Source: Arachnia propionica (GTDB lineage: Bacteria > Actinomycetota > Actinomycetes > Propionibacteriales > Propionibacteriaceae). Taken from it: 64,000 nucleotides of DNA. Made by a program: the position numbers and the translations under genes. Below, in pieces: positions 1-64,000 of this stretch. The DNA lies in the NCBI RefSeq assembly GCF_003932785.1, contig NZ_RQYT01000010.1, positions 1 to 64,000 on the forward strand, written 5' to 3'. Every line of letters begins with the position of its first letter. Position 1 is the first letter of the stretch. The notes below the pieces were generated by a model, which did not search any database, was not told where the DNA came from, and saw only the letters and a program-made list of their open reading frames with translations.

Positions 1-2619
1 GTGGTCTCGGATGCGGCGGCGGATGATCTGGGGCTGAGGGTGACGCCGTTCGAGTTGGCCTATGACCTGAGCCGGGAGGTCGTCGTCGAGGCGGATTCGG
101 AGCCCTTCGACCCCAAGATCGAGGCCGAGCGCGCCGCGCGGGTGGTGATCCCGCCTGAGAAGAAGGATGCCTACCTGGGGGAGGTGCCGCTCGTGACCAT
201 CGAGCCGTTGTTCACCACCCTGCCCAGCGCGGAGCGGCGGGAGTGGTGGCGCAACCACTTCGAGGAGCGTCGTGCTGCTGCGAAGAGGTCAGACCCCCAC
301 ATCGAGCTGCCGCACTGGCTGAATGCGGTGCTGAAGGGTGGCGTGCGTGAAGCGGCTGTGACCGGGTGGGTGAGGGCGCACGATGCCCTGCCTGAGGCCT
401 TGGCCTCCCGCCCGCTCCTGACGGCTCTGCCCGAGGAGGAGCGGCAGCGCATCCTGGATTCCCTCCCGCCCCTGTCCGAGCCGATGTACACCTATTCCCC
501 CTGCGTGTGGGATTTCACCCATACGGGGCCCTTCATCCGTGCCGCACTGGGCGCCCTCTCGCCGGAGGAGGCAAGGCAGGTTCTGGAGGACATCCCACAA
601 CAGGCTTTGGAGAAGGATTACTGGGTCACGCCACTGGCTGCCCTCCTACTGTCCACCCCTGAGGAACGGGTGGAGTTCGTCACGAGGCACAAGCTGCGAA
701 TCCTGACCTGGACCGAGGTCGTGCCTTGGCTGATCGCGACGGGGCGCCACGGGCTCGATCTGCTCAGGAGTGAGATCAGCAGCGAGGGCCGAGGTCCTGA
801 GGAGGCGATGGCCTTTGCCCGCAGCGTCGCTGCAGTGGCTCACGGCCCGGGGATGGCCCCGTTCTTCCTTGATCTGTTGGACACGAAGGTGGCCCTTGTT
901 GCCACCGAATGGCTGAACCACCACATCCCCGAGGCCTTGAAGGCGCACCTGACCCCCGCCCGGGCGGAGCGGCTGAAGCCCACCCTCCGCACCCTCACCG
1001 CCGAGCAGTTGCGCGACCTCCTGCCCGGGGTCTCCGAGTCGACCCGGGCAACGGTGGTGGAGGTCCTGGCGGAGATGGAGACCTCCGAGTTGCCTGCCGA
1101 CACCGGCTGGTGGGTCGAGGCCGCTACCAGCCTGCCGAAACCCCCAGCGGTGTCCTTCGATCTGGCGATGTTGCCGCCGTTGGTGGTGGAGGGTCATCGG
1201 CTCTCGGCGGTCCAGGTGGGTGAGGTGGTGCAGGCGCTCAGCACCGACACCGACCACCCCCTTGTCACTGCGGTACGCGACCGCGCCGAGGTGACCAGTC
1301 GGGATCGGTTTGCGGTGGCGGTGTTCCGGGCGTGGTTGGCTTCGGGGGCGGTGGCGCGGCAGTCGTGGTGTTTGACGGGTGCGGGCTGGTTGGGGGACTC
1401 CCAGTTTGTGGCTGAGTTGACTCCGTTGATTCGTCAGTGGCCGGGGCAGAGTCAGCACCAGCGTGCGGTGAAGGGGTTGACGGCGCTGCGGAATGTGGCC
1501 ACGGATGCGGCGTTGCAGGCGATCTCGGGGATCGCGGCGAAGGTGAAATTCGCTGCGTTGAAGAAGCGGGCCGGGGAGGCGATGGATGAGATCGCCGCGC
1601 AGCGGGGCTTCACCCGGGATGAGTTGGAGGACCGCATCCTGGCCGATGGTGGCTTGGATGAGCGTGGCACCCGGGTGTTCTCCTACGGGTCTCGTCGGTT
1701 CCTGGCCTTCGTGGCCCCGGATGGGAAGATCGCAGCCCGGCTGTTGGATGCGCAGGACCGTCCGACGGGGAAGGTGTTGACCAGTCTGCCCGCGCCGAAC
1801 AAGAGCGACGACCCCGAGCGGGCCAAGGAGTCCAAGGCCGCCTATGCCGGGATGAAGAAGGATCTCACGGCGTTGGTGAAGGTCCAGACCAGTCGGTTCG
1901 AGCAGGCGATGATCCAGGACCGTCGTTGGACCCCGGCCGATCATGCGGCGTTCATTGCCCCGCATCCGGTGCTGCGTCGGCTGCTGGCCGGGGTCATCTG
2001 GGCCATCCGGGACGGTGACGGTACCTTGGTGGCCACCGCCCGCATCGACGAGGACGCCACCCTCATCGACACCGATGACGATCCCATCACCGTGCCCGAG
2101 GGTGGCAGTATCGGGATCGTTCATCGGCTCGATCTGACCGATGAGAAGGCCAGCGCTTGGGGTGAGGTGTTGGCCGACTACGAGCTGACCACCCCGTTCA
2201 AACAACTCGACCGCCCCACCTTCACCCTGCCCACCAGCCAGGGCGAGAAGCTGGAATTGCAGGGCATCCCCGAAGGCAAGATCCCGGCGGCGAAACTCAT
2301 CGGCGCCTTCGGCAAGTACGGCTGGTTGCGCGGGAATGCCTACGACGCCGGGGTGTACTCCGTTCATTACCTGCCCGTCCCCACCGCGAACCTCACCATC
2401 GTCGCCCACTACGAGGATGGGATGTGGATGGGGTCTCTCGCGGAGCAGGAGGACCAGCTCCTGGTCGAGGTGTACGTGGTGGCGGGAGTTCAGGAGGCTG
2501 ACGACCTTGGTTGGGGTGACCCCGATGAGGTGAAGGACCTCACCAAGCTTCCCTGGACCCACGTCCCTGCCAAGATCGCCAGCGAAGTGCTGGCCACCAT
2601 CCATCAGATGGGTGGCTGA
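1..2619 (+). CDS. DUF4132 domain protein, 5' end cut by window edge
   Basis: The open frame runs from the first base, so although a GTG sits there the N-terminus is probably outside the window; DUF4132 proteins known to me are usually longer than these 872 residues. The first ~500 residues are helical and repeat-like, with many Leu/Ala-rich stretches. The part around residues 550–730 (FSYGSRRFLAF, then MKKDLTALVKVQTSRFEQAM, HPVLRRLLAGVIWA) matches what I know of the DUF4132 region. No signal peptide or membrane segment is visible, so it is presumably cytoplasmic. Its function is unknown; DUF4132 proteins sometimes occur with MolR/WGR-type proteins. It is followed by a 145-bp inverted-repeat element, not by a co-directional partner in close range. 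Family call fairly sure, role unknown. Confidence 0.7.
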   Translation: MVSDAAADDLGLRVTPFELAYDLSREVVVEADSEPFDPKIEAERAARVVIPPEKKDAYLGEVPLVTIEPLFTTLPSAERREWWRNHFEERRAAAKRSDPHIELPHWLNAVLKGGVREAAVTGWVRAHDALPEALASRPLLTALPEEERQRILDSLPPLSEPMYTYSPCVWDFTHTGPFIRAALGALSPEEARQVLEDIPQQALEKDYWVTPLAALLLSTPEERVEFVTRHKLRILTWTEVVPWLIATGRHGLDLLRSEISSEGRGPEEAMAFARSVAAVAHGPGMAPFFLDLLDTKVALVATEWLNHHIPEALKAHLTPARAERLKPTLRTLTAEQLRDLLPGVSESTRATVVEVLAEMETSELPADTGWWVEAATSLPKPPAVSFDLAMLPPLVVEGHRLSAVQVGEVVQALSTDTDHPLVTAVRDRAEVTSRDRFAVAVFRAWLASGAVARQSWCLTGAGWLGDSQFVAELTPLIRQWPGQSQHQRAVKGLTALRNVATDAALQAISGIAAKVKFAALKKRAGEAMDEIAAQRGFTRDELEDRILADGGLDERGTRVFSYGSRRFLAFVAPDGKIAARLLDAQDRPTGKVLTSLPAPNKSDDPERAKESKAAYAGMKKDLTALVKVQTSRFEQAMIQDRRWTPADHAAFIAPHPVLRRLLAGVIWAIRDGDGTLVATARIDEDATLIDTDDDPITVPEGGSIGIVHRLDLTDEKASAWGEVLADYELTTPFKQLDRPTFTLPTSQGEKLELQGIPEGKIPAAKLIGAFGKYGWLRGNAYDAGVYSVHYLPVPTANLTIVAHYEDGMWMGSLAEQEDQLLVEVYVVAGVQEADDLGWGDPDEVKDLTKLPWTHVPAKIASEVLATIHQMGG

Positions 2620-2623
2620 TTCC

Positions 2624-2768
2624 CCGCTGGTCGAGCCGGACCGCGCGCCCGCGCGCCGTCCGTGTCGAGACCCCTGGCACACGGTGCTGGTGCTCGAGTT
2701 GAGTGGGTGTCTCGCGGGGGCTCGACACGGTTTCCTTCGCAGGCTCTGGAAACCGGCTCGACCAGCGG
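2624..2768. repeat. Nested inverted-repeat element (family C, copy 1)
   Basis: The outer arms CCGCTGGTCGAGCCGG (2624–2639) and CCGGCTCGACCAGCGG (2753–2768) are a perfect 16-bp inverted repeat. Inside lies a second pair, CCGTGTCGAGACCCC near 2670 and GGGGGCTCGACACGG near 2716–2730. The inner part with CCTTCGCAGG resembles 16609–16692 in opposite orientation. It begins 5 bp after the DUF4132 stop, so it may also act as a transcription end. Confidence 0.65.
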
Positions 2769-2831
2769 AAAAGGGGCCAGCGGGCCAACGGACCACGGTT
2801 CCCCTCCGTGAGGGGCAGTCACGATAGCTCG

Positions 2832-2837
2832 TAGTAT
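2832..2837 (+). promoter_or_regulatory. -10 box, leaderless-type
   Basis: TAGTAT lies 7 bp before the ATG at 2845 and no Shine-Dalgarno sequence intervenes, so the transcript probably starts at or next to the start codon. No good -35 hexamer is seen. Confidence 0.5.
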
Positions 2838-2844
2838 CGGGCCC

Positions 2845-3402
2845 ATGACGGAGGAGGCGCGGGCTGCCCTGCAGCAGGTCCGGGAGGCCGTCTCACTGAT
2901 TCTCTCCGGCGGTTGGGAGCATGGTGACGGGCGCGTGGAGTTCCGGGGCGTCCTCGACAGGGAGTCCGTCCCGGCCGGGCCGTTCTGCTGGTGGAATCTC
3001 GATGGGGAGATCCTGCTCTCGTGCCTCTGGGTGAGAAACGGCCACGAGCTGAGTTCGGTGCCCGTGGGTGATCTCACCGCCAACAATGACCGCGGTTGGT
3101 GTGGCGAGGTCAACGATCTGCTCCTCGACCTCGACGACGACCACCGGCAGCAGCTGCGGAGCTGGCTCCGTGAGGAATGCGACCTCCAGCATCCCGAGAC
3201 CGCCATCGTCTGGGCCGCAGACCTGTGGGCCGCGGCGTCCACCGTCGGTGGCGCGCGCGAGGAGGAGGCCCTTCAGCGCCTCGTCGAGACCATCCGGAAA
3301 CACCTCGACGCTGGACGCATCAGTGCCGCCCGGATCCGGAGACTCACGGGCATGAGCCGCTTGATGCTGAGGCGGACAGCGCAGGGCGAACCAGAGAAGT
3401 GA
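2845..3402 (+). CDS. Hypothetical protein, 185 aa
   Basis: I do not recognise this protein. It is acidic and soluble, with no signal peptide or membrane segment. Residues ~1–60 are Trp-rich (GGWEHG, FCWWNLDGE); the middle is Asp-rich (LLLDLDDDHRQQ); the last third is basic and helical (IRKHLDAGRISAARIRRLTG), which could be a small DNA- or protein-binding helical end. The ATG at 2845 is preceded by TAGTAT at the leaderless distance. It lies alone between the family C repeat and the DUF1016-type gene, about 80 bp before the latter. Compositional coding bias and the clean promoter support a real gene. Confidence 0.6.
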   Translation: MTEEARAALQQVREAVSLILSGGWEHGDGRVEFRGVLDRESVPAGPFCWWNLDGEILLSCLWVRNGHELSSVPVGDLTANNDRGWCGEVNDLLLDLDDDHRQQLRSWLREECDLQHPETAIVWAADLWAAASTVGGAREEEALQRLVETIRKHLDAGRISAARIRRLTGMSRLMLRRTAQGEPEK

Positions 3403-3482
3403 CGCGGTGAGACTGAGACCGCTTGAAGGGGCGAATCCAAAGCGCTGGCCCGCTGTCCCTCGACTTCGACGATGATTGATCC

Positions 3483-4514
3483 ATGACCATGCCCGAACCC
3501 GGACTTCCTCTCCCCACCGGTCCCCAGGAGGGTCCCCTGGTGGAGCGGATCTCGGCGCTCATCACCCAGACCCGCACCCACGTCGCTGCTCGAGCCAATG
3601 CCGCCCTGACCATGATGAACTGGCAGATCGGCCACATGATCCACATCGAGGTACTCCACGAAAACCGCGCTGACTACGATAAACAGATTGTCGCTTCACT
3701 GGGGCAACAATTGACGGAGCGCTTCGGGCGCGGATTCAAGCGCGCTGACCTCTACCGGATGATCCAGTTCGCCCAAGTCTTCCCGGACCCGGAGATTGTG
3801 GCGACACTGTCGCAACAATTGAGTTGGAGCCACATCAAGACCCTGCTACCAGTCCCCAGCGCAGAGACCCGCGACTTCTACATAGAGCAGGCGGTCAACG
3901 CCCGGCTGAGTGTCAGGGCTCTGCGAGAGCTCATCGGGAGGCAGGGTTTCGAGCGCCGGGAGATCGCCAACGCACAGACCCCCGGAGGATCTGCCGTCCC
4001 AACCGATCTGTTCCGCGACCCCTACTTCCTGGACTTCCTGGGGCTCGAGGAGGCCCACACCGAGAGCGACCTTGAGGGGGCCATCGCCAGGGACATGGAG
4101 GCCTTCCTGCTCGAGGTCGGCGATGGCTGGGCCTTCGTGGCCCGTCAGAAGCGGATCACCATCGACAACGACGACTTCCACCTGGATCTGCTGTTCTACT
4201 CCCGCCCGCTTCGCCGTTTGATCGCCGTCGAACTCAAGGTCGGCAGGTTCAAGGCGGCCCACGAGGGGCAGATGAAGCTCTACCTGAAGTGGCTCGACCG
4301 CTATGAGCGCCATGAGGGTGAGGAGGCCCCCATCGGCCTGATCCTGTACACCGAGGCCAGCCGTGAGCAGGTCGAGCTGCTGGAGATGCACAAGGACGGC
4401 ATCATGGTCGCCGAGTACTGGACCGCGCTCCCGCCCAAGGAGCAGCTGCAGGCCCGCATCGCCGAGATCCACCGGGCAGCCCAGGAACGTCTGGCTCGAC
4501 GACAACCCGGGTGA
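3483..4514 (+). CDS. YhcG/DUF1016-family PD-(D/E)XK nuclease-like protein
   Basis: 343 aa. Residues ~15–170 match the DUF1016 N-terminal helical domain (ISALITQTRTHVAARANAAL, MNWQIGHMI, LTERFGRGFKRADLYRMIQF, LSQQLSWSHIKTLLPV). Residues ~185–335 match the YhcG C-terminal PD-(D/E)XK fold: FLDFLGL, an E-containing strand (AIARDMEAFLLEVGDGWAFV), then DDFHLDLLFYSR and LIAVELKVGRFKAAHEGQM, giving the D...ExK pattern. In E. coli and many genomes YhcG-like proteins occur with restriction-modification or mobile DNA genes; no such partner is visible here. Start chosen at the first ATG; a second ATG lies two codons later. No clear Shine-Dalgarno. It converges on the WD40 unit with a 32-bp gap. Nuclease activity is inferred from the fold only. 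Confidence 0.85.
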   Translation: MTMPEPGLPLPTGPQEGPLVERISALITQTRTHVAARANAALTMMNWQIGHMIHIEVLHENRADYDKQIVASLGQQLTERFGRGFKRADLYRMIQFAQVFPDPEIVATLSQQLSWSHIKTLLPVPSAETRDFYIEQAVNARLSVRALRELIGRQGFERREIANAQTPGGSAVPTDLFRDPYFLDFLGLEEAHTESDLEGAIARDMEAFLLEVGDGWAFVARQKRITIDNDDFHLDLLFYSRPLRRLIAVELKVGRFKAAHEGQMKLYLKWLDRYERHEGEEAPIGLILYTEASREQVELLEMHKDGIMVAEYWTALPPKEQLQARIAEIHRAAQERLARRQPG

Positions 4515-4546
4515 CGAACGGCACCGCGAGGGAGCCTCACGTCTTT

Positions 4547-6265
4547 TCAGTGCAGCTGGAGAACTGGCGCATTCCACAGCTTCACGGCCTCGTCGCTGAC
4601 CGAGAGCAGGAGTTCCCCGGAGTCATCCCAGGCCATGTGGGTGACCGGGTTCAGGTGGCCGTCGAACACGTGCGACGGTTCGGGGGAGCCCGGCGTCCAC
4701 ACCCGGACGACGCAGTCGTCCCACGCCGTCGCGAGTCTCGTGCCGGTCGGGTCCCAGATCGCGAGCCACGGGGTGTCGAAGCCGTCCTCGAACATCCCGT
4801 CGGGGTCCTGCACCACCAGGGGCGGCAGCGGCTGGCCGGTCGAGGAGACCCAGCGCAGTCCGGAATCCCCCTCCAGCTGTGACCCGAGGATCAGCTCGCC
4901 GTCGGTGCTCCAGCGCAGTTCGTGCGTGGTCTCCACCCCCGCCACTCTCCGTACCGCATCCCCGGAGGTCGCATCCCAGATCTGGAACGACCGCCCCGAC
5001 TCGTTGACGGGGCCCGCCATGACCTCCGCCCCGTCCGGCGACCACGCCACAGCGACGCGGCCGTAGGGCACCCCGCCAGGCAGGGTGTGCAGCACCTCAC
5101 CCGTGGTCGCGTCCCAGACCCGGACGGTGCCGTCACGTCCCGAACTGATGACCCGGGTCCCATCCGGGCTCCACGCCGCGTCCTGCGGGTACGGATCGTG
5201 GTCGAGTCCGGCCACGAGGTCCCCGTCGAGACCCCGCACCTCAAGGGACTCGCCGCATCCCAGCAGGACCCGGGTGCCGTCGGGGCTGAGCTGCAACAGA
5301 CCTCTCACGGGCCTGTCGCCGACGTTGAATCCGCCGAGTTGTTGCCCCTCGCGATCCTGGAGCTGCACCGAACCAGATGAATCGAGGACCACGACGGCGT
5401 CGTCCCGCCCGCGGAAGGCGGCCGCGACAGGTACCGTCGGCTCCTCGGCCGGTAGCAGCAGCCGCCCGCTCGGATGCCAGAGCACCTCGTCCCAGTCGCC
5501 GTCCTCGCCGGGTAGCTCCGCCGATTCGCCGGTGGCGATGTCGACGACCCGCGCGCTGCCGTCGTCGTGGACGACGAGCCGACCGCCATCCAAGCTGAAA
5601 CCCTGCAGTGCCACCAGACCGGGGATCTCGCGGAGCAGCTGCTGCGAGTCGAGGTCGAGCACCTGGGTGACCCACTCGGTTCGGTGGTCGGGCCGCTCCC
5701 GTGGGATCGTCATTGCGACCTGCCGCCCCTCCGGATGCCAGACCAGGGTGTTCGCTGCGAGGCCCAGCCGCGTGACCAGCTCGCCGCCGTGCAGCTCGAC
5801 GATGCTCAGCTGCTCATCGACGTCGATGAAGGCGAGCCGCCAGCCGTCGGGGCTCGGCCGGTTCGCCCGGTCCCAGTCGTGGGGGAGGGGCCAGCGGACG
5901 ACCTCCTCCCAGTGCTCGTCGAAGCAGATCATGTGGTCGCCGTCGATGTCCGCGACGACACCGCCCTCGCCCCAGGTCGCGGATCGGGCCTGCCGGAGTG
6001 CCGGGACCTCGCCGAGTGGGGCGCCGTCGGTGGCGTCCCACAGCCTCGCCACGCCGGAGGTGAGGGTGAGGATCCGGGTGCCGTCGGGGCTCCAGACCGG
6101 CCGCCCCATACCGGCCTCCGATGTGGTGAGGGTGAACAGCTCATCTCCGGTGGCCTCCTCCCACACGACCACCTGACGTTGGGCGTGCGCCGTCGCGACG
6201 CGCGTCCCGTCGGGGCTCACAGCGGATGGGCCGCGTCGTGGGGATCGGGTGACCTCAAGTCTCAT
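4547..6265 (-). CDS. WD40-repeat beta-propeller protein
   Basis: 572 aa made almost entirely of WD40-like blades, with repeated SPDGTR(V/I), VRVWDATTGE and similar strings (for example WSPDGTRVISS, VRVWDATTGEVLHTL, LATAWDDCVVRVW). The number of repeats would allow one large or two stacked propellers. No signal peptide, membrane helix or fused effector domain is seen, so it is probably a cytoplasmic protein-interaction scaffold. The start ATG at 6265 was chosen because it overlaps the TGA of the upstream WD40 gene (ATGA, 4 bp), which implies translational coupling; a longer reading from 6337 would run back into that gene. Partner and function are unknown. Confidence 0.85.
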   Translation of the reverse strand: MRLEVTRSPRRGPSAVSPDGTRVATAHAQRQVVVWEEATGDELFTLTTSEAGMGRPVWSPDGTRILTLTSGVARLWDATDGAPLGEVPALRQARSATWGEGGVVADIDGDHMICFDEHWEEVVRWPLPHDWDRANRPSPDGWRLAFIDVDEQLSIVELHGGELVTRLGLAANTLVWHPEGRQVAMTIPRERPDHRTEWVTQVLDLDSQQLLREIPGLVALQGFSLDGGRLVVHDDGSARVVDIATGESAELPGEDGDWDEVLWHPSGRLLLPAEEPTVPVAAAFRGRDDAVVVLDSSGSVQLQDREGQQLGGFNVGDRPVRGLLQLSPDGTRVLLGCGESLEVRGLDGDLVAGLDHDPYPQDAAWSPDGTRVISSGRDGTVRVWDATTGEVLHTLPGGVPYGRVAVAWSPDGAEVMAGPVNESGRSFQIWDATSGDAVRRVAGVETTHELRWSTDGELILGSQLEGDSGLRWVSSTGQPLPPLVVQDPDGMFEDGFDTPWLAIWDPTGTRLATAWDDCVVRVWTPGSPEPSHVFDGHLNPVTHMAWDDSGELLLSVSDEAVKLWNAPVLQLH

Positions 6266-8205
6266 GCCGGGAGGTCCGAGGGGGTGACGGGGAGGAGGAC
6301 GGTGTCGCCGTCGACGATGCATTGGACGGCCAACCATCGGTGGGCTCCGGGGCTGGTCTGGCGGATGATGCCATCGGGGGAGCGGACCACCCAGTGGTCC
6401 TCGGGGAGCGAATCGATCTGGAAGCCGGTCTGTGTGCCGGTGGCGACATCCCAGATCCGGACGGTGCGGTCATCGGAGTGGGAGACCAGGCGTGAGCCGT
6501 CGCTGTTGAACTGGACGCTGGCGACCCCTCCGGTGTGGCCCCGCAGTTCCTGAAGGCACTCGCCGTCGTCGAGGCGCCACAGCGTGATGACCCCGTCGGC
6601 CCGGCTGAGTGCGGCGGTGTTCGTGGCCGGGTCCCAGTCGAAGGCGGCCTCGTCCGCCACATCATCGGGTTCGAATCCCTGGATGAGTTCCCCGGTGAGG
6701 GCGTCGAGCACCTGGATGGGGCCGTTCTCGATGTCCTGAGCGAGGATGCGGGTGCCGTCGGGGCTCCAGCGGGCGGCACACCCCCAGTCGAATCCGTCGA
6801 AGGTGCGCAGGTGTGCCCCGGTGCGGGTGTCCCACACCCGGATCTCGAACCCGCCCTCGGGCGGCAGTACCCCGACGGCGAGTTGCCCGCCATCGGGGGA
6901 CCACGCGGTCCAGGTGGCCTCGACATCCTTGCCGAGCAGGGTGTGGATGGTTTCCCCGGTGGTGGGGTCCCAGATCCAGCAGCCCTTGCCCCGGAACATG
7001 TCGCAGCCGCCCGCGACCCGGGTCCCATCGGGACTCCAGGTGAGCGTCCACCAGCTCTCCAGGTGTTCCCGGTGGGAGAGCAGTCGTCCCGCTGGCACCT
7101 CGCGCACCTCGGTGCGGTACCGGTTGGACACCAGCAGTCGGGTGCCGTCGGGGCTCCATGCGCTCTGCGGACCACTGCTCAGCTCCGCTGAGCTGCGGGC
7201 CTCGCTCACCAGGGCGCCGTCGTCGCCCCACAGCCGCAGCCTCCCGTTGGCCGACACGGTGGTGAGCGCGTCGTCGCCGGGCCGGAAGTAGGCCGAGACG
7301 ATCCGGTTCTCGCTGGCCTCAGGGGTGTGGTCGCCGCCGAGAACCGCGACCTGTTTGGCGCGGCGGGGTTGGATGTCCCACAGCTGGATGCTGCCATCCT
7401 TGGTTTGGGCGATGACGTGTCGGCCATCGGGGTGCCAGATCGCGGAATGGCACCACTGCCCGAGGTCGAGGCGGCGCAGTTCCTCGCCCGTGGCGGCGTC
7501 CAGGATCCGCAGGTGATCGTCGTTCGGGATCTCCAGCAGCCGTGAGGCGTCCGGGCTGAACCGAACCGGTGCGGAGGCAGGCAGCTGCCGGACCAGCTCC
7601 CCCGAGGACGCCTCCCAGATTCGGGCGGGAGCTCCGCCGCTGCCCACCAGATACCGGGAGTCGGGGCTCCAGTCGAGGGCATGGAGGTGGTCTCCCGCGG
7701 GGAAGCCGCCGACCTCCTCCCCGGTACGGCTGTCACGGACCGTGATCTGCATCGAGGCATCCATCAGGGCCAGCCGGGTGCCGTCAGGGCTCAACGCGCC
7801 GCGCCACATCAGCAGCGGCGGGGGCCTGAAGTCGTGGAGGAGTTCGCCGTCGGCGTCGACGGTGACCGCCCGCTTCACGGTCATGGTCAGGATGACGTCC
7901 CCGCGCCAGGCCACCGGAATCCCCGGGGTCGGGAACTCACGCAGCTGTTTCGCCGTGGCGAAACTCCACAACCAACTCCTCCCCTGGGACGAGGTGAGGA
8001 TGTTGGCGCCATCCGGGCTCCACACGACGGCATCCACCTTGCCGGGATGGTCGGTCAGGAGGCGCGCCTGACGACGGTTCGCAAGATCCCAGACGGTGAC
8101 CGTGCGGCTGTACGACCCGACCGCCAGGAACCGACCATCACCGCGGCACGCCACCGCCCACGGATGGCTGCCGTGAGGAAACAGCGAGATGATCTGCCTT
8201 GTCAT
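6262..8205 (-). CDS. WD40-repeat beta-propeller protein
   Basis: 647 aa. It starts with propeller-like sequence at once (SHPWAVACRGDGRFLAVGS, VTVWDLANRRQARLL) and carries many blades with WSPDG(A/T) and RIWDVATG signatures up to the C-terminus. The last ~40 residues (WVVRSPDGIIRQTSPGAHRW) are propeller-edge sequence. It is the first gene of a two-gene unit, with the second WD40 gene overlapping by 4 bp; the two are probably an old tandem duplication that now forms a pair. TAGGAT six bases before the ATG suggests a leaderless mRNA. No catalytic domain is visible, so only a scaffold role can be proposed. Confidence 0.85.
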   Translation of the reverse strand: MTRQIISLFPHGSHPWAVACRGDGRFLAVGSYSRTVTVWDLANRRQARLLTDHPGKVDAVVWSPDGANILTSSQGRSWLWSFATAKQLREFPTPGIPVAWRGDVILTMTVKRAVTVDADGELLHDFRPPPLLMWRGALSPDGTRLALMDASMQITVRDSRTGEEVGGFPAGDHLHALDWSPDSRYLVGSGGAPARIWEASSGELVRQLPASAPVRFSPDASRLLEIPNDDHLRILDAATGEELRRLDLGQWCHSAIWHPDGRHVIAQTKDGSIQLWDIQPRRAKQVAVLGGDHTPEASENRIVSAYFRPGDDALTTVSANGRLRLWGDDGALVSEARSSAELSSGPQSAWSPDGTRLLVSNRYRTEVREVPAGRLLSHREHLESWWTLTWSPDGTRVAGGCDMFRGKGCWIWDPTTGETIHTLLGKDVEATWTAWSPDGGQLAVGVLPPEGGFEIRVWDTRTGAHLRTFDGFDWGCAARWSPDGTRILAQDIENGPIQVLDALTGELIQGFEPDDVADEAAFDWDPATNTAALSRADGVITLWRLDDGECLQELRGHTGGVASVQFNSDGSRLVSHSDDRTVRIWDVATGTQTGFQIDSLPEDHWVVRSPDGIIRQTSPGAHRWLAVQCIVDGDTVLLPVTPSDLPA

Positions 8206-8211
8206 GCCGAG

Positions 8212-8217
8212 ATCCTA
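8212..8217 (-). promoter_or_regulatory. -10 box, leaderless-type, for WD40 pair
   Basis: Minus-strand TAGGAT, then CTCGGC, then ATG at 8205. The six-base distance would place the transcript start on the start codon. Confidence 0.55.
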
Positions 8218-8332
8218 CGGCCTCAGAGAACGAAGGAGATCCTCCTTGGTCATGATCTCCAGGGGCTCCTCCAAGGAACCATCTGGTGGCGCAACGGATC
8301 GGCGATGCGGGCGCGGGGCTGAACCCCGGCCG

Positions 8333-9319
8333 TCACCAGTTGGCGTGGACATGCTCACGGATGCGCTCGTCGTAGATGCGCTCCAGTGCATCGAGCTGCG
8401 GCTGGGTCAGCGGCGCGAGCGAGCCCGCCAACGCATTGGCCCTGGCCTGCTCCGGGTTGCGCGCACCGGGGATGACGACGCTCACGCCGGGCTGGTCGAC
8501 GATCCACCGCAGCGCGAACTGCGCCGTCGACGCCCCCTCCGGAGTCAACGCGGCGACCTCACGTGCCGCGGCCACGCCGACGTCGTAGGGCACCCCCGAG
8601 AAGGTCTCGCCCTTGTCGAAGGCCTCGCCGTGGCGGTTGTAGCTGCGGTGATCGGAGGGGTCGAACCGGGTCGACTCGTCGTACTTGCCCGACAGGAGAC
8701 CGGAGGCCAGGGGGACACGGGCGATGATGCCCACCCCTGCCGCCGCGGCGGCGGGCAGCACCCGTTCGAGGGGCTTGCGTCGGAACGCGTTGAGGATGAT
8801 CTGGACGCTCACCACGTTGGGGCGGGCGATCGCCGTGAGGGCCTCGTCGACGGTCTCGACGGAGACGCCGTAGGCCTTGATACGGCCCTCCTCGACCATC
8901 GCGTCGAGCTCGTCAAAGACGGCGTCGGTGCTGTAGACGGGTGTCGGCGGGCAGTGCAGCTGGACGAGGTCCAGGGTGTCAACCCCGAGATTGGCACGGG
9001 AACGGTCGTTCCAGGCGCGGAAGTTGGCGCCGTTGTACTCCTCTGCGACGTGCGGGTTGGCGCGCCGACCCATCTTGGTCGCGACGGTGAGGGAGTCATC
9101 GCCCCGCTCGCGCAGGAACCGCCCGACGAGTTGCTCGCTGCGACCGTCGCCGTAGACATCGGCGGTGTCGAGGAAGGTGACCCCGGCGTCCACGGCCGCA
9201 TGCAGGGTGGCCAGCGCGTGGTCCTCGCTCACCTCGCCCCAGTCCCCGCCGAGCTGCCAGCAGCCCAACCCGATGACCGATGTGTCGACCCCGAGCCGTT
9301 CCATACGCCGTTGTTCCAT
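8333..9319 (-). CDS. Aldo/keto reductase
   Basis: 328 aa, the usual size for the family. The (beta/alpha)8 aldo/keto reductase pattern is clear: VIGLGCWQLGG near the N-terminus, GVTFLDTADVYGDGRSEQL with the catalytic Asp and Tyr, TKMGR with the catalytic Lys, LDLVQLHCPP with the His, and the C-terminal NADPH-binding IPGARNPEQARANA. It would reduce an aldehyde or ketone with NADPH in the cytoplasm; the substrate cannot be told. The start at 9319 is supported by TAGGGT-N6-ATG; a second ATG five codons later (9304) is possible. It stands alone, 73 bp downstream of the hydrolase gene on the same strand, with its own promoter. Confidence 0.92.
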   Translation of the reverse strand: MEQRRMERLGVDTSVIGLGCWQLGGDWGEVSEDHALATLHAAVDAGVTFLDTADVYGDGRSEQLVGRFLRERGDDSLTVATKMGRRANPHVAEEYNGANFRAWNDRSRANLGVDTLDLVQLHCPPTPVYSTDAVFDELDAMVEEGRIKAYGVSVETVDEALTAIARPNVVSVQIILNAFRRKPLERVLPAAAAAGVGIIARVPLASGLLSGKYDESTRFDPSDHRSYNRHGEAFDKGETFSGVPYDVGVAAAREVAALTPEGASTAQFALRWIVDQPGVSVVIPGARNPEQARANALAGSLAPLTQPQLDALERIYDERIREHVHANW

Positions 9320-9325
9320 GGCCCA

Positions 9326-9331
9326 ACCCTA
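9326..9331 (-). promoter_or_regulatory. -10 box, leaderless-type, for aldo/keto reductase
   Basis: Minus-strand TAGGGT, TGGGCC, then ATG at 9319, with no Shine-Dalgarno sequence between. Confidence 0.55.
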
Positions 9332-9392
9332 TGCCACGGTGGCGGGTGCTGTTCGTCGACGACCTCCGTCACGCCGAGCCGGAGGCTCCGTC

Positions 9393-10781
9393 TCAGTTCT
9401 GCCACACGATCTCGGGATACTCAGGCAGATCCTTGCCCACCATGCGCAACGGTTCGCCCCGCAGCTGGTGGTCGAACCAGTCGCGGATGAGGGGGCGCAG
9501 CAGTTCGACCATGCGGGTGTGGGGCAGCAGCCCGTTGCCCATCAGGGGTACGACGGCGAAGGTGTCGTTGAAGCTCGGGTGCTGCGTCCTCTGCACCGTC
9601 GCCACGTGGTAGTTCGTTCCGTTCAACCCCCGGATCAGATCATTCTCGTCCTGTTGGTAGTGCAGGACCTCCGGCTGCTCCTCCGGCGGGTGCGTGCCCG
9701 GGTCATGGTGCAGTGTCATCAGGGGCTTGCCCACTGCTTCCTGCGTGACGTTGCCGTGGAAGGGGCCGTCGATGTTCAGGGCTGCCTGAACCCGGGGATC
9801 GGTGCGCAGCGCCTCGGCTGCTGTCGCTCCGCCGAAGGAGAACCCGAGCATGCCCACCCGATCCAGATCCATCGTCTCCGCCAACTTCGTGCTTGACAGG
9901 GAGTCGAGCACGACGTTGGCGTCCTGCGCCCGCTCCTCGACCAATCCTGCTGAATCGTCCCCGGAATCCATTGTCTCCAGATCCGCCAGGATTCGTTCAC
10001 CGTTGTGGGCCGTGACGACGCCCGAGGTTCCCGCATGGTCCATGCCCACCACGACGTAACCGTGGCTGACCAACTCGGTGATGAGCGCCATGCTCTCGTA
10101 GCGGGTGGAGCCGAACCCGGGGGAGTAGAGCAGCACCGGGAACCTGCCCGATGCGGGCTGCGCGTCCTGGAAGGTGTTCGTGCTGATCCGTTGCAGGTGG
10201 CCGAGGACCACCGCTGGAGCGCTCAGGTTGGCGGTCAGCGCCTCGGGGACCTCCGGGTCGTAGCCGAGCGGCCTCTGGCCCTCGGTCGCCTCGGCCGGAT
10301 ACCAGATGGTGGCGGGAATGCTGCGTGGCAGGGTGGCGGTGGTGATCCGCGGCTCCGTCCGGTTCTCGTCGACGAACACCTCACTGTGTGCTCCCACGGC
10401 GTAGGGGCCACTCGTTGCGGGCGGTGTGAGCACCGGCAGCGCCCACACCGCCACCCCGCTGGTCGCCACCAGGGCTCCTCCGACGAGGGTCGCAGCCGAG
10501 CGTCGTGCCACGGTGACCCACCGCTTCCCGCCGCCGCGTTCCGAGTCCAGCCGGGCGGCCCGTCGCCAGGTCACCGCCACCAGCACGGTGAAGACCACGG
10601 CTGCGGGGAGCAGCAGGAAGCGCGGGAACTCCAGGATGAGATGCAGCACCAGAACCACGGCCGTCACTGCGATCACCGTCTGCGTCACCCGGAGCCGGAG
10701 CCCGGGACGGACCGGCCACCAGATGACCATCACCATCAGCAGGGCTGTGAGTATCACGAAACCCAGTTCACCGACACGCAT
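9393..10781 (-). CDS. Membrane-anchored alpha/beta hydrolase, PAF-acetylhydrolase-like
   Basis: 462 aa. Three or four hydrophobic helices occupy residues ~5–130 (LGFVILTALLMVMVIWW, VTQTVIAVTAVVLVLHLIL, FLLLPAAVVFTVLVAVTW, LVGGALVATSGVAVWAL). The rest is an alpha/beta hydrolase: PVLLYSPGFGSTRYES (oxyanion region), HGYVVVGMDHAG, DRVGMLGFSFGGATAAEAL with the nucleophilic Ser in GFSFGG, an Asp in ALNIDGPFHG, and a late His region (QRTQHPSFND). The layout resembles plasma PAF-acetylhydrolase/isoform II-like enzymes fused to a membrane anchor, which would place the catalytic part outside the cytoplasm. AGGAAGG precedes the ATG. Ester or lipid substrate unknown. Confidence 0.85.
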   Translation of the reverse strand: MRVGELGFVILTALLMVMVIWWPVRPGLRLRVTQTVIAVTAVVLVLHLILEFPRFLLLPAAVVFTVLVAVTWRRAARLDSERGGGKRWVTVARRSAATLVGGALVATSGVAVWALPVLTPPATSGPYAVGAHSEVFVDENRTEPRITTATLPRSIPATIWYPAEATEGQRPLGYDPEVPEALTANLSAPAVVLGHLQRISTNTFQDAQPASGRFPVLLYSPGFGSTRYESMALITELVSHGYVVVGMDHAGTSGVVTAHNGERILADLETMDSGDDSAGLVEERAQDANVVLDSLSSTKLAETMDLDRVGMLGFSFGGATAAEALRTDPRVQAALNIDGPFHGNVTQEAVGKPLMTLHHDPGTHPPEEQPEVLHYQQDENDLIRGLNGTNYHVATVQRTQHPSFNDTFAVVPLMGNGLLPHTRMVELLRPLIRDWFDHQLRGEPLRMVGKDLPEYPEIVWQN

Positions 10782-10828
10782 GAGCAGAGCCTTCCTGTGA
10801 GATCGCTCCCATCACCCTGTCCGAGAGG

Positions 10829-11701
10829 CTACCGGCACCCTCCAAACGTCCAGATGTGAGCGGTGTCGTCGTCGGCGATGCTCAGCAGGCGGGAGCCGTC
10901 GGCGTTGAATTCGACGTGGTGGACGTCGCTGTCGTGTGCCGGGATGCGGTGGAGCCGTCGTCCCGAGGCCAGGTCCCAGATGTTGACCGTGCCGTCACTG
11001 CCCCCGGTGGCTGCGACCGTGCCCGTGGGATGCCAATCCGGTGAAGTGTGGGAGTGGAAGTCGCGGACCTCCACCCCGCGGCGAACCTCCCAGGAGGTCG
11101 TGTCGATCTCCTGGACGTAACTGCCCTCCTCGCAGTGGGTGAGGATCCTGGTGCCGTCGGGGGTCCAGAGAGCGGTTTCGCCCCAGTGGACCTCGGTGAG
11201 GATGCGCAGCTGCCGCCCGGTACGCGTGTCCCAGAACGCGACCTCGAAGTCGTCGTCGGCCAGGAGGATCCCGGTCGCCAGCACCGCCGCGTCGGGGGAC
11301 CACGCCGTCCAGGTCACGACCCCCTCGGGCGTCAGGCATCGACGGGGACGTCCGGTGCGCGGATCCCAGATCGTGCAGCCATCCTCACCGCCGCTGGCGA
11401 CGAGGCCACCGTCCGGACTCCAGGAGGTCGCGAAGAACCCGGACAAGGCGTCCCAGGTCGAGATCAGGGTTCCCGTGGTGGCGTCGCGCACCTGGGTCGT
11501 GACGGCATCGGCCACCAGGATGTGGCTGCCGTCCGGGCTCCAGGCGTGACGCGGGCCGTGAATCCCGAACAGTCCCGTCGCGACCTCCAGGTGGAGCCGG
11601 TCGCCGTGGCGAACCTGCAGCACACCGTCGTCGAAGAGCAGGGCCAGCGCGTCCGTCACGGGGCTGAACGACGCCGAGGAGATCCCCGGGAGCCTCAACA
11701 T
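10829..11701 (-). CDS. WD40-repeat protein, about seven blades
   Basis: 290 aa of about seven WD40-like blades (AWSPDGSHILVAD, SWSPDGGLVASGGEDGCTIW, AFWDTRTGRQLRIL, GTVAATGGSDGTVNIWDLAS, HIWTF at the end). Its ATG at 11701 overlaps the end of the upstream unknown gene by 7 bp, so the two are co-translated. Together with the three-blade protein at 12795–13205 it would make about ten blades, suggesting that one propeller protein may have been split by the gene between them. No signal peptide. Function unknown beyond a likely interaction scaffold. Confidence 0.8.
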   Translation of the reverse strand: MLRLPGISSASFSPVTDALALLFDDGVLQVRHGDRLHLEVATGLFGIHGPRHAWSPDGSHILVADAVTTQVRDATTGTLISTWDALSGFFATSWSPDGGLVASGGEDGCTIWDPRTGRPRRCLTPEGVVTWTAWSPDAAVLATGILLADDDFEVAFWDTRTGRQLRILTEVHWGETALWTPDGTRILTHCEEGSYVQEIDTTSWEVRRGVEVRDFHSHTSPDWHPTGTVAATGGSDGTVNIWDLASGRRLHRIPAHDSDVHHVEFNADGSRLLSIADDDTAHIWTFGGCR

Positions 11702-12798
11702 TGCAGCCCCTTGGCGGCGGCCCGGAACCCCTCGCTCAGCGAGTCATCGGCGGCGAGCTCCGCGGCCCGGGCGCTCCGTCGCGGGTCGGTGTCGATGTCG
11801 CGCGCCCACAGCCGGGGCCGCCCGCCGTGGGCCAGCGCGACCCTCAGGAACGGGTCGTGACGGCCCGCCTCGGCGGCGGCCAGGTCGCAGGCCCGGGCCA
11901 GCGGGATGCCCTCCAGCCGGGCGCGACCCGCCGTCGCACCCAGCACCACCCGCGGATCGGCGCCGGGACGCAGAGCCCTCTCCCACAGCTCGTCGACCTC
12001 CTCGGGGGTGCCGTACCAGCCGACCAGCGGCGCGTGGACGCTGGTCTCCCAGCGACGGCGATGCTCCCGGATGTGCTCGAAGATCGGGGCGGCGATGCCG
12101 AACTCCGCCAACGCCATCCCGTAGACCACGCAGGCACCCAGCCCGGAGAACGGGTCGCTGTCGAACTGCCGGAGGAACCTGCCGCGCCAGCCCGGGGCGA
12201 GCGCCAGCAGGTCCTGGTCGGTGAGCTCGCCGACGTCCCAGAGGCGACGCAGGACCAGCCCAAGCTCGACCCCGCGGACGGTGGGATCCGCCAGCCGGGC
12301 GCGACACCAGGCGACCTGCTGGGCCGCGAGCCGCTCCTGCAGTTCGAACCAGCGGAGCCGATACGGCCCCCACTGCGAGGTGGCGTCGTCGGCGAAGGGG
12401 CCCGGCCAGGCGATCTCCTCCCAGACCATGTGCTCCGCCTCGTCCCAGTCCTCGAGCAGCCCGGTCAGCCAGGCCCGGCGGTCGGGGTCGTCGTCGGGTT
12501 CGCTCGCATATCCGCGACGCACCGTGACGGCGTAACGCCAGGCCAGAGCAGCCCGCACCCAGGCGGGCCAGGCGGTGTCCGTCATGAGTTCGACGGCGAG
12601 TACCGTGGCGTCGTCGAGAGAGGCCCGATCCTGGTGCGGATTGAGGATCGCGATGACGATGTCGCCCGCCGGAACCCACCAACTCCAGTCCCCGTCGACT
12701 CCGTGCGCCCACTCCAGCGCCACCTCACGTACCGGGCGGCCGGTGTGACGGGAGGTCTCGGTGAGGTGTTCGTACACCCCGGCTGGCGGGGTGCTCAC
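11695..12798 (-). CDS. Hypothetical protein between two WD40 genes
   Basis: 367 aa, not recognised. It is Trp- and Arg-rich, soluble and probably all-helical, with HEAT/TPR-like amphipathic stretches (WVRAALAWRYAVTVRRG, LRWFELQERLAAQQVAW, ARACDLAAAEAGRHDPFLRV). The repeated motif of helix pairs may form a solenoid, but I cannot name a family. Start GTG at 12798 was chosen because it overlaps the TGA of the upstream WD40 gene (GTGA) and gives a natural N-terminus (STPPAGVYEHL); a longer reading to 12903 would overlap that gene far more. Being locked between two WD40 genes suggests a complex with them. Confidence 0.6.
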   Translation of the reverse strand: MSTPPAGVYEHLTETSRHTGRPVREVALEWAHGVDGDWSWWVPAGDIVIAILNPHQDRASLDDATVLAVELMTDTAWPAWVRAALAWRYAVTVRRGYASEPDDDPDRRAWLTGLLEDWDEAEHMVWEEIAWPGPFADDATSQWGPYRLRWFELQERLAAQQVAWCRARLADPTVRGVELGLVLRRLWDVGELTDQDLLALAPGWRGRFLRQFDSDPFSGLGACVVYGMALAEFGIAAPIFEHIREHRRRWETSVHAPLVGWYGTPEEVDELWERALRPGADPRVVLGATAGRARLEGIPLARACDLAAAEAGRHDPFLRVALAHGGRPRLWARDIDTDPRRSARAAELAADDSLSEGFRAAAKGLQC

Positions 12799-13205
12799 GG
12801 CCGGGAACTCCGCAGCGTGGTGCGGGCCCCGGTGGTGGCGTCGAAGAGCAGCAGCTGATCGTCCTGGGTCAGGGCCCAGACGTGGCCACCGTCGGTGCTC
12901 CATCCGGCGCTGGCCAGGAAGTCGGGGAGCTCAAGCCGAAGCGTCGCGTTGCCCGCCGCGTCCCAGATCACCAACGAGCCCGTCTCGTGGCCGCTGAGCA
13001 GACGCTCCCCATCGGGACTGAACGCGACGACCTCCATGGAGCCGGCCTGCTGCACGGCGGGCTGGTCGGAGTGGATGAGCTCCTGGAGCACCTCGCCGGT
13101 GCGGGGGTCCCAGACGATCACCTCGGCCTCCCAGGTGCCGCCCGCCACGCGGCTGCCGTCGGGGGACCATGCCACACATCTGATCCCGGGTGGTGCGTTG
13201 GTCAT
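12795..13205 (-). CDS. Short WD40-repeat protein, about three blades
   Basis: 136 aa with three WD40-like blades (RCVAWSPDGSRVAGGTW, VVAFSPDGERLLSGHE, GSLVIWDAAGN, LLLFDATTGA). Three blades cannot close a propeller alone, so it either oligomerises or completes the seven-blade protein encoded two genes downstream. The ATG at 13205 was preferred over one 11 codons upstream because propeller sequence starts at once and CAGACT lies six bases upstream. First gene of the three-gene unit; its stop overlaps the next start by 4 bp. Confidence 0.7.
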   Translation of the reverse strand: MTNAPPGIRCVAWSPDGSRVAGGTWEAEVIVWDPRTGEVLQELIHSDQPAVQQAGSMEVVAFSPDGERLLSGHETGSLVIWDAAGNATLRLELPDFLASAGWSTDGGHVWALTQDDQLLLFDATTGARTTLRSSRP

Positions 13206-13283
13206 GGGGCCAGTCTGGCAGAGGGGCCAGTGGGGCATGAACCCCCGGGAGACGTCAACGCTGGCGTTGTGTTTGCGTGGTGT

Positions 13284-13700
13284 TCAGGCAAACGGATTGG
13301 TGAGCGTGAGTCCTGGGATGCCTGCGAAGTCCTTCGTGTTGCGGGTGGCGAGCGTTGCCCCCATCGCCAGGCAGATCCCCGCGATCTGGGCGTCGGCCAA
13401 GGAGAGGGGTTGACCCCTGCCAAGTGCGTCCACCACTGCATGCGCAGTGGCCCGGGCGGCGTCAAGGTCGTACACGGCGATGGTGTCGCGGTGGGCGTCG
13501 AGGAAGCTGTGCCACCGCTGTTCGAGTGTGCTGCGCCGACGTCCATGAGGCAGGCGACCGATACCTCGTTCGATCTCCTCGACTGTGATGACGCTGATTG
13601 TCAGATCGGCTGGGTCCAGGGTGCTCGCCCACGTGAGAACGTCGTGGTTGGGGGAGTCCTTCATGAACTCCGACACGACGTTGGTGTCCGCGATGATCAC
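13284..13700 (-). CDS. vapC: PIN-domain toxin, FitB/VapC-type
   Basis: 138 aa, typical for a PIN ribonuclease toxin. The acidic metal-binding residues are visible: IIADTNVVSEF (first Asp), ITVEEIERGI (Glu), LSLADAQIAGIC (Asp) and ATRNTKDF near the end (Asp). The order and the phrase IIADTNVVSE are characteristic of the FitB branch. It would cleave RNA when freed from its antitoxin. Start GTG at 13700 overlaps the antitoxin TGA by 4 bp, a usual arrangement; longer readings run through the antitoxin gene. Lies just downstream of the WD40 unit's promoter side. Confidence 0.9.
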   Translation of the reverse strand: MIIADTNVVSEFMKDSPNHDVLTWASTLDPADLTISVITVEEIERGIGRLPHGRRRSTLEQRWHSFLDAHRDTIAVYDLDAARATAHAVVDALGRGQPLSLADAQIAGICLAMGATLATRNTKDFAGIPGLTLTNPFA

Positions 13701-13933
13701 GTGAGTTCGACGGTGCGGGGCAGGTCGGAGCGATCGACGGGGTGTAGATCGACGCCGCCTGCCCCGGACATTGCGGCGTGCAGGCTGAGTAGGATGTTCT
13801 CCTTCGGCTGCCCCACGGCGGAGTCCAGAATGGCTCGGACCTCCGCCTCGACGGAGCGGCCGTGTTGTGCCGCGCGACGGCGCAGGCGGGCGTGTGTGCG
13901 GTCGTTGAGCTGCCGGATCGTCAGTGTCGCCAT
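13697..13933 (-). CDS. Ribbon-helix-helix antitoxin, FitA-type
   Basis: 78 aa. The N-terminus MATLTIRQLNDRTHARLRRR followed by AAQHGRSVEAEVRAIL is the ribbon-helix-helix DNA-binding domain found in FitA-like antitoxins; the C-terminal half (LHPVDRSDLPRTVEL) would wrap the toxin. GGAGG lies six bases before the ATG. It would bind the PIN toxin and repress its own operon; the hairpin at 13974–14007 lies upstream and could be an operator as well as a terminator for the gene before it. Confidence 0.88.
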   Translation of the reverse strand: MATLTIRQLNDRTHARLRRRAAQHGRSVEAEVRAILDSAVGQPKENILLSLHAAMSGAGGVDLHPVDRSDLPRTVELT

Positions 13934-13973
13934 CGGTGCCTCCTGACAGCAATGCTAGCAAGCCTTCTCCGGG

Positions 13974-14007
13974 GTGCCGGTCAAGCCCCTATCTGCTCGA
14001 CCGGCAC
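13974..14007 (-). terminator. Stem-loop between SGNH hydrolase and antitoxin genes
   Basis: GTGCCGGTCAAGC and GCTCGACCGGCAC pair over 13 positions (one G-U) around an 8-base loop, 12 bases after the hydrolase stop. No U-run follows, so terminator function is a guess; it is also placed where a toxin-antitoxin operator would be. Confidence 0.5.
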
Positions 14008-14019
14008 AAGACCTTCAGC

Positions 14020-16080
14020 TCACGCCCCGGTGTTGGGCAGCCCTGGTCGCGGCCTATCCGGTCCAGGAGACGCCGGCCGCGACGGAACCGGGACTCCTGG
14101 CAGTTCCGGGGTCGTCGGTTGTGGCGTTGTTGGTGCCGGTGCACTTGTTGGCGAAGGTGGCACCGGCGGGTTGGATGTTGGTGAGACCGTCGGCAGCGGA
14201 GTACCCGTCGGCTCCGGGCTGAACGTGGGCGGGCCGGTCACCGTGGGCGCGGCAGTGGCGCTTGGTGCTGGCCCTGTTGGTGAGGTGCTTGGTGTCACCG
14301 ACGGCAACGGCGACACGCTCTCCGACGGCGAGACCGTGGGCGCAACCGTCACACTCGGCTCCACCGAAGGCGACACACTCGGCGAGGCTGAGGGCGAGAC
14401 CGAAGGCTCGGGCGATGCCGTGGCCGACGGAGACAGGCTCGGTGAGGGAGCCACCGACGGCGTCTGGGAGGGCGTCGGCGACGGACTTGACGTCGGGGAT
14501 GCGCTCGGCGAGGTAGTAGGCGGCGGTGAAGGCGTCGGACTGGGCGAGGGCACAGGATCGGGGGCTGGCGCAGGCCCTTCACCAACGCCCGGCCGATCCT
14601 CGGTCGGATACCCCGGTGTCGGGTCACACTCATCACCGATACCGTCACCGTCGTAATCGGTTTGTCCGTGGTTGTTCACCTCAGGGCAGTTGTCCTTGGC
14701 GTACGGGGTGGAGTCACCATCGTTGGTGATCATCGCCTCCGTGGTCCCGGTGGCGGTGGCTCCGGTGTCGGTGGTGATCCTCACAGTGATGTCACCGACG
14801 AACTCCTGGCTCCAGACGTAGGTCAGATACGGACCCTTGGTGGTGCGGTCGAACTTCTTGTCGCCATCCAGATCCCACTCATACTTGATGATCGCCCCGT
14901 TGGCACTGTACGAGCCAGTGGCATCCAACAAAAGCGTCTCACCGATGGGATGCGCATACGGCCCTTGAATCCAAGCGAGCATCGACTTCCGCTCCCGCGC
15001 ATCAGGTTCAGCATCGGAAGAGTTCGGCGGAAGTTCCTGTCGACGAACGCGCGGAATGCCAACATCTTCAGAAAGAGCCTTGCCGATCTCTTTGTGCCCA
15101 GTGCGATTCGGGTGATACCATTCCATCTTGTCGAAAGATGGAACGGAGGCAGTTTCATCGAACCTGCTTTTTACTCCCATGGTTTCAAAGAACTCGTTGA
15201 TCCAACGCTTGCTGTTCTTGGCCAAGACACTGGGGTTGGGTTCATGCCAAAGGAAACGTTCGGGTATGGAGTCGATGTAGCGCGCCTTGGCAGAGTTTCC
15301 CGGGACAGAATTCACCAACCAATTCCACTTGCTCACTGCCTCGTGCTGAGCATTGGCCATTTCCTTTCCGGCCTCAAGGATGGCTGTTCCTGCTGCATAC
15401 TCACCATACTCGAGACAAGACAGCCCTTCCCATTTCAAGCACTCGTGGAGAATGTACTTCTCATCGCTGTCGGGCAGCAGTAGGTTCGGATAGCTGACCA
15501 AGATGATCTGCACTCCCTTCCGGCCCATGGACACCGCCTTGGCATTGATTGCATCGAGCGCCTTGATCGTCCGAGCCACGATACCCTCGGGGCCGGGATC
15601 GCGGATGGCGCTCCGTGCGCCCTCGACAACCTCCTTGCACTCCAGTGGATGGCGGTAATGCAAAGCGAAGCACTTCTCAATGACTTTCTCGAAGTTGATG
15701 TCATTTCCGCCGATCGTCAACATCACGATGTCGACATCCGAAGGGATTTCTCGGACTTGCTCCTTGAGTAGCTGTTCGGTGGTATGTCCAGAGTGAGCCA
15801 AGTTGACCAAGCGCGCGGCAACCCCTTGCTCAACCAGCCACTTTCTGTACTCGTGCGCCCAGTTAAGGGGACTGCGATATGTCCCAGCAGGGGAGCTGTC
15901 GTAGAAACCAGCACCATTTCCTGCGGAATACGAATCCCCCAACAAAACCATGCTCAGCCCGCCCGCGGGATTCTGCTCATCAGCAGCAGCGCGAGTCGGA
16001 GGCAGCATCACCAGAAGCAATACAGCAAACACCAGCACACTCGGCGCGGCGAATCGGGTAAACACGACAGGCCCTTTCAT
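14020..16080 (-). CDS. Secreted SGNH/GDSL hydrolase with PKD-like and Ca-binding repeats, P/S/T stalk and LPNTG end
   Basis: 686 aa. A signal peptide (LVFAVLLLVMLPPTRAAA) is followed by an SGNH hydrolase: block I GDSYSAGNG with the nucleophilic Ser, LTIGGNDINF (block III Asn), and WYHPNRTGH (catalytic His). Around residues 380–450 a PKD-like domain (LDATGSYSANGAIIKYEWDL) is followed by a thrombospondin-3-like Ca site (DYDGDGIGDECD). About 190 residues rich in Pro, Ser and Thr then form a wall-spanning stalk that ends in GLPNTGA and a stop. A sortase substrate would need a hydrophobic segment and basic tail after LPNTG; both are absent. Base composition of the catalytic half is more AT-rich than its neighbours. 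The ATG overlaps the upstream lipoprotein stop (ATGA). Substrate unknown. Confidence 0.88.
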   Translation of the reverse strand: MKGPVVFTRFAAPSVLVFAVLLLVMLPPTRAAADEQNPAGGLSMVLLGDSYSAGNGAGFYDSSPAGTYRSPLNWAHEYRKWLVEQGVAARLVNLAHSGHTTEQLLKEQVREIPSDVDIVMLTIGGNDINFEKVIEKCFALHYRHPLECKEVVEGARSAIRDPGPEGIVARTIKALDAINAKAVSMGRKGVQIILVSYPNLLLPDSDEKYILHECLKWEGLSCLEYGEYAAGTAILEAGKEMANAQHEAVSKWNWLVNSVPGNSAKARYIDSIPERFLWHEPNPSVLAKNSKRWINEFFETMGVKSRFDETASVPSFDKMEWYHPNRTGHKEIGKALSEDVGIPRVRRQELPPNSSDAEPDARERKSMLAWIQGPYAHPIGETLLLDATGSYSANGAIIKYEWDLDGDKKFDRTTKGPYLTYVWSQEFVGDITVRITTDTGATATGTTEAMITNDGDSTPYAKDNCPEVNNHGQTDYDGDGIGDECDPTPGYPTEDRPGVGEGPAPAPDPVPSPSPTPSPPPTTSPSASPTSSPSPTPSQTPSVAPSPSLSPSATASPEPSVSPSASPSVSPSVEPSVTVAPTVSPSESVSPLPSVTPSTSPTGPAPSATAAPTVTGPPTFSPEPTGTPLPTVSPTSNPPVPPSPTSAPAPTTPQPTTPELPGVPVPSRPASPGPDRPRPGLPNTGA

Positions 16081-16502
16081 CGATAGTGGATAATGATCTG
16101 AAACTGAGAGTAAGGATTTTCGTCACATACTTGATGCTGAGCGCTGAGGAGCACTGAAGCTACGGCGTCATTGATAGTTTTCCTGGCCACAGCTTCCCGG
16201 TTCGTCCTCACACCAGCGTCTTCAACCCACCCATGCTCCTCGGCGGTTTCAAGGACCTTGGAAAATGCCTCATCGACGGGGATCGTCAGCTTGTAGCACC
16301 GGGTGATACTGGGCCCGGGTGGCTTGTGTCCCTCGTTGGTCGTCTCCTCAGCATTGAGCAACTCCAAGCCCTCCCAGGTCGCCGAGGCCATCGGGTCGGC
16401 CTTCAGTGCCTGCATTCCCCGATCCCACTCCGAGACACACCCAGCCACCAACAGACACACCGCAACCAGCATGACCGCCACGGGTCGACACCAGCGCCTC
16501 AT
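16077..16502 (-). CDS. Lipoprotein paired with the SGNH hydrolase
   Basis: 141 aa. A basic start and hydrophobic core lead to the lipobox LVAGC (Cys 22). The mature part is small, soluble and without a family I know (EWDRGMQALKADPMASATWE, ITRCYKLTIPVDEAF, QFQIIIHYR). The ATG at 16502 is the only one giving a proper signal peptide; the longer reading upstream covers repeat DNA. The stop overlaps the hydrolase start by 4 bp, so the two form one unit, with this protein perhaps holding or controlling the hydrolase at the outer membrane face. Confidence 0.75.
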   Translation of the reverse strand: MRRWCRPVAVMLVAVCLLVAGCVSEWDRGMQALKADPMASATWEGLELLNAEETTNEGHKPPGPSITRCYKLTIPVDEAFSKVLETAEEHGWVEDAGVRTNREAVARKTINDAVASVLLSAQHQVCDENPYSQFQIIIHYR

Positions 16503-16608
16503 CGTCAACGCCAACCTAGGCGTGACCCGGATGTCTCGTCCATGGGAAGAAGCTGGTTCACTGCCAGCCAGATGGTCAGGCAGCTGGTCTGCTTGCACCG
16601 GGGCCGAG

Positions 16609-16692
16609 GCCTGCGAAGGAGCCGGTGTCGAGACCCCGGGGGTTCCAGCCCCAGCTCCACCTCCAGCGCTGCGCGCAAGAGGGCTCGACACT
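16609..16692. repeat. Dispersed repeat (family C, copy 2, degenerate)
   Basis: GCCTGCGAAGGA, GGTGTCGAGACCCC and, after ~40 bp, GGGCTCGACACT repeat the inner part of 2670–2745 in opposite orientation. The outer 16-bp arms of copy 1 are not evident. It lies in the 16503–16802 gap, which otherwise holds nothing I can identify. Confidence 0.5.
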
Positions 16693-16802
16693 GATGACTC
16701 GCTGACGCTCGCGGTCCGGTGTGAGCAGCGGAGAAGAGGGGGTCCAGAGCCGCGGGTTCACAGGCAAGCCGGGCGGGACTGAACGTGCCCCTGACACGCA
16801 AC

Positions 16803-16830
16803 GAACCCTCGGTGTCGTCACCGAGGGTTC
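16803..16830 (-). terminator. Terminator after tRNA-Ser
   Basis: GAACCCTCGGTG and CACCGAGGGTTC are a perfect 12-bp inverted repeat around a 4-base loop, 15 bases beyond the tRNA 3' end. The U-run is poor. Confidence 0.7.
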
Positions 16831-16844
16831 GAGCAGTTGTTGTC

Positions 16845-16932
16845 TGGCGGAGGATACGAGATTCGAACTCGTGAGGGCGTGAACCCAACCCGCTTTCCAA
16901 GCGAGCGCCATAGGCCTCTAGGCGAATCCTCC
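16845..16932 (-). tRNA. tRNA-Ser (GGA)
   Basis: Minus strand reads GGAGGAT at the 5' end and ATCCTCC plus G and CCA at the 3' end, a 7-bp acceptor stem. The anticodon loop CTTGGAAAG gives anticodon GGA, which reads UCC/UCU Ser codons. The 88-base length with a long variable arm (GGTTGGGTTCACGCCC) is the class II form expected of tRNA-Ser, and GTTCGAATC is the T loop. CCA is encoded. Confidence 0.95.
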
Positions 16933-16940
16933 AAGGAAGA

Positions 16941-16946
16941 ACCCTA
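16941..16946 (-). promoter_or_regulatory. -10 box for tRNA-Ser
   Basis: Minus-strand TAGGGT ends eight bases before the mature tRNA 5' end, so the primary transcript would have almost no 5' leader. Confidence 0.45.
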
Positions 16947-16979
16947 CCGTAGGGGGTCAGGGGTCGCAAATGGCCTGGG

Positions 16980-18320
16980 TCACAGCACCATGGCGGCGAC
17001 CCAACCCGCGGCCAGCAATGGCAGGTTGAAGTGGAGGAAGGTGGGGATGACGGTGTCGCGGATGTGGTCGTGCTGGCCGTCGGCGCCGAGACCCGCGGTG
17101 GGGCCGAGCGTGGAGTCGGAGGCGGGGGAGCCCGCGTCGCCGAGCGCCCCGGCGGTGCCGATGATCGAGACCGTCGCGAGCGGGGAGAAGCCGAGGGTCG
17201 CGCACAGCGGCACGTAGATGGCGGCGATGATCGGCAGCGTCGAGAACGACGAGCCGATGCCCATCGTGACCAGCAGTCCGACGAGCAGCATCGCGAGGGC
17301 CGCGGCGGCCCTGTTGTCCCCGACCAGGGCGGCGCTGCCCTCGACGAGGGGGCCGATCCGGTCGGTCGCCTTCATGACGGAGGCGAACTTTTGGGCGGTG
17401 ATCATGATGAAACCGATGAGGGCCATCATGCGCATCCCGGCCGTGAACACCTCGTCGGCCTCCAGGACCCGCACCGCCCCCGTCGCGACGAAGATGAACA
17501 GGCCGACGAGCGCGCCGACGAGGAGGGAGTCCGCCTTCGAGTCGCTCGCCGTCAGCCATGTCTGGACGGCGAAGGAGCCGAGGATTGCCACCACCGCGAT
17601 GATCACCTTGGGGCGGCTGACGACGGTGGTCGCGCGGACCTCGTCGTCGACGGGCGTGTAGTCGCGGGGCCTGCGGTAGGTGACGAGCAGGGCGACGACG
17701 AGCCCCGCCACCATCCCGAGCGCGGGAATCCCCATGGCGGCCATGACGTTGACGCCCGCGACGTCCATCCCGGCGGCGGCGATGTTCTTCAGCAGGATAT
17801 CCTCGAGGAAGATCTTCCCGAAACCGAGTGGCAGGAACATGTAGGTCGTGACGAGCCCGAAGGTCAGCGCGCACGCGATGGCGCGACGGTCGAGGCGGAG
17901 CTGGGTCATGATCGCCAGCAGGGGCGGGATGAGCAGCGGGATGAAGGCGATGTGGACCGGGATGAGGTTCTGGCTCATCACCGCCATCGCGACGACCCCG
18001 CCGATGATGCCCCACTTCACCCAGAACGCGGCGCGACCGGCGGCGTCCTGACCGCTCAGTCGGCAGATGAGCGCGTCGGCGAGGAGCTGCGGCAGCCCCG
18101 AATGGGCCACGGCCATGGCGAAGGCGCCGAGCAGCGCGTAGGACAGCGCGATCTTGGCGCCGTCGCCCAGTCCGGTCTGGAACGCGACCATCGTCGCCTC
18201 CAGGCCGACCCCGGCGAGCAGCCCGCCGACGACGGCGCCGACGAACAGTGCCAGGACCACGTGGACACGGAGCAGGGCCAGCGCCAGCATGACGACGACC
18301 GCGATGAGGACAGGATTCAT
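16980..18320 (-). CDS. Na+/H+ antiporter-family permease (YuiF-like)
   Basis: 446 aa with about eleven or twelve hydrophobic segments. The order of motifs (VLALFVGAVVGGLLAGVGLE, SYALLGAFAMAVAHSGLPQ, MSQNLIPVHIAFIPLLIPPL, FGLVTTYMFLPLGFGKIFLE, and late GTAGALGDAGSPASDSTLGP) agrees with the Na_H_antiport_2/NhaC-like family that includes B. subtilis YuiF, which has been tied to Na+/H+ exchange or amino acid uptake. The substrate is not certain from sequence. The ATG at 18320 has GGAGG seven bases upstream. It is transcribed away from the SRP RNA gene, with ~75 bp between them. Confidence 0.85.
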   Translation of the reverse strand: MNPVLIAVVVMLALALLRVHVVLALFVGAVVGGLLAGVGLEATMVAFQTGLGDGAKIALSYALLGAFAMAVAHSGLPQLLADALICRLSGQDAAGRAAFWVKWGIIGGVVAMAVMSQNLIPVHIAFIPLLIPPLLAIMTQLRLDRRAIACALTFGLVTTYMFLPLGFGKIFLEDILLKNIAAAGMDVAGVNVMAAMGIPALGMVAGLVVALLVTYRRPRDYTPVDDEVRATTVVSRPKVIIAVVAILGSFAVQTWLTASDSKADSLLVGALVGLFIFVATGAVRVLEADEVFTAGMRMMALIGFIMITAQKFASVMKATDRIGPLVEGSAALVGDNRAAAALAMLLVGLLVTMGIGSSFSTLPIIAAIYVPLCATLGFSPLATVSIIGTAGALGDAGSPASDSTLGPTAGLGADGQHDHIRDTVIPTFLHFNLPLLAAGWVAAMVL

Positions 18321-18383
18321 CGCTCAACCTCCAAGGCGATGATGCCGGGTCCGGGCGGTGGCGGTGAGGGCCGTCCCAGTGTG

Positions 18384-18389
18384 TAGACT
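18384..18389 (+). promoter_or_regulatory. -10 box for SRP RNA
   Basis: TAGACT, seven bases before the first base of the SRP RNA helix. No convincing -35 is visible. Confidence 0.5.
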
Positions 18390-18395
18390 GGGGGA

Positions 18396-18488
18396 AGGTT
18401 CCTCGCGCGGCGGTATCTCGCCCAACTCCCCCAGGGCCGGAAGGCAGCAAGGGTAAGTGAGCTCTTCCGGGTGCGCGAGGGGCCCTTT
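18396..18488 (+). ncRNA. ffs: Small signal recognition particle RNA (4.5S type)
   Basis: The apical loop signature CCGGAAGGCAGCAAGGG is present near 18438–18454. The ends GGTTCCTCGCGC (18397–18408) and GCGCGAGGGGCC (18473–18484) pair over 12 positions and close a single long hairpin of about 93 bases, the bacterial 4.5S size without an Alu domain. The transcript runs into TTTTT at 18486–18490, which serves as a terminator. It binds Ffh and guides secreted proteins to the membrane. Placement just upstream of dnaX-ybaB-recR is the conserved scr-dnaX order seen in Gram-positives. Confidence 0.95.
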
Positions 18489-18550
18489 TTCATGTCCGGC
18501 CGACGGTGGCCCAGGACGTCCCACGGCCTGGCCCCGCGGCCTCTTCTCGG

Positions 18551-18761
18551 TCACGAACCGCCGTTCTGCTTCGCCTAAAACGTTTCAAACGCGGGCTCGC
18601 CGAAGTAAAGCGGCGGTTCGTGCACGCCGGGGGGAGGTCCGCGCTCGGGTATCACCCGGACGACCGCCGCGGACCTCCTCGACTGCCACGATCCAGGGTG
18701 CTCCTCGTCGTCCGCCTTGCCAGGGGCCACCGTGACGATCCCCCGTCCGCGCACCCTCTAA
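18551..18761. repeat. REP-like palindrome plus tail (family A, copy 1)
   Basis: CACGAACCGCCG (18552–18563) and CGGCGGTTCGTG (18611–18622) are perfect inverted arms around a centre with AACGTTTCAAACG. A tail with CGTCGTCCGCCTTGC, ACGATCCCCC and CCGCGCACCCTCTAA (18747–18761) follows. The same parts in the same order recur at 60463–60724, again directly upstream of a gene. The rest of 18490–18771 holds nothing else. Confidence 0.75.
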
Positions 18762-18764
18762 GGT
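18759..18764 (+). promoter_or_regulatory. -10 box for dnaX, supplied by the repeat end
   Basis: TAAGGT lies seven bases before the GTG at 18772. Its first bases are the last bases of the repeat tail. The same stretch, AGGTGGG, also looks like a Shine-Dalgarno, so either a leaderless or a short-leader start leads to 18772. Confidence 0.45.
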
Positions 18765-18771
18765 GGGGGGC

Positions 18772-20967
18772 GTGGAAGACGAGTACGACGGCATCGAGGA
18801 CGAGTACGCCCCTCTCGACGACTACTTCGACGCCCCCGCCCCCGAGCAGGAGGGCCCGGGGCTGTTCGACGAGCCCGCCTTCGAGCAGGATGGCCCGGGA
18901 TTGTTCGACGAGCCCGAGGAGGAGCCGGAGGTCGCAGCACCCTCGACCCCGTCGGCGGTCCCGTCCGTGACCGCCGAGCCCGCGCCGACGACGGAGGCCG
19001 CCCTGCCGCTGGCCCTCTACCGTCGCTACCGGCCCGACTCGTTCGCCGAGGTGATCGGGCAGGAGCACGTCACCGTCCCCCTCATGCGGGCCCTCGACAA
19101 CAACCGCGTCAACCACGCCTACCTTTTCTCCGGGCCCCGCGGCTGCGGCAAGACCACCTCAGCCCGCATCCTCGCCCGCTGCCTCAACTGCGAGCAGGGC
19201 CCGACCTCCACCCCTTGTGGCGAGTGCCGCTCCTGCACCGACCTCGCCCGCGGCGGCCCCGGCAGCATCGACGTCATCGAGATCGACGCGGCCAGCCACG
19301 GTGGCGTCGACGACGCTCGCGACCTCAGGGAACGTGCCTTCTTCGCCCCCGTGCACAGCCGCTACAAGATCTACATCATCGATGAGGCCCACATGGTGAC
19401 CCAGCAGGGCTTCAATGCCCTGCTGAAGCTGGTGGAGGAGCCGCCGCCGCACGTGAAGTTCGTCTTCGCCACCACCGAGCCGGAGAAGGTGATCGGGACC
19501 ATCCGATCCCGCACCCACCACTACCCGTTCCGCCTCGTCCCGCCGCGCCTGCTGGGTGAGTACCTCGCCGAGATCTGCGCCTCCGAGGGGGTGGCGGTGG
19601 ATCACGCCGCCCTGCCGCTGGTGGTGCGCGCCGGTGGCGGCTCGGTGCGTGACTCCCTGTCGATCCTCGACCAGCTCCTCGGCGGGGCGGGGGAGGCGGG
19701 GGTCTCCCACGACCAGGCGGCCGCGCTGCTCGGCTTCACCCCCGACGCGCTGCTCGACGAGATCGTCGACGCCTTCGCCGCCGGGGACGGTGCCGGGGTG
19801 TTCCGCTCCATCGACAAGGTCATCGAGGTGGGGCAGGACCCGCGTCGTTTCGCCGAGGACCTGCTGCGTCGTCTCCGTGACCTCGTCATCCTGGCCGCCG
19901 TCCCGCAGGCCGCCGAGACCGGGATGCTCGACGTCCCCGCCGACCAGGCCGAGCGCCTCGCCACACAGGTGGCGGGCATGGGGGCGGGAGAGCTGACCCG
20001 CGCCGCCGAGGTCATCGCGACGGGGCTCACCCAGATGCGTGGCACCACGGCCCCGAGGCTCCACCTCGAACTCATGTGCGCCAGGGTGCTGCTGCCCGGC
20101 GCCGACACCGACGAGCGGGGCCTCCACGCCCGCATGGATCGGTTGGAGCGTCGCGTCGGGATGATGGGCGAGGCTCCCGCCCCCGTGGCCCCGCCCGCTG
20201 CACCGGCCCAGGCCCCCGCCGCGCCCATACCACCGGCTGCCCCGCCGGCGCCGAGTCAGCCCGCCCCGTCGGCCCCGGAAGCGCCCCCGCCGCCCGCGCC
20301 GACGCCCCCTCCCGCGCAGCCCGCACCCCAGCCGACGTCGGGATCCCGGCCGCAGCGACGCCCGGCCGGGGCGCCTCCCGGCAGTCGCGATGTCCCCGCG
20401 CCCGCCGCCCCGCCCCAGTCGGAGCAGCGGACCGCCCGCCCGGCGGGGGGTGGGGCCATGACCACCCCGGAGTTGCGTCAGGTGTGGCCGAGCATCCTGG
20501 AGGAGGTCAAGCGGCGTCGCCGGTTCGCCCACATCATGTTGTCGCGGCACGCCCAGGTGCTCGACGTTTCCGACGGGCAGCTGCTCCTCGGCTTCTCCGA
20601 CGCCGGGGCGAGGGAGAACTTCAGCTCCTCCGGGGTGGGGGACCTCCTCGTGGAGGCGATCGTCCAGGTGATCGGGGTGGAGTTCAGGGTGCAGGCGATC
20701 ATGGGTGGCGAGACCCCGCCCCCCATCACCCCGACGCCCTCGCCGCCCCAGCAGCCGCGGCCGCAGGAGGTGCGCGTTCCGGCAGAGCAGCCGTCCGCCC
20801 CGGAGCCCCCGGCCTCGTCGCGACGTCCGGCCCCGAGCCCGCCCCCGCCCCCGGAGGTCGAGCCCGAGGTCGCCGAGGACGACCAGGACCTCGAGGACCC
20901 GGACACCCTCGCCGCCCGACTCCTCACCACCGAGCTCGGCGCCGAGATCATCCCCGACGCGGACTGA
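18772..20967 (+). CDS. dnaX: DNA polymerase III subunit gamma/tau
   Basis: 731 aa. The clamp-loader AAA+ core starts at about residue 78 (LALYRRYRPDSFAEVIGQEH) with Walker A GPRGCGKTTSAR, zinc-binding CLNCEQGPTSTPCGECRSC, Walker B IYIIDEAHM and sensor 1 FATTEP. The collar domain follows (HLELMCARVLLPG), then a Pro/Ala linker and a C-terminal domain (SILEEVKRRRRFAHIMLSRH) like tau domain V. It loads the beta clamp on DNA. The ~77-residue acidic N-terminal extension is unusual and holds a near-exact repeat of EQ(E/D)GPGLFDEP. Start at 18772 was chosen for AGGTGGG at proper distance; a GTG three codons earlier lies inside that motif. Upstream of ybaB and recR in the standard order. Confidence 0.95.
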   Translation: MEDEYDGIEDEYAPLDDYFDAPAPEQEGPGLFDEPAFEQDGPGLFDEPEEEPEVAAPSTPSAVPSVTAEPAPTTEAALPLALYRRYRPDSFAEVIGQEHVTVPLMRALDNNRVNHAYLFSGPRGCGKTTSARILARCLNCEQGPTSTPCGECRSCTDLARGGPGSIDVIEIDAASHGGVDDARDLRERAFFAPVHSRYKIYIIDEAHMVTQQGFNALLKLVEEPPPHVKFVFATTEPEKVIGTIRSRTHHYPFRLVPPRLLGEYLAEICASEGVAVDHAALPLVVRAGGGSVRDSLSILDQLLGGAGEAGVSHDQAAALLGFTPDALLDEIVDAFAAGDGAGVFRSIDKVIEVGQDPRRFAEDLLRRLRDLVILAAVPQAAETGMLDVPADQAERLATQVAGMGAGELTRAAEVIATGLTQMRGTTAPRLHLELMCARVLLPGADTDERGLHARMDRLERRVGMMGEAPAPVAPPAAPAQAPAAPIPPAAPPAPSQPAPSAPEAPPPPAPTPPPAQPAPQPTSGSRPQRRPAGAPPGSRDVPAPAAPPQSEQRTARPAGGGAMTTPELRQVWPSILEEVKRRRRFAHIMLSRHAQVLDVSDGQLLLGFSDAGARENFSSSGVGDLLVEAIVQVIGVEFRVQAIMGGETPPPITPTPSPPQQPRPQEVRVPAEQPSAPEPPASSRRPAPSPPPPPEVEPEVAEDDQDLEDPDTLAARLLTTELGAEIIPDAD

Positions 20968-20982
20968 GGCCCCGGCGGGGGA

Positions 20983-21008
20983 GGCCCACGTGCATCGCGG
21001 CGTGGGCC
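20983..21008 (+). terminator. Hairpin after dnaX
   Basis: GGCCCACG and CGTGGGCC pair over 8 bp around a 10-base loop, 15 bases after the dnaX stop. No U-run, so function is only probable. Confidence 0.45.
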
Positions 21009-21023
21009 GCGACGAGAGGTGAG

Positions 21024-21094
21024 CATGAACCGCCGCCTTGCCTCCACGAGCCCGCGATGTCAACGCTGCCACCGAAGCAGAACGGCGATTCGTG
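21024..21094. repeat. REP-like palindrome (family A, copy 2)
   Basis: The sequence from CATGAACCGCCG to CGGCGATTCGTG with the centre GCGATGTCAACGCTGCCA matches the reverse complement of 57259–57331 over its full length, with a decayed left arm. It sits between dnaX and ybaB and is followed after 9 bp by the 129-bp family B element. Confidence 0.7.
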
Positions 21095-21103
21095 ACCGTG
21101 ATG

Positions 21104-21232
21104 GTTTCGCCTGCCTTGTCGCGGGTTCGCCTGTCTTGGGTGGGGTTCGCCTGCCTTGACGACGGCTCGCCTGTCTTGTTGGGCAGGCGAAGTGAAAGAA
21201 GGCAGGCGTTTCCGACCCAAGGCAGGCGAATC
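21104..21232. repeat. 129-bp element with 20-bp-spaced TTCGCCTG repeats (family B, copy 1)
   Basis: Four forward units (T/C)TCGCCTG(C/T)CTTG begin at 21106, 21126, 21146 and 21166, exactly 20 bp apart. Three inverted units GGCAGGCG follow at about 21182, 21201 and 21221. The ends form an imperfect terminal inverted repeat closing with CAAGGCAGGCGAATC. The copy at 43885–44013 has the same length and aligns without gaps. No reading frame here looks coding. Confidence 0.85.
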
Positions 21233-21349
21233 AGCGTGCCGAGGAGGCCGGGGCGGAGGTGGCCGAGGCGTCCGGGCGATCGTCGTGGGTTCCGACCTCA
21301 CCGTGAACCCGCCGCGCTGCGACATCCCGGATTGGTCGGTGCGACCTCC

Positions 21350-21355
21350 TATCAT
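21350..21355 (+). promoter_or_regulatory. -10 box for ybaB-recR
   Basis: TATCAT, 29 bases before the ybaB ATG; AAGGAG (21374–21379) is the ribosome binding site. This would let ybaB-recR be transcribed separately from dnaX despite the repeats between them. Confidence 0.45.
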
Positions 21356-21384
21356 GGACGCGACACGACACAGAAGGAGCCGAG

Positions 21385-21690
21385 ATGTTCGAGGGCATGG
21401 ACATGAACGCGCTGCTGGCGCAGGCCCAGCAGATGCAGGAGCAGATGATGGCTGCCCGCGACGATCTCGCAGGCCAGGAGTTCGAGGCCGCCGCCGGCGG
21501 GGAACTCGTCAAGGTCAAGGTCAACGGCCTCGGGGACCTCGTCGACGTGACCATCGCGCCCGCCGCCTGCGACCCGGAGGACACCGAGACCCTCGGCGCC
21601 CTCATCGTCGCCGCCTACCGGACGGCCCGGCAGGACGCGGAACAGGCCGCCTCCGCCGCGGCCCCGAAGATCCCGGGACTGGGGTTCTGA
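21385..21690 (+). CDS. ybaB: YbaB/EbfC nucleoid-associated protein
   Basis: 101 aa, the family's usual size. The N-terminal helix [16 protein letters not shown] is followed by the beta-sheet core [20 protein letters not shown] and the helix [19 protein letters not shown], the tweezer-like dimer fold. It binds DNA and is usually encoded between dnaX and recR, as here. AAGGAG lies five bases before the ATG. The recR TTG follows after one base, so the two are co-translated. Confidence 0.95.
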
Positions 21691-21691
21691 G

Positions 21692-22390
21692 TTGTACGAG
21701 GGCCCGATCCAGGACCTCATCGACGAGCTGAGCCGGCTGCCCGGCGTCGGCCCGAAGGGGGCGCAGCGCATCGCCTTCCACCTGCTCGACGCCCCGGAGG
21801 AGGAGGTCTTCCGGCTCGCGGAGGTGCTGCGTCGTGTCAAGGAGGCCGCCCAGTTCTGCGAGGTCTGCTTCAACGTGACCCAGGAGTCGAGGTGCCGGAT
21901 CTGCCGGGATCCGCGCCGTGACCCGTCGCTGCTGTGCGTGGTGGAGGAGTCGAAGGACGTCGTCGCCATCGAACGCACCGGCGAGTTCCGCGGGCTCTAC
22001 CACGTGCTGGGCGGGGCCATCTCGCCCATCGACGGCCGCGGCCCGGGCGATCTGCGGACCCGGGAGCTGTTCCAGCGGCTCGCCGACGGGGTGGTCACCG
22101 AGGTGATCCTCGCCACCGACCCGGACACCCAGGGTGAGGCCACCGCCTCCTACCTCAGCCGGATGCTGCGCGACTTCGGGGTGTTCGTCACCCGTCCTGC
22201 CTCGGGGCTGCCCGTCGGCGCAGACCTCGAGTACGCGGATCAGGTGACCCTCGGCCGCGCCTTCGAGGGCCGCCGCTCGATGTTCGGCGACGCGCCGCCG
22301 CCCACCCCAACCCTGCCCACCCCGCAGCCGACGCCCCCGGCCGTGGCGGAACCGCAGCCGGTCAGCGCCTTCGCCTCCGTCATCCGCTGA
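21692..22390 (+). CDS. recR: Recombination mediator RecR
   Basis: 232 aa. The N-terminal helix-hairpin-helix [20 protein letters not shown], zinc finger [17 protein letters not shown], Toprim domain ([15 protein letters not shown] to [15 protein letters not shown]) and the C-terminal Walker B-like [18 protein letters not shown] are all in order. With RecF/RecO it loads RecA at single-strand gaps. A ~30-residue Pro-rich tail ([16 protein letters not shown]) extends beyond the usual ~200-residue end. Start is a TTG one base after the ybaB stop. The last 11 bp overlap the convergent PEP-synthase-like gene. Confidence 0.95.
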
Positions 22391-24635
22391 CGGTCCCGGC
22401 CGAGCCGTCGACGACGAGTCGGGTCCCGTCGACGATGTCCATCGCCTCCGGCACCCCGAGGACGGCGGGGATCCCGTACTCGCGGGCGACGATCGCGGCG
22501 TGGGACAGCCGACCCCCGGTGCTCGCGACGACGGCGACGGCGCGGGCGAACAGCGGCGTCCAGGCCGGGTCGGTGGCCCGGCACACCAGGACATCGCCGG
22601 GCTGCAACCGGTGGAAGTCCTCCGGCCCGTGGATGATGCGCGCGGGTCCGCTGGCCCGTCCCGGGCTGGCGGGAACACCGTCGCCCGAGGCGTTGGCGGT
22701 GGCGGCGCCGTGGGTCGAGGCACTCCACACCGCCTCCGCGCGGTCCCGCTCGGGTTGCCGACGCTCGACGAGGGCCGCCACGTCGAGCCCCTCGCCGCGC
22801 AGCGCCCGCAGGGTCTCGTCGAGGGTGAGGAACAGCGCCTCCTCGCGGGTCAGCCCGAGACGCCCGGCGGCCTGCCCCGCGAGCCGACGCATCGCCACCC
22901 CCAACTCCTCGAACTCCTGCACCGACGCCTCCCGCATCACGTGCCCGGCCCGGTAGTCGGCCAGCAGCCGGGGGAACCGACGGACCAGGAAACGAGGCAG
23001 GCGGATGTCCTTCGTCGGGGGCGCGTCGACGGCCATCGCCGCCAGCATGAGGAACCCGGGCAGGTCCTCGCGCCAGGACCGGCTGGAGAAGACCTGGTAC
23101 ATGCGGGTGGCGCGGGCCCCGAAGCGGTCGAGGAAGGCCTTGACATCCACCCACCACGCGGTGCCGCGCAGGGCTTCGACGTCGATGGGGCTGCGGTTCA
23201 GCAGGGCGTGGACCTCCGCCGGGGCGCTGGTCGCCAGTTCGTGGAGTTCCCGGTTGAGCGTGGCGGTGACGTAGTCGAGGTCGCCCAGGAGGTCGAACTG
23301 GGAGAGCCCGGAGCGGGTCACCCGCAGCAGCGCGTCCAGCCGCAGCCCCCGCATGAGGTGCTGGCTCAGGTACTGCATCCGCCGATCCACGATCTCTCGG
23401 GCCTCGGCCAGGAGTTCGACCATCGCCGCAGCGAGTTCCCCGTCGGTGAGGGGGTCCAGGGGCAGCGTCGAGAACCGTGCCGCGAGCTGCCGGGCGCGAC
23501 GCCCCTCCGCGTGTTCCCAGTCGCGCGGGTCGAGCCGGTTCCTGCGTCGAAGCGACGTCCAGATCCGCCACGGCGCGCGGACCCGCACCCGGGGATGGCC
23601 GATGCGCGCCACCCCGTCGTCGTCCATCGTGACCAAGTCGTCGACGCCCTCGATCTCCAGTCCGATCCGGCGCGCCACCGAGGCCAGGATCGGCAGCAGC
23701 ATCTCCACCATCGCCAGGTCCAGCGGGTGGGGGGAGGGGAAGTGCTCGATGACGTCGTCGCGGAACATCCGGGCGAGCAACCCCGGGCGTTTCTCGATGC
23801 TCGTGGTGACGGGGCGGGCCTGGAGCAGCCACAGTCGATCCCCCTCCAGCGCCCATTCGATGTCCATCGGGGTTGCGTAGTGCCTCTCGACGCGGAGGGC
23901 CAGGGAGGCGATCCGCCGGGCCTGACGGTCGGTGATGGCCGGTGCCGTCGGGTCGGCGACGGGGCGGGTGACGGTCGATCCGTTCGGGGCGAGGTCGATG
24001 CGGGTGGCCTTCACCCCGGGCCGACGCCGGATCCGACGCCCGACCTGGTGGGCGTCCGGGGTGACGGCCCCGGAGACCACTGACTCGCCCAGCCCGAACG
24101 CGGACTCGATGCTCACCTCGCGGCTGCCCGTCACCGGGTCGACGGTGAAGGCGACGCCTGCCGCGTCGGCGGGAACCATCCGCTGCACCACGACCGCCAG
24201 GGCCACGTCCGCGTCGTCGATGCCCTGCTCCCGGCGGTAGGCGATCGCCCGTTCGCTCCACAGCGAGGCCCAGCAGCGCCGCACGGCCGCGATGACGTCG
24301 TCGCCGACGACCCCGAGGACGGTCTCCTGCTGGCCCGCGAAGGATGCCTCCGGGAGGTCCTCGGCGGTGGCGGAGGACCGGACCGCGACGGGGCCGCCGA
24401 GCGCGGCCGTCGCCTCCAGCAGCTCCGCTTCCAATCCGTCAGGCAGCTCCGCACGGGCCACCGTCTCCGCGGTGATGCCGGGCAGGGCGGCCACGGCCCG
24501 GCGGTAGGCCTGTGTGGTGAGGCAGAACCCGTCGGGGACCGGCATCCCCATCCGGATCAGCTCCCCGAGGTTCGCCCCCTTCCCGCCGACGAGGTCGAGG
24601 TCGTCCTTGCCGACGCAGTGCAGGTCGATGATCAT
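22380..24635 (-). CDS. PEP-synthase/rifampicin-phosphotransferase-like enzyme
   Basis: 751 aa. The N-terminal ATP-grasp half ([75 protein letters not shown]) and the C-terminal phosphohistidine domain ([19 protein letters not shown], His ~712) are clear. Between them is a long helical domain (residues ~320–640) with Met-, Leu- and Arg-rich helices, unlike the PEP-binding TIM barrel of classical PEP synthase, which is absent. This three-part layout is that of rifampicin phosphotransferase, which transfers the ATP beta-phosphate to the drug through the swivelling His. An unknown substrate is also possible. Start ATG 24635 overlaps the MFS stop by 4 bp; a longer upstream reading runs through the MFS gene. 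Confidence 0.82.
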
Positions 24636-25765
24636 GGGATGGCCTTTCGGGTGAGGTGCAGCCCCGCCAGCGCGGTGACGGCGAGGGTGAGGAAGAGTCC
24701 GGGGAGGGCGGCGGATCCGGCGGCGAGCCAGAGGCTCAGCAGGGGCACCCCGACGGCGGCGCCGGCGTTGCGGCCGAACTGGATGAGCCCGCTCGCCCGG
24801 GCGAGGTGCTCGCGGTCGACGGCGGCCTGCGCGTCGAGGAGCAGCAGTGGGTAGGCGGCCCCCAGGCCGATGCCGCCGAGGCCGAACCCGACGGCGACGA
24901 CGACGGGGGACGGAGCCAGGGCGGCGACGGTGCCGAGGAGGACGAGCGTCCAACTCATGGGGCGGATCGCGGGGTGTTTCTCCAGGCGGCCCGAGACGGC
25001 GACCCCTGCGCCCAGCCCGAGCAGCATCGGCAGCAGCAGCCAGCCCGTGACGGTGGGGGACAGGGCGTGACGGTCCTGCAGCAGCAGCGGCGCGTAGGTG
25101 AGGCAGCCGAGCATCACCACCCCGAGGAGGAGGGCCAGCGCCGCCGAGGTGCCGAGGCGGGCGTCCTGCCACATCCGCCACTGGGCGCGCGCCGAGAACC
25201 CCCACCACCTCGGTGGCACGTCCCGGGTGGGGAGGTGCCGGGCCAGGACGAGGGAGAACAGCCCGATGGGGACGGTGACGGCCATGCCGACCCGCCAACC
25301 GGGGCCGTCGGTCATCCACCCACCGAGCGGCGCCCCGATGCCGTTCGCGACCACCTGGCTGAGCGCGAACCACGTGAGGGCGTGGCCGCGCTGATCCTCG
25401 TCGTGGACCATGCCGATCGCGGCGACCGTGGCAGGGGCGATGGCCCCGCCACCCACACCCTGGAGGGCGCGGGCCGCGAGCAGCCACCCCATGTCGGGGG
25501 CGAGGGCGACCCCGAGCGCCCCGGCGGCGAAGCAGAGATGTCCCAGTGCGAACACGCGCCGGGGTCCGATCCGGTCGGCCCACTGGGCGAAGACCGGCAG
25601 GGTGAGGGTGGACATCGCAAGGTAGCAGCCCCCGACGAAGCCGTACCAGTGGGGTGCGTGCAGTTCGGCGACGATACGCGGGGTGGCGTTGGTGAGCAGG
25701 GTCTGCATGAGCGCGGAGGCAACCGCACCGGTGACCCCGGCGCCGATCACTCCCGCGCGGCTCAC
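24632..25765 (-). CDS. MFS drug-efflux-type transporter
   Basis: 377 aa with about twelve membrane segments. It carries MFS motif A after helix 2 (FAQWADRIGPRRVFALG), ALQGVGGGAIAPATVAAIG and the antiporter-type motif NGIGAPLGGWMTDGPGWR. It is shorter than the 14-helix QacA group, so best called a 12-helix drug:H+ antiporter type. Start GTG 25765 overlaps the TetR stop (GTGA) and its own stop overlaps the next start (ATGA), so regulator, pump and modifying enzyme are translated as a chain. Substrate unknown; the neighbour suggests an antibiotic or natural product. Confidence 0.85.
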   Translation of the reverse strand: MSRAGVIGAGVTGAVASALMQTLLTNATPRIVAELHAPHWYGFVGGCYLAMSTLTLPVFAQWADRIGPRRVFALGHLCFAAGALGVALAPDMGWLLAARALQGVGGGAIAPATVAAIGMVHDEDQRGHALTWFALSQVVANGIGAPLGGWMTDGPGWRVGMAVTVPIGLFSLVLARHLPTRDVPPRWWGFSARAQWRMWQDARLGTSAALALLLGVVMLGCLTYAPLLLQDRHALSPTVTGWLLLPMLLGLGAGVAVSGRLEKHPAIRPMSWTLVLLGTVAALAPSPVVVAVGFGLGGIGLGAAYPLLLLDAQAAVDREHLARASGLIQFGRNAGAAVGVPLLSLWLAAGSAALPGLFLTLAVTALAGLHLTRKAIP

Positions 25766-26337
25766 TGGATGCCCCGGAACAGGACGTCGAGGGCGGCGTC
25801 CATGCGGTCGTTCAGTGGCCGGTCCTCCGGGGTGCTCAACCAGGTGATGACGCTGAGGTAGTAGGTGCCCTGGATCAGCAGGGCCGCGTCGGCGACGGCG
25901 AGGTCGGAACGGAACTCCCCCGAGGCGACCCCCTCCGCCAGGAGGTCCATGACGATGCCGGAGAACCGTCGCTGGTTGTCGGAGCCCAGGTCCTTGGCGA
26001 AGTTGAAGGAACGCACGAGCAGCATCTGCCTTCCGAGGTCCTGGTGCTCGACGTGCCACCGGGCGGCCGCATCGAGGGCGGCGGTGATGCGTTCCCTGGC
26101 GGTTCCCTCGCCGGTGGCGGCGGCCGCCATGGCGTCGACGGCCTCGCTGCCGACGTAGCGGAAGATGTCGCTCTTGCTGGGGAAGTGGGTGAAGAAGGTC
26201 CCCTTCGCGACGTCAGCGGCCTCGGTGATGTCGGCGACGGTGACGTTGTCGTAGCCGCGCTCGACGAACAGCCGCATGGCGACGTCGACGATCCGGCGTC
26301 TGGTCTCGGCCCGCCGTCGGGCCACCCGCTCACTCAT
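25762..26337 (-). CDS. TetR-family repressor of the MFS/phosphotransferase operon
   Basis: 191 aa. The N-terminal HTH is typical: RIVDVAMRLFVERGYDNVTV, then DITEAADVAKGTFFTHFPSK. The C-terminal ligand domain is variable, as usual. The ATG at 26337 was chosen over the GTG at 26343 because TAGACT ends seven bases before it, giving a leaderless mRNA. A perfect palindrome lies inside this promoter, so the protein most likely represses its own operon and is released by the compound handled by the pump and enzyme. Confidence 0.92.
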   Translation of the reverse strand: MSERVARRRAETRRRIVDVAMRLFVERGYDNVTVADITEAADVAKGTFFTHFPSKSDIFRYVGSEAVDAMAAAATGEGTARERITAALDAAARWHVEHQDLGRQMLLVRSFNFAKDLGSDNQRRFSGIVMDLLAEGVASGEFRSDLAVADAALLIQGTYYLSVITWLSTPEDRPLNDRMDAALDVLFRGIQ

Positions 26338-26343
26338 GACCAC

Positions 26344-26373
26344 AGTCTAAAAATGACCACGGTCATTTTTCAA
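26344..26373 (-). promoter_or_regulatory. Promoter with embedded TetR operator
   Basis: On the minus strand TTGAAA (26373–26368), an 18-base spacer, and TAGACT (26349–26344). The operator AAAAATGACC-AC-GGTCATTTTT (26349–26370) is a perfect inverted repeat with 10-bp arms that fills the spacer and touches both hexamers. Bound repressor would block polymerase directly. Confidence 0.8.
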
Positions 26374-26419
26374 GCGGGCGCGCGGAACCGACGCTCGAGA
26401 GGTGGTCGATGTTCCGTGG

Positions 26420-27070
26420 TCAGTCCAGCAGGCCGCACTCGTGGGCGACGAGGACCAGGCCCACCCGGTCCCTCGCCTGGAGCTTCGACAGCAGCCTGCC
26501 GATGTGGGTCTTGACCGTGCCCTCCGCCATGTAGAGGCGGGCCCCGATCTCGGCGTTGTTCGCGCCGCGCGCCACCTCCATGAGGACCTCCCGTTCGCGG
26601 TCCGTCAGGCCGTCCAGCCGGGTGTCGTCCCGTTTCCTGCCCACGGGCAGCTTCGGTGCGACATGGTCCAGCAGCCGCCTCGTCGCCGACGGCGCCACGA
26701 TGGCACCCCCGCCCGCCACCGTACGGATCGCGCCCAGCAGGTCCTCTGGGAGGGCGTCCTTGAGCAGGAAGCCGGAGGCGCCGCCCCGCAGCGCGGCGAA
26801 GACGTACTCGTCGAGATCGAAGGTGGTCAGCACCAGCACCTTCGTGTCCCCGCCGAGGGCAGTGATCTGCCGGGTTGCCTCCGTGCCGTCCATCACCGGC
26901 ATCCGGATGTCCATGAGCACCACGTCCACGGGACGTTCCTTGACGACGGCCACCGCCTCGGCCCCGTTCGAGACCTCGCCGACGGCCTCCATGTCGTCAG
27001 CCGAGTCGATGAGCATCCGGAATCCGCTGCGGACCAGCGACTGGTCGTCAGCCAGCAGAACCCTGATCAC
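26420..27070 (-). CDS. NarL/LuxR-type response regulator
   Basis: 216 aa. The receiver domain has the acidic pair in LLADDQSLV, phospho-acceptor Asp 54 in VLMDIRMPVMDG, the Thr in VLTTFDLDEY and the Lys in GFLLKDALPEDLL. The LuxR-type HTH follows (LTDREREVLMEVARGANNAE, EGTVKTHIGRLLSKL). Start GTG at 27070 lies 23 bp inside the kinase gene, with GAGAGGAG upstream. It is phosphorylated by the kinase encoded just before it and then controls transcription. Targets are not evident. Confidence 0.93.
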   Translation of the reverse strand: MIRVLLADDQSLVRSGFRMLIDSADDMEAVGEVSNGAEAVAVVKERPVDVVLMDIRMPVMDGTEATRQITALGGDTKVLVLTTFDLDEYVFAALRGGASGFLLKDALPEDLLGAIRTVAGGGAIVAPSATRRLLDHVAPKLPVGRKRDDTRLDGLTDREREVLMEVARGANNAEIGARLYMAEGTVKTHIGRLLSKLQARDRVGLVLVAHECGLLD

Positions 27071-28271
27071 TGTCCACTCCTCTCGTCAGCCAGCTCCTGC
27101 CGAGCTGGGAGGGCAACGGGATACGCGCCCTCACCTCGAATCCCCCGCCCGTGCGGGGACCTGCCTTGAAGGTACCGCCCATCGCGATCACCCGCTCGCG
27201 CATCCCCCGCACCCCGGAACCCGGCCCGTCGGGGGCACGATGGCTGCCGATCCCGTCGTCGCTGACCCGGATCTGCACCGCGTCCGGGTCGAACTGGACC
27301 ACGACCTGCGCCACCGCCGTCGGGCCGGCGTGCTTGAGGAAGTTCGTCACCGACTCCTGGGCCACCCGATACACCGCCAACCCCAGCGAGTCCGGTACCG
27401 TCGGGATGTCCTCCGGCATCTCCAGCGAGATCCGGTCCCCCGCCTTCGCCACCATCTGCGGGATCTGCCGTAGCGACGGGGTCGGGCCGAAGGCCGCGTC
27501 CGACTCGCCCCGCAGCAACGACACGATGCGCCGCATCTCCCCGATCGAGGAGCGCCCCGTCGCCGCGATCACGTTGAGCGCGTCCATGGCCGCCTCGGGT
27601 TTCTTCGTGGCCAGTGCCTTCGCGCCCTCCGCCTGCACGACGATCACCGACAGCGAGTGCGCGACGACGTCGTGAAGCTCCCGCGCCACCTCGGCGCGCG
27701 CCTTGTTGTCGGCGATCTCGCTCTCCTGCTGGGAGCTTCGGCTGCCCGCCAGGAACCGTTCCTCCGCGATGAGACGGTCCATCGCGGCGCGCTGCACCTG
27801 GTAGCGCAGTTGCTGCCCGATGAGGAAACTGCTCGTCACCAGGGACAGGCACAGCATCATCAGCAGCCCGCCGAACATGAAACGTTGCTCCGACGGCAGG
27901 GTGGACACCCAGGTGAGCGGGCCGACAATGGAGGCCGCGATCCCGATCGGCACCACCGCGAGCCGGGTCCGGTCGCTGGCGTAACGGGCCGCCGAGTAGA
28001 CGATCACGAGGACGACCAGAACCGCGGGCGATGGCCGCGGGGTGGTGGCCACCATGCCGAAGCCCGCAACCGCGCACACGGCGACGGCCCACATCGGGTA
28101 CTCGCGCCGCAGGGCGACGGAGGCCACCATGAGGGTCGACCACCCGAAGGCGACCCCCACGTGGGCGGAGGTCACCGTCAGAGTGGGGACGACCAACGCG
28201 AGCCACACGACAGCCGCCACGCCGATGTCGACCACCAGTCGGCGTGAGATGCGGGGGCGTTGGATCCTCAT
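27048..28271 (-). CDS. Sensor histidine kinase, NarX/DesK-like
   Basis: 407 aa. Five or six hydrophobic segments cover residues ~10–150 with only short loops, so it probably senses something within the membrane. A coiled linker leads to the HisKA_3 phospho-acceptor region (ARAEVARELHDVVAHSLSVI) and an ATPase domain with the N box YRVAQESVTNFLKHAG and glycine-rich VSDDGIGSHRAPDGPGSGVRG. ATG at 28271 preferred over TTG at 28280; TAGGCT lies eight bases upstream. It overlaps the response regulator gene by 23 bp. Signal unknown. Confidence 0.9.
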   Translation of the reverse strand: MRIQRPRISRRLVVDIGVAAVVWLALVVPTLTVTSAHVGVAFGWSTLMVASVALRREYPMWAVAVCAVAGFGMVATTPRPSPAVLVVLVIVYSAARYASDRTRLAVVPIGIAASIVGPLTWVSTLPSEQRFMFGGLLMMLCLSLVTSSFLIGQQLRYQVQRAAMDRLIAEERFLAGSRSSQQESEIADNKARAEVARELHDVVAHSLSVIVVQAEGAKALATKKPEAAMDALNVIAATGRSSIGEMRRIVSLLRGESDAAFGPTPSLRQIPQMVAKAGDRISLEMPEDIPTVPDSLGLAVYRVAQESVTNFLKHAGPTAVAQVVVQFDPDAVQIRVSDDGIGSHRAPDGPGSGVRGMRERVIAMGGTFKAGPRTGGGFEVRARIPLPSQLGRSWLTRGVDSDQGSAG

Positions 28272-28279
28272 GGGGTGCA

Positions 28280-28285
28280 AGCCTA
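28280..28285 (-). promoter_or_regulatory. -10 box for the kinase-regulator pair
   Basis: Minus-strand TAGGCT, eight bases before the ATG at 28271; slightly longer spacing than at the other leaderless starts. Confidence 0.4.
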
Positions 28286-28398
28286 GGTGGAGGCGCGGCG
28301 CCGCGGCGTCAGACCCGGGTCACCGATCTGCGCTTCGGGGTGCAACCCGGGTCTTTCCGGAGCCCCGAGTGCGCGGTCATGAGGGTAGGTTGGCCTGC

Positions 28399-28524
28399 AT
28401 GATCCGCAAACTCTTCTGGACACTCCTCACACTGACGGCGGTGTTCACCGTCACAGGTCTGCTCGACCTGCGCCGTGCGGAACAGCGCCGTCAGCTCTGG
28501 GCCGAGGCCACCGACGCTCAGTAA
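28399..28524 (+). CDS. Small single-pass membrane protein, 41 aa
   Basis: Begins MIRKLFWTLLTLTAVFTVTG, a basic tip and one hydrophobic helix, and continues into a charged helix (DLRRAEQRRQLWAEATD). I recall short actinobacterial proteins with a similar LWAEATD end, but cannot name a family. TAGGTT at 28386–28391 lies seven bases before the ATG, fitting a leaderless mRNA. It converges on galE with a 7-bp overlap at the stops. Promoter placement and the clean helix make a real gene likely. Confidence 0.6.
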   Translation: MIRKLFWTLLTLTAVFTVTGLLDLRRAEQRRQLWAEATDAQ

Positions 28525-29507
28525 CCCAGCTTCTCCCTGCGTACCGGCAGCCAGGCGATGGCGTCGCGTACGGCGTCGATCTCCGTGAGTTCGGCCCGCC
28601 ACCCGAGGAGGTCGCGCGCCTTCGTCGAGACCGTGTAGACGCCCGCGACGTCGCCGGGGCGGGGGTCGCCGAACTGGACCTTCAGGGGGTCGCCGGTGAT
28701 CTCCTCGAAGGAGGCGGCGAGTTCCTTGACCGTGACGCCGTTGCCGGTGCCGATGTTGAACACCTGGTAGGGGGTCTCGGCCGTGGCCTTGTCGAAGCCC
28801 TCGAGTGCGGCGACGTGGGCGCGGGCGAGGTCCCACACGTGGATGAAGTCGCGGATGCCGGAGCCGTCACGGGTCGGCCAGTCGACGCCCGTGACGGTGA
28901 AGGTCTCCTTGTTCACCCAGGCCTCCAGCAGCTTCGCCAGCACGTGGGAGGGCTTCTCCAGCTGCTGGCCGGAACGCAGCTTCGGGTCGGTGCCGATGGG
29001 GTTGAAGTACCGCAGCGACGCCACCCGCACGTCGCTGGCTCTGGTGAAGTCCTCCAGGATCAGCTCGACCATGTACTTGGTGCGGGCATAGGGGGAGCCA
29101 GGCTCCAGCGGGGAGTCCTCGGTGACGACGAAGTTCTCGTCGGGGGCGTAGATGGAGGCCGAGGAGGAGAACAGGAACCGCCGGATGCCGTTGCGCTGCA
29201 GCGCCCCCAGCAGGGTGACGGTCCTGGAGACGTTGTTCTCGTAGTACGCCAGCGGCTCGGCCACGGACTCGGGCACGATGATCTTGGCCGCGCAGTGGAC
29301 GACGGCATCGATGTCCTGCTCCTTGAAGAGCCGGTCCAGCAGGGCGTCATCGGCGATGTCGCCCTCGTAGAGGGGGCGGTCGCCGACGAACTCCCGCCGT
29401 CCTGTGGAGAAGTCGTCCAGGATGACGACGCTGTGACCCGCGTCCTCGCAGGCCGACGCGACGGTGCTGCCGATGTATCCGGCCCCGCCGGTGATGAGAA
29501 CCTTCAT
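28518..29507 (-). CDS. galE: UDP-glucose 4-epimerase
   Basis: 329 aa. The Rossmann start VLITGGAGYIGSTVASACE binds NAD; the Ser and YxxxK catalytic residues are in FLFSSSASIY and PYARTKYMVELI; RYFNPIGTDP and GSGIRDFIHVWDLA are typical of bacterial GalE. It interconverts UDP-glucose and UDP-galactose. AGGAG stands seven bases before the ATG. It is not with the other galactose genes, but together with the beta-galactosidase (44.1 kb) and the galactokinase-like gene (57.4 kb) it would complete galactose use; it may also serve cell-wall polysaccharide synthesis. Confidence 0.95.
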   Translation of the reverse strand: MKVLITGGAGYIGSTVASACEDAGHSVVILDDFSTGRREFVGDRPLYEGDIADDALLDRLFKEQDIDAVVHCAAKIIVPESVAEPLAYYENNVSRTVTLLGALQRNGIRRFLFSSSASIYAPDENFVVTEDSPLEPGSPYARTKYMVELILEDFTRASDVRVASLRYFNPIGTDPKLRSGQQLEKPSHVLAKLLEAWVNKETFTVTGVDWPTRDGSGIRDFIHVWDLARAHVAALEGFDKATAETPYQVFNIGTGNGVTVKELAASFEEITGDPLKVQFGDPRPGDVAGVYTVSTKARDLLGWRAELTEIDAVRDAIAWLPVRREKLGY

Positions 29508-29613
29508 TGCTGCTCCTATCCGTGCCCTCCCACCCTATAACCCAGGGTTCGCGGTGAGCATCGAGCGCGCAGGGCGGATGCCGAAGGACGGCGCGTCCGC
29601 CCTGCCGGGGTCG

Positions 29614-29619
29614 TAGGCT
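29614..29619 (+). promoter_or_regulatory. -10 box, leaderless-type
   Basis: TAGGCT, TGGCCG, then ATG at 29626. Confidence 0.55.
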
Positions 29620-29625
29620 TGGCCG

Positions 29626-30798
29626 ATGGACACGGAGGAGATCATCGCGCTCGTTCGCAGCCACCCGGCCGTCGCCGAGGTGCCGACCCCCCAGCCCGAC
29701 GACCACGTGCGCGCCGGGATGCTGCAGGTGAGGTTCCGTGACGGGCGGGAGGCCGGTCTGGCCCTGGGGCTGCTGTCCCCGGCGACGGGGGAGTCGCGGG
29801 AGGCGTGGCTGGCCCGCGTCGATCAGCTGCTCGCCCAGCACGTCGACCCCGGGGCGGAGGTCGAGGTGAACCTCGATGAGGTGCTGCCACTGGTGCGCAG
29901 CGCCGACTACTTCGTGGCCCACGGTCAACTCCAGACCCCGCTGTGGGACCGGCTGACCGGCTTCATCGGGCTGGGGCTCGCCATCGACACCCCCAGCCAG
30001 ATCCGTCTCGTCGGGGCCGACGAACTGCCCGAGGACCGCAGCCCGGAATCCGTGGCCAGGTGGCGGCAGGTCGCCGCGACGAACCTGACGCGGCTCGTCA
30101 CCGGGCCGATGCTGCGGGCCCTGCCCCACGGGCCGGACGTGCTCGCCGTCGTCCAGCCGGAGGCCTACGAGTCGTCCTGGTTCGCCCACCCGACCGCGCT
30201 GGCCGATGCCCTCGACCATCATCAACGGACGACGGGGACGCCGTGGCTGGTCATCCCCGCCACCCGCGGCGACCTCATCCTCGTCAACTCGATGACCCAC
30301 AGCTGGCACCCGCTCATCGACGCCCTCGAGGCGGTACTGCCGGAGCGGGACTCGGTGCACCCGGTGCCGCACCTGCTGGTCGACGGCGTCTGGCGCGAGT
30401 ACCTGCCACCCGTCGCCCCGGAGGTGGTGGAGCGGCTCCGGCTGCTGCGGATCCGGGCCGAGGGGCGCGCCTACGAGGCCTGCCGGGAGGCGCTGGCGGC
30501 GCAGGACCCGCCCGTCGTCGACCATCTCGCCTCGTTCGAGGCTGCGGGACGGGACGGGCAGGTCTTCACCTGGACCGCCATCTCCTGCGAGCTGGACACC
30601 ACGAGCATCCCGCGCGTCGACCAGGTCGGCTTCGTCCTCAGCGAGAGCACCCACCACATGGTGTGGTTCGAGCACCTCCAGGCCCGGTTGCCGCACCTGG
30701 TCACCGTGCATCCGGGCACCTTCCCGACGCGGTGGATCGTCGCCAAGCCCTCGCCGGCGGACCTCAGGGTGATCGCCGACATGGCCATCGACATCTGA
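29626..30798 (+). CDS. Hypothetical protein, possibly DUF1444-like
   Basis: 390 aa, soluble, acidic. The centre (TNLTRLVTGPMLRALP, YESSWFAHPTALADAL, TPWLVIPATRGDLILVNSM) follows a pattern I know from DUF1444/YtpQ proteins, where a variable sensor-like segment precedes a strand ending in the phrase for daily-life protein of unknown role; the match is by eye and weak. The C-terminal 120 residues (FTWTAISCELDTTSIPRVDQ, WFEHLQARLPHLVTV) look like an additional alpha/beta domain. Leaderless promoter upstream, no partner in the same direction; it ends one base from the convergent MBL-fold gene. Confidence 0.55.
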   Translation: MDTEEIIALVRSHPAVAEVPTPQPDDHVRAGMLQVRFRDGREAGLALGLLSPATGESREAWLARVDQLLAQHVDPGAEVEVNLDEVLPLVRSADYFVAHGQLQTPLWDRLTGFIGLGLAIDTPSQIRLVGADELPEDRSPESVARWRQVAATNLTRLVTGPMLRALPHGPDVLAVVQPEAYESSWFAHPTALADALDHHQRTTGTPWLVIPATRGDLILVNSMTHSWHPLIDALEAVLPERDSVHPVPHLLVDGVWREYLPPVAPEVVERLRLLRIRAEGRAYEACREALAAQDPPVVDHLASFEAAGRDGQVFTWTAISCELDTTSIPRVDQVGFVLSESTHHMVWFEHLQARLPHLVTVHPGTFPTRWIVAKPSPADLRVIADMAIDI

Positions 30799-30799
30799 C

Positions 30800-31402
30800 T
30801 CACCAGCCGCGGGCGATCCACTCGTCGAGGTGGGGTTTCTCCGCGCCGATCGTGGTGGACTCGCCGTGCCCGGTGTGGATGAGTGTCGCGTCGGGGAGCG
30901 GGAGCAGCCGGTCCCGGATGGAGGCGATGATGAGGTCGAAGTCCGAGTAGTCCCAGCGGGTGGCGCCCGGCCCGCCCTGGAAGAGGGTGTCGCCGCTGAA
31001 CACCACCCCGTCGGTGACGAGGCAGGTCGCGCCCGGGGTGTGGCCGGGGGTGGCCAGCGCCCTGAGGCTCCCGCCCGCGACGGTGAACCCGTCGCCGTCG
31101 CGGAGGGGCTGGAACGGCACCCCGGGGTGGACCTCCTCCCACAGGAACCGGTCGGCCGGGTTGAGGTGGATCGGCGGATCCCCGACGAGCGCGGCGAATG
31201 CGGGCGCCGCGGTGACGTGGTCCCAGTGGCCGTGGGTGAGCAGGACCGCCCGGACCGTCCGCCCCGCCACCGCCTCGGCCACGCCGGCCGCGTCGTGGGC
31301 CGGGTCGATGACGATCACCTCGGTGTCGTCGCCGACGAGCCACACGTTGTTGCGGAAGTCGGGCTGCCCCGGGGCGTGGGTCTCGAGATGCTCGATGCGC
31401 AT
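30800..31402 (-). CDS. MBL-fold metallohydrolase, glyoxalase II-like
   Basis: 200 aa. Metal ligands are visible in order: LLTHGHWDHVTAAPAF (HxHxDH-type), GHTPGATCLV, FSGDTLFQGG and IHTGHGESTTIG near the C-terminus. This is the layout of small glyoxalase II-like thioesterases and related hydrolases. The N-terminus (IEHLETHAPGQPDFRNNVWL) matches actinobacterial homologues of this group. AGGAGG-type sequence lies before the ATG, 8 bp after the TetR gene stop, so it is probably co-transcribed with that regulator. Substrate uncertain. Confidence 0.88.
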   Translation of the reverse strand: MRIEHLETHAPGQPDFRNNVWLVGDDTEVIVIDPAHDAAGVAEAVAGRTVRAVLLTHGHWDHVTAAPAFAALVGDPPIHLNPADRFLWEEVHPGVPFQPLRDGDGFTVAGGSLRALATPGHTPGATCLVTDGVVFSGDTLFQGGPGATRWDYSDFDLIIASIRDRLLPLPDATLIHTGHGESTTIGAEKPHLDEWIARGW

Positions 31403-31410
31403 GCGACCTC

Positions 31411-31998
31411 CTACCGTTTGATGAGGGCCAGGGCCAGCGGGGCCATGACCGTGCGTGCCCGGCTGGCCTCGCCGCAGTGGGCGTTGTAGAAGAAGAGGGC
31501 CTCGAAGACCCGCAGCACCTCGTCGAAGGACAGGGTGAACCGGACGCCGAGCGAGTCGGCGAGCGCCTCGATGAACGCGACCTGGCGGGGGCGGGTGCGC
31601 TCGTCGGCCTCGGTCAGGCGGCGATGGAGCTCCGGGTTGCGTTGGGCGCGGAGCTTGATCTCCAGCAGGGCCAGTGTCATCTGGGGGGTGGGGCTGATGA
31701 CGGAGGAGACGGTGTCGAGGACCTGCTCGATCCGGGCCTCGGTCCCGGCCTCGTCGGGCAGTGAGGTGATGGTGTTCTCCAGCGCGTCGAGCAGCCGGTC
31801 CTGGAACAGCTGGATCATCGCGGCGCAGAGGTCGTCCTTGGAGGCGAAGTTGGAGTAGAAGGCCCCGCGTGAGAATCCGGCGGCCTCACAGATCTGTTCG
31901 ACGCTCGTGGCGTCGATCCCATGGGTGGCGAACTGTTCGATGGCCGCCTCCACCAACCGGGTGACGGTGGCCTCGCGCCGGGGGGTCAACTCGGTCAT
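31411..31998 (-). CDS. TetR-family regulator of the MMPL–YhgE unit
   Basis: 195 aa. HTH in residues ~10–55: REATVTRLVEAAIEQFATHG, then SVEQICEAAGFSRGAFYSNF, a canonical TetR recognition helix. The C-terminal domain is helical. It is divergent from the MMPL transporter gene across a 93-bp gap that contains an inverted repeat TGTA-N5-TACA, the expected setting for a local repressor of an envelope exporter. The ATG at 31998 was chosen because TATCAT lies six bases upstream and the HTH starts at once; the much longer reading to 34287 is antisense to the transporter. Confidence 0.92.
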   Translation of the reverse strand: MTELTPRREATVTRLVEAAIEQFATHGIDATSVEQICEAAGFSRGAFYSNFASKDDLCAAMIQLFQDRLLDALENTITSLPDEAGTEARIEQVLDTVSSVISPTPQMTLALLEIKLRAQRNPELHRRLTEADERTRPRQVAFIEALADSLGVRFTLSFDEVLRVFEALFFYNAHCGEASRARTVMAPLALALIKR

Positions 31999-32004
31999 GG
32001 CGTC

Positions 32005-32052
32005 ATGATAGCCCCGGCCGACGGGTTTCCATGCACGAATGTATCCAGTACA
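32005..32052. promoter_or_regulatory. Divergent promoter/operator between tetR and mmpL
   Basis: Minus-strand TATCAT (32010–32005) is the tetR -10. TGTATCCAGTACA (32040–32052) is an inverted repeat TGTA-N5-TACA; further TGTAT words start at 32057 and 32073, spaced 16–17 bp, so several repressor dimers could bind. Confidence 0.5.
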
Positions 32053-32091
32053 GTGGTGTATGGATTCATCGGTGTATCGAAATGGGGTCCC

Positions 32092-34758
32092 ATGTCCGCC
32101 CAGCTCTACGCACTCGGTCGCTGGTGTCACCGCCACGCCCGGACCACGCTGCTGGCCTGGCTGGCCGTCCTCGTCGTCCTCGGGGGACTGGCCATCGGGT
32201 TCAGGGGCCAGTTCGAGGACGTGTTCAAGATCCCCGGCTCCTCCTCCCAGGTGGCCATCGACAAGCTCCGGATGACCTTCCCCCAGGGCGCCATGACCCA
32301 AGGCATGATGATCTTCGTCGCCGAGGAGGGGCACCGCGTCGACGAGTTCCGCGACGTCATCGAGCGCGCCGTCACCCAGCTCGAGGGCCTCGACTTCGTG
32401 GACTCCGCCACGTCCCCGTGGAACGAGTTCATCACCGACCTCATCTCCGATGACGGCCGCGCCGCCATCGTCGTCCTGCTCGCCGATCTCGCCGGCCCCG
32501 CCACCCCCGACCAGCTCCACCAACTGACGGCGGTCGCCGACGGGGTGCGCGGCCAGCTGCCGCCGGGCGCCACCGTCGACATGGGCGGGCAGGTGTTCAA
32601 CATCGAGCTCCCCGAGATCAGCCCCGTCGAGGGCATCGGCCTGGTCGTCGCCTTCGTCGTGCTCACCCTGGTGCTCGGCTCCCTCGTCGCCGCAGGGCTG
32701 CCGGTCGTCACCGCCGTCGCCGGGGTCGTGGTGACGATGGCCGTCCTCCTGCTCGTCGCCCGCATCTCCCCGATCACCTCGACCACCCCGATGCTCGCGC
32801 TCATGCTGGGGCTCGCCGTCGGCATCGACTACGCCTTGTTCATCCTCTCCAGACACCGCGACCAGCTGCGGGAGGGCATGGCCCCGGAGGAGTCGACGGC
32901 CCGCGCCATCGGGACGGCGGGATCCGCCGTCGTCTTCGCGGGACTCACCGTCTTCATCGCCCTGCTGGGGCTCGGGGTCTCCGGCATCCCGTTCCTCACC
33001 ATCATGGGCATCTTCGCGGCACTCGGCGTCGTCGCCGCCGTCGTCATCGCCCTGACCATGCTGCCCGCCCTCATGGGGCTCATGGGGGAGCGGATGCGGC
33101 CCAGACCACGACATCGACCCGAACACGCGGCCCCCGGGCGTCCCTCCTCCTACCGCTGGTGGGTGGGGATCGTCACGAGGCGCCCCGTCGTCGTGATCCT
33201 CGCCGTCGTGGCGGTGCTGGGCGCGCTCACCGTCCCCGGGCTGCGGCTCCACTCCGCCCTGCCGAACTCGGGCCATCACGCCCCCGACGCCCCCGACCGC
33301 ATCACCTACGACCTCATCGCCCGGCACTTCGGCGTGGGACGCAACGGGCCACTCGTCGTGACCGCCGACATCATCGGCTCCACCGACCCGCTCGGCCTCG
33401 TCGAGGATCTCAAGCAGGACATCCTCACCGTGGAGGGGGTCGCCGCGGTCCCGCTGGCCACCCCCAACCGGAACGCCGAGGTCGCCATGATCCAGGTGGT
33501 CCCCACGACCGCCTCCGACGACCCCGCCACCGCCGACCTCGTCCAGGCCCTGCGCGACCGGCACGACGAGTGGCTGCAACGCCACGACGTCGAGACCGCC
33601 GTGACCGGGATGACCGCCCTGCAGATCGACGTCGCCGACCGTCTCGCCAAAGCGCTGCTGCCGTTCGGGCTGCTCGTCGTGGGGCTGTCCCTGGTGCTCC
33701 TGGCCGCCGTGTTCCGGTCCGTGTGGGTGCCGGTGAAGGCCACCGTCGGGTTCCTGCTGTCGTTGGGCGGGGCCTTCGGGGCGACGGCGCTGGTGTTCAA
33801 CGACGGCTGGTTCAAGGAGATCGTCAACTTCGAACGGGGCATGCCCGTCATCTCCTTCCTGCCGATCCTGCTCATGGGCATCCTCTTCGGGCTGGCCATG
33901 GACTACGAGGTGTTCCTCGTCAGCCGCATCCGGGAGGAGTACGTCCACGGCAAACCCCCGTTGGAGGCCATCCGCGACGGCTACGTCGCCTCCGGCCGGG
34001 TGGTGGTGGCCGCCGCCGTCATCATGTGCGCCGTCTTCGCCTTCTTCGTGCCCGGCGGCATGGCGTCGATCAAGCAGATCGCCTTCGCCCTGGCCGTCGG
34101 GGTGGCCCTCGACGCCTTCCTCATCCGGATGACCTTCGTCCCCGCCGTGCTGGCCCTGCTCGGGGAGCGGGCATGGTGGCTGCCCCGCTGGCTGGACCGG
34201 GTGCTGCCGACCTTCGACGTCGAGGGCGAGGTGCTGTCCCGTGAACTCGGCATGGCCGACTGGCCGGGCACCGATCACGTCCTCCACGCCGAGGACCTGG
34301 AGGTGGCCGGGCTCGTGCCGCCGACGAGTGTCGCGCTGAGCCGCGGCAACGTCGTCGGCATCGCCGGCCCCGTCGCCACCCGCACCGGAACCGCCCTCGT
34401 GCTGTCCGGGCGGCTCGGGGCGACGGGAGGTCGCGCCCGGGTCGCGGGCCAGTTGCTACCGGGGGCCGAGTCGGCCGTCCACCGTCGCACCGGGTTCATC
34501 GACCTGGCCGGGGAACGCGACGTCGAGGCCGCGCTGGCGCGTGCCGTCGTCAAACCCGGTTCCGTGACCTTCATCGACTCGGTGGAGTGCGTGAGCACGA
34601 CGGAGGGGCGCCGCCTCCTCGACGCGCTCATCGACCGCACCCGGGCCGACGCCGACGCCGCACTGGTGCTGTGCGCCAGCCATGAATCCTTCCTCGACCC
34701 CCTCGACCTCGACGGGGTCCTCGATGCCGCCCCACCACGAGACAGGAGCCTGCGATGA
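32092..34758 (+). CDS. MMPL/RND-type transporter with C-terminal NTPase-like domain
   Basis: 888 aa. Two RND-like halves, each with one helix, an extracytoplasmic domain and five helices (LAWLAVLVVLGGLAIGFRG; LVVAFVVLTLVLGSLVAAGL; ILLMGILFGLAMDYEVFLVS). The last ~160 residues resemble a small ABC ATPase that lost its P-loop: VVGIAGPVATRTGTALVL stands where Walker A should be, lacking GK(S/T), then GATGGRARVAGQLLPG and SVTFIDSVECVSTTEGRRLL in the Walker B/D-loop position. MMPL proteins export lipids or other envelope compounds using the proton gradient. ATG 32092 was chosen where the cytoplasmic tip begins. The stop overlaps the YhgE ATG by 4 bp. Confidence 0.87.
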   Translation: MSAQLYALGRWCHRHARTTLLAWLAVLVVLGGLAIGFRGQFEDVFKIPGSSSQVAIDKLRMTFPQGAMTQGMMIFVAEEGHRVDEFRDVIERAVTQLEGLDFVDSATSPWNEFITDLISDDGRAAIVVLLADLAGPATPDQLHQLTAVADGVRGQLPPGATVDMGGQVFNIELPEISPVEGIGLVVAFVVLTLVLGSLVAAGLPVVTAVAGVVVTMAVLLLVARISPITSTTPMLALMLGLAVGIDYALFILSRHRDQLREGMAPEESTARAIGTAGSAVVFAGLTVFIALLGLGVSGIPFLTIMGIFAALGVVAAVVIALTMLPALMGLMGERMRPRPRHRPEHAAPGRPSSYRWWVGIVTRRPVVVILAVVAVLGALTVPGLRLHSALPNSGHHAPDAPDRITYDLIARHFGVGRNGPLVVTADIIGSTDPLGLVEDLKQDILTVEGVAAVPLATPNRNAEVAMIQVVPTTASDDPATADLVQALRDRHDEWLQRHDVETAVTGMTALQIDVADRLAKALLPFGLLVVGLSLVLLAAVFRSVWVPVKATVGFLLSLGGAFGATALVFNDGWFKEIVNFERGMPVISFLPILLMGILFGLAMDYEVFLVSRIREEYVHGKPPLEAIRDGYVASGRVVVAAAVIMCAVFAFFVPGGMASIKQIAFALAVGVALDAFLIRMTFVPAVLALLGERAWWLPRWLDRVLPTFDVEGEVLSRELGMADWPGTDHVLHAEDLEVAGLVPPTSVALSRGNVVGIAGPVATRTGTALVLSGRLGATGGRARVAGQLLPGAESAVHRRTGFIDLAGERDVEAALARAVVKPGSVTFIDSVECVSTTEGRRLLDALIDRTRADADAALVLCASHESFLDPLDLDGVLDAAPPRDRSLR

Positions 34759-37646
34759 GACCGGAGAGCATGCACCCAGGACACCGACTCGGCTGGCGGG
34801 CCATCGCGGCGATGACGCTGCTCCCCCTCGTCGCCGTGGCGATGCTGCTCGGCGTGGGGAGGGGCAGCGAACGCCGGGCCGTCCAGGCGGCGGTGGTCAA
34901 CCTCGACAAGGCCGTCACCATCGACGGCCAGGTGGTCCCGCTGGGACGTCAGCTGGCCGCCGAGATCGTCGCCCGCGACGAGGAGGGGATCTCGTGGACC
35001 CTCGCCGACGCCGAGGACGGGCGTGCCGGGCTGGCGGAGGGCCGCTACGCCGCCGTCGTGACGATCCCTGAGGAGTTCTCCGAGGCGGCCACCTCCTTCA
35101 GCGAGAACAAGGCCGTCATCGCCCGCCACGCGACGGTGCAGGTGACGGTGTCCGCGAACTCCGCCGTCAACGACGCCGCCCTGGCGCGGGAGGTCGCGGG
35201 GATCGCGACCGACACCATCAACGCCACCGTCACGAAGTCGTATCTCGAGAACGTCTACGTCGGCTTCAACACCCTGGGGGAGCAGTTCACGCAGGTGGTG
35301 GACGGGGTCTCGACCCTGGACGACGGGGCCGCCGCCCTCAGCGGGGGCGTGTCGGATGCCGCCACGGGAGCGGAGGAGTTGACGACGGGTCTGGACACCC
35401 TGGCCGGGAAGGGCGACGAACTGTCATCCGGGGCCGGGAAGCTCTCCGACGGGGCGTCGCAGCTGAGCGACGGGGCCGGGGCCCTCGCTGAGGGCGCGGA
35501 CACCCTCGCCGACGGCACGGGCGATCTGGCCGACGGCTCCCGGCAGCTGGCGGACGGGGCGTCGTCGCTGGCCTCCGGGTCGGATGACCTGGCCGCGGGC
35601 TCCCGGCAGTTGTCCGACGGCGCGTCGTCGCTGGCCTCGGGGGTGAACCAGTTCGACCAGGGGGTGCAGCAGCTCAACGAGAAGGCCCCGAAGCTGACCG
35701 AGGGGGTCACCGCCCTGACGACCGGGGCCGAGGCGGTGCTCGGGGCGGTCCCCGACTACACCGCCGGGGCGGGGGCCGCGGTGGACGGCGTCGGGCAGCT
35801 GCGCGACGGCCTCGTCGTCCTCGACGACGGACTCAAGGGCAAGCTGGACGCGGACGCCATGGCGAAGCTGCAGACCCTCATGGATGAGCTGGTCCCGGCG
35901 CTCAAGGAGGCGCGGGGAGCGTTCACGGTGTACTTCCCGGACCGCGACCCCGCCACCGTCACCTACGAGGAGCTCGCCGCGGACGTGCAACGCCTCGACG
36001 AGCGGTTGACCGCCCTGGAGGCCACCGTCGACGCGGTGGCGGAGGGATCCGCCCCGACCCCGCCCGAGGTGGAGGAGCTGGCGAAGCGGATCATCTCGGA
36101 GTGGCAGTGCCCGGTCACCGACCCCGACCAGTGCCAGCAGCTCGGCCAGATCTACGCCCAGGGGGTCATCGACGGGATGGGCAAGGGCATCCGGTACGGG
36201 GCGGGCATCGTGCGGGACGAACTCCGCAGGAAGGATCCCCGCACCGGCATGACCCCGCTCGAGTCGGTGAGGGCCCTGTCCGGGTTGGCCCTGCGGATCG
36301 CCAAACCCGCGTTGGGCATCCGGGACCTGCTCGGCAAGGACCTGCCCGATGGTGCCGATCCGCTCGACGTGCTCCAGGCCCTGCCGACGACCATCCAGAC
36401 GGCGGTGACCGAACTCGTGGACGGCGTCGGCAAGCTGCGGTCCGGTGCGGATGAGCTCGCCACCAAGGCCGCGCCGCTGAAGGAGAACGGCCCCGCGCTC
36501 AGCGAGGGGGCGACGACGCTGCTGGAGGGGATCCGGACCCTCGGCACCGAGACGGCAGCCCTCCCGGCGGGCACCCAGGCGCTGGCCAATGGCTCGTCGA
36601 GGCTCAACGAGGGGGCCAGCTCGCTGGCGAGAGGGGCGGGCGACCTCGCCGACGGGGCCGGGACCCTCGCCTCCGGGGCCGGGAAGCTGTCGAACGGCGT
36701 CAGCACCGCCGCCGACGGAGCGGCTGCGCTGTCCGCAGGGGCCGACCGACTGTCGTCGGGGGCGGGCGAGTTGGCCGCCGGGGCGAAGGAACTGAGCGGC
36801 GGCGCGTCGAGCCTCGCCGACGGGACCGTCCAGTACGTCGACGGCGTCTCGCAGGCCGGCCGGGGTGCCGCCCAGCTCGGACAGGGGCTGATCCGGCTCA
36901 GCGACGGGGCCACGGCTCTCGCGGCCGGGGTGGACCGGCTCCACACCGAACTCTCAGGCGCCGCCAGCGAGCTGCCCACCTTCTCGGACAGCGACATCGA
37001 CACCCTCGCCGGGGTCGTCGCCTCCCCGATCGAGCGGACCGGCGGGCTCGCCGCCCCCGCGATGGTGCCGATCACGGCCCTGCTGGCGGTCGCCGCCCTG
37101 TGGCTGGGGGCGCTGCTGGCCTACGCCTTCGCTGCCCCCGTCCCGTCGGATCTCGTCACCAGCTCCCGCACCTCGGCGACGCTGTGGCTGCGCACCCTTG
37201 GGGTGCCCACCCTCATCGGGGCCGGTCAGGGGCTGGTCATCGGCCTCGTCGCGGGCATGGTGCTGCAGCTGCCGCTGGGGCGGACCCTCGGTGCGGCCGC
37301 GCTGCTGGGGCTGGTCGGGGCGTCCTTCGTGCTGGTCAACCACGCCCTCGCGGGGTGGCTCGGCAACCTCGGGCGTGGCGTCTCGGCGCTGCTGCTGGTC
37401 CTCACCGTCGGGCTGGGGCTGACCTCGGCGGTGCCGGGACTCCTGACCCAGGTGGCGGCCTGGTCCCCGCTCCACAACGGCCTGCTGCTGGTCCGGACGT
37501 GGCTCTCCCACGGGTCCGGTCTGGTGGGGCTCGGCGGCGGGGCGCTGCTGTTCGCGGCCATCGCCCTGGCCTGCTCCTACCTGGCGATCGCGGCCCGCCG
37601 TCGCCTCACGGCCGATCAGTTCCGGGCCCGTCAGGTGGAGGCCTGA
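34755..37646 (+). CDS. YhgE/Pip-family ABC-2-like membrane protein
   Basis: 963 aa. An N-terminal helix (WRAIAAMTLLPLVAVAMLLG) is followed by the conserved YhgE/Pip extracytoplasmic domain (VQAAVVNLDKAVTIDGQVVP) and two long stretches of 7-residue repeats of the type LxDGAxx/LAxGAxx (residues ~180–310 and ~560–730), which would form a long extracellular coiled structure. Five or six C-terminal helices (MVPITALLAVAALWLGALL, GAGQGLVIGLVAGMVL, LTVGLGLTSAVPGL, LFAAIALACSYLAIA) form the ABC-2-like pore. Relatives include phage-infection protein and ESX/T7-like envelope components. Translationally coupled to the MMPL gene, so the two likely act together. Confidence 0.88.
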   Translation: MRPESMHPGHRLGWRAIAAMTLLPLVAVAMLLGVGRGSERRAVQAAVVNLDKAVTIDGQVVPLGRQLAAEIVARDEEGISWTLADAEDGRAGLAEGRYAAVVTIPEEFSEAATSFSENKAVIARHATVQVTVSANSAVNDAALAREVAGIATDTINATVTKSYLENVYVGFNTLGEQFTQVVDGVSTLDDGAAALSGGVSDAATGAEELTTGLDTLAGKGDELSSGAGKLSDGASQLSDGAGALAEGADTLADGTGDLADGSRQLADGASSLASGSDDLAAGSRQLSDGASSLASGVNQFDQGVQQLNEKAPKLTEGVTALTTGAEAVLGAVPDYTAGAGAAVDGVGQLRDGLVVLDDGLKGKLDADAMAKLQTLMDELVPALKEARGAFTVYFPDRDPATVTYEELAADVQRLDERLTALEATVDAVAEGSAPTPPEVEELAKRIISEWQCPVTDPDQCQQLGQIYAQGVIDGMGKGIRYGAGIVRDELRRKDPRTGMTPLESVRALSGLALRIAKPALGIRDLLGKDLPDGADPLDVLQALPTTIQTAVTELVDGVGKLRSGADELATKAAPLKENGPALSEGATTLLEGIRTLGTETAALPAGTQALANGSSRLNEGASSLARGAGDLADGAGTLASGAGKLSNGVSTAADGAAALSAGADRLSSGAGELAAGAKELSGGASSLADGTVQYVDGVSQAGRGAAQLGQGLIRLSDGATALAAGVDRLHTELSGAASELPTFSDSDIDTLAGVVASPIERTGGLAAPAMVPITALLAVAALWLGALLAYAFAAPVPSDLVTSSRTSATLWLRTLGVPTLIGAGQGLVIGLVAGMVLQLPLGRTLGAAALLGLVGASFVLVNHALAGWLGNLGRGVSALLLVLTVGLGLTSAVPGLLTQVAAWSPLHNGLLLVRTWLSHGSGLVGLGGGALLFAAIALACSYLAIAARRRLTADQFRARQVEA

Positions 37647-38764
37647 CGGCGCGGCGCCGACAGGGAGACGGCCAGGACGAACAACGCGAGGCACACCGCC
37701 ACCGACGGGATGCGGAACATCTCGTGCGGGTAGAGCAGCGTCCGCCACCCCAGGGTGGAGATGAGCGCGGTCTGGAGCAGCAGGACGAGCCCCAGGCTCG
37801 GGTGATGGATCATGCCCACCACCGAGGCGAGGATCAGCAGGGCGGCGATCGCGACGAGGCCGGGGACGGCGGTGGAACCGACCTGGGAGGAGAGGAAGTC
37901 GCCGACCCGCAGCCGGGTGGCGAGGTCGAAGGTCTCCCACCAGCCCGCGCCGGGGAGGCCGATGTTGCCGTCGTCGTAGGTGCTCTGCTCGGCCGTGAAC
38001 CGCGAACGGATGTACAGCAGCCAGACGCCAAGCACGAGCGGACCGGCGAGGAGCGCCGGGATGGGGCGCCAATCCAGGAGAGTTCGCCTGCGGAGCCAAC
38101 GCCATGCCTCGATCATGCCGAGGGCGACGGGGACGAGGACGAGCTGCTCCTTCGTCAGACAGAGGGCGACGCCGAGGGCGGCGATCGCGAGCCAGGGTCG
38201 TCGTTCGCGGGTCCAGGCGAGCAGCAGCGCGCAGATGAGGGCCACCTGGGTGGGTTCGGTCAGGGCGGTGGTGGCGCTGAACAGCAGCCCCGGCATGAAG
38301 CAGACGAGCAGGCCCAGCCACGGCGAGGCCCCGAGCCGCCTGGCGAGGAGGGACATGAGGGCTGCGGCGGCGGCCATGGAGGCGACGCTGAGCCCCCAGA
38401 ACACCCACGGCATCGCGGCGGGCTGCCCGGCGGAGAGCAGAGCGGCGAGCCAGCCGTGGAGGGGATGGCCGTACCGGTAGGCGGCGAGGTCGATGAGGTC
38501 GTGGGCCTGCCCCGTCGCGAACGGGTCGAGGGCCATCGCGAGGTAGTAGATCCCGTCGTAGTGATCGGCGGGGACGGTGAAGTGGAATGTCGGGTCGTGC
38601 TGTGCGATGAGGGCCGCGAGGGGATCGTTCACGGCAACACTCAGCAACCGGCTGGGGTGGAAGGGGGTCGGATGGGCCGCCAGCTGGCACAGCACCGTGA
38701 CCACGGCGGCCACCAGGGCACAGACGCCGGGAGCGAGGAATCGACGACGCGGGGAGGTGGACAC
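37631..38764 (-). CDS. GT-C-like polytopic membrane protein
   Basis: 377 aa with nine or ten membrane segments. The first extracytoplasmic loop carries HYDGIYYLAMALDPFA and YRYGHPLHGWLAALL, the DG-YY pattern of mannosyltransferase-like GT-C proteins that use lipid-linked sugar donors (the AZOBR_p60025-type family is the nearest I recall). It would modify a wall glycopolymer or glycolipid outside the membrane. TATGGT-N6-GTG suggests a leaderless start. It is convergent with yhgE (16-bp overlap) and lies 34 bp after the FtsX permease gene on the same strand. Confidence 0.75.
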   Translation of the reverse strand: MSTSPRRRFLAPGVCALVAAVVTVLCQLAAHPTPFHPSRLLSVAVNDPLAALIAQHDPTFHFTVPADHYDGIYYLAMALDPFATGQAHDLIDLAAYRYGHPLHGWLAALLSAGQPAAMPWVFWGLSVASMAAAAALMSLLARRLGASPWLGLLVCFMPGLLFSATTALTEPTQVALICALLLAWTRERRPWLAIAALGVALCLTKEQLVLVPVALGMIEAWRWLRRRTLLDWRPIPALLAGPLVLGVWLLYIRSRFTAEQSTYDDGNIGLPGAGWWETFDLATRLRVGDFLSSQVGSTAVPGLVAIAALLILASVVGMIHHPSLGLVLLLQTALISTLGWRTLLYPHEMFRIPSVAVCLALFVLAVSLSAPRRQAST

Positions 38765-38770
38765 GGGCTG

Positions 38771-38776
38771 ACCATA
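38771..38776 (-). promoter_or_regulatory. -10 box, leaderless-type, for GT-C-like gene
   Basis: Minus-strand TATGGT, CAGCCC, then GTG at 38764. Confidence 0.5.
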
Positions 38777-38798
38777 CCGGCTGTCAGCGTGGTGTTCG

Positions 38799-40001
38799 TC
38801 ATCGTCGCAGTGCCTCCGTCGGTTGGATACGGGAGGCCTGCCAGGACGGTTGGAGTCCGGCCAACGCCCCGACGACGAGCCCGAGCAGCGGGGCCAGGAG
38901 CGCCAACCACGGGTCCATCACCGGCGCCCAGTGCTGCGTGAGCGAGACGATGAGCACGACGAAGATCCCCACCGTCGCCCCGATGAGGCCGCCGAGGGTG
39001 CCGAGCATGGCCGATTCGGTGATGATCTGACCGAAGATGTGGATCGGTCTGGCTCCCAGGGATCGGCGCAGCCCGATCTCAGGGACCCGTTCCATCACCG
39101 CGACCAGTGTGGTGTTGGCGATGCCGACGGCTCCGATGAACAGGCACACCCCGGCCAGGATGAGCAGCAGGGTCGACAGGTCGCGGTTGACCGACTCCCT
39201 GAGCGACCTGGGGTCGGGGGGTGGCGCCACGGAGACCTGCCCGGTGTCCTGCGGGCTGATCGCCCACGGCACCTCCTGGGCGACCTGTTGGGCGGCACCG
39301 GCGCGGGTGGTGATGAGCATCGTCGCCGCGTTGTTCCCCCCGCCCTCGGGTTCCGGGTAGATCGTGAGGGCGGTCTCGGCGGGGATCAGCACCTCGCTGA
39401 GGAGTTCGGGTCGACGCTGGGTGGCGGTGATGATCCCGATCACCGTGAACGGGCGGTTGTCCAGCAGGATCGCGGGCTGCGTGCTGACGTCGGAGATGCC
39501 CAGCCGGTCGGCTGCCAGCTGGCCGAGAACCGCGACGGGAAGTTTCGCGTTGTCGTGGAAGGGATCGAGGACCCGTCCGCTGGAGACCTCGGCCTCGACG
39601 GCGTCGAACAGGCCGCTGCTGACGGCGGTGACCCGGGTGGATGTGACGGGTCGGGCCGTGGGTGTGGCCTGGATGGTCTCGACCTCGGAGATCGGCCACG
39701 AGTACCCGACGGCGGTCACCCCGTTGACCTGGCCGAGCACCTTCTCGGCAGTGGCCGGGGTGAACACCCGTTCCTTGGTGTGGTGGTCCTCGACGGTGAC
39801 GGTGGTGGCCGCCAAGGCGTCGAATCGGGCCGAGACCTGCGCCTGGGCGGTGGTGGTGAGTCCGACGACGCCGACGAGGGTGCCGACCCCCATGATGGTG
39901 CCGAGGCAGGTGAGCACGGAGCGCAGGGGCCGGGACAGCAGGGCCGCGACGGATTCCAGCAGCAGGTCCTTGAACCGCAGGTGCGAGGTGGGTGTGGTCA
40001 T
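38799..40001 (-). CDS. FtsX/MacB-like ABC permease
   Basis: 400 aa. One helix near the N-terminus (SVLTCLGTIMGVGTLVGVVG), a ~220-residue extracytoplasmic MacB-like domain (residues ~60–275), then three helices in the FtsX domain (LLLILAGVCLFIGAVGIAN, MLGTLGGLIGATVGIFVVL, ALLAPLLGLVVGALAGL) with EIGLRRSLGARPIHI between them, a typical FtsX coupling helix. Works with the ATPase encoded just upstream to move a substrate across the membrane mechanically. The ATG overlaps the ATPase stop (ATGA). Last gene of the five-gene export unit. Confidence 0.9.
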   Translation of the reverse strand: MTTPTSHLRFKDLLLESVAALLSRPLRSVLTCLGTIMGVGTLVGVVGLTTTAQAQVSARFDALAATTVTVEDHHTKERVFTPATAEKVLGQVNGVTAVGYSWPISEVETIQATPTARPVTSTRVTAVSSGLFDAVEAEVSSGRVLDPFHDNAKLPVAVLGQLAADRLGISDVSTQPAILLDNRPFTVIGIITATQRRPELLSEVLIPAETALTIYPEPEGGGNNAATMLITTRAGAAQQVAQEVPWAISPQDTGQVSVAPPPDPRSLRESVNRDLSTLLLILAGVCLFIGAVGIANTTLVAVMERVPEIGLRRSLGARPIHIFGQIITESAMLGTLGGLIGATVGIFVVLIVSLTQHWAPVMDPWLALLAPLLGLVVGALAGLQPSWQASRIQPTEALRR

Positions 40002-40669
40002 TCGGTGACCCTCCCGTCCCGGATGTCGAGGGTTCGTCCGCCGCGGGCGGCGACGGTGGGGTCGTGGGTGATGAGCATGATGGTGAGCCCGCTGGAGTGC
40101 AGGTCCTCGAGCAGGGCCAGCACGTCCAGGGTCCGTGCGGAGTCCAGGTTTCCGGTGGGTTCGTCGCACAACAGCAGGGCGGGGTTGGTGACGAGGGCGC
40201 GGGCAATGGCGACCCGCTGCCGTTCACCGCCGGAGAGCTGTGACGGCAGGGCATGGGCGCGGGCGGCCAGTCCGACCTGTTCCAGCGCGCGTTCGGCGCG
40301 TGCCGTCCGGGTGGTGGGGTCAGCCCGGTTGTAGAGCAGCGCCAGTTCGACGTTCTCGACGGCGGTGCGGTGGTTCATGAGGTGGAAGGCCTGGAACACG
40401 AATCCGATCTGCGAGCCACGCAGTCCGGTGCGGGCGTCCTCGTCGAGGGTGGTGGTGTCGACGCCACGCAGCCGGTAGGTGCCGCCGGTGGGCAGGTCCA
40501 GCAGCCCGACGACGTTGAGGAAGGTGGACTTCCCGGACCCGGATGGCCCCACCACCGTCACGAAGTCACCTTCGTTGACCGTGACGGTGGCATCCACCAG
40601 GGCGTGGACGGGTGGTGGGCCGGGGTAGGTGCGGCTGATGTGGTCGAGTTCGATGACCGGAACGGTCAT
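39998..40669 (-). CDS. MacB/LolD-type ABC ATPase
   Basis: 223 aa. Walker A VVGPSGSGKST, Q-loop FVFQAFHLM, signature LSGGERQRVAIARAL, Walker B LLLCDEPTGNLD and H-loop MLITHD are intact, so it should hydrolyse ATP. LPTGGTYRLRGVDTTTL and the short length are typical of the LolD/MacB group that drives FtsX-type permeases. Start ATG 40669 overlaps the stop of the membrane-fusion gene (ATGA), and the stop overlaps the permease start, so all three are co-translated. Confidence 0.95.
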   Translation of the reverse strand: MTVPVIELDHISRTYPGPPPVHALVDATVTVNEGDFVTVVGPSGSGKSTFLNVVGLLDLPTGGTYRLRGVDTTTLDEDARTGLRGSQIGFVFQAFHLMNHRTAVENVELALLYNRADPTTRTARAERALEQVGLAARAHALPSQLSGGERQRVAIARALVTNPALLLCDEPTGNLDSARTLDVLALLEDLHSSGLTIMLITHDPTVAARGGRTLDIRDGRVTE

Positions 40670-41835
40670 GTCGACACCCCGATGACCACCTCGTCGCCCT
40701 CGTTGATCTCGCCGGTGATCTGGACGTAGCCCTCTCCCGTGGCTCCGACGACCACCTCGACATCGCGTCGCCGGGTGTCCTTGACGACGGTCACGACGGT
40801 GCGGCCCCGGCTGTCGGTGTGGACCGCGGCCTGGGGGACGGCCAGCACGCTGCCCTCGGATGCCGCGGCGGTGACGGTGACCCGGACGCTGCTGTCGAGC
40901 CAAGTGAGTGGGAGGGGTTCCTTCGGGACGATGGTGAGGACGGTGCCTCTGCCTCCGGCCTGGCCGTCGGGCTGTGCGCTGTCCTGGCCTCCTGCGGTCT
41001 GGTCCGTGCCGGCCTCCCCACCCTCGGTCTGCGTCGTGACCGGTTGGATGGTGGCGTCGGCTGCTTCGCCGGTCAGTTCGTTGGCCAGTCGCACGGGGAC
41101 GTCCTGGCGGGCAAGTGCGGCGAGGTCCCGATCCGGGTTGGTGATGGTCACCACCAGTTCACCTGCGGCCAGCTTCAGGGATGCCTCAGCGGCGGGCCCA
41201 CCGCGTCGGGCGGTGGAACTGATCACCCTGGCGGGCAGGGAGGGAACGAAGGCCACCTCGCTGGCGGGCAGGCTGTCCTGGGCGGCGTAGCCTGCCCTGG
41301 TGTACAGCTCGGCGACGGCGGCAGCGGTGGACCTTCCGTAGAGGCCCTCGGGGTCGTCGATGGTTGCCCCCGCGGCCCTGAGTGCAGCCTGCAGCTGGGT
41401 GACCAGCGGTCCGGTGGAGCCGGTGGCGAGGTCCTCATAGGCCGGGAGTTCGCCGGGCAGGGCGAGGATCGGTCGCCCGTTGACCTCCGCCACGGCGGTG
41501 CCCGCGGCAGCGCTCTCGCCCACCTTGGCCCGCACCGCGGTGAAGATGGCTGTGGCGCTGGGGTAGGTGCGTCCCGCCAGGATGTCGACGGCCTCCGAAG
41601 CGGTCACATCGCCCCGGGTGACCACGGTGTTGGCGATCTCACGGGAGGTGACGGTGGCGGTCAGGGTGCTGGCCGGTGGGGCCTCGGCATTGGCGGCACG
41701 CTGTTCGGGGGTTGACATGAACTGCGTGGCCACCACCCCGCCGGCTGCGAAGGCCACAGCCAGCCCGACAATGTATCCGAGCAGCCGCAGCCGCCGCTGC
41801 ATCGGGGTGGAGGAGGCGTGTCTCGGCTCACCCAT
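40666..41835 (-). CDS. Membrane-fusion protein with peptidoglycan-binding domain
   Basis: 389 aa. A short cytoplasmic tip and one helix (LLGYIVGLAVAFAAGGVVA) are followed by a coiled region, a PG_binding_1-like domain (GSTGPLVTQLQAALRAAGATID, EGLYGRSTAAAVAELYTRAG) at residues ~140–185, and barrel-sandwich/beta-barrel segments (GRTVVTVVKDTRRRDVEVVV, EINEGDEVVIGV at the C-terminus). This is the MacA-like adaptor form found in Gram-positives, which would link the permease to the cell wall. Start ATG 41835 shares one base with the lipoprotein stop (TGATG). Confidence 0.88.
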   Translation of the reverse strand: MGEPRHASSTPMQRRLRLLGYIVGLAVAFAAGGVVATQFMSTPEQRAANAEAPPASTLTATVTSREIANTVVTRGDVTASEAVDILAGRTYPSATAIFTAVRAKVGESAAAGTAVAEVNGRPILALPGELPAYEDLATGSTGPLVTQLQAALRAAGATIDDPEGLYGRSTAAAVAELYTRAGYAAQDSLPASEVAFVPSLPARVISSTARRGGPAAEASLKLAAGELVVTITNPDRDLAALARQDVPVRLANELTGEAADATIQPVTTQTEGGEAGTDQTAGGQDSAQPDGQAGGRGTVLTIVPKEPLPLTWLDSSVRVTVTAAASEGSVLAVPQAAVHTDSRGRTVVTVVKDTRRRDVEVVVGATGEGYVQITGEINEGDEVVIGVST

Positions 41836-42827
41836 CAGTTCTCCTTGAGCACCTCATTGGCCTTCGCCAGCACGTCGTCGATCCTCTGCCGCTCTTCTGT
41901 GAGAGCAAGCTGATGTTCCTCGATGGCCTTGTTCTGCAGTTCGACGTTCACCTGATTGGCAACGGTGTGGTAGCCCACTTCGTTGTTGCACTCGGCCTCG
42001 GCCACGGCCAACTGGATCTCCTCCTTGGTCGGGCGCTCCTCCTCCTTCAAACCGGCCGTCGCCTTGTCCCGCTCCGTGTCATCCTTCATCCCCTGGACCG
42101 AATAGCCTCTTCCCGCCATGCAGGACACCCAGTTCTTCTCGGCTGCGACAACCTTGGGATCGGCCCCGGCTTTTTCAGAAACAGCGAACGTCAGATCCCC
42201 GGCGACCACGAAGTTGATCATGGTGCTGTTCGTGCCGTAGATCTTTTTGCGAGCATCCCCGAGGCAGCCATTGGGTGGGATCGCCTTGCCATCGATTTCA
42301 CCGGGGGATTCTGTTTGATCTTCGACGCTTTCCCCATCCTTGCTCCCAAGTAGCACGAAGATCTTTGTGGGGTCCTCTTTCTCCTTCGGTCGACTGTTGG
42401 ATGCCAGCACGGATGCTGGCAACAAGCCCGTTACCTTGGCCTGTTCAACATCGGTCAGACCATAGAGGCGGTTCCTCGCTTCGCGTTCATCTATCACCAA
42501 CTCCTCCAGAGGGCGGAGCTCCTCTCCCGGTGGGAACCCGAAATCCGCCATGCAGCGGTCAACCAAGACCTTGATGGCCGAGTCCAACTGATACCGTTCA
42601 GCCGTGGTCAGTCTGTAGGCGTCCAGCGGGAGTGGGGCGAAGAGGTCCTTCGCGTTGCGCTGAATCGCAAAGGGGTCAGCTGCGTTGTCAGTTGCGGCAC
42701 TCGTCGCCACGGATGCCTCGTCGGAGGGAGAGGGAGGGGCGGTCGGCTCAGGTGCCGGGCCGGGGCCGCCGGTGCACCCGACGGCCCCCACCGCGAGACT
42801 GATGACTGCAAGAGTCATGCGCTTCAT
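41835..42827 (-). CDS. Lipoprotein of the I36–ABC unit
   Basis: 330 aa. Signal peptide with lipobox AVGC (Cys 18), a Pro/Ser/Ala linker, then a helical, highly charged body. Four cysteines in a regular pattern (CMADFGF, NGCLGDARKK, SCMAGRGY, AECNNEVGYH) suggest two disulfides, as in several unnamed actinobacterial lipoproteins. C-terminal ~60 residues are a likely coiled coil (VELQNKAIEEHQLALTEERQ). Lies 4 bp after the I36-like gene and 1 bp overlapping the adaptor gene, so it belongs to the same export unit; it may protect the cell or hand over substrate. More AT-rich than its neighbours. Confidence 0.75.
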   Translation of the reverse strand: MKRMTLAVISLAVGAVGCTGGPGPAPEPTAPPSPSDEASVATSAATDNAADPFAIQRNAKDLFAPLPLDAYRLTTAERYQLDSAIKVLVDRCMADFGFPPGEELRPLEELVIDEREARNRLYGLTDVEQAKVTGLLPASVLASNSRPKEKEDPTKIFVLLGSKDGESVEDQTESPGEIDGKAIPPNGCLGDARKKIYGTNSTMINFVVAGDLTFAVSEKAGADPKVVAAEKNWVSCMAGRGYSVQGMKDDTERDKATAGLKEEERPTKEEIQLAVAEAECNNEVGYHTVANQVNVELQNKAIEEHQLALTEERQRIDDVLAKANEVLKEN

Positions 42828-42831
42828 CAGA

Positions 42832-43233
42832 TCAGACCCACTTCCAGGATGCGTTGTCGTTCTTGGTCAGGAACAGGTCCCTCGAGGAGTACTTTCCGAC
42901 CGTGTCGAACCCCCCTTGGTAGTAGCTGTTCTCGTAGACTCGACCATCGCGCTTCCAGCGGTTTTCGACATGGGCGGCATTGTTCCACACCTTGTATCCC
43001 CTGCCGTTGCCCTCCGTGACGAAACGGTAGTCCATGGTGCGGAAGGATGGGATCGGCACGTAGAAGTCTGCCATTGATCCCAACCCGTGGGCCTTGGAGT
43101 TGTAGTAGAAGCAGGCCTCCCCATGGTTGCACACCGCATCATAGTGTGCAGCGTTGGCCGTCTGCGTCGTCGGCATGAGGGATGCGGCCGCCAGGACCGC
43201 TGCTCCGAGGAGCGCCTTCCAACGGTTCTTCAT
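42832..43233 (-). CDS. Secreted peptidase-inhibitor I36-like protein
   Basis: 133 aa. Signal peptide ALLGAAVLAAASLMPTTQTA, cut near ANA-A. The mature ~104 residues, HYDAVCNHGEACFYYNSK with two Cys, then aromatic-rich SMADFYVPIPSF, GRGYKVWNNAAHVENR, YYQGGFDTVGKYSS, match the I36 (SMPI-like) pattern, a beta-gamma-crystallin-type fold often found as an extracellular protease inhibitor or as a toxin-like small secreted protein. CGGAGGAAAC precedes the ATG at 43233. It is the first gene of a five-gene unit with its own lipoprotein and ABC exporter parts, so it may be the exported or sensed partner of that system. Inhibitor activity is inferred only. Confidence 0.8.
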   Translation of the reverse strand: MKNRWKALLGAAVLAAASLMPTTQTANAAHYDAVCNHGEACFYYNSKAHGLGSMADFYVPIPSFRTMDYRFVTEGNGRGYKVWNNAAHVENRWKRDGRVYENSYYQGGFDTVGKYSSRDLFLTKNDNASWKWV

Positions 43234-43291
43234 TGAAGTTTCCTCCGTTTCTTGTTCCGGGCTTCCCCCCATTGGGAACCTCGTGACGCTG

Positions 43292-43323
43292 AGGTTAGCC
43301 CCCCCCCCAGAGTGGGGACGCAA
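43292..43323 (-). promoter_or_regulatory. Promoter of the I36 operon with ten-base homopolymer spacer
   Basis: Minus-strand TTGCGT (43323–43318), a 20-base spacer holding G10 (43308–43299), then TAACCT (43297–43292). A 20-base spacer is too long for good activity; losing two or three G bases would give 17–18. Confidence 0.45.
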
Positions 43324-43884
43324 GACCGGTCGAGCAACTCTGGACTTTTGTCTGCCCCAAGCCCACAGAACTCGTCTGTTTTCAATTGACGGTTGGTCGC
43401 CTCCGGGTTGGTGTGTCGTCGCCACGTCAAGGCAGCCCCTCCCGGGCCGAGTGATGTGGAACAGGAGAGACCGCGCGGTCGCCCGGCACCCCGGTGGCCG
43501 CACCGGCCCGCTGTGGGTGGGCCACTCGACTGACTCTTCATCGGACCAGTTCCATTTCTCACGCTGCGTGACGTGGAGCATAGCAGGATCCTACAAACGA
43601 TCACTCCTCGCTCAGGCCATGGATGGGGCAACAGGATGATCCATTGGCTCTTTGGCAGGAATGATCCACCACGGGCAGAAGCCCGCTCCGGAGGCAGCCG
43701 CGTGGCATGGGTGCCGCCGTCCACTCCTGGCGCCGGCAAGGACTTCACCGAGGAGGGACGCCTCCGGAGGCGACCACGGACGCGTCGTGCCGTGCGTGAC
43801 CGATGACCACGTCGTGTCCTGCGTGACCGAGGAGCACATGCGCTTGGCCGTCGACGCAGCACCCGAGGACTTCTCCAGCCCTCG
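43324..43884. other. Gene-poor stretch with a 27-bp tandem repeat
   Basis: No convincing gene. GTCGTGCCGTGCGTGACC (43784) recurs 27 bp later (43811) as an imperfect tandem copy. All frames here lack start signals and known motifs. Composition is mixed and somewhat more AT-rich next to the I36 promoter. Confidence 0.5.
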
Positions 43885-44013
43885 GATTCGCCTGCCTTGG
43901 ACACGGTTCGCCTGTGTTGGGTCTGGCTCGCCTGCCTTTTCGGCGGCTCGCCTGTCCAACAAGACAGGCGAAGTGAAACGAGACAGGCGTTTCCGACCCA
44001 AGGCAGGCGAATC
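43885..44013. repeat. 129-bp element with 20-bp-spaced TTCGCCTG repeats (family B, copy 2)
   Basis: The ends GATTCGCCTGCCTTGG (43885–43900) and CCAAGGCAGGCGAATC (43998–44013) are a perfect 16-bp terminal inverted repeat. Forward units start at 43887, 43907, 43927 and 43947, again exactly 20 bp apart, followed by three inverted units. Same length as the copy at 21104–21232. Confidence 0.88.
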
Positions 44014-44078
44014 AGCGGTCGAAGGGGAACGGTGTCTCGATCCGGGGATGAGGCCCCGGCTGCCGTACCACCTCGCGA

Positions 44079-44084
44079 TAGATT
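44079..44084 (+). promoter_or_regulatory. -10 box for beta-galactosidase gene
   Basis: TAGATT, 21 bases before the ATG at 44106; GGAAGGGAG between them is the ribosome binding site. Confidence 0.45.
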
Positions 44085-44105
44085 CGTCCCGTGGAAGGGA
44101 GCCCC

Positions 44106-47063
44106 ATGGTCATCAGCGTCGAGTACCTCGCCGATCCGCAGCGTTTCGAGGAGAACTGTCTGCCGCCGCGGTCCGATCACCGCTGGTTCGCCAGCCGGGA
44201 GGAGGCCCTCGCGGGGGAGTCGAGCCTCGAGCAGTCGCTGAACGGCGTGTGGCACCTGCACTGGGCCCCGGACCTCGACTCGCGGCCCGAAGGGTTCGAA
44301 CACCCCGACTTCGACGTCTCCGACTGGGACGAGATCCCGGTCCCCGCCCACCTGCAGCTCCACGGCCACGGCCGCCCCCAGTACACCAACGTCGCCTACC
44401 CGTGGGACGGCCACGACGACATCCTTCCCGGCCAGCTTCCCGCGGCGAACTCCGTCGCCAGCCAGGTCCGGTTCCTCGACGCCCCCGAGCTGGCACCCGG
44501 TGAACGCTGGGTCCTGCGTTTCGACGGCGTCGAATCGGCCTTCGGGGTGTGGCTCAACGGGGAGTGGATCGGCTACTCCACCGACTCCTTCACCGCCGCC
44601 GAGTTCGACGTCACCGCCGCCATGGTGCCGGGCCGCAACCGGCTCGCCGTCCAGATCTTCCAGTTCTCCTCCGGCTCCTGGCTGGAGGACCAGGACTTCT
44701 TCCGCTTCTCCGGCATCTTCCGCGACGTCACCCTCCTGCGCCTGCCCGCCACCCACCTCGCCGACCTGCGCGTGACCACCACCGTCGCCGACAACCTCGA
44801 CCACGCGATCGTCGAACTCACCGCCACCCTGGCGGGCGAGGGTGAACTGCGGGCGGTCCTCGACGGCGTCGGGGAACTCGTCGACGGGATGATCCGGGTC
44901 CCCGAGCCCCGGCTCTGGAGCGCGGAGGACCCCCACCTGTACGACCTGTGGATCGAGGTCCTCCACGACGGCGCCGTCGTCGAGGTGGTGCGGCAACGGG
45001 TCGGGATCCGGCGCTTCGGCCTCGAGGACGGGCTGCTGCGCAACAACGGGGAACGCGTCGTGTTCTGCGGCGTCAACCGGCACGAGTTCGGGCCCCGCGG
45101 CCGCGTCATGACCCGCGACGAGATCGCCGCCGACCTGCGTCTCCTCAAGGCCCACAACGTCAACGCGGTGCGCACCAGCCACTACCCCAACTCCACCGCC
45201 TTCTACGAGTTGTGCGATGAACTGGGCCTCTACGTCATCGACGAGATGAACCTCGAGACCCACGGCATGTGGGAGGCCGTGCGGCTCGGCAGGCTGCCGT
45301 CCTCCGACGTCATCCCCGGGGACCGGCCGGAGTGGCGGGACGCGACGCTGTTCCGCGCCGCGAACATGCTGGCCCGCGACGTCAACCACCCCTGCGTGGT
45401 GATGTGGTCCTGCGGCAACGAGTCCTACGGCGGCTCCACCCTCCTCGCCGTCGCCCAGTGGTTCCGTTCCCAGGACTCGCGGCCCGTCCACTACGAGGGC
45501 GTGCACTGGGACCCGCGCTGGCCCGAGACCAGCGACGTCACCTCCCGCATGTACCCGCCCGTCGAGGAGATCGAGGCGTACCTCGCCACGCACCGGGACC
45601 GACCCTACGTGCTGTGCGAGTACGCGCACGCCATGGGCAACTCGTTCGGTGCGGTCCACAAGTACACCGAGCTCGCCTGGCGCGACGAGCTGTTCCAGGG
45701 CGGCTTCATCTGGGACTTCGCCGATCAGGCCCTGCCCGCCACCGCCTCCGACGGCACCACCTACTGGGCCTACGGCGGCGACTTCGGCGACCGCCCCCAC
45801 GACGGCGACTTCTCCGCCAACGGCCTGTGCTTCGCCGATCACACCCCCAAGCCGCTGCTCACCGAGGCCAAGCAGCTGTACGCGCCCCTCCACATCGCCG
45901 CCGACGAGAACGGGTTCACCGTCACCAACCGGTGGTCGTTCACCCGCAGCGGTGGCCTCGACTGCGTGCTGACCCTGCTCGTCGACGGGCAGCCGACCCG
46001 CACCGAGCGGACCCACCTCGACCTCGCCCCGGGCGAGAGCCGCCACGTCGACTGGCCCTTCGCCCCCTCACGCGGCGACGGGGAGGTCGTGGCGGAGGTG
46101 TCGTTCCGGCTGCGCGAGGCCACCGCGTGGGCCGGGCCCGGGCACGAGGTGAGCTTCGCCCAGGCCGTGCTTCGGGAACCGTCGCCGCGACGCGGCACCC
46201 CGGCGGCCCCGCGGATCGTGCCCGGCACCCTCAACGTCGGGGTCCGGGGCGACGACGTCGAGCTGCTGTTCTCGAAGTCCCACGGCGGGCTGGTGTCGTG
46301 GCGGCTGGGGGAGCGGGAACTGCTCGCCGGGCTGCCCCGCCCCTGCTTCTGGCACGCCCCCACCTCCAACGAACGCGGCTGGGCCTCACCCCACCACGAC
46401 GGCCTGTGGCTGCTCGCCTCCCGCTACGCGCTGGCCGACGGCGAGCCGGAGGTCTCCCTCGACGAGGGGGTCGCCGTGGTCCGGTACCGGTACCGGCTGC
46501 CCGAGGGCGGCCACTGTGGTATCGAGCACCGGGTGGAGGGCGACGGCCACGTCACCGTCCACATGAACCTCGACCCCGACCCCACCTGGAGCGACCCGCC
46601 GGAGTTCGGCCTCCTCCTTCCGCTCGACCCGGCGCTGGACCGCATCCGCTGGTACGGCGACGGCCCCCACGAGAGCGCCCTCGACCGGAGGGCCTCGGCG
46701 CGGCTCGGGCTGTGGGAGCAGCGGGTGGCCGACCAGCTCACCCCGTACGTCCGCCCCCAGGAGGCCGGCGGCCACACCGGGGTCAGGTGGGCGGAGGTCA
46801 CCGACGGCACCGTCGGTCTGCGTTTCGAGGCGGAGGTGGGGGAGGAGATGGAGTTCTCCGCCCTGCCGTGGACGCCGTACGAGATCGAGGAGGCCCTGCA
46901 CCCGTGGCAGCTGCCGCCGAGCGCACGCACCGTCGTGCGTGCCACGTGGCGGCGACGCGGCGTCGGCGGCGACGACTCCTGGCGGGCCCGCACCCACCCC
47001 GAGTACTGCCTGCCGAGGGGGCCCCTCGAGTTCACCTTCTCCCTCCGGGCGTTCATCGGCTGA
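44106..47063 (+). CDS. lacZ: GH2 beta-galactosidase, LacZ-type
   Basis: 985 aa, close to the E. coli enzyme. N-terminal sugar-binding domain (SLNGVWHLHWAPD, PVPAHLQLHGHGRPQYTNVA), immunoglobulin-like domain, TIM barrel with the acid/base Glu in VVMWSCGNES (about residue 439) and the nucleophile in VLCEYAHAMGNSFG (about residue 505), and the C-terminal Bgal_small_N domain (YGDGPHESALDRRASARLGL). It hydrolyses lactose and other beta-galactosides in the cytoplasm; no signal peptide. ATG at 44106 has GGAAGGGAG upstream; a GTG five codons earlier lies in that motif. A single gene, with no permease next to it. Confidence 0.93.
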   Translation: MVISVEYLADPQRFEENCLPPRSDHRWFASREEALAGESSLEQSLNGVWHLHWAPDLDSRPEGFEHPDFDVSDWDEIPVPAHLQLHGHGRPQYTNVAYPWDGHDDILPGQLPAANSVASQVRFLDAPELAPGERWVLRFDGVESAFGVWLNGEWIGYSTDSFTAAEFDVTAAMVPGRNRLAVQIFQFSSGSWLEDQDFFRFSGIFRDVTLLRLPATHLADLRVTTTVADNLDHAIVELTATLAGEGELRAVLDGVGELVDGMIRVPEPRLWSAEDPHLYDLWIEVLHDGAVVEVVRQRVGIRRFGLEDGLLRNNGERVVFCGVNRHEFGPRGRVMTRDEIAADLRLLKAHNVNAVRTSHYPNSTAFYELCDELGLYVIDEMNLETHGMWEAVRLGRLPSSDVIPGDRPEWRDATLFRAANMLARDVNHPCVVMWSCGNESYGGSTLLAVAQWFRSQDSRPVHYEGVHWDPRWPETSDVTSRMYPPVEEIEAYLATHRDRPYVLCEYAHAMGNSFGAVHKYTELAWRDELFQGGFIWDFADQALPATASDGTTYWAYGGDFGDRPHDGDFSANGLCFADHTPKPLLTEAKQLYAPLHIAADENGFTVTNRWSFTRSGGLDCVLTLLVDGQPTRTERTHLDLAPGESRHVDWPFAPSRGDGEVVAEVSFRLREATAWAGPGHEVSFAQAVLREPSPRRGTPAAPRIVPGTLNVGVRGDDVELLFSKSHGGLVSWRLGERELLAGLPRPCFWHAPTSNERGWASPHHDGLWLLASRYALADGEPEVSLDEGVAVVRYRYRLPEGGHCGIEHRVEGDGHVTVHMNLDPDPTWSDPPEFGLLLPLDPALDRIRWYGDGPHESALDRRASARLGLWEQRVADQLTPYVRPQEAGGHTGVRWAEVTDGTVGLRFEAEVGEEMEFSALPWTPYEIEEALHPWQLPPSARTVVRATWRRRGVGGDDSWRARTHPEYCLPRGPLEFTFSLRAFIG

Positions 47064-47168
47064 CAGGTGCCCCGTCGGCATTTCGGCTGATTTCGTTGCA
47101 GCCCCTGACAGGGGTCGTTTCTCTCTCCTAGGGTCATGCGCAGACCCACAGCAGTGAGGATCCGCACG

Positions 47169-47186
47169 GTGGACGACGTCGTCCAC
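47169..47186. promoter_or_regulatory. 18-bp perfect palindrome, candidate operator
   Basis: GTGGACGACGTCGTCCAC is self-complementary and lies 53 bp before the kinase start, just after a possible -10 (TAGGGT near 47130). LacI-family operators have a central CG like this one. No regulator gene is adjacent. Confidence 0.5.
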
Positions 47187-47238
47187 GAACGGGGTGGAAC
47201 CGACCAGGCGTCGTGCACGGATCCGGGAGGGACGAGTC

Positions 47239-48708
47239 ATGACCACGGTGGTCCTCGGGATCGACAGCTCCACGCAGTCCTGCACCGTCGAGGCGCGGGA
47301 CCTCGACGACGGCTCCCTCCTCGCAACCGCCCGCACCCCGCACCCGCCGACGACCCCGCCGGTCAGTGAACAGGACCCCGAGGCCTGGTGGCAGGCCCTC
47401 GTCGCCGCGGTGCGCCAGGTCATGGCCGGGCGCGACTGGCAGGTCGCGGGGCTCGCCGTCGGCGCCCAGTGCCACGGGCTGGTCCTCACCGACGAGCAGG
47501 GCCGGGCGCTGCGTCCTGCGAAACTGTGGAACGACACCACCTCCGCCCCGCAGGCGGCGGCCCTCGTCGAGCGGTACGGGGCGGCCTGGTGGGCCCGGGA
47601 GATCGGGCTCATCCCGTCGGCGGCCCTCACCGTCACCAAGCTCGCCTGGGTGGCGGAGCACGAACCGGACCTCCTCGCCCGCGGCCGCCGACTCTTCGTC
47701 CCCCACGACTGGCTCACCTTCCGGCTCACCGGCCGCCACTGCTCCGACCGCTCCGACTCCTCCGGCACCGGCTACTTCTCCGCCGACACGATGACGTGGC
47801 GCACCGACATCCTCACCGACGTGCTCGGGCCGCGCGACTGGGAGGCCATGCTGCCCACGGTCCTGCGCGCCGACGAGGCGGCGGGCGAGGTGCTGCCGGA
47901 GGTTGCCGCGGAACTGGGCATCACCCCGGGTGCCGTCGTCGGTCCCGGCGGCGGGGACCAGCACCTCGCGGCTCAGGGCATCGGGCTGGGGGAGGGGGAC
48001 GTCGCGTGGAGCCTCGGCACCTCCGGGGTGATCTTCGCCACCGTCGCGGACCCGGTCAAGGACACCAGCGGCGGCATCGACGGCGTCGCGAACACCACCG
48101 GCGGTTACCTGCCGTTGGCCTGCACCCTCAACTGCACCAAGGTCACCGACGCCTTCGCCCGGCTCCTCGGGGTGGAGCACGCCGAGTTCGCCCGGCTCGC
48201 CCTCGCCGCCGAGCCCGACCCGGACCGTCCGGTGCTGGCCGCCTACCTCGACGGGGAACGCTCGCCCCGGCTGCCGTGGGCGACCGGCATGCTCGGCGGC
48301 CTCACCAGCGCCGTCACCCGCGAGCAGCTGGCCCTCGCCGCCGTCGAGGGGGTGTGCCTCGGGCTGCTCCGCGGGGAACGCGCCCTGGAACGGGTCACCG
48401 CCCCCATCGGTGGCCGCACCGTCCTCATCGGGGGCGGCGCCCGCTCGGAGGCGTACCGCCAGGTCATCGCCGACCTGACCGGGCGGGCCAGCATCACCGT
48501 CGACGCCCCCGAGGGCACCGCCCGCGGCGCCGCCGTCCAGGCCGCCGCCGTCGCCCTCGGCAGCAGCGTCGCGGAGCAGACCCGCCGGTGGCTGCCCGCC
48601 GAGACCACCCGCACCGAGCCCCGCGCCGACCGCGCGGCCGTGTGGGACCGCTACCTCGCCCTCGCCGACGTCCAGGCCGAGGGCCCCGTCCCGCCCTCCA
48701 CCCGCTGA
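47239..48708 (+). CDS. xylB: FGGY carbohydrate kinase, xylulokinase-like
   Basis: 489 aa. GIDSSTQSC at the N-terminus binds phosphate; WNDTTS, GTGYFSADTMTW and GGGDQHLAAQG (catalytic Asp) are typical of the xylulokinase branch of FGGY; TVLIGGGARSEAYRQVIADL and APEGTARGAAVQAA close the C-terminal half. It phosphorylates D-xylulose or a similar ketopentose with ATP. GGGAGG stands nine bases before the ATG; an earlier in-frame ATG at 47194 lacks a site. First gene of the pentitol operon, 21 bp before the dehydrogenase. Confidence 0.9.
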   Translation: MTTVVLGIDSSTQSCTVEARDLDDGSLLATARTPHPPTTPPVSEQDPEAWWQALVAAVRQVMAGRDWQVAGLAVGAQCHGLVLTDEQGRALRPAKLWNDTTSAPQAAALVERYGAAWWAREIGLIPSAALTVTKLAWVAEHEPDLLARGRRLFVPHDWLTFRLTGRHCSDRSDSSGTGYFSADTMTWRTDILTDVLGPRDWEAMLPTVLRADEAAGEVLPEVAAELGITPGAVVGPGGGDQHLAAQGIGLGEGDVAWSLGTSGVIFATVADPVKDTSGGIDGVANTTGGYLPLACTLNCTKVTDAFARLLGVEHAEFARLALAAEPDPDRPVLAAYLDGERSPRLPWATGMLGGLTSAVTREQLALAAVEGVCLGLLRGERALERVTAPIGGRTVLIGGGARSEAYRQVIADLTGRASITVDAPEGTARGAAVQAAAVALGSSVAEQTRRWLPAETTRTEPRADRAAVWDRYLALADVQAEGPVPPSTR

Positions 48709-48729
48709 ACCCATCGAAAGGAAGAGCCC

Positions 48730-49788
48730 ATGTCCAGCCTGCCGGAGACCATGAGAGCCAGCGTCCTTCGAGCCGTGGGCGACATCGTCGTCGAGGAACG
48801 CCCCGTGCCCACACCCGCCGCGGATGAGGTGCTCATCCAGGTGGCCTCCGTCGGGGTGTGCGGCTCCGACGTGCACTACTACGAGCACGGGGCCATCGGC
48901 CCCTACGTCGTCAAATCCCCGCTCATCCTCGGCCACGAGGCCAGCGGCCGAATCGTCGCCGTCGGCTCCGGGGTGGACCCGGCACGCATCGGCCAGCGGG
49001 TCGCGATCGAACCGCAGCGGCCCTGCCGGGTCTGCGATCACTGCCGTTCCGGCGCCTACAACCTGTGCCCGCGGATGGAGTTCTACGCCACCCCGCCCAT
49101 CGACGGCGCGTTCTGCGAGTACGTCACCATCCAGGACGACTTCGCCTTCGAGATCCCCGACTCGATCAGCGACCACGCCGCCGCACTCATGGAACCGCTG
49201 TCGGTGGGGATCGCGGCGGTGCAGAAGGCCGGGGTCGGGATCGGCGACACCGTCCTCATCGCCGGCGGTGGCCCGATCGGCGTCATCACCGGCCAGGTGG
49301 CGCGGGCGTTCGGTGCCACCGACGTGCTGATCTCCGACATCGACCCGGCCCGGCGTGACCTCGCCGCGAGCCACGGCCTCCGGGTGATCGACCCGGCGAC
49401 CACCAGCACCGAGGGCATGGACGCACACTCCTTCATCGACGCGTCCGGCGCCACCCCCGCCATCGTCACGGGCATCCGTTCCGTTCGCCCCGGCGGGGTC
49501 GTCGTGCTGGTCGGCAGCGCCGACGAGATCCCCCTGTCGGTGGCCGACATCGCCATGCGGGAGGTCGTCGTCACCGGCATCTTCCGCTACACCAACACGT
49601 GGCCCATCGCCCGGACCCTCCTCGCCACCGGCAAGGTGGAGCTCGACTCCCTCGTCACGCACGTCTACGGCCTCGACGAGGTGGAGGCCGCGCTGACGGG
49701 GGAGGGGACGACCGGGTCCCTCAAACGCATCGTCCTGCCGGGTGTCGCCTCGGTCCCCGAGCACGACGTCAGGGCCCGCCGTGGCTGA
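48730..49788 (+). CDS. Zinc-dependent polyol dehydrogenase, xylitol/sorbitol-type
   Basis: 352 aa. Medium-chain dehydrogenase with catalytic zinc ligands in GVCGSDVHYYEHG and LGHEASG, structural zinc cysteines PCRVCDHCRSGAYNLC, and the NAD-binding GGGPIGVITGQVA. SDVHYY and EPLSVGI are hallmarks of the sorbitol/xylitol dehydrogenase group, so it would oxidise xylitol (or a related polyol) to D-xylulose, the substrate of the kinase encoded before it. GGAAGAG precedes the ATG. Its stop overlaps the ABC ATPase start by 8 bp. Confidence 0.9.
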   Translation: MSSLPETMRASVLRAVGDIVVEERPVPTPAADEVLIQVASVGVCGSDVHYYEHGAIGPYVVKSPLILGHEASGRIVAVGSGVDPARIGQRVAIEPQRPCRVCDHCRSGAYNLCPRMEFYATPPIDGAFCEYVTIQDDFAFEIPDSISDHAAALMEPLSVGIAAVQKAGVGIGDTVLIAGGGPIGVITGQVARAFGATDVLISDIDPARRDLAASHGLRVIDPATTSTEGMDAHSFIDASGATPAIVTGIRSVRPGGVVVLVGSADEIPLSVADIAMREVVVTGIFRYTNTWPIARTLLATGKVELDSLVTHVYGLDEVEAALTGEGTTGSLKRIVLPGVASVPEHDVRARRG

Positions 49789-51280
49789 GCCCCTCCTCAG
49801 CGTCGTCGGGGTCTCCAAGTCGTTCCCCGGGGTGCGGGCCCTGTCGGGGGTGAGCTTCGAGGTGCGCCCCGGGACCGTCCACGCGGTGTGCGGGGAGAAC
49901 GGGGCGGGCAAGTCCACGCTGATGAAGATCATCAACGGCATCCACCGCCCCGACGAGGGCCACATCCTCATGCGCGGTGAGCCCGTCCACATCAAGAACC
50001 CGATCGACGCCCGGGCCCGCGGGATCGCGATGATCGCCCAGGAACTCAACTACGTCCCCGACATGACCATCGCGGAGAGCTTCTTCCTAGGGCGGCCCCC
50101 CACCCGGTTCGGGAGGGTCGACTGGGGCAGGATGCGGCGCGAGGCCGAGGAGGTGTTGCGCCGCGAGGGCATCGGGCTGTCCGTGCACCGTCGGCTGTCC
50201 AGCCTCACCGTCTCCGAGATCCAGATGCTGGAGATCCTCCGGGCGGTGCACCACAGCGCCGACGTCCTCATCATGGACGAACCGACCTCCGCCATCGCGC
50301 ACCGGGAGGTCCGGTCCCTTTTCGCGAAGATCGACGCCCTGCGCGCCGAGGGCAAGGCCATCATCTACATCTCCCACAAGATGGACGAGGTCTTCGAGAT
50401 CGCCGACGACATCACCATCCTCCGCGACGGGGCCGTCGTCAGCTCGCAGCCCGCCGACCGGATCAGCGTCGACGAGGTGATCGCCCAGATGGTCGGCCGG
50501 GACTTCGACCACCGCTCCTACCCGAAGGAGGAGATCCCCCTCGGCGAAACGGTGCTCCAGGTCACAGGGCTCGGCTCACGCACCCAGTTCGAGGACATCA
50601 CCCTGCACGTCCGGGCGGGGGAGATCGTCGGGCTGGCGGGTCTCATCGGTGCGGGCCGTTCCGAGGTGGTGCGGGCGATCTTCGGACTGGACCGTCACGA
50701 CACCGGGATGGTCGAGGTGGCGGGCAGGCCCGTGAGGATCACGTCGCCGCGTCGTGCCATCGCCGCCGGGATCGCGATGCTCAGCGAGGACCGCCGTCTC
50801 GTCGGGATCGTCCCGGAACTCAGCATCCGCAAGAATGCCACCCTCGCCAGCCTCGACAAGGTCGTCCACCACGGCTACGCGCACACCAGGGCGGAGGCGG
50901 GGCTCGTCCAGGAGGTGTTCTCGCGCCTCGACGTCAGGGCCCCCAGCATCGAGACGCGCATCGCGGCGCTCAGCGGCGGCAACCAGCAGAAGGTGCTGCT
51001 GGCCCGGTGGCTCATCGCCGACCCGAGGGTGCTGCTGCTCGACGAACCGACGCGCGGCATCGACGTCGGCGCCAAGTTCGAGATCTATCGGATCATGACC
51101 GACCTGGCCCGCCAGGGACGCGCGATCCTCATGATCTCCTCCGAACTCCCGGAACTCATGGGCATGTGCGACCGCATCCACGTCATGTCCGGTGGGCGGC
51201 TCACAGCCGAGCTGCAACGCGACGAGTTCTCCCAGGAGACCATCCTCAAACACGCCATGAAAGGGATCGAGGTGGCCTGA
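49781..51280 (+). CDS. Ribose-type sugar ABC importer, ATPase (two NBDs)
   Basis: 499 aa with two fused ATPase domains. NBD1 has VCGENGAGKST, LTVSEIQMLEI and VLIMDEPTSAI; NBD2 has a degenerate Walker A (LAGLIGAGRSEVVRAI) and intact ALSGGNQQKVLLARWL and LLLDEPTRGIDVGAK, the usual asymmetry of RbsA/XylG. Start GTG at 49781 overlaps the dehydrogenase stop. Energises uptake of a pentitol or pentose. Confidence 0.93.
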   Translation: MAEPLLSVVGVSKSFPGVRALSGVSFEVRPGTVHAVCGENGAGKSTLMKIINGIHRPDEGHILMRGEPVHIKNPIDARARGIAMIAQELNYVPDMTIAESFFLGRPPTRFGRVDWGRMRREAEEVLRREGIGLSVHRRLSSLTVSEIQMLEILRAVHHSADVLIMDEPTSAIAHREVRSLFAKIDALRAEGKAIIYISHKMDEVFEIADDITILRDGAVVSSQPADRISVDEVIAQMVGRDFDHRSYPKEEIPLGETVLQVTGLGSRTQFEDITLHVRAGEIVGLAGLIGAGRSEVVRAIFGLDRHDTGMVEVAGRPVRITSPRRAIAAGIAMLSEDRRLVGIVPELSIRKNATLASLDKVVHHGYAHTRAEAGLVQEVFSRLDVRAPSIETRIAALSGGNQQKVLLARWLIADPRVLLLDEPTRGIDVGAKFEIYRIMTDLARQGRAILMISSELPELMGMCDRIHVMSGGRLTAELQRDEFSQETILKHAMKGIEVA

Positions 51281-51282
51281 CC

Positions 51283-52293
51283 ATGCCCCTGAGAGCCAGT
51301 GGAGTCGACCTCAGCCGGTACTCCATCTTCGTCATTCTTCTCGCGGTGATCATCGCGGCGACGTTGCTGAGCCCGAACTTCCTCACCACCGACAACATCC
51401 TCAACGTGCTGCGTCAGGTGTCCGTGATCACCATCCTCGCCTACGGCGCGATGACCCTCATCATCGGCGGCATGATCGACCTGTCCGCGGGTGCCGTCAT
51501 GGCCTTCGCGGGCGTCATTTCGGTGATCGTGTACAAGAGCACCACCAACATGCTGCTCGCCATCATCGCAGGCATCGCCATCGGTGTCGCCTGCAACCTG
51601 TTCAACGCGTTCCTCGTGGCCTTCCTCCGCACCCCCGCCTTCATCGTCACCCTGGGCATGATGCTCATCGCGCGGGGCGCGGTGCTGCAGATCACCGGGG
51701 GCCAGAACGTCCTCCAACTCGGCGACTTCATCCTCATCGGGCAGGGTCTGTGGGGGTGGATCCCGGTGCCCGCCCTCATCCTGCTCGTCATCACCGTCGT
51801 CATCTGGTACCTCATGGGTCAGACCCGCTACGGACGTTCCGTCTACGCCGTCGGCGGCAACGAGGAGGCGGCGCGAGCAGCCGGCATCCCCATCAACTGG
51901 GTGAAGGTCAAGGCCTTCGTCGTCAACGGGGTCCTCGTCGGCATCGCCGGGGTGATCTTCATGTCGCGGGTCAATGCGGGCCTGCCCAACGCCGGGGTCG
52001 GCTACGAACTCCACGCCATCACGGCCCCCATCATCGGCGGCACCAGCTTCTCCGGCGGTGTCGGCACCACACTGGGCACCCTCGCCGGGGCGCTCATCGT
52101 CGGCGTGCTCACCAACATCATGAACCTCATCGGGATCGGCTCCTACGTCCAGCAGATCGTCATGGGCCTCATCATCGCGATCGCGGTCTCCTACGACGTG
52201 TGGAGCAAGCGCGGTCGAGTCCGCACCACCATCCTCACCACCGCCACCCCGGACGAATCCGCGTCCGGGACCGAACCACGTACCAGGTCCTAG
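51283..52293 (+). CDS. Ribose-type sugar ABC importer, permease
   Basis: 336 aa, eight to ten hydrophobic segments. IIGGMIDLSAGAVMAF, GFxxA-like LRTPAFIVTLGMMLIARG, VGGNEEAARAAGIPINWVK (the EAA-like coupling loop) and PIIGGTSFSGGVGTTLG are typical of RbsC/XylH permeases. The ATG is two bases after the ATPase stop. The C-terminus carries an unusual Thr/Ser-rich cytoplasmic tail (~20 residues). Confidence 0.93.
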   Translation: MPLRASGVDLSRYSIFVILLAVIIAATLLSPNFLTTDNILNVLRQVSVITILAYGAMTLIIGGMIDLSAGAVMAFAGVISVIVYKSTTNMLLAIIAGIAIGVACNLFNAFLVAFLRTPAFIVTLGMMLIARGAVLQITGGQNVLQLGDFILIGQGLWGWIPVPALILLVITVVIWYLMGQTRYGRSVYAVGGNEEAARAAGIPINWVKVKAFVVNGVLVGIAGVIFMSRVNAGLPNAGVGYELHAITAPIIGGTSFSGGVGTTLGTLAGALIVGVLTNIMNLIGIGSYVQQIVMGLIIAIAVSYDVWSKRGRVRTTILTTATPDESASGTEPRTRS

Positions 52294-52305
52294 AAAGGAA
52301 CAGAC

Positions 52306-53313
52306 ATGAGGATCAAACGAACCCTCGCCGGTATCGTCCTCGCAGTGCTCTCCGTGACCGCCACGGCCTGCGGGATCTCCACCACCACCCCCGGCTCCAG
52401 CCCCTCCACCGCCGCATCCCGGGAGGCCAAGTCCTCCTACCGGGTGGCCTACATCGCTCGCGCCCAGGTGGACTCCTTCGCGGCCTGGCTCGCCAACGAG
52501 ATGAAGGCCGAGGCGGCGAACCACCCCAACCTCACCCTCGACGTCTTCGACGGGCAGGCCGACGACGAGCAGGAGAACAAACACATCGAGAACGCCATCG
52601 CGGGAAAGTATGACGCGATCATCGTGCAGCCCAACAACGGTGAGGCGCAGCGTCCCTACATCGAGCAGGCCGTCGCGGCAGGCATGGTCACGATCACCAC
52701 GAATCCCCGGGTGGAGAACATCGCCGGGGCCTCCTCCGTCGACGCCAACCCCTACGACCAGGGTGCTGAGGTGGCGAAGGTGGCGCTGGAGCAGGTGCCC
52801 CAGGGCGGGAAGGTCGTCGTGCTCAACGGCCCCGGCGCGAACTTCCACTCCACCGCCCGTCGTGAGGCCTGGCAGAAGGAGTTCTTCGACAAGCGTCCGG
52901 ATGTGGTCATCGTGAACGAGAACGTGGCGAACTGGAACAAGGACGAGGCGCTGCGGCTCATGGAGGACTGGTCGCTGGCCACCCCGCAGATCGACGCGAT
53001 CATCTCCATGAACGACAACATGGCGGCGGGGGCCCTCGAGGCGGTCAAGGGCAAGCCCGGCTTCGAGAACATCCTCGCCTACGGCGTCGACGGCACCCCG
53101 GAGGCCTGTCTGCTCATCGAGGCGGGCACCATGACCGCCTCCACGCTGCAGAACGCGAAGGAACTGGCCCAGCTCAACATCTCCACCGTCCTGAAGCTCC
53201 TTGAGGGGAAGGAGAAGGAGATCAACGTCGACGTCGGCAACCCGCTCATCACCAAGGACAACGTCGCCGAGTACATCGAGCTGTACAAGCAGGCCGGTCT
53301 CATCGACGGCTGA
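52306..53313 (+). CDS. Sugar/polyol-binding lipoprotein of the ABC importer
   Basis: 335 aa. Signal peptide with lipobox TATAC (Cys 22) and a Ser/Thr linker. The type I periplasmic-binding fold follows: YRVAYIARAQVDSFAAWLAN, DAIIVQPNNGEAQRPYIEQA, GGKVVVLNGPGANFHSTAR, IDAIISMNDNMAAGALEAVK, ILAYGVDGTPEACLLI. It is of the RbsB/XylF group and would capture the polyol outside the membrane. GAAAGGA precedes the ATG. Ligand cannot be read from sequence; the operon suggests a pentitol. Confidence 0.92.
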   Translation: MRIKRTLAGIVLAVLSVTATACGISTTTPGSSPSTAASREAKSSYRVAYIARAQVDSFAAWLANEMKAEAANHPNLTLDVFDGQADDEQENKHIENAIAGKYDAIIVQPNNGEAQRPYIEQAVAAGMVTITTNPRVENIAGASSVDANPYDQGAEVAKVALEQVPQGGKVVVLNGPGANFHSTARREAWQKEFFDKRPDVVIVNENVANWNKDEALRLMEDWSLATPQIDAIISMNDNMAAGALEAVKGKPGFENILAYGVDGTPEACLLIEAGTMTASTLQNAKELAQLNISTVLKLLEGKEKEINVDVGNPLITKDNVAEYIELYKQAGLIDG

Positions 53314-53331
53314 GCCGGAAGGGAGAACGAG

Positions 53332-54099
53332 ATGAACGTGCTGGATCGGTTCCGGCTCGACGGGTTGACGGCCCTCGTCACAGGGACCGCCCGCGGGTTG
53401 GGACGCGAGTTCGCCCACGCGTTGGCCGAGGCGGGGGCCGAGGTCATCGTCCACGCCAGGACCCGGGAACAGGCCGAGGGGGTACGCGACGAACTGGGGG
53501 CCGCGGGATTCGTGGCCCACGCCGTCGCCGGGGATCTCAAGGATCGAGGGTGCATCCGAGAGCTGGTGGCCGAGGCGATCGGGTCGGCTGGGCGCATCGA
53601 CATCCTCGTCAACAACGCGGGGGCCTGCGTGCACGCCCCGGCTCTCAAGGTGAGCGACGAGGACTGGGACCATGTCATCGACACCAACGTGAACGCCCTG
53701 TGGCACGTCAGCCAGGAGGTCGGCGCCCACATGATCTCCCGGGGTGGTGGCAGGATCGTCAACATCGGGTCGATGTCGGGGGTCATCGTGAACCGCCCCC
53801 AGATGCAGCCCGCCTACAACGCCTCCAAGGCGGCCGTCCATCACCTGACCCGGTCGCTCGGGGCCGAGTGGGCGCCGCTCGGGGTGCGGGTCAACGCGGT
53901 GGCCCCCGGCTACGTCAAGACGGACATGTCACCCGTCGACGAGCCCAGGTTCCAGCAGCACTGGATCGAGGATGCGCCGCAGCGTCGCTACGCCCTGCCC
54001 GAGGAGATCGCGCCCGTGGTCGTGTTCCTCGCCTCCGACGCGGCGAGCTTCATGTCCGGCTCGATCGTGGTGGTCGACGGGGGGTACACACTGTTCTAG
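53332..54099 (+). CDS. Short-chain dehydrogenase, polyol-type
   Basis: 255 aa classical SDR. NAD-binding TGTARGLGREFA, NNAGACVHAP, catalytic Ser in IVNIGSMSG, YNASKAAVHHLTRSL (YxxxK), and C-terminal MSGSIVVVDGGYTLF. SDRs of this type in polyol operons oxidise D-arabinitol or similar to a ketopentose. Last gene of the unit, 18 bp after the binding protein with AAGGGAG upstream. With the zinc enzyme it would provide two entry points to the same kinase. Confidence 0.9.
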   Translation: MNVLDRFRLDGLTALVTGTARGLGREFAHALAEAGAEVIVHARTREQAEGVRDELGAAGFVAHAVAGDLKDRGCIRELVAEAIGSAGRIDILVNNAGACVHAPALKVSDEDWDHVIDTNVNALWHVSQEVGAHMISRGGGRIVNIGSMSGVIVNRPQMQPAYNASKAAVHHLTRSLGAEWAPLGVRVNAVAPGYVKTDMSPVDEPRFQQHWIEDAPQRRYALPEEIAPVVVFLASDAASFMSGSIVVVDGGYTLF

Positions 54100-54222
54100 C
54101 CCAGACGGCCACGGTCAAGGGTTTCGGGGCCGACGGGGAAAGGTGCACGCCGGGTGCCCCCGGCCTGCATGAATGTGCACTGTCCTTGTCGGGGGTGCCT
54201 CGAGACGGTTAGCTGGTGCCAC

Positions 54223-54253
54223 TGCGTCGGGCCGGATCATCCGGCCCGACGCA
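54223..54253. terminator. Perfect 15-bp hairpin before glpF
   Basis: TGCGTCGGGCCGGAT and ATCCGGCCCGACGCA are perfectly complementary around a single C. It may end the polyol operon or act in the glpF leader; no U-run follows. The rest of 54100–54302 shows no gene. Confidence 0.55.
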
Positions 54254-54302
54254 GGAGGAATCAGCGCCGGTCGTCGGCGCCCGAGTGACAGTGTTGTCAG
54301 GA

Positions 54303-55067
54303 ATGGAGCCTGCTGTGGGAACCATATTTCTATCCGAGACCGTCGGCTCGATGCTGCTGCTGCTCTTCGGCTGCGGTGTCGTCGCGAACACGGCGCTGAC
54401 GAAGACCAAGGGGCAGGGGACCGGCTTCCTGTTCGTCAACTGGGGCTGGGCCATCGGTGTGTTCATCGGTGTCATCGCCGCCTACAAGTCGGGCGGTCAC
54501 CTCAACCCCGCCGTCACCCTCGGCCTGCTCGCCAAGGGTGAGACGGTCATGGGGGGCCAGCCCGTGACCTTCGGTCTCATCGTCGCGTACCTCGGAGGAC
54601 AGATGCTCGGCGCGATGCTGGGTGCCCTGCTCGCCTGGGTGGCGTACAAGCAGCACTTCGACGAGGAGCCGGAGCCGGCCAGCAAGCTGGCCGTGTTCTC
54701 CACCTCACCGGGGATCCGCCATCCGCTGTGGAACCTCGCCACCGAGGCCATCGGCACCTTCGTCCTCGTCTTCGGGGTCCTGGCGGCCGGGCAGTACACC
54801 GCGTCGGCGGGCAGCGACCCGGCGAACCTCGGCTGGCTGGGCGCGCTGGGTGTGGCCCTGCTCGTCTTCGGTATCGGTGTCTCGCTCGGCGGCCCCACCG
54901 GGTACGCCATCAACCCCACCCGTGACCTCGGCCCCCGCATCATGCACGCCATCCTGCCCATCAAGGGCAAGGGCGGCTCCGACTGGGGCTACTCCTGGGT
55001 TCCCGTCGTCGGCCCCATCATCGGTGGTGTCGTGGCCGGTCTGCTGGCCGGTCCGCTGCTGCCCTGA
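54303..55067 (+). CDS. glpF: Glycerol facilitator, aquaporin family
   Basis: 254 aa with six helices and two half-helix loops. First loop has GGHLNPAVTLG (NPA); the second reads INPTRDLGPRI, with NPT in place of NPA, and the Asp after Arg that marks glycerol-conducting members. It lets glycerol diffuse in. The ATG at 54303 has AGGA right against it; GTG at 54315, with GGAG six bases upstream, could be the true start. 27 bp ahead of glpK, so one operon. Confidence 0.92.
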   Translation: MEPAVGTIFLSETVGSMLLLLFGCGVVANTALTKTKGQGTGFLFVNWGWAIGVFIGVIAAYKSGGHLNPAVTLGLLAKGETVMGGQPVTFGLIVAYLGGQMLGAMLGALLAWVAYKQHFDEEPEPASKLAVFSTSPGIRHPLWNLATEAIGTFVLVFGVLAAGQYTASAGSDPANLGWLGALGVALLVFGIGVSLGGPTGYAINPTRDLGPRIMHAILPIKGKGGSDWGYSWVPVVGPIIGGVVAGLLAGPLLP

Positions 55068-55094
55068 CCCGTTCCCAACCCTGAAGGAAACATC

Positions 55095-56618
55095 ATGACA
55101 GAGAAGAAATACGTCCTCGCCATCGACCAGGGCACCACGTCGTCCCGCGCCATCATCTTCGACCATGCCGGGCGGATCGTCTCGGTGGGCCAGTTGGAGC
55201 ACGAGCAGATCTTCCCCCGGGCCGGATGGGTTGAGCACGACGCCATCGAGATCTGGGAGAACGTCCGGGAGGTCGTCGCCCAGGCCCTGGCGAAGGCTGA
55301 ACTCAACAAGGACAACATCGTCGCGGTCGGCATCACCAATCAGCGTGAGACGACGCTGGTGTGGGACCGGACCACGGGCAAGCCCGTCCACAACGCCATC
55401 GTCTGGCAGGACACCCGCACCCAGAAGATCGTCGACGAACTGGGCGGCGACGTCGGCCCGGACCGGTACAAGGAACGCGTCGGTCTGCCCCTGGCCACCT
55501 ATTTCGCTGGCCCCAAGGTGAACTGGATCCTCGACAACGTCGAGGGTGCCCGTGCCAAGGCCGAGGCGGGCGATCTCGTCATGGGAACCATGGACACCTG
55601 GGTGCTGTGGAACCTCACCGGCGGGGTGAACGGCGGCGTCCACGTCACCGACGTCACCAATGCCTCGCGCACCATGCTCATGGACCTGCGCACCCTCGAC
55701 TGGGATCAGGAGATCGCCGCCGACATGGGCATCCCCATGTCGATGTTGCCCGAGATCAAGTCCTCCGCGGAGGTCTACGGCGTCGGTCGGGCCCAGGGAC
55801 TGCTGCCGGGGGTGCCGATCGCGGGCATCCTCGGCGACCAGCAGGCCGCCACCTTCGGGCAGGCCTGCTTCGAGACCGGCATGGCCAAGAACACCTACGG
55901 CACCGGCTGCTTCATGCTCATGAACACCGGCGAGGAGATCGTCCCGTCGAAGAACGGCCTGCTCACGACCGTCTGCTACCGCATCGGCGAGCAGAAGCCG
56001 GTGTACGCGTTGGAGGGCTCCATCGCGGTGGCGGGGTCGCTGGTGCAGTGGCTGCGTGACAACCTGCGCATGTTCGACTCCGCACCGGAGATCGAGCAGC
56101 TGGCCAGCACCGTCGAGGACAACGGCGGCGCCTACGTGGTCCCGGCCTTCTCCGGCCTGTTCGCCCCGTACTGGCGCTCCGATGCGCGCGGTGCGATCGT
56201 CGGGCTCACCCGTTACGTCAACCGCGGTCACATCGCCCGCGCCGTGCTGGAGGCCACCGCCTACCAGACCCGCGAGGTGCTGGACGCCATGGAGGCGGAC
56301 TCGGGTGTCAAGCTGGCGGAGCTCAAGGTCGACGGCGGCATGACCGCCAACGAGACCCTCATGCAGTTCCAGGCCGACCAGCTGGGTGTCGACGTGGTGC
56401 GTCCCGTCGTCGCGGAGACCACGGCGCTGGGTGCCGCGTATGCGGCGGGCATCGCCGTCGGCTTCTGGAACGGTGAGCAGGACGTCATCGACAACTGGGC
56501 CGAGGACAAGCGCTGGAGCCCGGCGATGGCCGACGATGAGCGCGCCCGGCTGTACCGCAACTGGAAGAAGGCCGTCACCAAGACCTTCGACTGGGTGGAC
56601 GACGACGTCGTCGAGTGA
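55095..56618 (+). CDS. glpK: Glycerol kinase
   Basis: 507 aa. [18 protein letters not shown] at the N-terminus, [56 protein letters not shown] (catalytic Asp) and [19 protein letters not shown] are the glycerol kinase signatures. It makes sn-glycerol 3-phosphate from glycerol brought in by GlpF. GAAGGAAA precedes the ATG. No glpD or glpR is next to it. Confidence 0.96.
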
Positions 56619-56624
56619 TCGACG

Positions 56625-56661
56625 GCAGGGCCCCGCACCGGCAATCGGCGCGGGGCCCTGC
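56625..56661. terminator. Bidirectional terminator
   Basis: GCAGGGCCCCGC and GCGGGGCCCTGC, a perfect 12-bp stem with a 13-base loop, directly after the glpK stop and before the stop of the convergent gene. Confidence 0.85.
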
Positions 56662-56662
56662 T

Positions 56663-57226
56663 TCACACCCGGATCGGGTCATGCGGATCGACCCGGACAC
56701 TCTCCAGCCGCTCGTCAGCCTCGATGGCCTCGGCGATGTCCTTCGTGCAGCCGATGACGATGCTGGGCAGGTCGGTGTCGGCATCCAGCGTGAAGGTTCC
56801 ACCGTCGTCCCACATCCGGTTGGGCAACACCGGTGGGTCGGCAGGATCTTCCAGGGCCCGGCGAAGCTCCGGGGTGACCTCGACCACGAAGTATCCGCGG
56901 TGGCCATCGTTGAAGGTCATGTGGCGTGAGCCCTCAGGGCGGGGTCTGTGGGCGTAGCCGTCCCACTGCCCGACCCACACCGTCCCGGTGGCCTGTTCCA
57001 GCAGGATCTGCATCAGCGGCACCCGGGAATGAGACGAGTCGGCACCCTCAGCAGGCTCCCAGGGCCATGGCGAGCCACTGAAATCTTGCTGCCAAGGGCG
57101 ACCGGAAACTGATTCCCAGCTGGCACGGGCCAGATCGGTTCCCGGGGCGAGGTCCGCCCAGCGCACCGGGGAGTGGTCCGGGGTGGTCGCCGGGTTGAGC
57201 ACCCGGATGATGCAGGGCCAGTCCAT
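56663..57226 (-). CDS. Hypothetical protein
   Basis: 187 aa, not recognised. Soluble, acidic, Trp-rich at the N-terminus (PWQQDFSGSPWPWEPAEG), then an alpha/beta part (GTVWVGQWDGYAHRP, RGYFVVEVTPELRRAL, LPSIVIGCTKDIAEAIEADE). The start ATG at 57226 keeps the gene clear of the palindrome repeat at 57259–57331, into which the longer reading would extend; a GTG six residues further up is an alternative. Ends at the shared terminator with glpK. No neighbour gives a function. Confidence 0.55.
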   Translation of the reverse strand: MDWPCIIRVLNPATTPDHSPVRWADLAPGTDLARASWESVSGRPWQQDFSGSPWPWEPAEGADSSHSRVPLMQILLEQATGTVWVGQWDGYAHRPRPEGSRHMTFNDGHRGYFVVEVTPELRRALEDPADPPVLPNRMWDDGGTFTLDADTDLPSIVIGCTKDIAEAIEADERLESVRVDPHDPIRV

Positions 57227-57258
57227 CCCCACCCAGGTGCCCCATGAGTGAAGCACCG

Positions 57259-57331
57259 TCACGAATCGCCGTCCTGCTTCCATGGCAGCGTTGACATCGC
57301 GGTTTCGCCGAAGCAAAGCGGCGATTCGTGA
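57259..57331. repeat. REP-like palindrome (family A, copy 3)
   Basis: CACGAATCGCCG (57260–) and CGGCGATTCGTG (to 57330) are perfect 12-bp arms; the centre has GCAGCGTTGACATCGC, shared with 21024–21094. A further half-arm TCACGAATCGCC lies at 57346. The gap 57227–57446 otherwise looks empty. Confidence 0.75.
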
Positions 57332-57446
57332 CCACCCCATCACCATCACGAATCGCCCTCCTGGAGGGTTGTGCAGGGGAGGGTGAAGCTCGAGTCAGGG
57401 CAACTTTGATGCTGCGGCCGAAAACCCCTCCTTGTGTGCCGGAGAG

Positions 57447-58646
57447 TCAATCAGACAGTCTCCGGGCCGGGCCTCCCGGGCGGGTGACCAGCGTCGAGGC
57501 CCGGTCCTTCACCTCCGGGAACTCGGCGACGTAGCGCTCCAGCCAGGCCTGGGCGAAGGCCTCGGCCTCGCTGACCGGGACCAGCGCCCACACCGACCCG
57601 CCGAAGCCCGCGCCGAAGCTCGCCGCCGCCTTCGCGCCCAGCTCTCGGGCCAGCCGCTGCATCCGGATCGTCTCCGGGACCTGGTTGCCGAGGTTCGTCT
57701 CGGCGTTGCGCTGGGAGCGTTCCGCGAGTTCGCCGAACCGGTCGAGGTCGCCGTCGCGGAGTGCTGCCGTGGCGGCCGGGATCAGTTCCTCCGACTCGGT
57801 GATGAACGCCTTCAGCCGGGCGCTGAGCTCGTCGTCGTGGGCGACGACCGCGGTGAGCCCCTCCCAGGCGTCCTCGTCGCTGGCGAGGATGTCACCGATG
57901 GTGCCGTCCTCCGAGCCCGTCGCGTCGCTCCAGGCCGCCACGATCTCCCGGGTGAGCAGGGAGGCGCGGTTGTACGACTCCAACGCTGCCCCCGTCTTCT
58001 CCGCCAGCACGCCGCTCACCCCGACCACGAAGGTCCAATCGGCGGGGAAGGGTACGGACTCGCCCTCGCGGATCGGGCAGAACCGGAACTGGGTGAGCGC
58101 GTCGGCGCGGCAGCACAGCATCGCCGTGTGGTCCTCGGAGCCGCCGAACGTACCGACGCCCCGCTCACCAACGAGGGTGCCGAAGCTCATCCCGTTCTCG
58201 AAGCAGGCCATGTAGCCGGCCAGGTCCACCTGGTCGTGGATGTTGGCCCGCCACTCGTCGCGGTCACGGAATCCGTTGTGGTCGATGAGGGCCAGCGCCG
58301 TCGCGACGACCAGCGCCGAACTTGACGACATGCCCGACGCGAGTGGCAGCGTCGAGTCGAAGACCAGCCGTGCCGGTTTCAGCTCGCCGAAGTTGAGCAG
58401 CAACCGGTCGAGGACGGCCTGAAGGTAGCCTCCCCAGTGCCCGGCGGGCAGGTCGTTGGGCTGGCCGGGGGTCAGGGTCAACTCCTCGTCGGGGGAGGCC
58501 GACGTCGTCGCGGTGATGCCGGATGTGGCGTCGGACAGCTCGACGGTGATGCCGCGGTCGACGGCGGCCAGCAAGGAGTTCCCGCCTGCGTAGTCGGTGT
58601 GCTTGCCGAACACCTCGAGCCGCCCCGGGACGAACCACCGGATCAC
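57447..58646 (-). CDS. galK: Galactokinase-like GHMP kinase
   Basis: 399 aa. FVPGRLEVFGKHTDYAGGNS matches the galactokinase signature except Lys for the usual Glu in GEHTDY; PLASGMSSSSALVVATAL is the GHMP ATP-binding loop; GGSEDHTAMLC lies at the metal/Asp site, and GAGFGGSVWALVP is motif 3. It would phosphorylate galactose or a related sugar at C1. Start GTG at 58646 overlaps the stop of the nucleotidyltransferase gene (GTGA). No galT is seen next to it, so the symbol is tentative; the true sugar may differ. Confidence 0.78.
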   Translation of the reverse strand: MIRWFVPGRLEVFGKHTDYAGGNSLLAAVDRGITVELSDATSGITATTSASPDEELTLTPGQPNDLPAGHWGGYLQAVLDRLLLNFGELKPARLVFDSTLPLASGMSSSSALVVATALALIDHNGFRDRDEWRANIHDQVDLAGYMACFENGMSFGTLVGERGVGTFGGSEDHTAMLCCRADALTQFRFCPIREGESVPFPADWTFVVGVSGVLAEKTGAALESYNRASLLTREIVAAWSDATGSEDGTIGDILASDEDAWEGLTAVVAHDDELSARLKAFITESEELIPAATAALRDGDLDRFGELAERSQRNAETNLGNQVPETIRMQRLARELGAKAAASFGAGFGGSVWALVPVSEAEAFAQAWLERYVAEFPEVKDRASTLVTRPGGPARRLSD

Positions 58647-59467
58647 AGCCGCACCTCGCGATCACCCAGCGCCGCCACCACGGAGGCGATGTCGCCGCGG
58701 TTCGACATGTCCAGCACGCCCTGGTCGGCCCTGACGACGGTGTACGGGTCGCCGTGGTCGATGGCCCAGCGGACCGCGTCGGTGATCTCGTACTCGCCCC
58801 GGGCGGACTTCGGGATGGAGCGCGCCGCGTCGAAGATGGCGGGGGAGCACAACCAGCAGTTCATGGAGATGACGACGTCGTCGCCGAGCCGGGCGATGGT
58901 GGCGGCGTCGGGCTTCTCGACGAGTTCGGCGAGGTGGCCCTGCTCGTCGGCGGTGGCCAGCGCGAAGGCGGCGATCCGGTCGGCGGGGATGTTGGAGCGG
59001 GTCAGCATGCCCTCGCGGGTGAAGCCGACGAGCGCGGAGCCGGGCACGTCGGCCAGCAGGGCCAGCGCCTCGGTGGGGTAGTGGTTGTCCGAGTTGATGA
59101 CCAGCACCCGGTCGCTGCCCGCGAACTCCTCCGCCGCGAGCACGGCGTTCGCGGTGCCGAGTGGTTCCTCCTGGACCGCGTAGGAGATGGTGACGCGTTC
59201 CTTCGGCACGGAGTCGTAGTAGTCCCGGATGATGTCGTGTTCCGGCCCGATGACGAGACAGACCTCGGTGAACCCGGCGTCGGCGAGGGCGGAGATGACG
59301 TGGTCGAGGAAGGGACGACCGTCGAGCGAGATCATGGCCTTCACGCCGGCGTCAGCGGCCTGCTGCTGCTCGGCGGAGAGCTCCACCCCCTCGGCTGCCT
59401 TGCGCATGCGGGACCCGAGGCCGCGGGCGAGAATGACTGCTTTGTGCGGTGCGATGGTGGAAGCCAT
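58643..59467 (-). CDS. Sugar-1-phosphate nucleotidyltransferase
   Basis: 274 aa. KAVILARGLGSRMRK is the Gly-rich nucleotide-binding start with an Arg replacing the usual Ala; GVKAMISLDGRPFLDHVISA, LVINSDNHYP (metal-binding Asp), GFTREGML and LAELVEKPDA are typical of the NTP_transferase fold. It would join a nucleotide to the sugar phosphate made by the kinase with which it overlaps, replacing or bypassing GalT. TAAGAT-N6-ATG gives a leaderless start, so the pair has its own promoter inside the dhaL end. Confidence 0.83.
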   Translation of the reverse strand: MASTIAPHKAVILARGLGSRMRKAAEGVELSAEQQQAADAGVKAMISLDGRPFLDHVISALADAGFTEVCLVIGPEHDIIRDYYDSVPKERVTISYAVQEEPLGTANAVLAAEEFAGSDRVLVINSDNHYPTEALALLADVPGSALVGFTREGMLTRSNIPADRIAAFALATADEQGHLAELVEKPDAATIARLGDDVVISMNCWLCSPAIFDAARSIPKSARGEYEITDAVRWAIDHGDPYTVVRADQGVLDMSNRGDIASVVAALGDREVRL

Positions 59468-59473
59468 GCGCGC

Positions 59474-59501
59474 ATCTTATTTTCGATTGCGCGAATGGTC
59501 A
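59474..59501 (-). promoter_or_regulatory. Promoter of the nucleotidyltransferase-kinase pair
   Basis: Minus-strand TGACCA (59501–59496), 16-base spacer, TAAGAT (59479–59474), six bases, ATG. The -35 overlaps the dhaL stop codon. Confidence 0.6.
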
Positions 59502-60134
59502 TTTCTCGCCGCGAAGTGCACACAACACCTGGCGGGCAGCGCTTTCCAGCAGCAGCGCCATGGAGCGTGCCCCGGGGTCGACGTGCCCGAGGCTTGCCTC
59601 GCCGAAGGTCGCGGCGCGGCCCCGGCGGGACAGCATCCCCGCGGTGGCGTCGGCCCCGGCCCGGGCTGCGGTGACGGCGGCGTCGAGGGCCCCCGCGACA
59701 TCGTCGGGACGTGCGGCCTCCAGCGCCTCGACGGCGGGGACCAGCGCGTCGACCATGGTGGCGTCGCCGACGACGGCGCGGCCCCTGGCCTGGATGGAGG
59801 CGAGTCCGGAGCGCAGCGCCGTCGCGATGCTCGGGATGGTGGGCGGGGAGACCCACAGCTGGCCCACCTTGAGGAAGAAGGTGCCGTAGAGCGGGCCCGA
59901 GGCGCCCCCGACGCTGCTCACCAGCGCGATGCCGACCTTGCCGAGGTAGTCGGCGGCGCTCTGGTTGGCCTCCGGGGGGATCGTCGCGGCGGTGGCGAGA
60001 CCCCGGGCCATGTTCGTGCCGTGGTCGGCGTCGCCGATCGGCGCATCCAGCGCGTCGAGTTCCTCCACGTGGGCCTCGAACTCGGCACTGGCGGTTTTCA
60101 GCCAGTGCGCCACAGCCGGGGGTCCGGTCAGCAT
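59499..60134 (-). CDS. dhaL: DhaL-like dihydroxyacetone kinase ADP-binding subunit
   Basis: 211 aa. IGDADHGTNMARG is the metal/ADP-binding His-Asp motif; SSVGGASGPLYGTFFLKVGQ and GRAVVGDATMVDALVPAVEA complete the DhaL helical barrel; GRAATFGEASLGHVDPGARS is the usual end. DhaL works with DhaK and either a PTS subunit (DhaM) or ATP, but neither is in the window. It may therefore serve another kinase or a dhaK elsewhere. Glycerol-related context is only loose. Confidence 0.9.
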   Translation of the reverse strand: MLTGPPAVAHWLKTASAEFEAHVEELDALDAPIGDADHGTNMARGLATAATIPPEANQSAADYLGKVGIALVSSVGGASGPLYGTFFLKVGQLWVSPPTIPSIATALRSGLASIQARGRAVVGDATMVDALVPAVEALEAARPDDVAGALDAAVTAARAGADATAGMLSRRGRAATFGEASLGHVDPGARSMALLLESAARQVLCALRGEK

Positions 60135-60157
60135 GTGTGTCCTTCCAGGGTTGTCGT

Positions 60158-60406
60158 TCAGGGGCGCAGGCCGCGCAGGAAGTCGTCGTCATCGTCAGGC
60201 CCCTTGGGTCGGGGTGCCCTCGGCTCCCTGACGGGACGTCCGGCCACGAGCCAGGCGATCGGGCCGATGACGGGGGCGAAGATGAAGGCGAGCGCCCAGG
60301 CGGCGCGCGGGAGCAGGCGTACCCGGTCCTCGCGGGCCTGTGAGAGGTCGACGAGGCAGTAGATGCTGAACGCGATCACCGCGACGTACAAGAGGATCCG
60401 GAGCAC
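60158..60406 (-). CDS. Small PLDc_N-domain membrane protein
   Basis: 82 aa. Two hydrophobic helices (ILLYVAVIAFSIYCLVDL and AAWALAFIFAPVIGPIAWLV) joined by REDRVRLLPR and followed by AGRP fit the small phospholipase D nuclease N-terminal domain that often stands alone in actinobacteria. The Asp-rich tail (DDDDDF) is cytoplasmic. Start GTG with TAGACT-N6 upstream. 23 bp before dhaL in the same direction. Function unknown. Confidence 0.85.
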   Translation of the reverse strand: MLRILLYVAVIAFSIYCLVDLSQAREDRVRLLPRAAWALAFIFAPVIGPIAWLVAGRPVREPRAPRPKGPDDDDDFLRGLRP

Positions 60407-60412
60407 CCCAGC

Positions 60413-60418
60413 AGTCTA
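60413..60418 (-). promoter_or_regulatory. -10 box, leaderless-type, for the PLDc_N gene
   Basis: Minus-strand TAGACT, GCTGGG, then GTG at 60406. Confidence 0.55.
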
Positions 60419-60462
60419 CTTGCTCCCAGCCGGTCGTGACCCGTGAGTCTTGCCGGGGGCGG

Positions 60463-60724
60463 TCACGAATCGCCGCTCTGCTTGGTCTGGAACGTTTCAA
60501 ACGGGGGTCTCGTCGAAGCAAAGCGGCGGATCGTGACGATCCTCGTCACGATCCCCCGTCTAAGAGGGTGCGCGGATAGGCGCATCCACTGCGGTCGCCC
60601 CGGTGACCCCCTGGCAGCGTTGTCCTCCTCGAACGCACCATCCAGTGCGCTCTTCGTCGTCCGCCTTGCTAGGCAGCCACCGTGCCGATCCTCGTCACGA
60701 TCCCCCTAACCGCGCACCCTCTAA
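60463..60724. repeat. REP-like palindrome plus tail (family A, copy 4)
   Basis: CACGAATCGCCG (60464–) and CGGCGGATCGTG (to 60535) frame a centre with AACGTTTCAAACG as in copy 1. The tail repeats CGTCGTCCGCCTTGC, ACGATCCCCC and CCGCGCACCCTCTAA (60710–60724). An inverted relative of the last part, TAAGAGGGTGCGCGG (60561–60575), makes a second, 150-bp-wide inverted repeat not found in copy 1. Confidence 0.72.
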
Positions 60725-60753
60725 GCTTCTGTGGTCCGGACAGGAGGTGGGCG

Positions 60754-61476
60754 ATGACGCGGCGACGGGTTCCCAGCAGCCAGCCTCAACTCGACCTGCC
60801 CGGAGTCGAGCCCGAGCCGTCACGACGGCGATCCCGACGGCCCCGCCGCATCGAGGCGGAGCTCCCCCAGCACCCGGAGACGTGGGCCGAGCAGCCCGGC
60901 TTCGACTTCGATGCCGCCCCCGCCGACCCGCCTCTCGACCGGTACGGGCTGCGCGCCCTCGAGCACTGGCGTCACCACGCCCCGCCCGGGCAGCGCGACG
61001 TCGCCGACCCCCGACGCTTCTTCGCCGAGCTGGGGGAACGCCTCGCCAACCGGATCGAGGAGCTGGCGACCCCCGAGGAGGCCGCCCTCCCGGCAACGCT
61101 CCCGCCGCTCGAGCGGATCGGCCAGATCAGCCGCATCCGGCGCCGGGCCGAGGAACTCGCCCTCACCGAGCAACTCCAGCTCATCGACGAGATCGGGCAG
61201 GCCGAGGAGCGTCGCCTCGAGGACCTCCTCAGCTCGCTGCCCTCCTCGGAACTCGTCGACGACGAACTGGTTCGCCTCGAGGACGAAGTGGCCCGGAGTC
61301 ACGAACTGGATGCTGACCCCACCCCCACCACGACGCAGGAGCAGGCCCGGGAGGAACTCATGCGGATGCGGGACCTGCTGGCCACCGCGCACGACCCCGC
61401 CAAGGCCGTCGCCGAGCGCATCAAGGCAGCCGAGGAGGCCCGGAACCTGACCGGACGCTGGTCCCGGCGGACATGA
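60754..61476 (+). CDS. Hypothetical protein, charged and helical
   Basis: 240 aa, not recognised. A basic N-terminus (SRRRSRRPRR) is followed by a short aromatic segment (GLRALEHWRHHAPPGQRDVA) and then almost continuous helix with heptad-like Leu/Glu/Arg spacing (LNxRIEEL, RIGQISRIRRRAEELALTEQ, LQLIDEIGQAEERRLEDLL), probably coiled coil. GGAGGTGG stands before the ATG. Its stop overlaps the MFS gene start by 4 bp (ATGA). Repeat copy 4 ends 30 bp upstream and could supply its promoter (TAAGCT at 60722). Function unknown. Confidence 0.65.
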   Translation: MTRRRVPSSQPQLDLPGVEPEPSRRRSRRPRRIEAELPQHPETWAEQPGFDFDAAPADPPLDRYGLRALEHWRHHAPPGQRDVADPRRFFAELGERLANRIEELATPEEAALPATLPPLERIGQISRIRRRAEELALTEQLQLIDEIGQAEERRLEDLLSSLPSSELVDDELVRLEDEVARSHELDADPTPTTTQEQAREELMRMRDLLATAHDPAKAVAERIKAAEEARNLTGRWSRRT

Positions 61477-62663
61477 AGCGCCTCCCGTCGCGCTGGCCCA
61501 GGTTCCTCAGCGCCTACGCCCTGTCCATCGCTTCGGACCGCTGGTTCGACGCCGCCATCCCGGCACTGTCACTGCTGCTCCTCGGCGACCTCCACGGGGT
61601 CGCCCTTCACCTGATGAGCTTCGGCTGTGCCCGTCTGCTGGTCAGCCTCGGCGCGCCCGGCCTCATCGCTCGACGACCCTCCCGACCCTGGCTGGCCATC
61701 GTGAACCTCGCCACCGCTGCCGCGATGATCGGGCTCGGGACGGTCCTGATGACCCAGGCCCCACAGTCGATGCTGCGTCTCGGGATCGTCCTGGCGGGGA
61801 CGGTCCTGGGGGCGGCAGCGGGCGTCGAGGCCGTGGTGTTCGGCGCCACCGTCAAGGCGACGGTGCCGCCGGAGCGGATGGGGTCGGCCCAGGCGCACCT
61901 CGAGGTCGCCGACTCGGTCATCAGCCTCGTTGCCCCACTGCTGGCCACCTGGCTGTTCCTGGCCTGGCAGCCGGGGCCGGTCCTTGTCGCGGCGGGTCTC
62001 GTGTACGTGGTGGTGTCCGCCCTGCGATGGCCCTGTGTCATCCCCGCCCCGGGTGTCCGGGACCATCGCCTCGGGATCCTCGCGCGGCTCACGATCCCGT
62101 TTCAGGAGGGGGAACGGCGTCACATCTCCATCGGCGTGCTCACCGCATCCCTCCTCGTGGCGCTCAGCGTGCCGGTGGCCGCGGAGCGGCTCGGTGCGCT
62201 CGGGCTGTCTCCCGCCCTGTCCGGGGTGGTCATCGCCGCGACCTCCCTCGGCAGCATCCCCGCCGCACTCCTGGCGGGGCGGGTGGCCCACCGGTTGGAC
62301 GGGGCGAGGCTGGTGCTGGTGTGGGCCCTTGCCGGTGCGTCCCTGTTCCTGCTGGGCCTTCAGTTCAGCGTCAACCTTCCGCTGACCCTGGCACTCGCCG
62401 CGGGATTCGACGCCTGCGTCTGCTGGGTCTTCGTGGTGGCAGGGACCGCCCGCACCAAGGGGGAGGAGACCGTCGACCTGCTCGGCATCGCGTCGACCAT
62501 GTCCGTCCTCGGCGCAACGGTGCCCGTTGTCGCCGGTGGGATCCTCCTCGGCTTCCCCTTCGGCAGGGCGACGGTTGGGGTGAGTGCCCTGGCGTGCGTT
62601 GTCGCCTGCGCGCTCTCGGCCCGTCCGCTCACCTCCCTGGGCGGCGGTAGGGTCGCGACGTGA
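61473..62663 (+). CDS. MFS-like transporter
   Basis: 396 aa with eleven or twelve membrane segments, several rich in Ala/Val/Leu. SIASDRWFDAAIPALSLLLL near the start, a cytoplasmic RRPSRPWL, VLAGTVLGAAAGVEAVVFGA, and a central loop before FQEGERRHISIGVLTASLLV fit two MFS halves, but classical motif A is weak, so the substrate class is unclear. Coupled at both ends: ATG overlaps the preceding stop and its stop overlaps the menE GTG. Whether it serves menaquinone synthesis cannot be told. Confidence 0.75.
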   Translation: MKRLPSRWPRFLSAYALSIASDRWFDAAIPALSLLLLGDLHGVALHLMSFGCARLLVSLGAPGLIARRPSRPWLAIVNLATAAAMIGLGTVLMTQAPQSMLRLGIVLAGTVLGAAAGVEAVVFGATVKATVPPERMGSAQAHLEVADSVISLVAPLLATWLFLAWQPGPVLVAAGLVYVVVSALRWPCVIPAPGVRDHRLGILARLTIPFQEGERRHISIGVLTASLLVALSVPVAAERLGALGLSPALSGVVIAATSLGSIPAALLAGRVAHRLDGARLVLVWALAGASLFLLGLQFSVNLPLTLALAAGFDACVCWVFVVAGTARTKGEETVDLLGIASTMSVLGATVPVVAGGILLGFPFGRATVGVSALACVVACALSARPLTSLGGGRVAT

Positions 62664-63667
62664 GCCTCAGTGACGTGCAGCGGATGCTGGAGGGGGGACC
62701 CGCCCTCTGGTTCGACGACTCGCCCCGGCCCGATCTCCCGCCACGGATCGGGGCCGTCGTCGCGACCTCCGGGACCACCGGTAGCCGCCGCCTCGTCGCG
62801 CTCGGCAGGGACGCCCTCGTCGCCGCCGCCGACGCCGCCCACCGTGTGGCCGGGGACCTCACCTGGCACCTCGCACTGCCCTCCCACTACGTCGCCGGCC
62901 TCATGGTGCAGGTGCGGTCCCTGCGGGCGGGGCGACCCGTCCCCGACGCCGGGAGCGACCTCGCCGCACTCACCCCCACCGGCGACGGCGACGCCATCAG
63001 CCTCGTCCCCACCCAACTCCACCGCGCCCTGGGCGATCCCGACCTCGTCCGCCGTCTCGCCTCCCTCGACCTCGTCCTCATCGGCGGCGCCCCGCTCGGC
63101 CCCGACCTGCGATCCCGCGCCGAGACGGCGGGAATCCGGGTCGTCGAGAGCTACGGCATGAGCGAGACCTGCGGCGGCGTCGTCTGGGACGGCGCCCCGC
63201 TGCCCGGCGTCGCCGTCGACCTCGACGACGGCCGGATCCTCCTCGGCGGCCCCACCCTGTTCGACGGCTACCTCGACGATCACGAGGCCACCGCCGTCAC
63301 CCTCGTCGACGGCTGGCTGCGCACCCGGGACCGCGGCCGCTGGGAGCAGGGACGGCTCCACGTCGAGGGTCGCATCGACGACGTCGTCATCAGCGGTGGC
63401 GTCAACATCGACCTCGCGGAGGTGCGACGCGCGGTCGAGGCCATCGACCCGCAGGCCGCCGTCGTCGCCGTCGCCGACCCGGAGTGGGGGCAGCGTGTCG
63501 TCGTCGCGGGCGCGACGGGCGACCTCGCCTGGTGGCGGGAGCGGCTCGCCGAGCGACTGCCCCGCCCCTGGCTGCCCCGCCAGCACCTCGCCCTGCCGGT
63601 GCCGCGCACTGACGGCGGCAAGCCGGATCGTGCCGCCCTCGAACACCTCGCCGCCTCGCCGCAGTGA
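62660..63667 (+). CDS. menE: o-Succinylbenzoate-CoA ligase, short form
   Basis: 335 aa, shorter than the usual 450–490, as in many actinobacteria where the N-terminal lobe is reduced. AMP-binding motifs: VVATSGTTGSRRLVAL (P-loop), VESYGMSETCGGVVWDG, DRGRWEQGRLHVEGRIDDVV and GGVNIDLAEVRRAVEAI. PRTDGGKPDRAALEHL near the C-terminus holds the adenylation Lys. It activates o-succinylbenzoate with ATP and CoA in menaquinone synthesis, consistent with the prenyltransferase gene that follows 48 bp later. GTG start overlaps the MFS stop. Confidence 0.9.
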   Translation: MSLSDVQRMLEGGPALWFDDSPRPDLPPRIGAVVATSGTTGSRRLVALGRDALVAAADAAHRVAGDLTWHLALPSHYVAGLMVQVRSLRAGRPVPDAGSDLAALTPTGDGDAISLVPTQLHRALGDPDLVRRLASLDLVLIGGAPLGPDLRSRAETAGIRVVESYGMSETCGGVVWDGAPLPGVAVDLDDGRILLGGPTLFDGYLDDHEATAVTLVDGWLRTRDRGRWEQGRLHVEGRIDDVVISGGVNIDLAEVRRAVEAIDPQAAVVAVADPEWGQRVVVAGATGDLAWWRERLAERLPRPWLPRQHLALPVPRTDGGKPDRAALEHLAASPQ

Positions 63668-63715
63668 CGCCGTCGGTGAGGCCCCGCAGGCGTTGAGCCT
63701 CTACCATGACCCATC

Positions 63716-64000
63716 ATGAGCTTGAGAGGTGGCGCCGAGATGGGGGATCGCCGGGACGAGCGCCGAGCCGCTCCCGTGGGGCAACGTATCGGTGTGTGGC
63801 TGGCGGGGGCGCGTCCCCGCACCCTGCCGGCCGCCGCCGCCCCAGTGCTCGCCGGGGTCGCCGCCGGGATCGGCGCGGGACTTCAGGTGCCCACGTGGCG
63901 GCTGCTCGTCCTGCCGCTGCTGTGCGTCGTCGTCGCCCTCGCCCTGCAGGTCGGGGTCAACTACGCCAACGACTACTCCGACGGTATCCGAGGGACCGAC
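63716..64000 (+). CDS. menA: 1,4-dihydroxy-2-naphthoate prenyltransferase, N-terminal part
   Basis: The frame runs off the window edge after 95 residues. [19 protein letters not shown] is the conserved start of MenA and [14 protein letters not shown] its first Asp-rich prenyl-diphosphate site; the helix [15 protein letters not shown] lies between. It attaches the isoprenoid tail in the membrane, the step after menE products. ATG at 63716 has TACCAT eight bases upstream; ATG at 63740 would shorten it by eight residues. Confidence 0.92.

What the first reader, a model, noticed from the sequence alone, without database searches (positions are those of the whole stretch)
38799..43323. Five-gene unit joining a secreted I36-like protein to a wall-binding ABC export complex
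Seen: signal-peptide I36-like gene, lipoprotein, adaptor with peptidoglycan-binding domain, MacB-type ATPase and FtsX permease, with gaps of +4, -1, -4 and -4 bp, so all five are co-translated. Known: MacAB-like complexes act on envelope substrates, and small secreted proteins next to such complexes can be bacteriocins or signals. Inference: the I36-like protein is the cargo, ligand or toxin of the complex and the Cys-rich lipoprotein is its immunity or receptor factor. I know of no described system with this composition.
Basis: partly seen in the sequence, partly recalled or inferred. Interest (0 to 1): 0.72.

Follow-up and report, generated by a model that had tools for sequence, protein, structure and literature searches.

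The report
Crystallin-lipoprotein pair with ABC complex
A small secreted crystallin-like protein and an unnamed membrane-anchored partner protein travel together through many actinobacteria, sometimes with a wall-binding ABC complex as in this window, and look like an undescribed cell-surface defence or wall-handling system.

Summary
The five genes and their spacing are real, but the five-gene block is not the conserved unit. The hub is the lipoprotein: no Pfam or NCBIfam match, an all-alpha model without a PDB match, four cysteines invariant in 80 of 80. Of 175 distinct relatives, 147 have an I36-like gene within 1 kb, always on the same strand; 44 have the window-type ABC trio nearby; 34 have both. 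Conversely, all 12 window-type FtsX genes of at least 260 bits in 118 genomes sit in an operon with this lipoprotein, 9 of them without an I36-like gene. The small protein has a betagamma-crystallin fold and is under the Pfam I36 cut-off. Relatives lacking the lipoprotein include fusions to peptidoglycan-hydrolase domains (M23, SpoIID, CHAP), which points to the cell wall. Export by the ABC complex is unlikely: Sec-type signal, and 109 of 147 pairs without trio. Best guess: a secreted wall-directed protein, possibly antimicrobial, a membrane-anchored capture or immunity lipoprotein, and an optional YknXYZ-like trio. Purifying selection speaks against a simple arms race. Function is unproven.

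The parts
42832..43233 (-). small secreted betagamma-crystallin-fold (I36-like) protein, 133 aa, Sec-type signal peptide
   Evidence: ORF; Pfam I36 17.7 bits, under the cut-off 21.1; AlphaFold2, pLDDT 91-98 over the mature part; Foldseek to spherulin 3a 2.6e-5 and protein S 9.3e-4
41835..42827 (-). lipoprotein, 330 aa, hub of the system; lipobox Cys18 and invariant Cys92, Cys188, Cys236, Cys280
   Evidence: no family; all-alpha, mean pLDDT 82, helical blocks up to 97; no PDB match at E<=0.001; four Cys in 80 of 80
40666..41835 (-). MacA/HlyD-type adaptor, 389 aa
   Evidence: (RND_mfp 6.9e-8, MacA C-terminal part 2e-4, both under their cut-offs)
41308..41415 (-). peptidoglycan-binding domain inside the adaptor (residues 141-176)
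   Evidence: PG_binding_1 E 1.2e-4, 22.6 bits against a cut-off of 23
39998..40669 (-). MacB/FtsE-type ABC ATPase, 223 aa
   Evidence: ABC_tran 3.8e-31; best hit MacB 1.1e-65, under its whole-protein cut-off
38799..40001 (-). FtsX/MacB-type permease with MacB periplasmic core, 400 aa
   Evidence: FtsX 1.2e-18, MacB_PCD 3.7e-17

Best explanation
Shown: genes for a secreted single-domain betagamma-crystallin protein and for an all-alpha lipoprotein with four invariant cysteines form a conserved pair across actinomycetes, and an adaptor-ATPase-FtsX trio is a separate partner of the same lipoprotein; the window holds the overlap of the two. Inferred: the crystallin protein leaves by Sec and acts at the cell wall, because relatives of it are the N-terminal domain of M23, SpoIID and CHAP wall hydrolases. 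The lipoprotein, on the outer face of the membrane, binds it (or a related attacker) and so protects the producer. Where present, the MacB-type trio, tied to peptidoglycan by its adaptor, uses ATP to push the bound protein away from the membrane, as NisI with NisFEG, or YknWXYZ, do for peptides. The likeliest use is a wall-directed antimicrobial with self-protection; lipoproteins without a crystallin gene would be orphan immunity.
For: Pairing: I36-like gene within 1 kb in 147 of 175 distinct lipoprotein loci, all same strand; in the three first samples 149 adjacent hits against 5 more than 1 kb away in 1.82 Mb. Reverse: of 23 strong I36-like places (E<=1.7e-12) in 118 genomes, 18 lie beside the lipoprotein, 4 are fused to a wall-hydrolase domain, 1 is alone. 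So in that sample 18 of 19 stand-alone crystallin genes come with the lipoprotein, while 28 of 175 lipoproteins lack a detected crystallin gene: the asymmetry expected of toxin and immunity. Trio tied to lipoprotein: 12 of 12. Wall link: fusions to M23, SpoIID, CHAP, in one clade (support 0.91). Three crystallin genes with one lipoprotein (L114) and tandem pairs (L037, L081); patchy presence (9 of 39 genomes of the genus; beside the neighbouring gene in 3 of 8). In L262 two lipoproteins have a ricin-type lectin gene instead. Co-divergence of 134 pairs: Spearman 0.41, 0 of 500 permutations reach it. Analogues: YknXYZ protects against SDP and YknX binds peptidoglycan (passages of PMC5985334); LanI plus LanFEG (start of abstract of PMC4828448).
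Against: No activity of any kind is shown. There is no general sign of an arms race: dN/dS of the crystallin gene is mostly 0.1-0.7 (123 pairs, not independent, some genomes fetched twice), and in 21 of 31 non-overlapping close pairs it is better conserved than the lipoprotein (61 of 86 pairs in all). Nine of the 12 trio-plus-lipoprotein operons have no detected crystallin gene. The co-divergence test does not remove species history. Betagamma-crystallins are not, to my knowledge, established bacteriocins. Frankia-family loci have a putative S8 peptidase gene next to the pair, which favours a protease link there. The nearest neighbour of the fused domains in the tree, L318, is neither fused nor beside a lipoprotein within the 1.5 kb held.
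Confidence: 0.4

Rival explanations
1. Wall-maintenance module. The crystallin protein binds the producer's own peptidoglycan and targets or restrains wall hydrolases; the lipoprotein and the FtsEX-like trio sense or move it, as FtsEX controls hydrolases.
For: Crystallin domain fused to three unrelated wall-hydrolase types; peptidoglycan-binding domain in the adaptor and FtsX/MacB permease; mainly purifying selection.
Against: Patchy within the genus (9 of 39), several divergent copies in some genomes, 109 of 147 pairs without trio; no wall-hydrolase gene was recognised by eye among the 45 commonest neighbour clusters listed.
Confidence: 0.25
2. Protease-inhibitor module. The small protein is a true I36 inhibitor kept at the surface by the lipoprotein to protect envelope proteins.
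For: 35 of 56 relatives match Pfam I36 at E<=0.01; a putative S8 peptidase gene (label recalled) lies 15-122 bases after the lipoprotein in seven distinct Frankia-family loci.
Against: Window protein under the I36 cut-off; only 2 Cys in its mature part; the profile search of the PDB lists crystallins and no entry named as the inhibitor (whether that structure is held was not checked); of 30 loci chosen by best Pfam I36 score only 3 have a lipoprotein match within 1.5 kb.
Confidence: 0.12
3. Sensor. The small protein is a signal; lipoprotein and trio relay it to a two-component system, as BceAB does.
For: Response-regulator genes occur in some loci, e.g. L043 at 660 bases and L032 at 1.8 kb.
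Against: The response-regulator cluster is in 26 of the 159 loci clustered, at varied distances; none was recognised by eye beside the window operon (not searched for).
Confidence: 0.1
4. The trio exports the small protein.
For: Same operon in the window.
Against: Sec-type signal peptide; 109 of 147 pairs have no such permease within 6 kb of the stretch held.
Confidence: 0.05

Closest known systems
Gram-positive MacAB-like complexes (YknWXYZ, SpMacAB)
   Same: MacA-type adaptor, separate MacB-type ATPase and permease; YknX binds peptidoglycan and the system protects against a secreted toxin (PMC5985334 passages; PMC4887032 abstract)
   Different: here a dedicated four-Cys lipoprotein takes part, the adaptor holds a peptidoglycan-binding domain, and a folded secreted protein stands in place of a short peptide; no fourth membrane protein like YknW is among the five genes
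Lantibiotic immunity LanI (lipoprotein) plus LanFEG (ABC)
   Same: secreted antimicrobial, immunity protein and ABC complex (start of abstract of PMC4828448; that LanI is a lipoprotein and that the parts occur apart is recalled)
   Different: no modification genes among the five; MacB-type permease; lipoprotein without a match to a solved fold
Peptidase inhibitor family I36 (Streptomyces metalloproteinase inhibitor)
   Same: weak Pfam match; the inhibitor's crystallin-like fold is recalled
   Different: under cut-off; subfamily tied to a lipoprotein and related to wall-hydrolase fusions
Microbial betagamma-crystallins (protein S, spherulin 3a)
   Same: fold and profile match
   Different: genomic context; secreted, with a lipoprotein partner
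Lactococcin 972 locus
   Same: small secreted beta protein beside an ABC pair (recalled)
   Different: no Lactococcin_972 match; ATPase under the TIGR03608 cut-off

Membership tests
Peptidase inhibitor I36 (PF03995) | Pfam gathering score | tested here: not met
   17.7 bits against 21.1; relatives: 35 of 56 match at E<=0.01
Peptidase inhibitor I36 (PF03995) | inhibits a metallopeptidase | not testable with these tools
   needs an enzyme assay
betagamma-crystallin fold | betagamma-crystallin domain structure | tested here: met
   spherulin 3a 2.6e-5, TM 0.72 on the target; protein S 9.3e-4, TM 0.76; 48 of the 50 listed matches are crystallin-type entries, the other two a fucosidase
Gram-positive MacAB/YknXYZ-like complex | MacB-type permease with periplasmic core | tested here: met
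   FtsX 1.2e-18 and MacB_PCD 3.7e-17
Gram-positive MacAB/YknXYZ-like complex | MacA-type adaptor | tested here: inconclusive
   partial matches under cut-offs: RND_mfp 31.8 against 94.9 bits, MacA 20.6 against 342
Gram-positive MacAB/YknXYZ-like complex | adaptor binds peptidoglycan | tested here: inconclusive
   PG_binding_1 22.6 against 23 bits; binding itself not testable
Lactococcin 972 system | bacteriocin-export ATPase TIGR03608 | tested here: not met
   184.5 against 254.85 bits
Lactococcin 972 system | Lactococcin_972 domain in the small protein | tested here: not met
   not among Pfam matches at E<=1
LanI/LanFEG immunity | lanthipeptide genes and immunity activity | not tested
   no search for such genes and no assay was made; the five genes include none
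Known anti-phage systems (PADLOC) | system-specific proteins | tested here: not met
   at E<=0.01 only ATPase and permease similarities (best mad3 1.7e-29 on the ATPase); none for the other three proteins

The most novel reading that the evidence does not exclude
A class-wide, undescribed surface system in actinomycetes in which one lipoprotein family with a new all-alpha fold is the hub: it partners small secreted proteins of different folds (betagamma-crystallin, sometimes ricin-type lectin) aimed at the cell wall, and separately a dedicated MacB-type trio that clears them; that is, a wall-directed protein-antibiotic and immunity system not related to lanthipeptides or colicins.
Probability: 0.3. 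Interest if true: 0.82.

Novelty: new variant of a known kind. Interest (0 to 1): 0.62.

Why it matters
A lipoprotein family found in 102 of 394 actinomycete genomes (E<=0.001; the weakest hits may be chance) matched no Pfam family well in 80 members scanned, no NCBIfam model in four and no solved fold, yet has two well-defined partners. It gives a testable role to genes likely to be labelled 'peptidase inhibitor I36' or 'hypothetical lipoprotein', and it links a crystallin fold to the bacterial cell wall. If it is an antimicrobial with immunity, it is a new protein class in the group that makes most antibiotics (recalled).

Tried and rejected
Rejected: ABC export of the small protein (Sec-type signal, most pairs without trio); a lactococcin 972 system; a known anti-phage system; a chance neighbourhood. 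COX17 hits of 5 of 80 lipoproteins (best E 0.0097) were taken as chance twin-Cys similarity. A two-component system as a regular part was looked for and one response-regulator cluster found in 26 of 159 loci. A calcium-binding motif was counted: [ND][ND]xx[ST]S in 8 of 56, a looser form in 39 of 56; inconclusive. A phmmer search of the PDB with the window protein or with a strong Pfam I36 relative found no crystallin and no inhibitor, so identity with the known inhibitor could not be judged that way. The I36-like profile was trained on neighbours of lipoproteins, so the adjacency counts of the relatives and class samples are partly circular; the named sample was scored with a profile trained on the other two but shares genomes with them (for example L097 and L142), and removes duplicates by sequence. 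The 60 class loci are the best place of each of 60 genomes picked by hand from the 102, mostly from the top. Reads by eye, not by a tool: signal peptides, lipoboxes in part, and labels such as S8, M48 and response regulator.
Full report
WHAT IS THERE. Five minus-strand genes lie at 43233-38799 with gaps of +4, -1, -4 and -4 bases. The first encodes a 133-aa protein with a Sec-type signal peptide, the second a 330-aa lipoprotein, then a MacA-type adaptor with a peptidoglycan-binding domain (PG_binding_1, 22.6 bits, cut-off 23), a MacB/FtsE-type ATPase and an FtsX/MacB-type permease. The small protein scores 17.7 bits against Pfam I36, under the cut-off of 21.1; the lipoprotein matches nothing in Pfam at E<=1 or NCBIfam at E<=0.1. 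The pattern scan shows no terminator-like site on the minus strand of the operon.

WHAT IS CONSERVED. A search of 96 relatives with the lipoprotein found it in 19 (9 of the 39 genomes of the genus, own included). The 21 other places were fetched in 20 stretches. The same five genes in the same order are in L032, and a diverged set in L033; elsewhere the trio may be absent while a small crystallin-like gene still lies beside the lipoprotein. A profile of 17 lipoproteins found the family in 102 of 394 genomes of the class at E<=0.001; the best place of each of 60 of these genomes was fetched. A scan of named genomes with a 13-sequence alignment gave 79 loci (of 111 that encode a relative; the best 80 are kept) in Frankia, Streptomyces, Kitasatospora, Actinoplanes, Micromonospora, Rhodococcus, Nonomuraea, Jiangella, Amycolatopsis and others. 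An I36-like gene lay within 1 kb in 15 of 20, 49 of 60 and 74 of 79 loci; all 149 such hits were on the lipoprotein's strand, 131 upstream and 18 downstream, against 5 hits further than 1 kb away in 1.82 Mb. With 20 further stretches, mostly from genomes with several copies, and after removal of duplicates by sequence, 175 distinct lipoproteins remain (window not counted): 147 with an I36-like neighbour on the same strand, none with one only on the other; 44 with the window-type permease within 6 kb (28 same strand, 16 opposite), of which 34 also have the I36-like gene; 4 with a permease of another type. 28 lipoprotein entries, duplicates included, had less than 6 kb held on one side, so trio counts are lower bounds.

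THE REVERSE TESTS. A profile of 56 small proteins searched in 118 genomes gave 23 places with E<=1.7e-12: 18 beside the lipoprotein, 4 fused to another domain, 1 alone. Of the 23, a window-type trio was seen for 2 (window, G128) and another type for 3 (G145, G149, G112); some of the 23 were seen only with 1.5 kb on either side. Weaker hits were mostly not beside a lipoprotein. Of 30 loci chosen by best Pfam I36 score, 3 had a lipoprotein match within the 1.5 kb held, so the lipoprotein-linked proteins are a subfamily, not the I36 family at large. The window's permease searched in 118 genomes gave 12 places of at least 260 bits, own included, all with the lipoprotein in the operon; 9 of these 12 have no detected I36-like gene. 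The next place (194.6 bits, G165, L277) is a permease match split over two frames, without lipoprotein or trio detected. In the genus 8 of 9 places of at least 270 bits have the lipoprotein; the ninth (L275) is a lone permease gene; a further one at 223 bits (L276) has three lipoproteins. Ten loci with more distant permeases carry, in six cases, a weak match (E 1.4e-5 to 4.3e-4) to a short lipoprotein with paired cysteine motifs, perhaps a distant cousin. The lipoprotein is therefore the hub of two overlapping modules.

THE PROTEINS. The AlphaFold2 model of the small protein (56 sequences) has pLDDT 91-98 over the mature part, and Foldseek finds betagamma-crystallins: spherulin 3a 2.6e-5, protein S 9.3e-4; a profile search of the PDB agrees (protein S 3.5e-6), while single-sequence searches found none. 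The lipoprotein model (80 sequences) is all-alpha but for two short strand bridges, mean pLDDT 82, helical blocks up to 97 and loops at 68-77, with no PDB match better than E 0.42; four cysteines are invariant in 80 of 80.

THE WALL LINK. Of the 5 strong I36-like places without the lipoprotein, 4 proved to be fused to wall-hydrolase domains, and more such fusions came from a Pfam I36 search of 296 genomes: SpoIID (L224, L226, L312, L317), M23 (L226, L228, L321) and CHAP (L309), three unrelated types of peptidoglycan hydrolase. In a tree of 163 domains nine such domains (seven confirmed by Pfam, two tandem neighbours, in L309 and L321, not scanned) form one clade (support 0.91). Its nearest neighbour is L318, a protein with no second domain and no lipoprotein match in the 1.5 kb held; its nearest lipoprotein-linked neighbours include L104, L103 and L111, which are also the window protein's nearest after L032. 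Two others carry FG-GAP repeats (L304, L305) and are remote. In L262 two lipoproteins are each preceded by a secreted ricin-type lectin instead of a crystallin (Pfam 1.9e-5 and 4.2e-7). Together with the adaptor's peptidoglycan-binding domain, this points to the cell wall.

EVOLUTION. Lipoprotein and small-protein distances of 134 pairs correlate (Spearman 0.41; 0 of 500 permutations), though species history is not removed. Close pairs show mainly purifying selection on both (123 non-independent pairs; one pair at 2.07 with dS 0.05 and two near 1.0), and the small protein is the better conserved one in 21 of 31 non-overlapping pairs, so no general arms race is seen. The gene next to the operon (37631-38764) is found in 8 of 39 congeners, own included; the module or its lipoprotein is beside it in 3 (window, G011, G010) and not found beside it in 5, so the module comes and goes.

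HOW IT MAY WORK. The small protein has a Sec-type signal and 109 of 147 pairs have no trio found, so the trio is not its general exporter. MacB-type machines work outside the membrane by mechanotransmission, and in Gram-positives YknXYZ protects against the cell's own SDP toxin and YknX binds peptidoglycan (passages of PMC5985334; abstract of PMC4887032). Lantibiotic producers protect themselves with LanI and LanFEG (start of abstract of PMC4828448; that LanI is a lipoprotein is recalled). By this analogy the crystallin protein is a wall-directed agent, the lipoprotein its membrane-anchored catcher, and the trio an optional pump. The asymmetry (18 of 19 strong stand-alone crystallin genes with the lipoprotein, 28 of 175 lipoproteins without crystallin) fits toxin and immunity; the purifying selection and the trio operons without crystallin fit a wall-maintenance role as well.

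NOVELTY. Ten paper searches in the open-licence PMC library listed no paper that appeared to describe the pair (listings and abstract starts seen; passages of one paper and the abstract of another read); subscription papers and preprints were not searched. The parts are of known kinds; the lipoprotein family and the combination are not described in what I could search.

Noticed in passing
L224, L226, L228, L309, L312, L317, L321: I36-like crystallin domains fused N-terminally to SpoIID, M23 or CHAP peptidoglycan-hydrolase domains.
   Followed up: yes
L262:4869-5477 and L262:11276-11872: Secreted ricin-type lectin genes stand where the crystallin gene usually stands, before two lipoproteins of the family.
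   Followed up: partly
Frankia-family loci, e.g. L141, L142, L147: A secreted protein that looks like an S8 peptidase (label recalled from its sequence) lies 15-122 bases after the lipoprotein on the same strand in seven distinct loci.
   Followed up: no
L285, L286, L290, L293, L294: Short lipoproteins with repeated C[ML]-x3-G motifs beside a different actinobacterial adaptor-ATPase-FtsX trio, weakly similar to the hub lipoprotein.
   Followed up: partly
L031:7252-8262: Congener with the lipoprotein alone at the same neighbour gene; no lipobox found in that frame, no crystallin gene, no trio, an M48-like peptidase gene (label recalled) upstream.
   Followed up: partly
L126:6676-6990 and L196:7953-8324: Other small secreted proteins of no Pfam family beside lipoproteins that lack a crystallin gene.
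   Followed up: no
window 34755-37646: Large membrane protein with many LADGA-type repeats, possibly a YhgE/Pip-like protein (label recalled), whose end overlaps that of the convergent gene 37631-38764.
   Followed up: no
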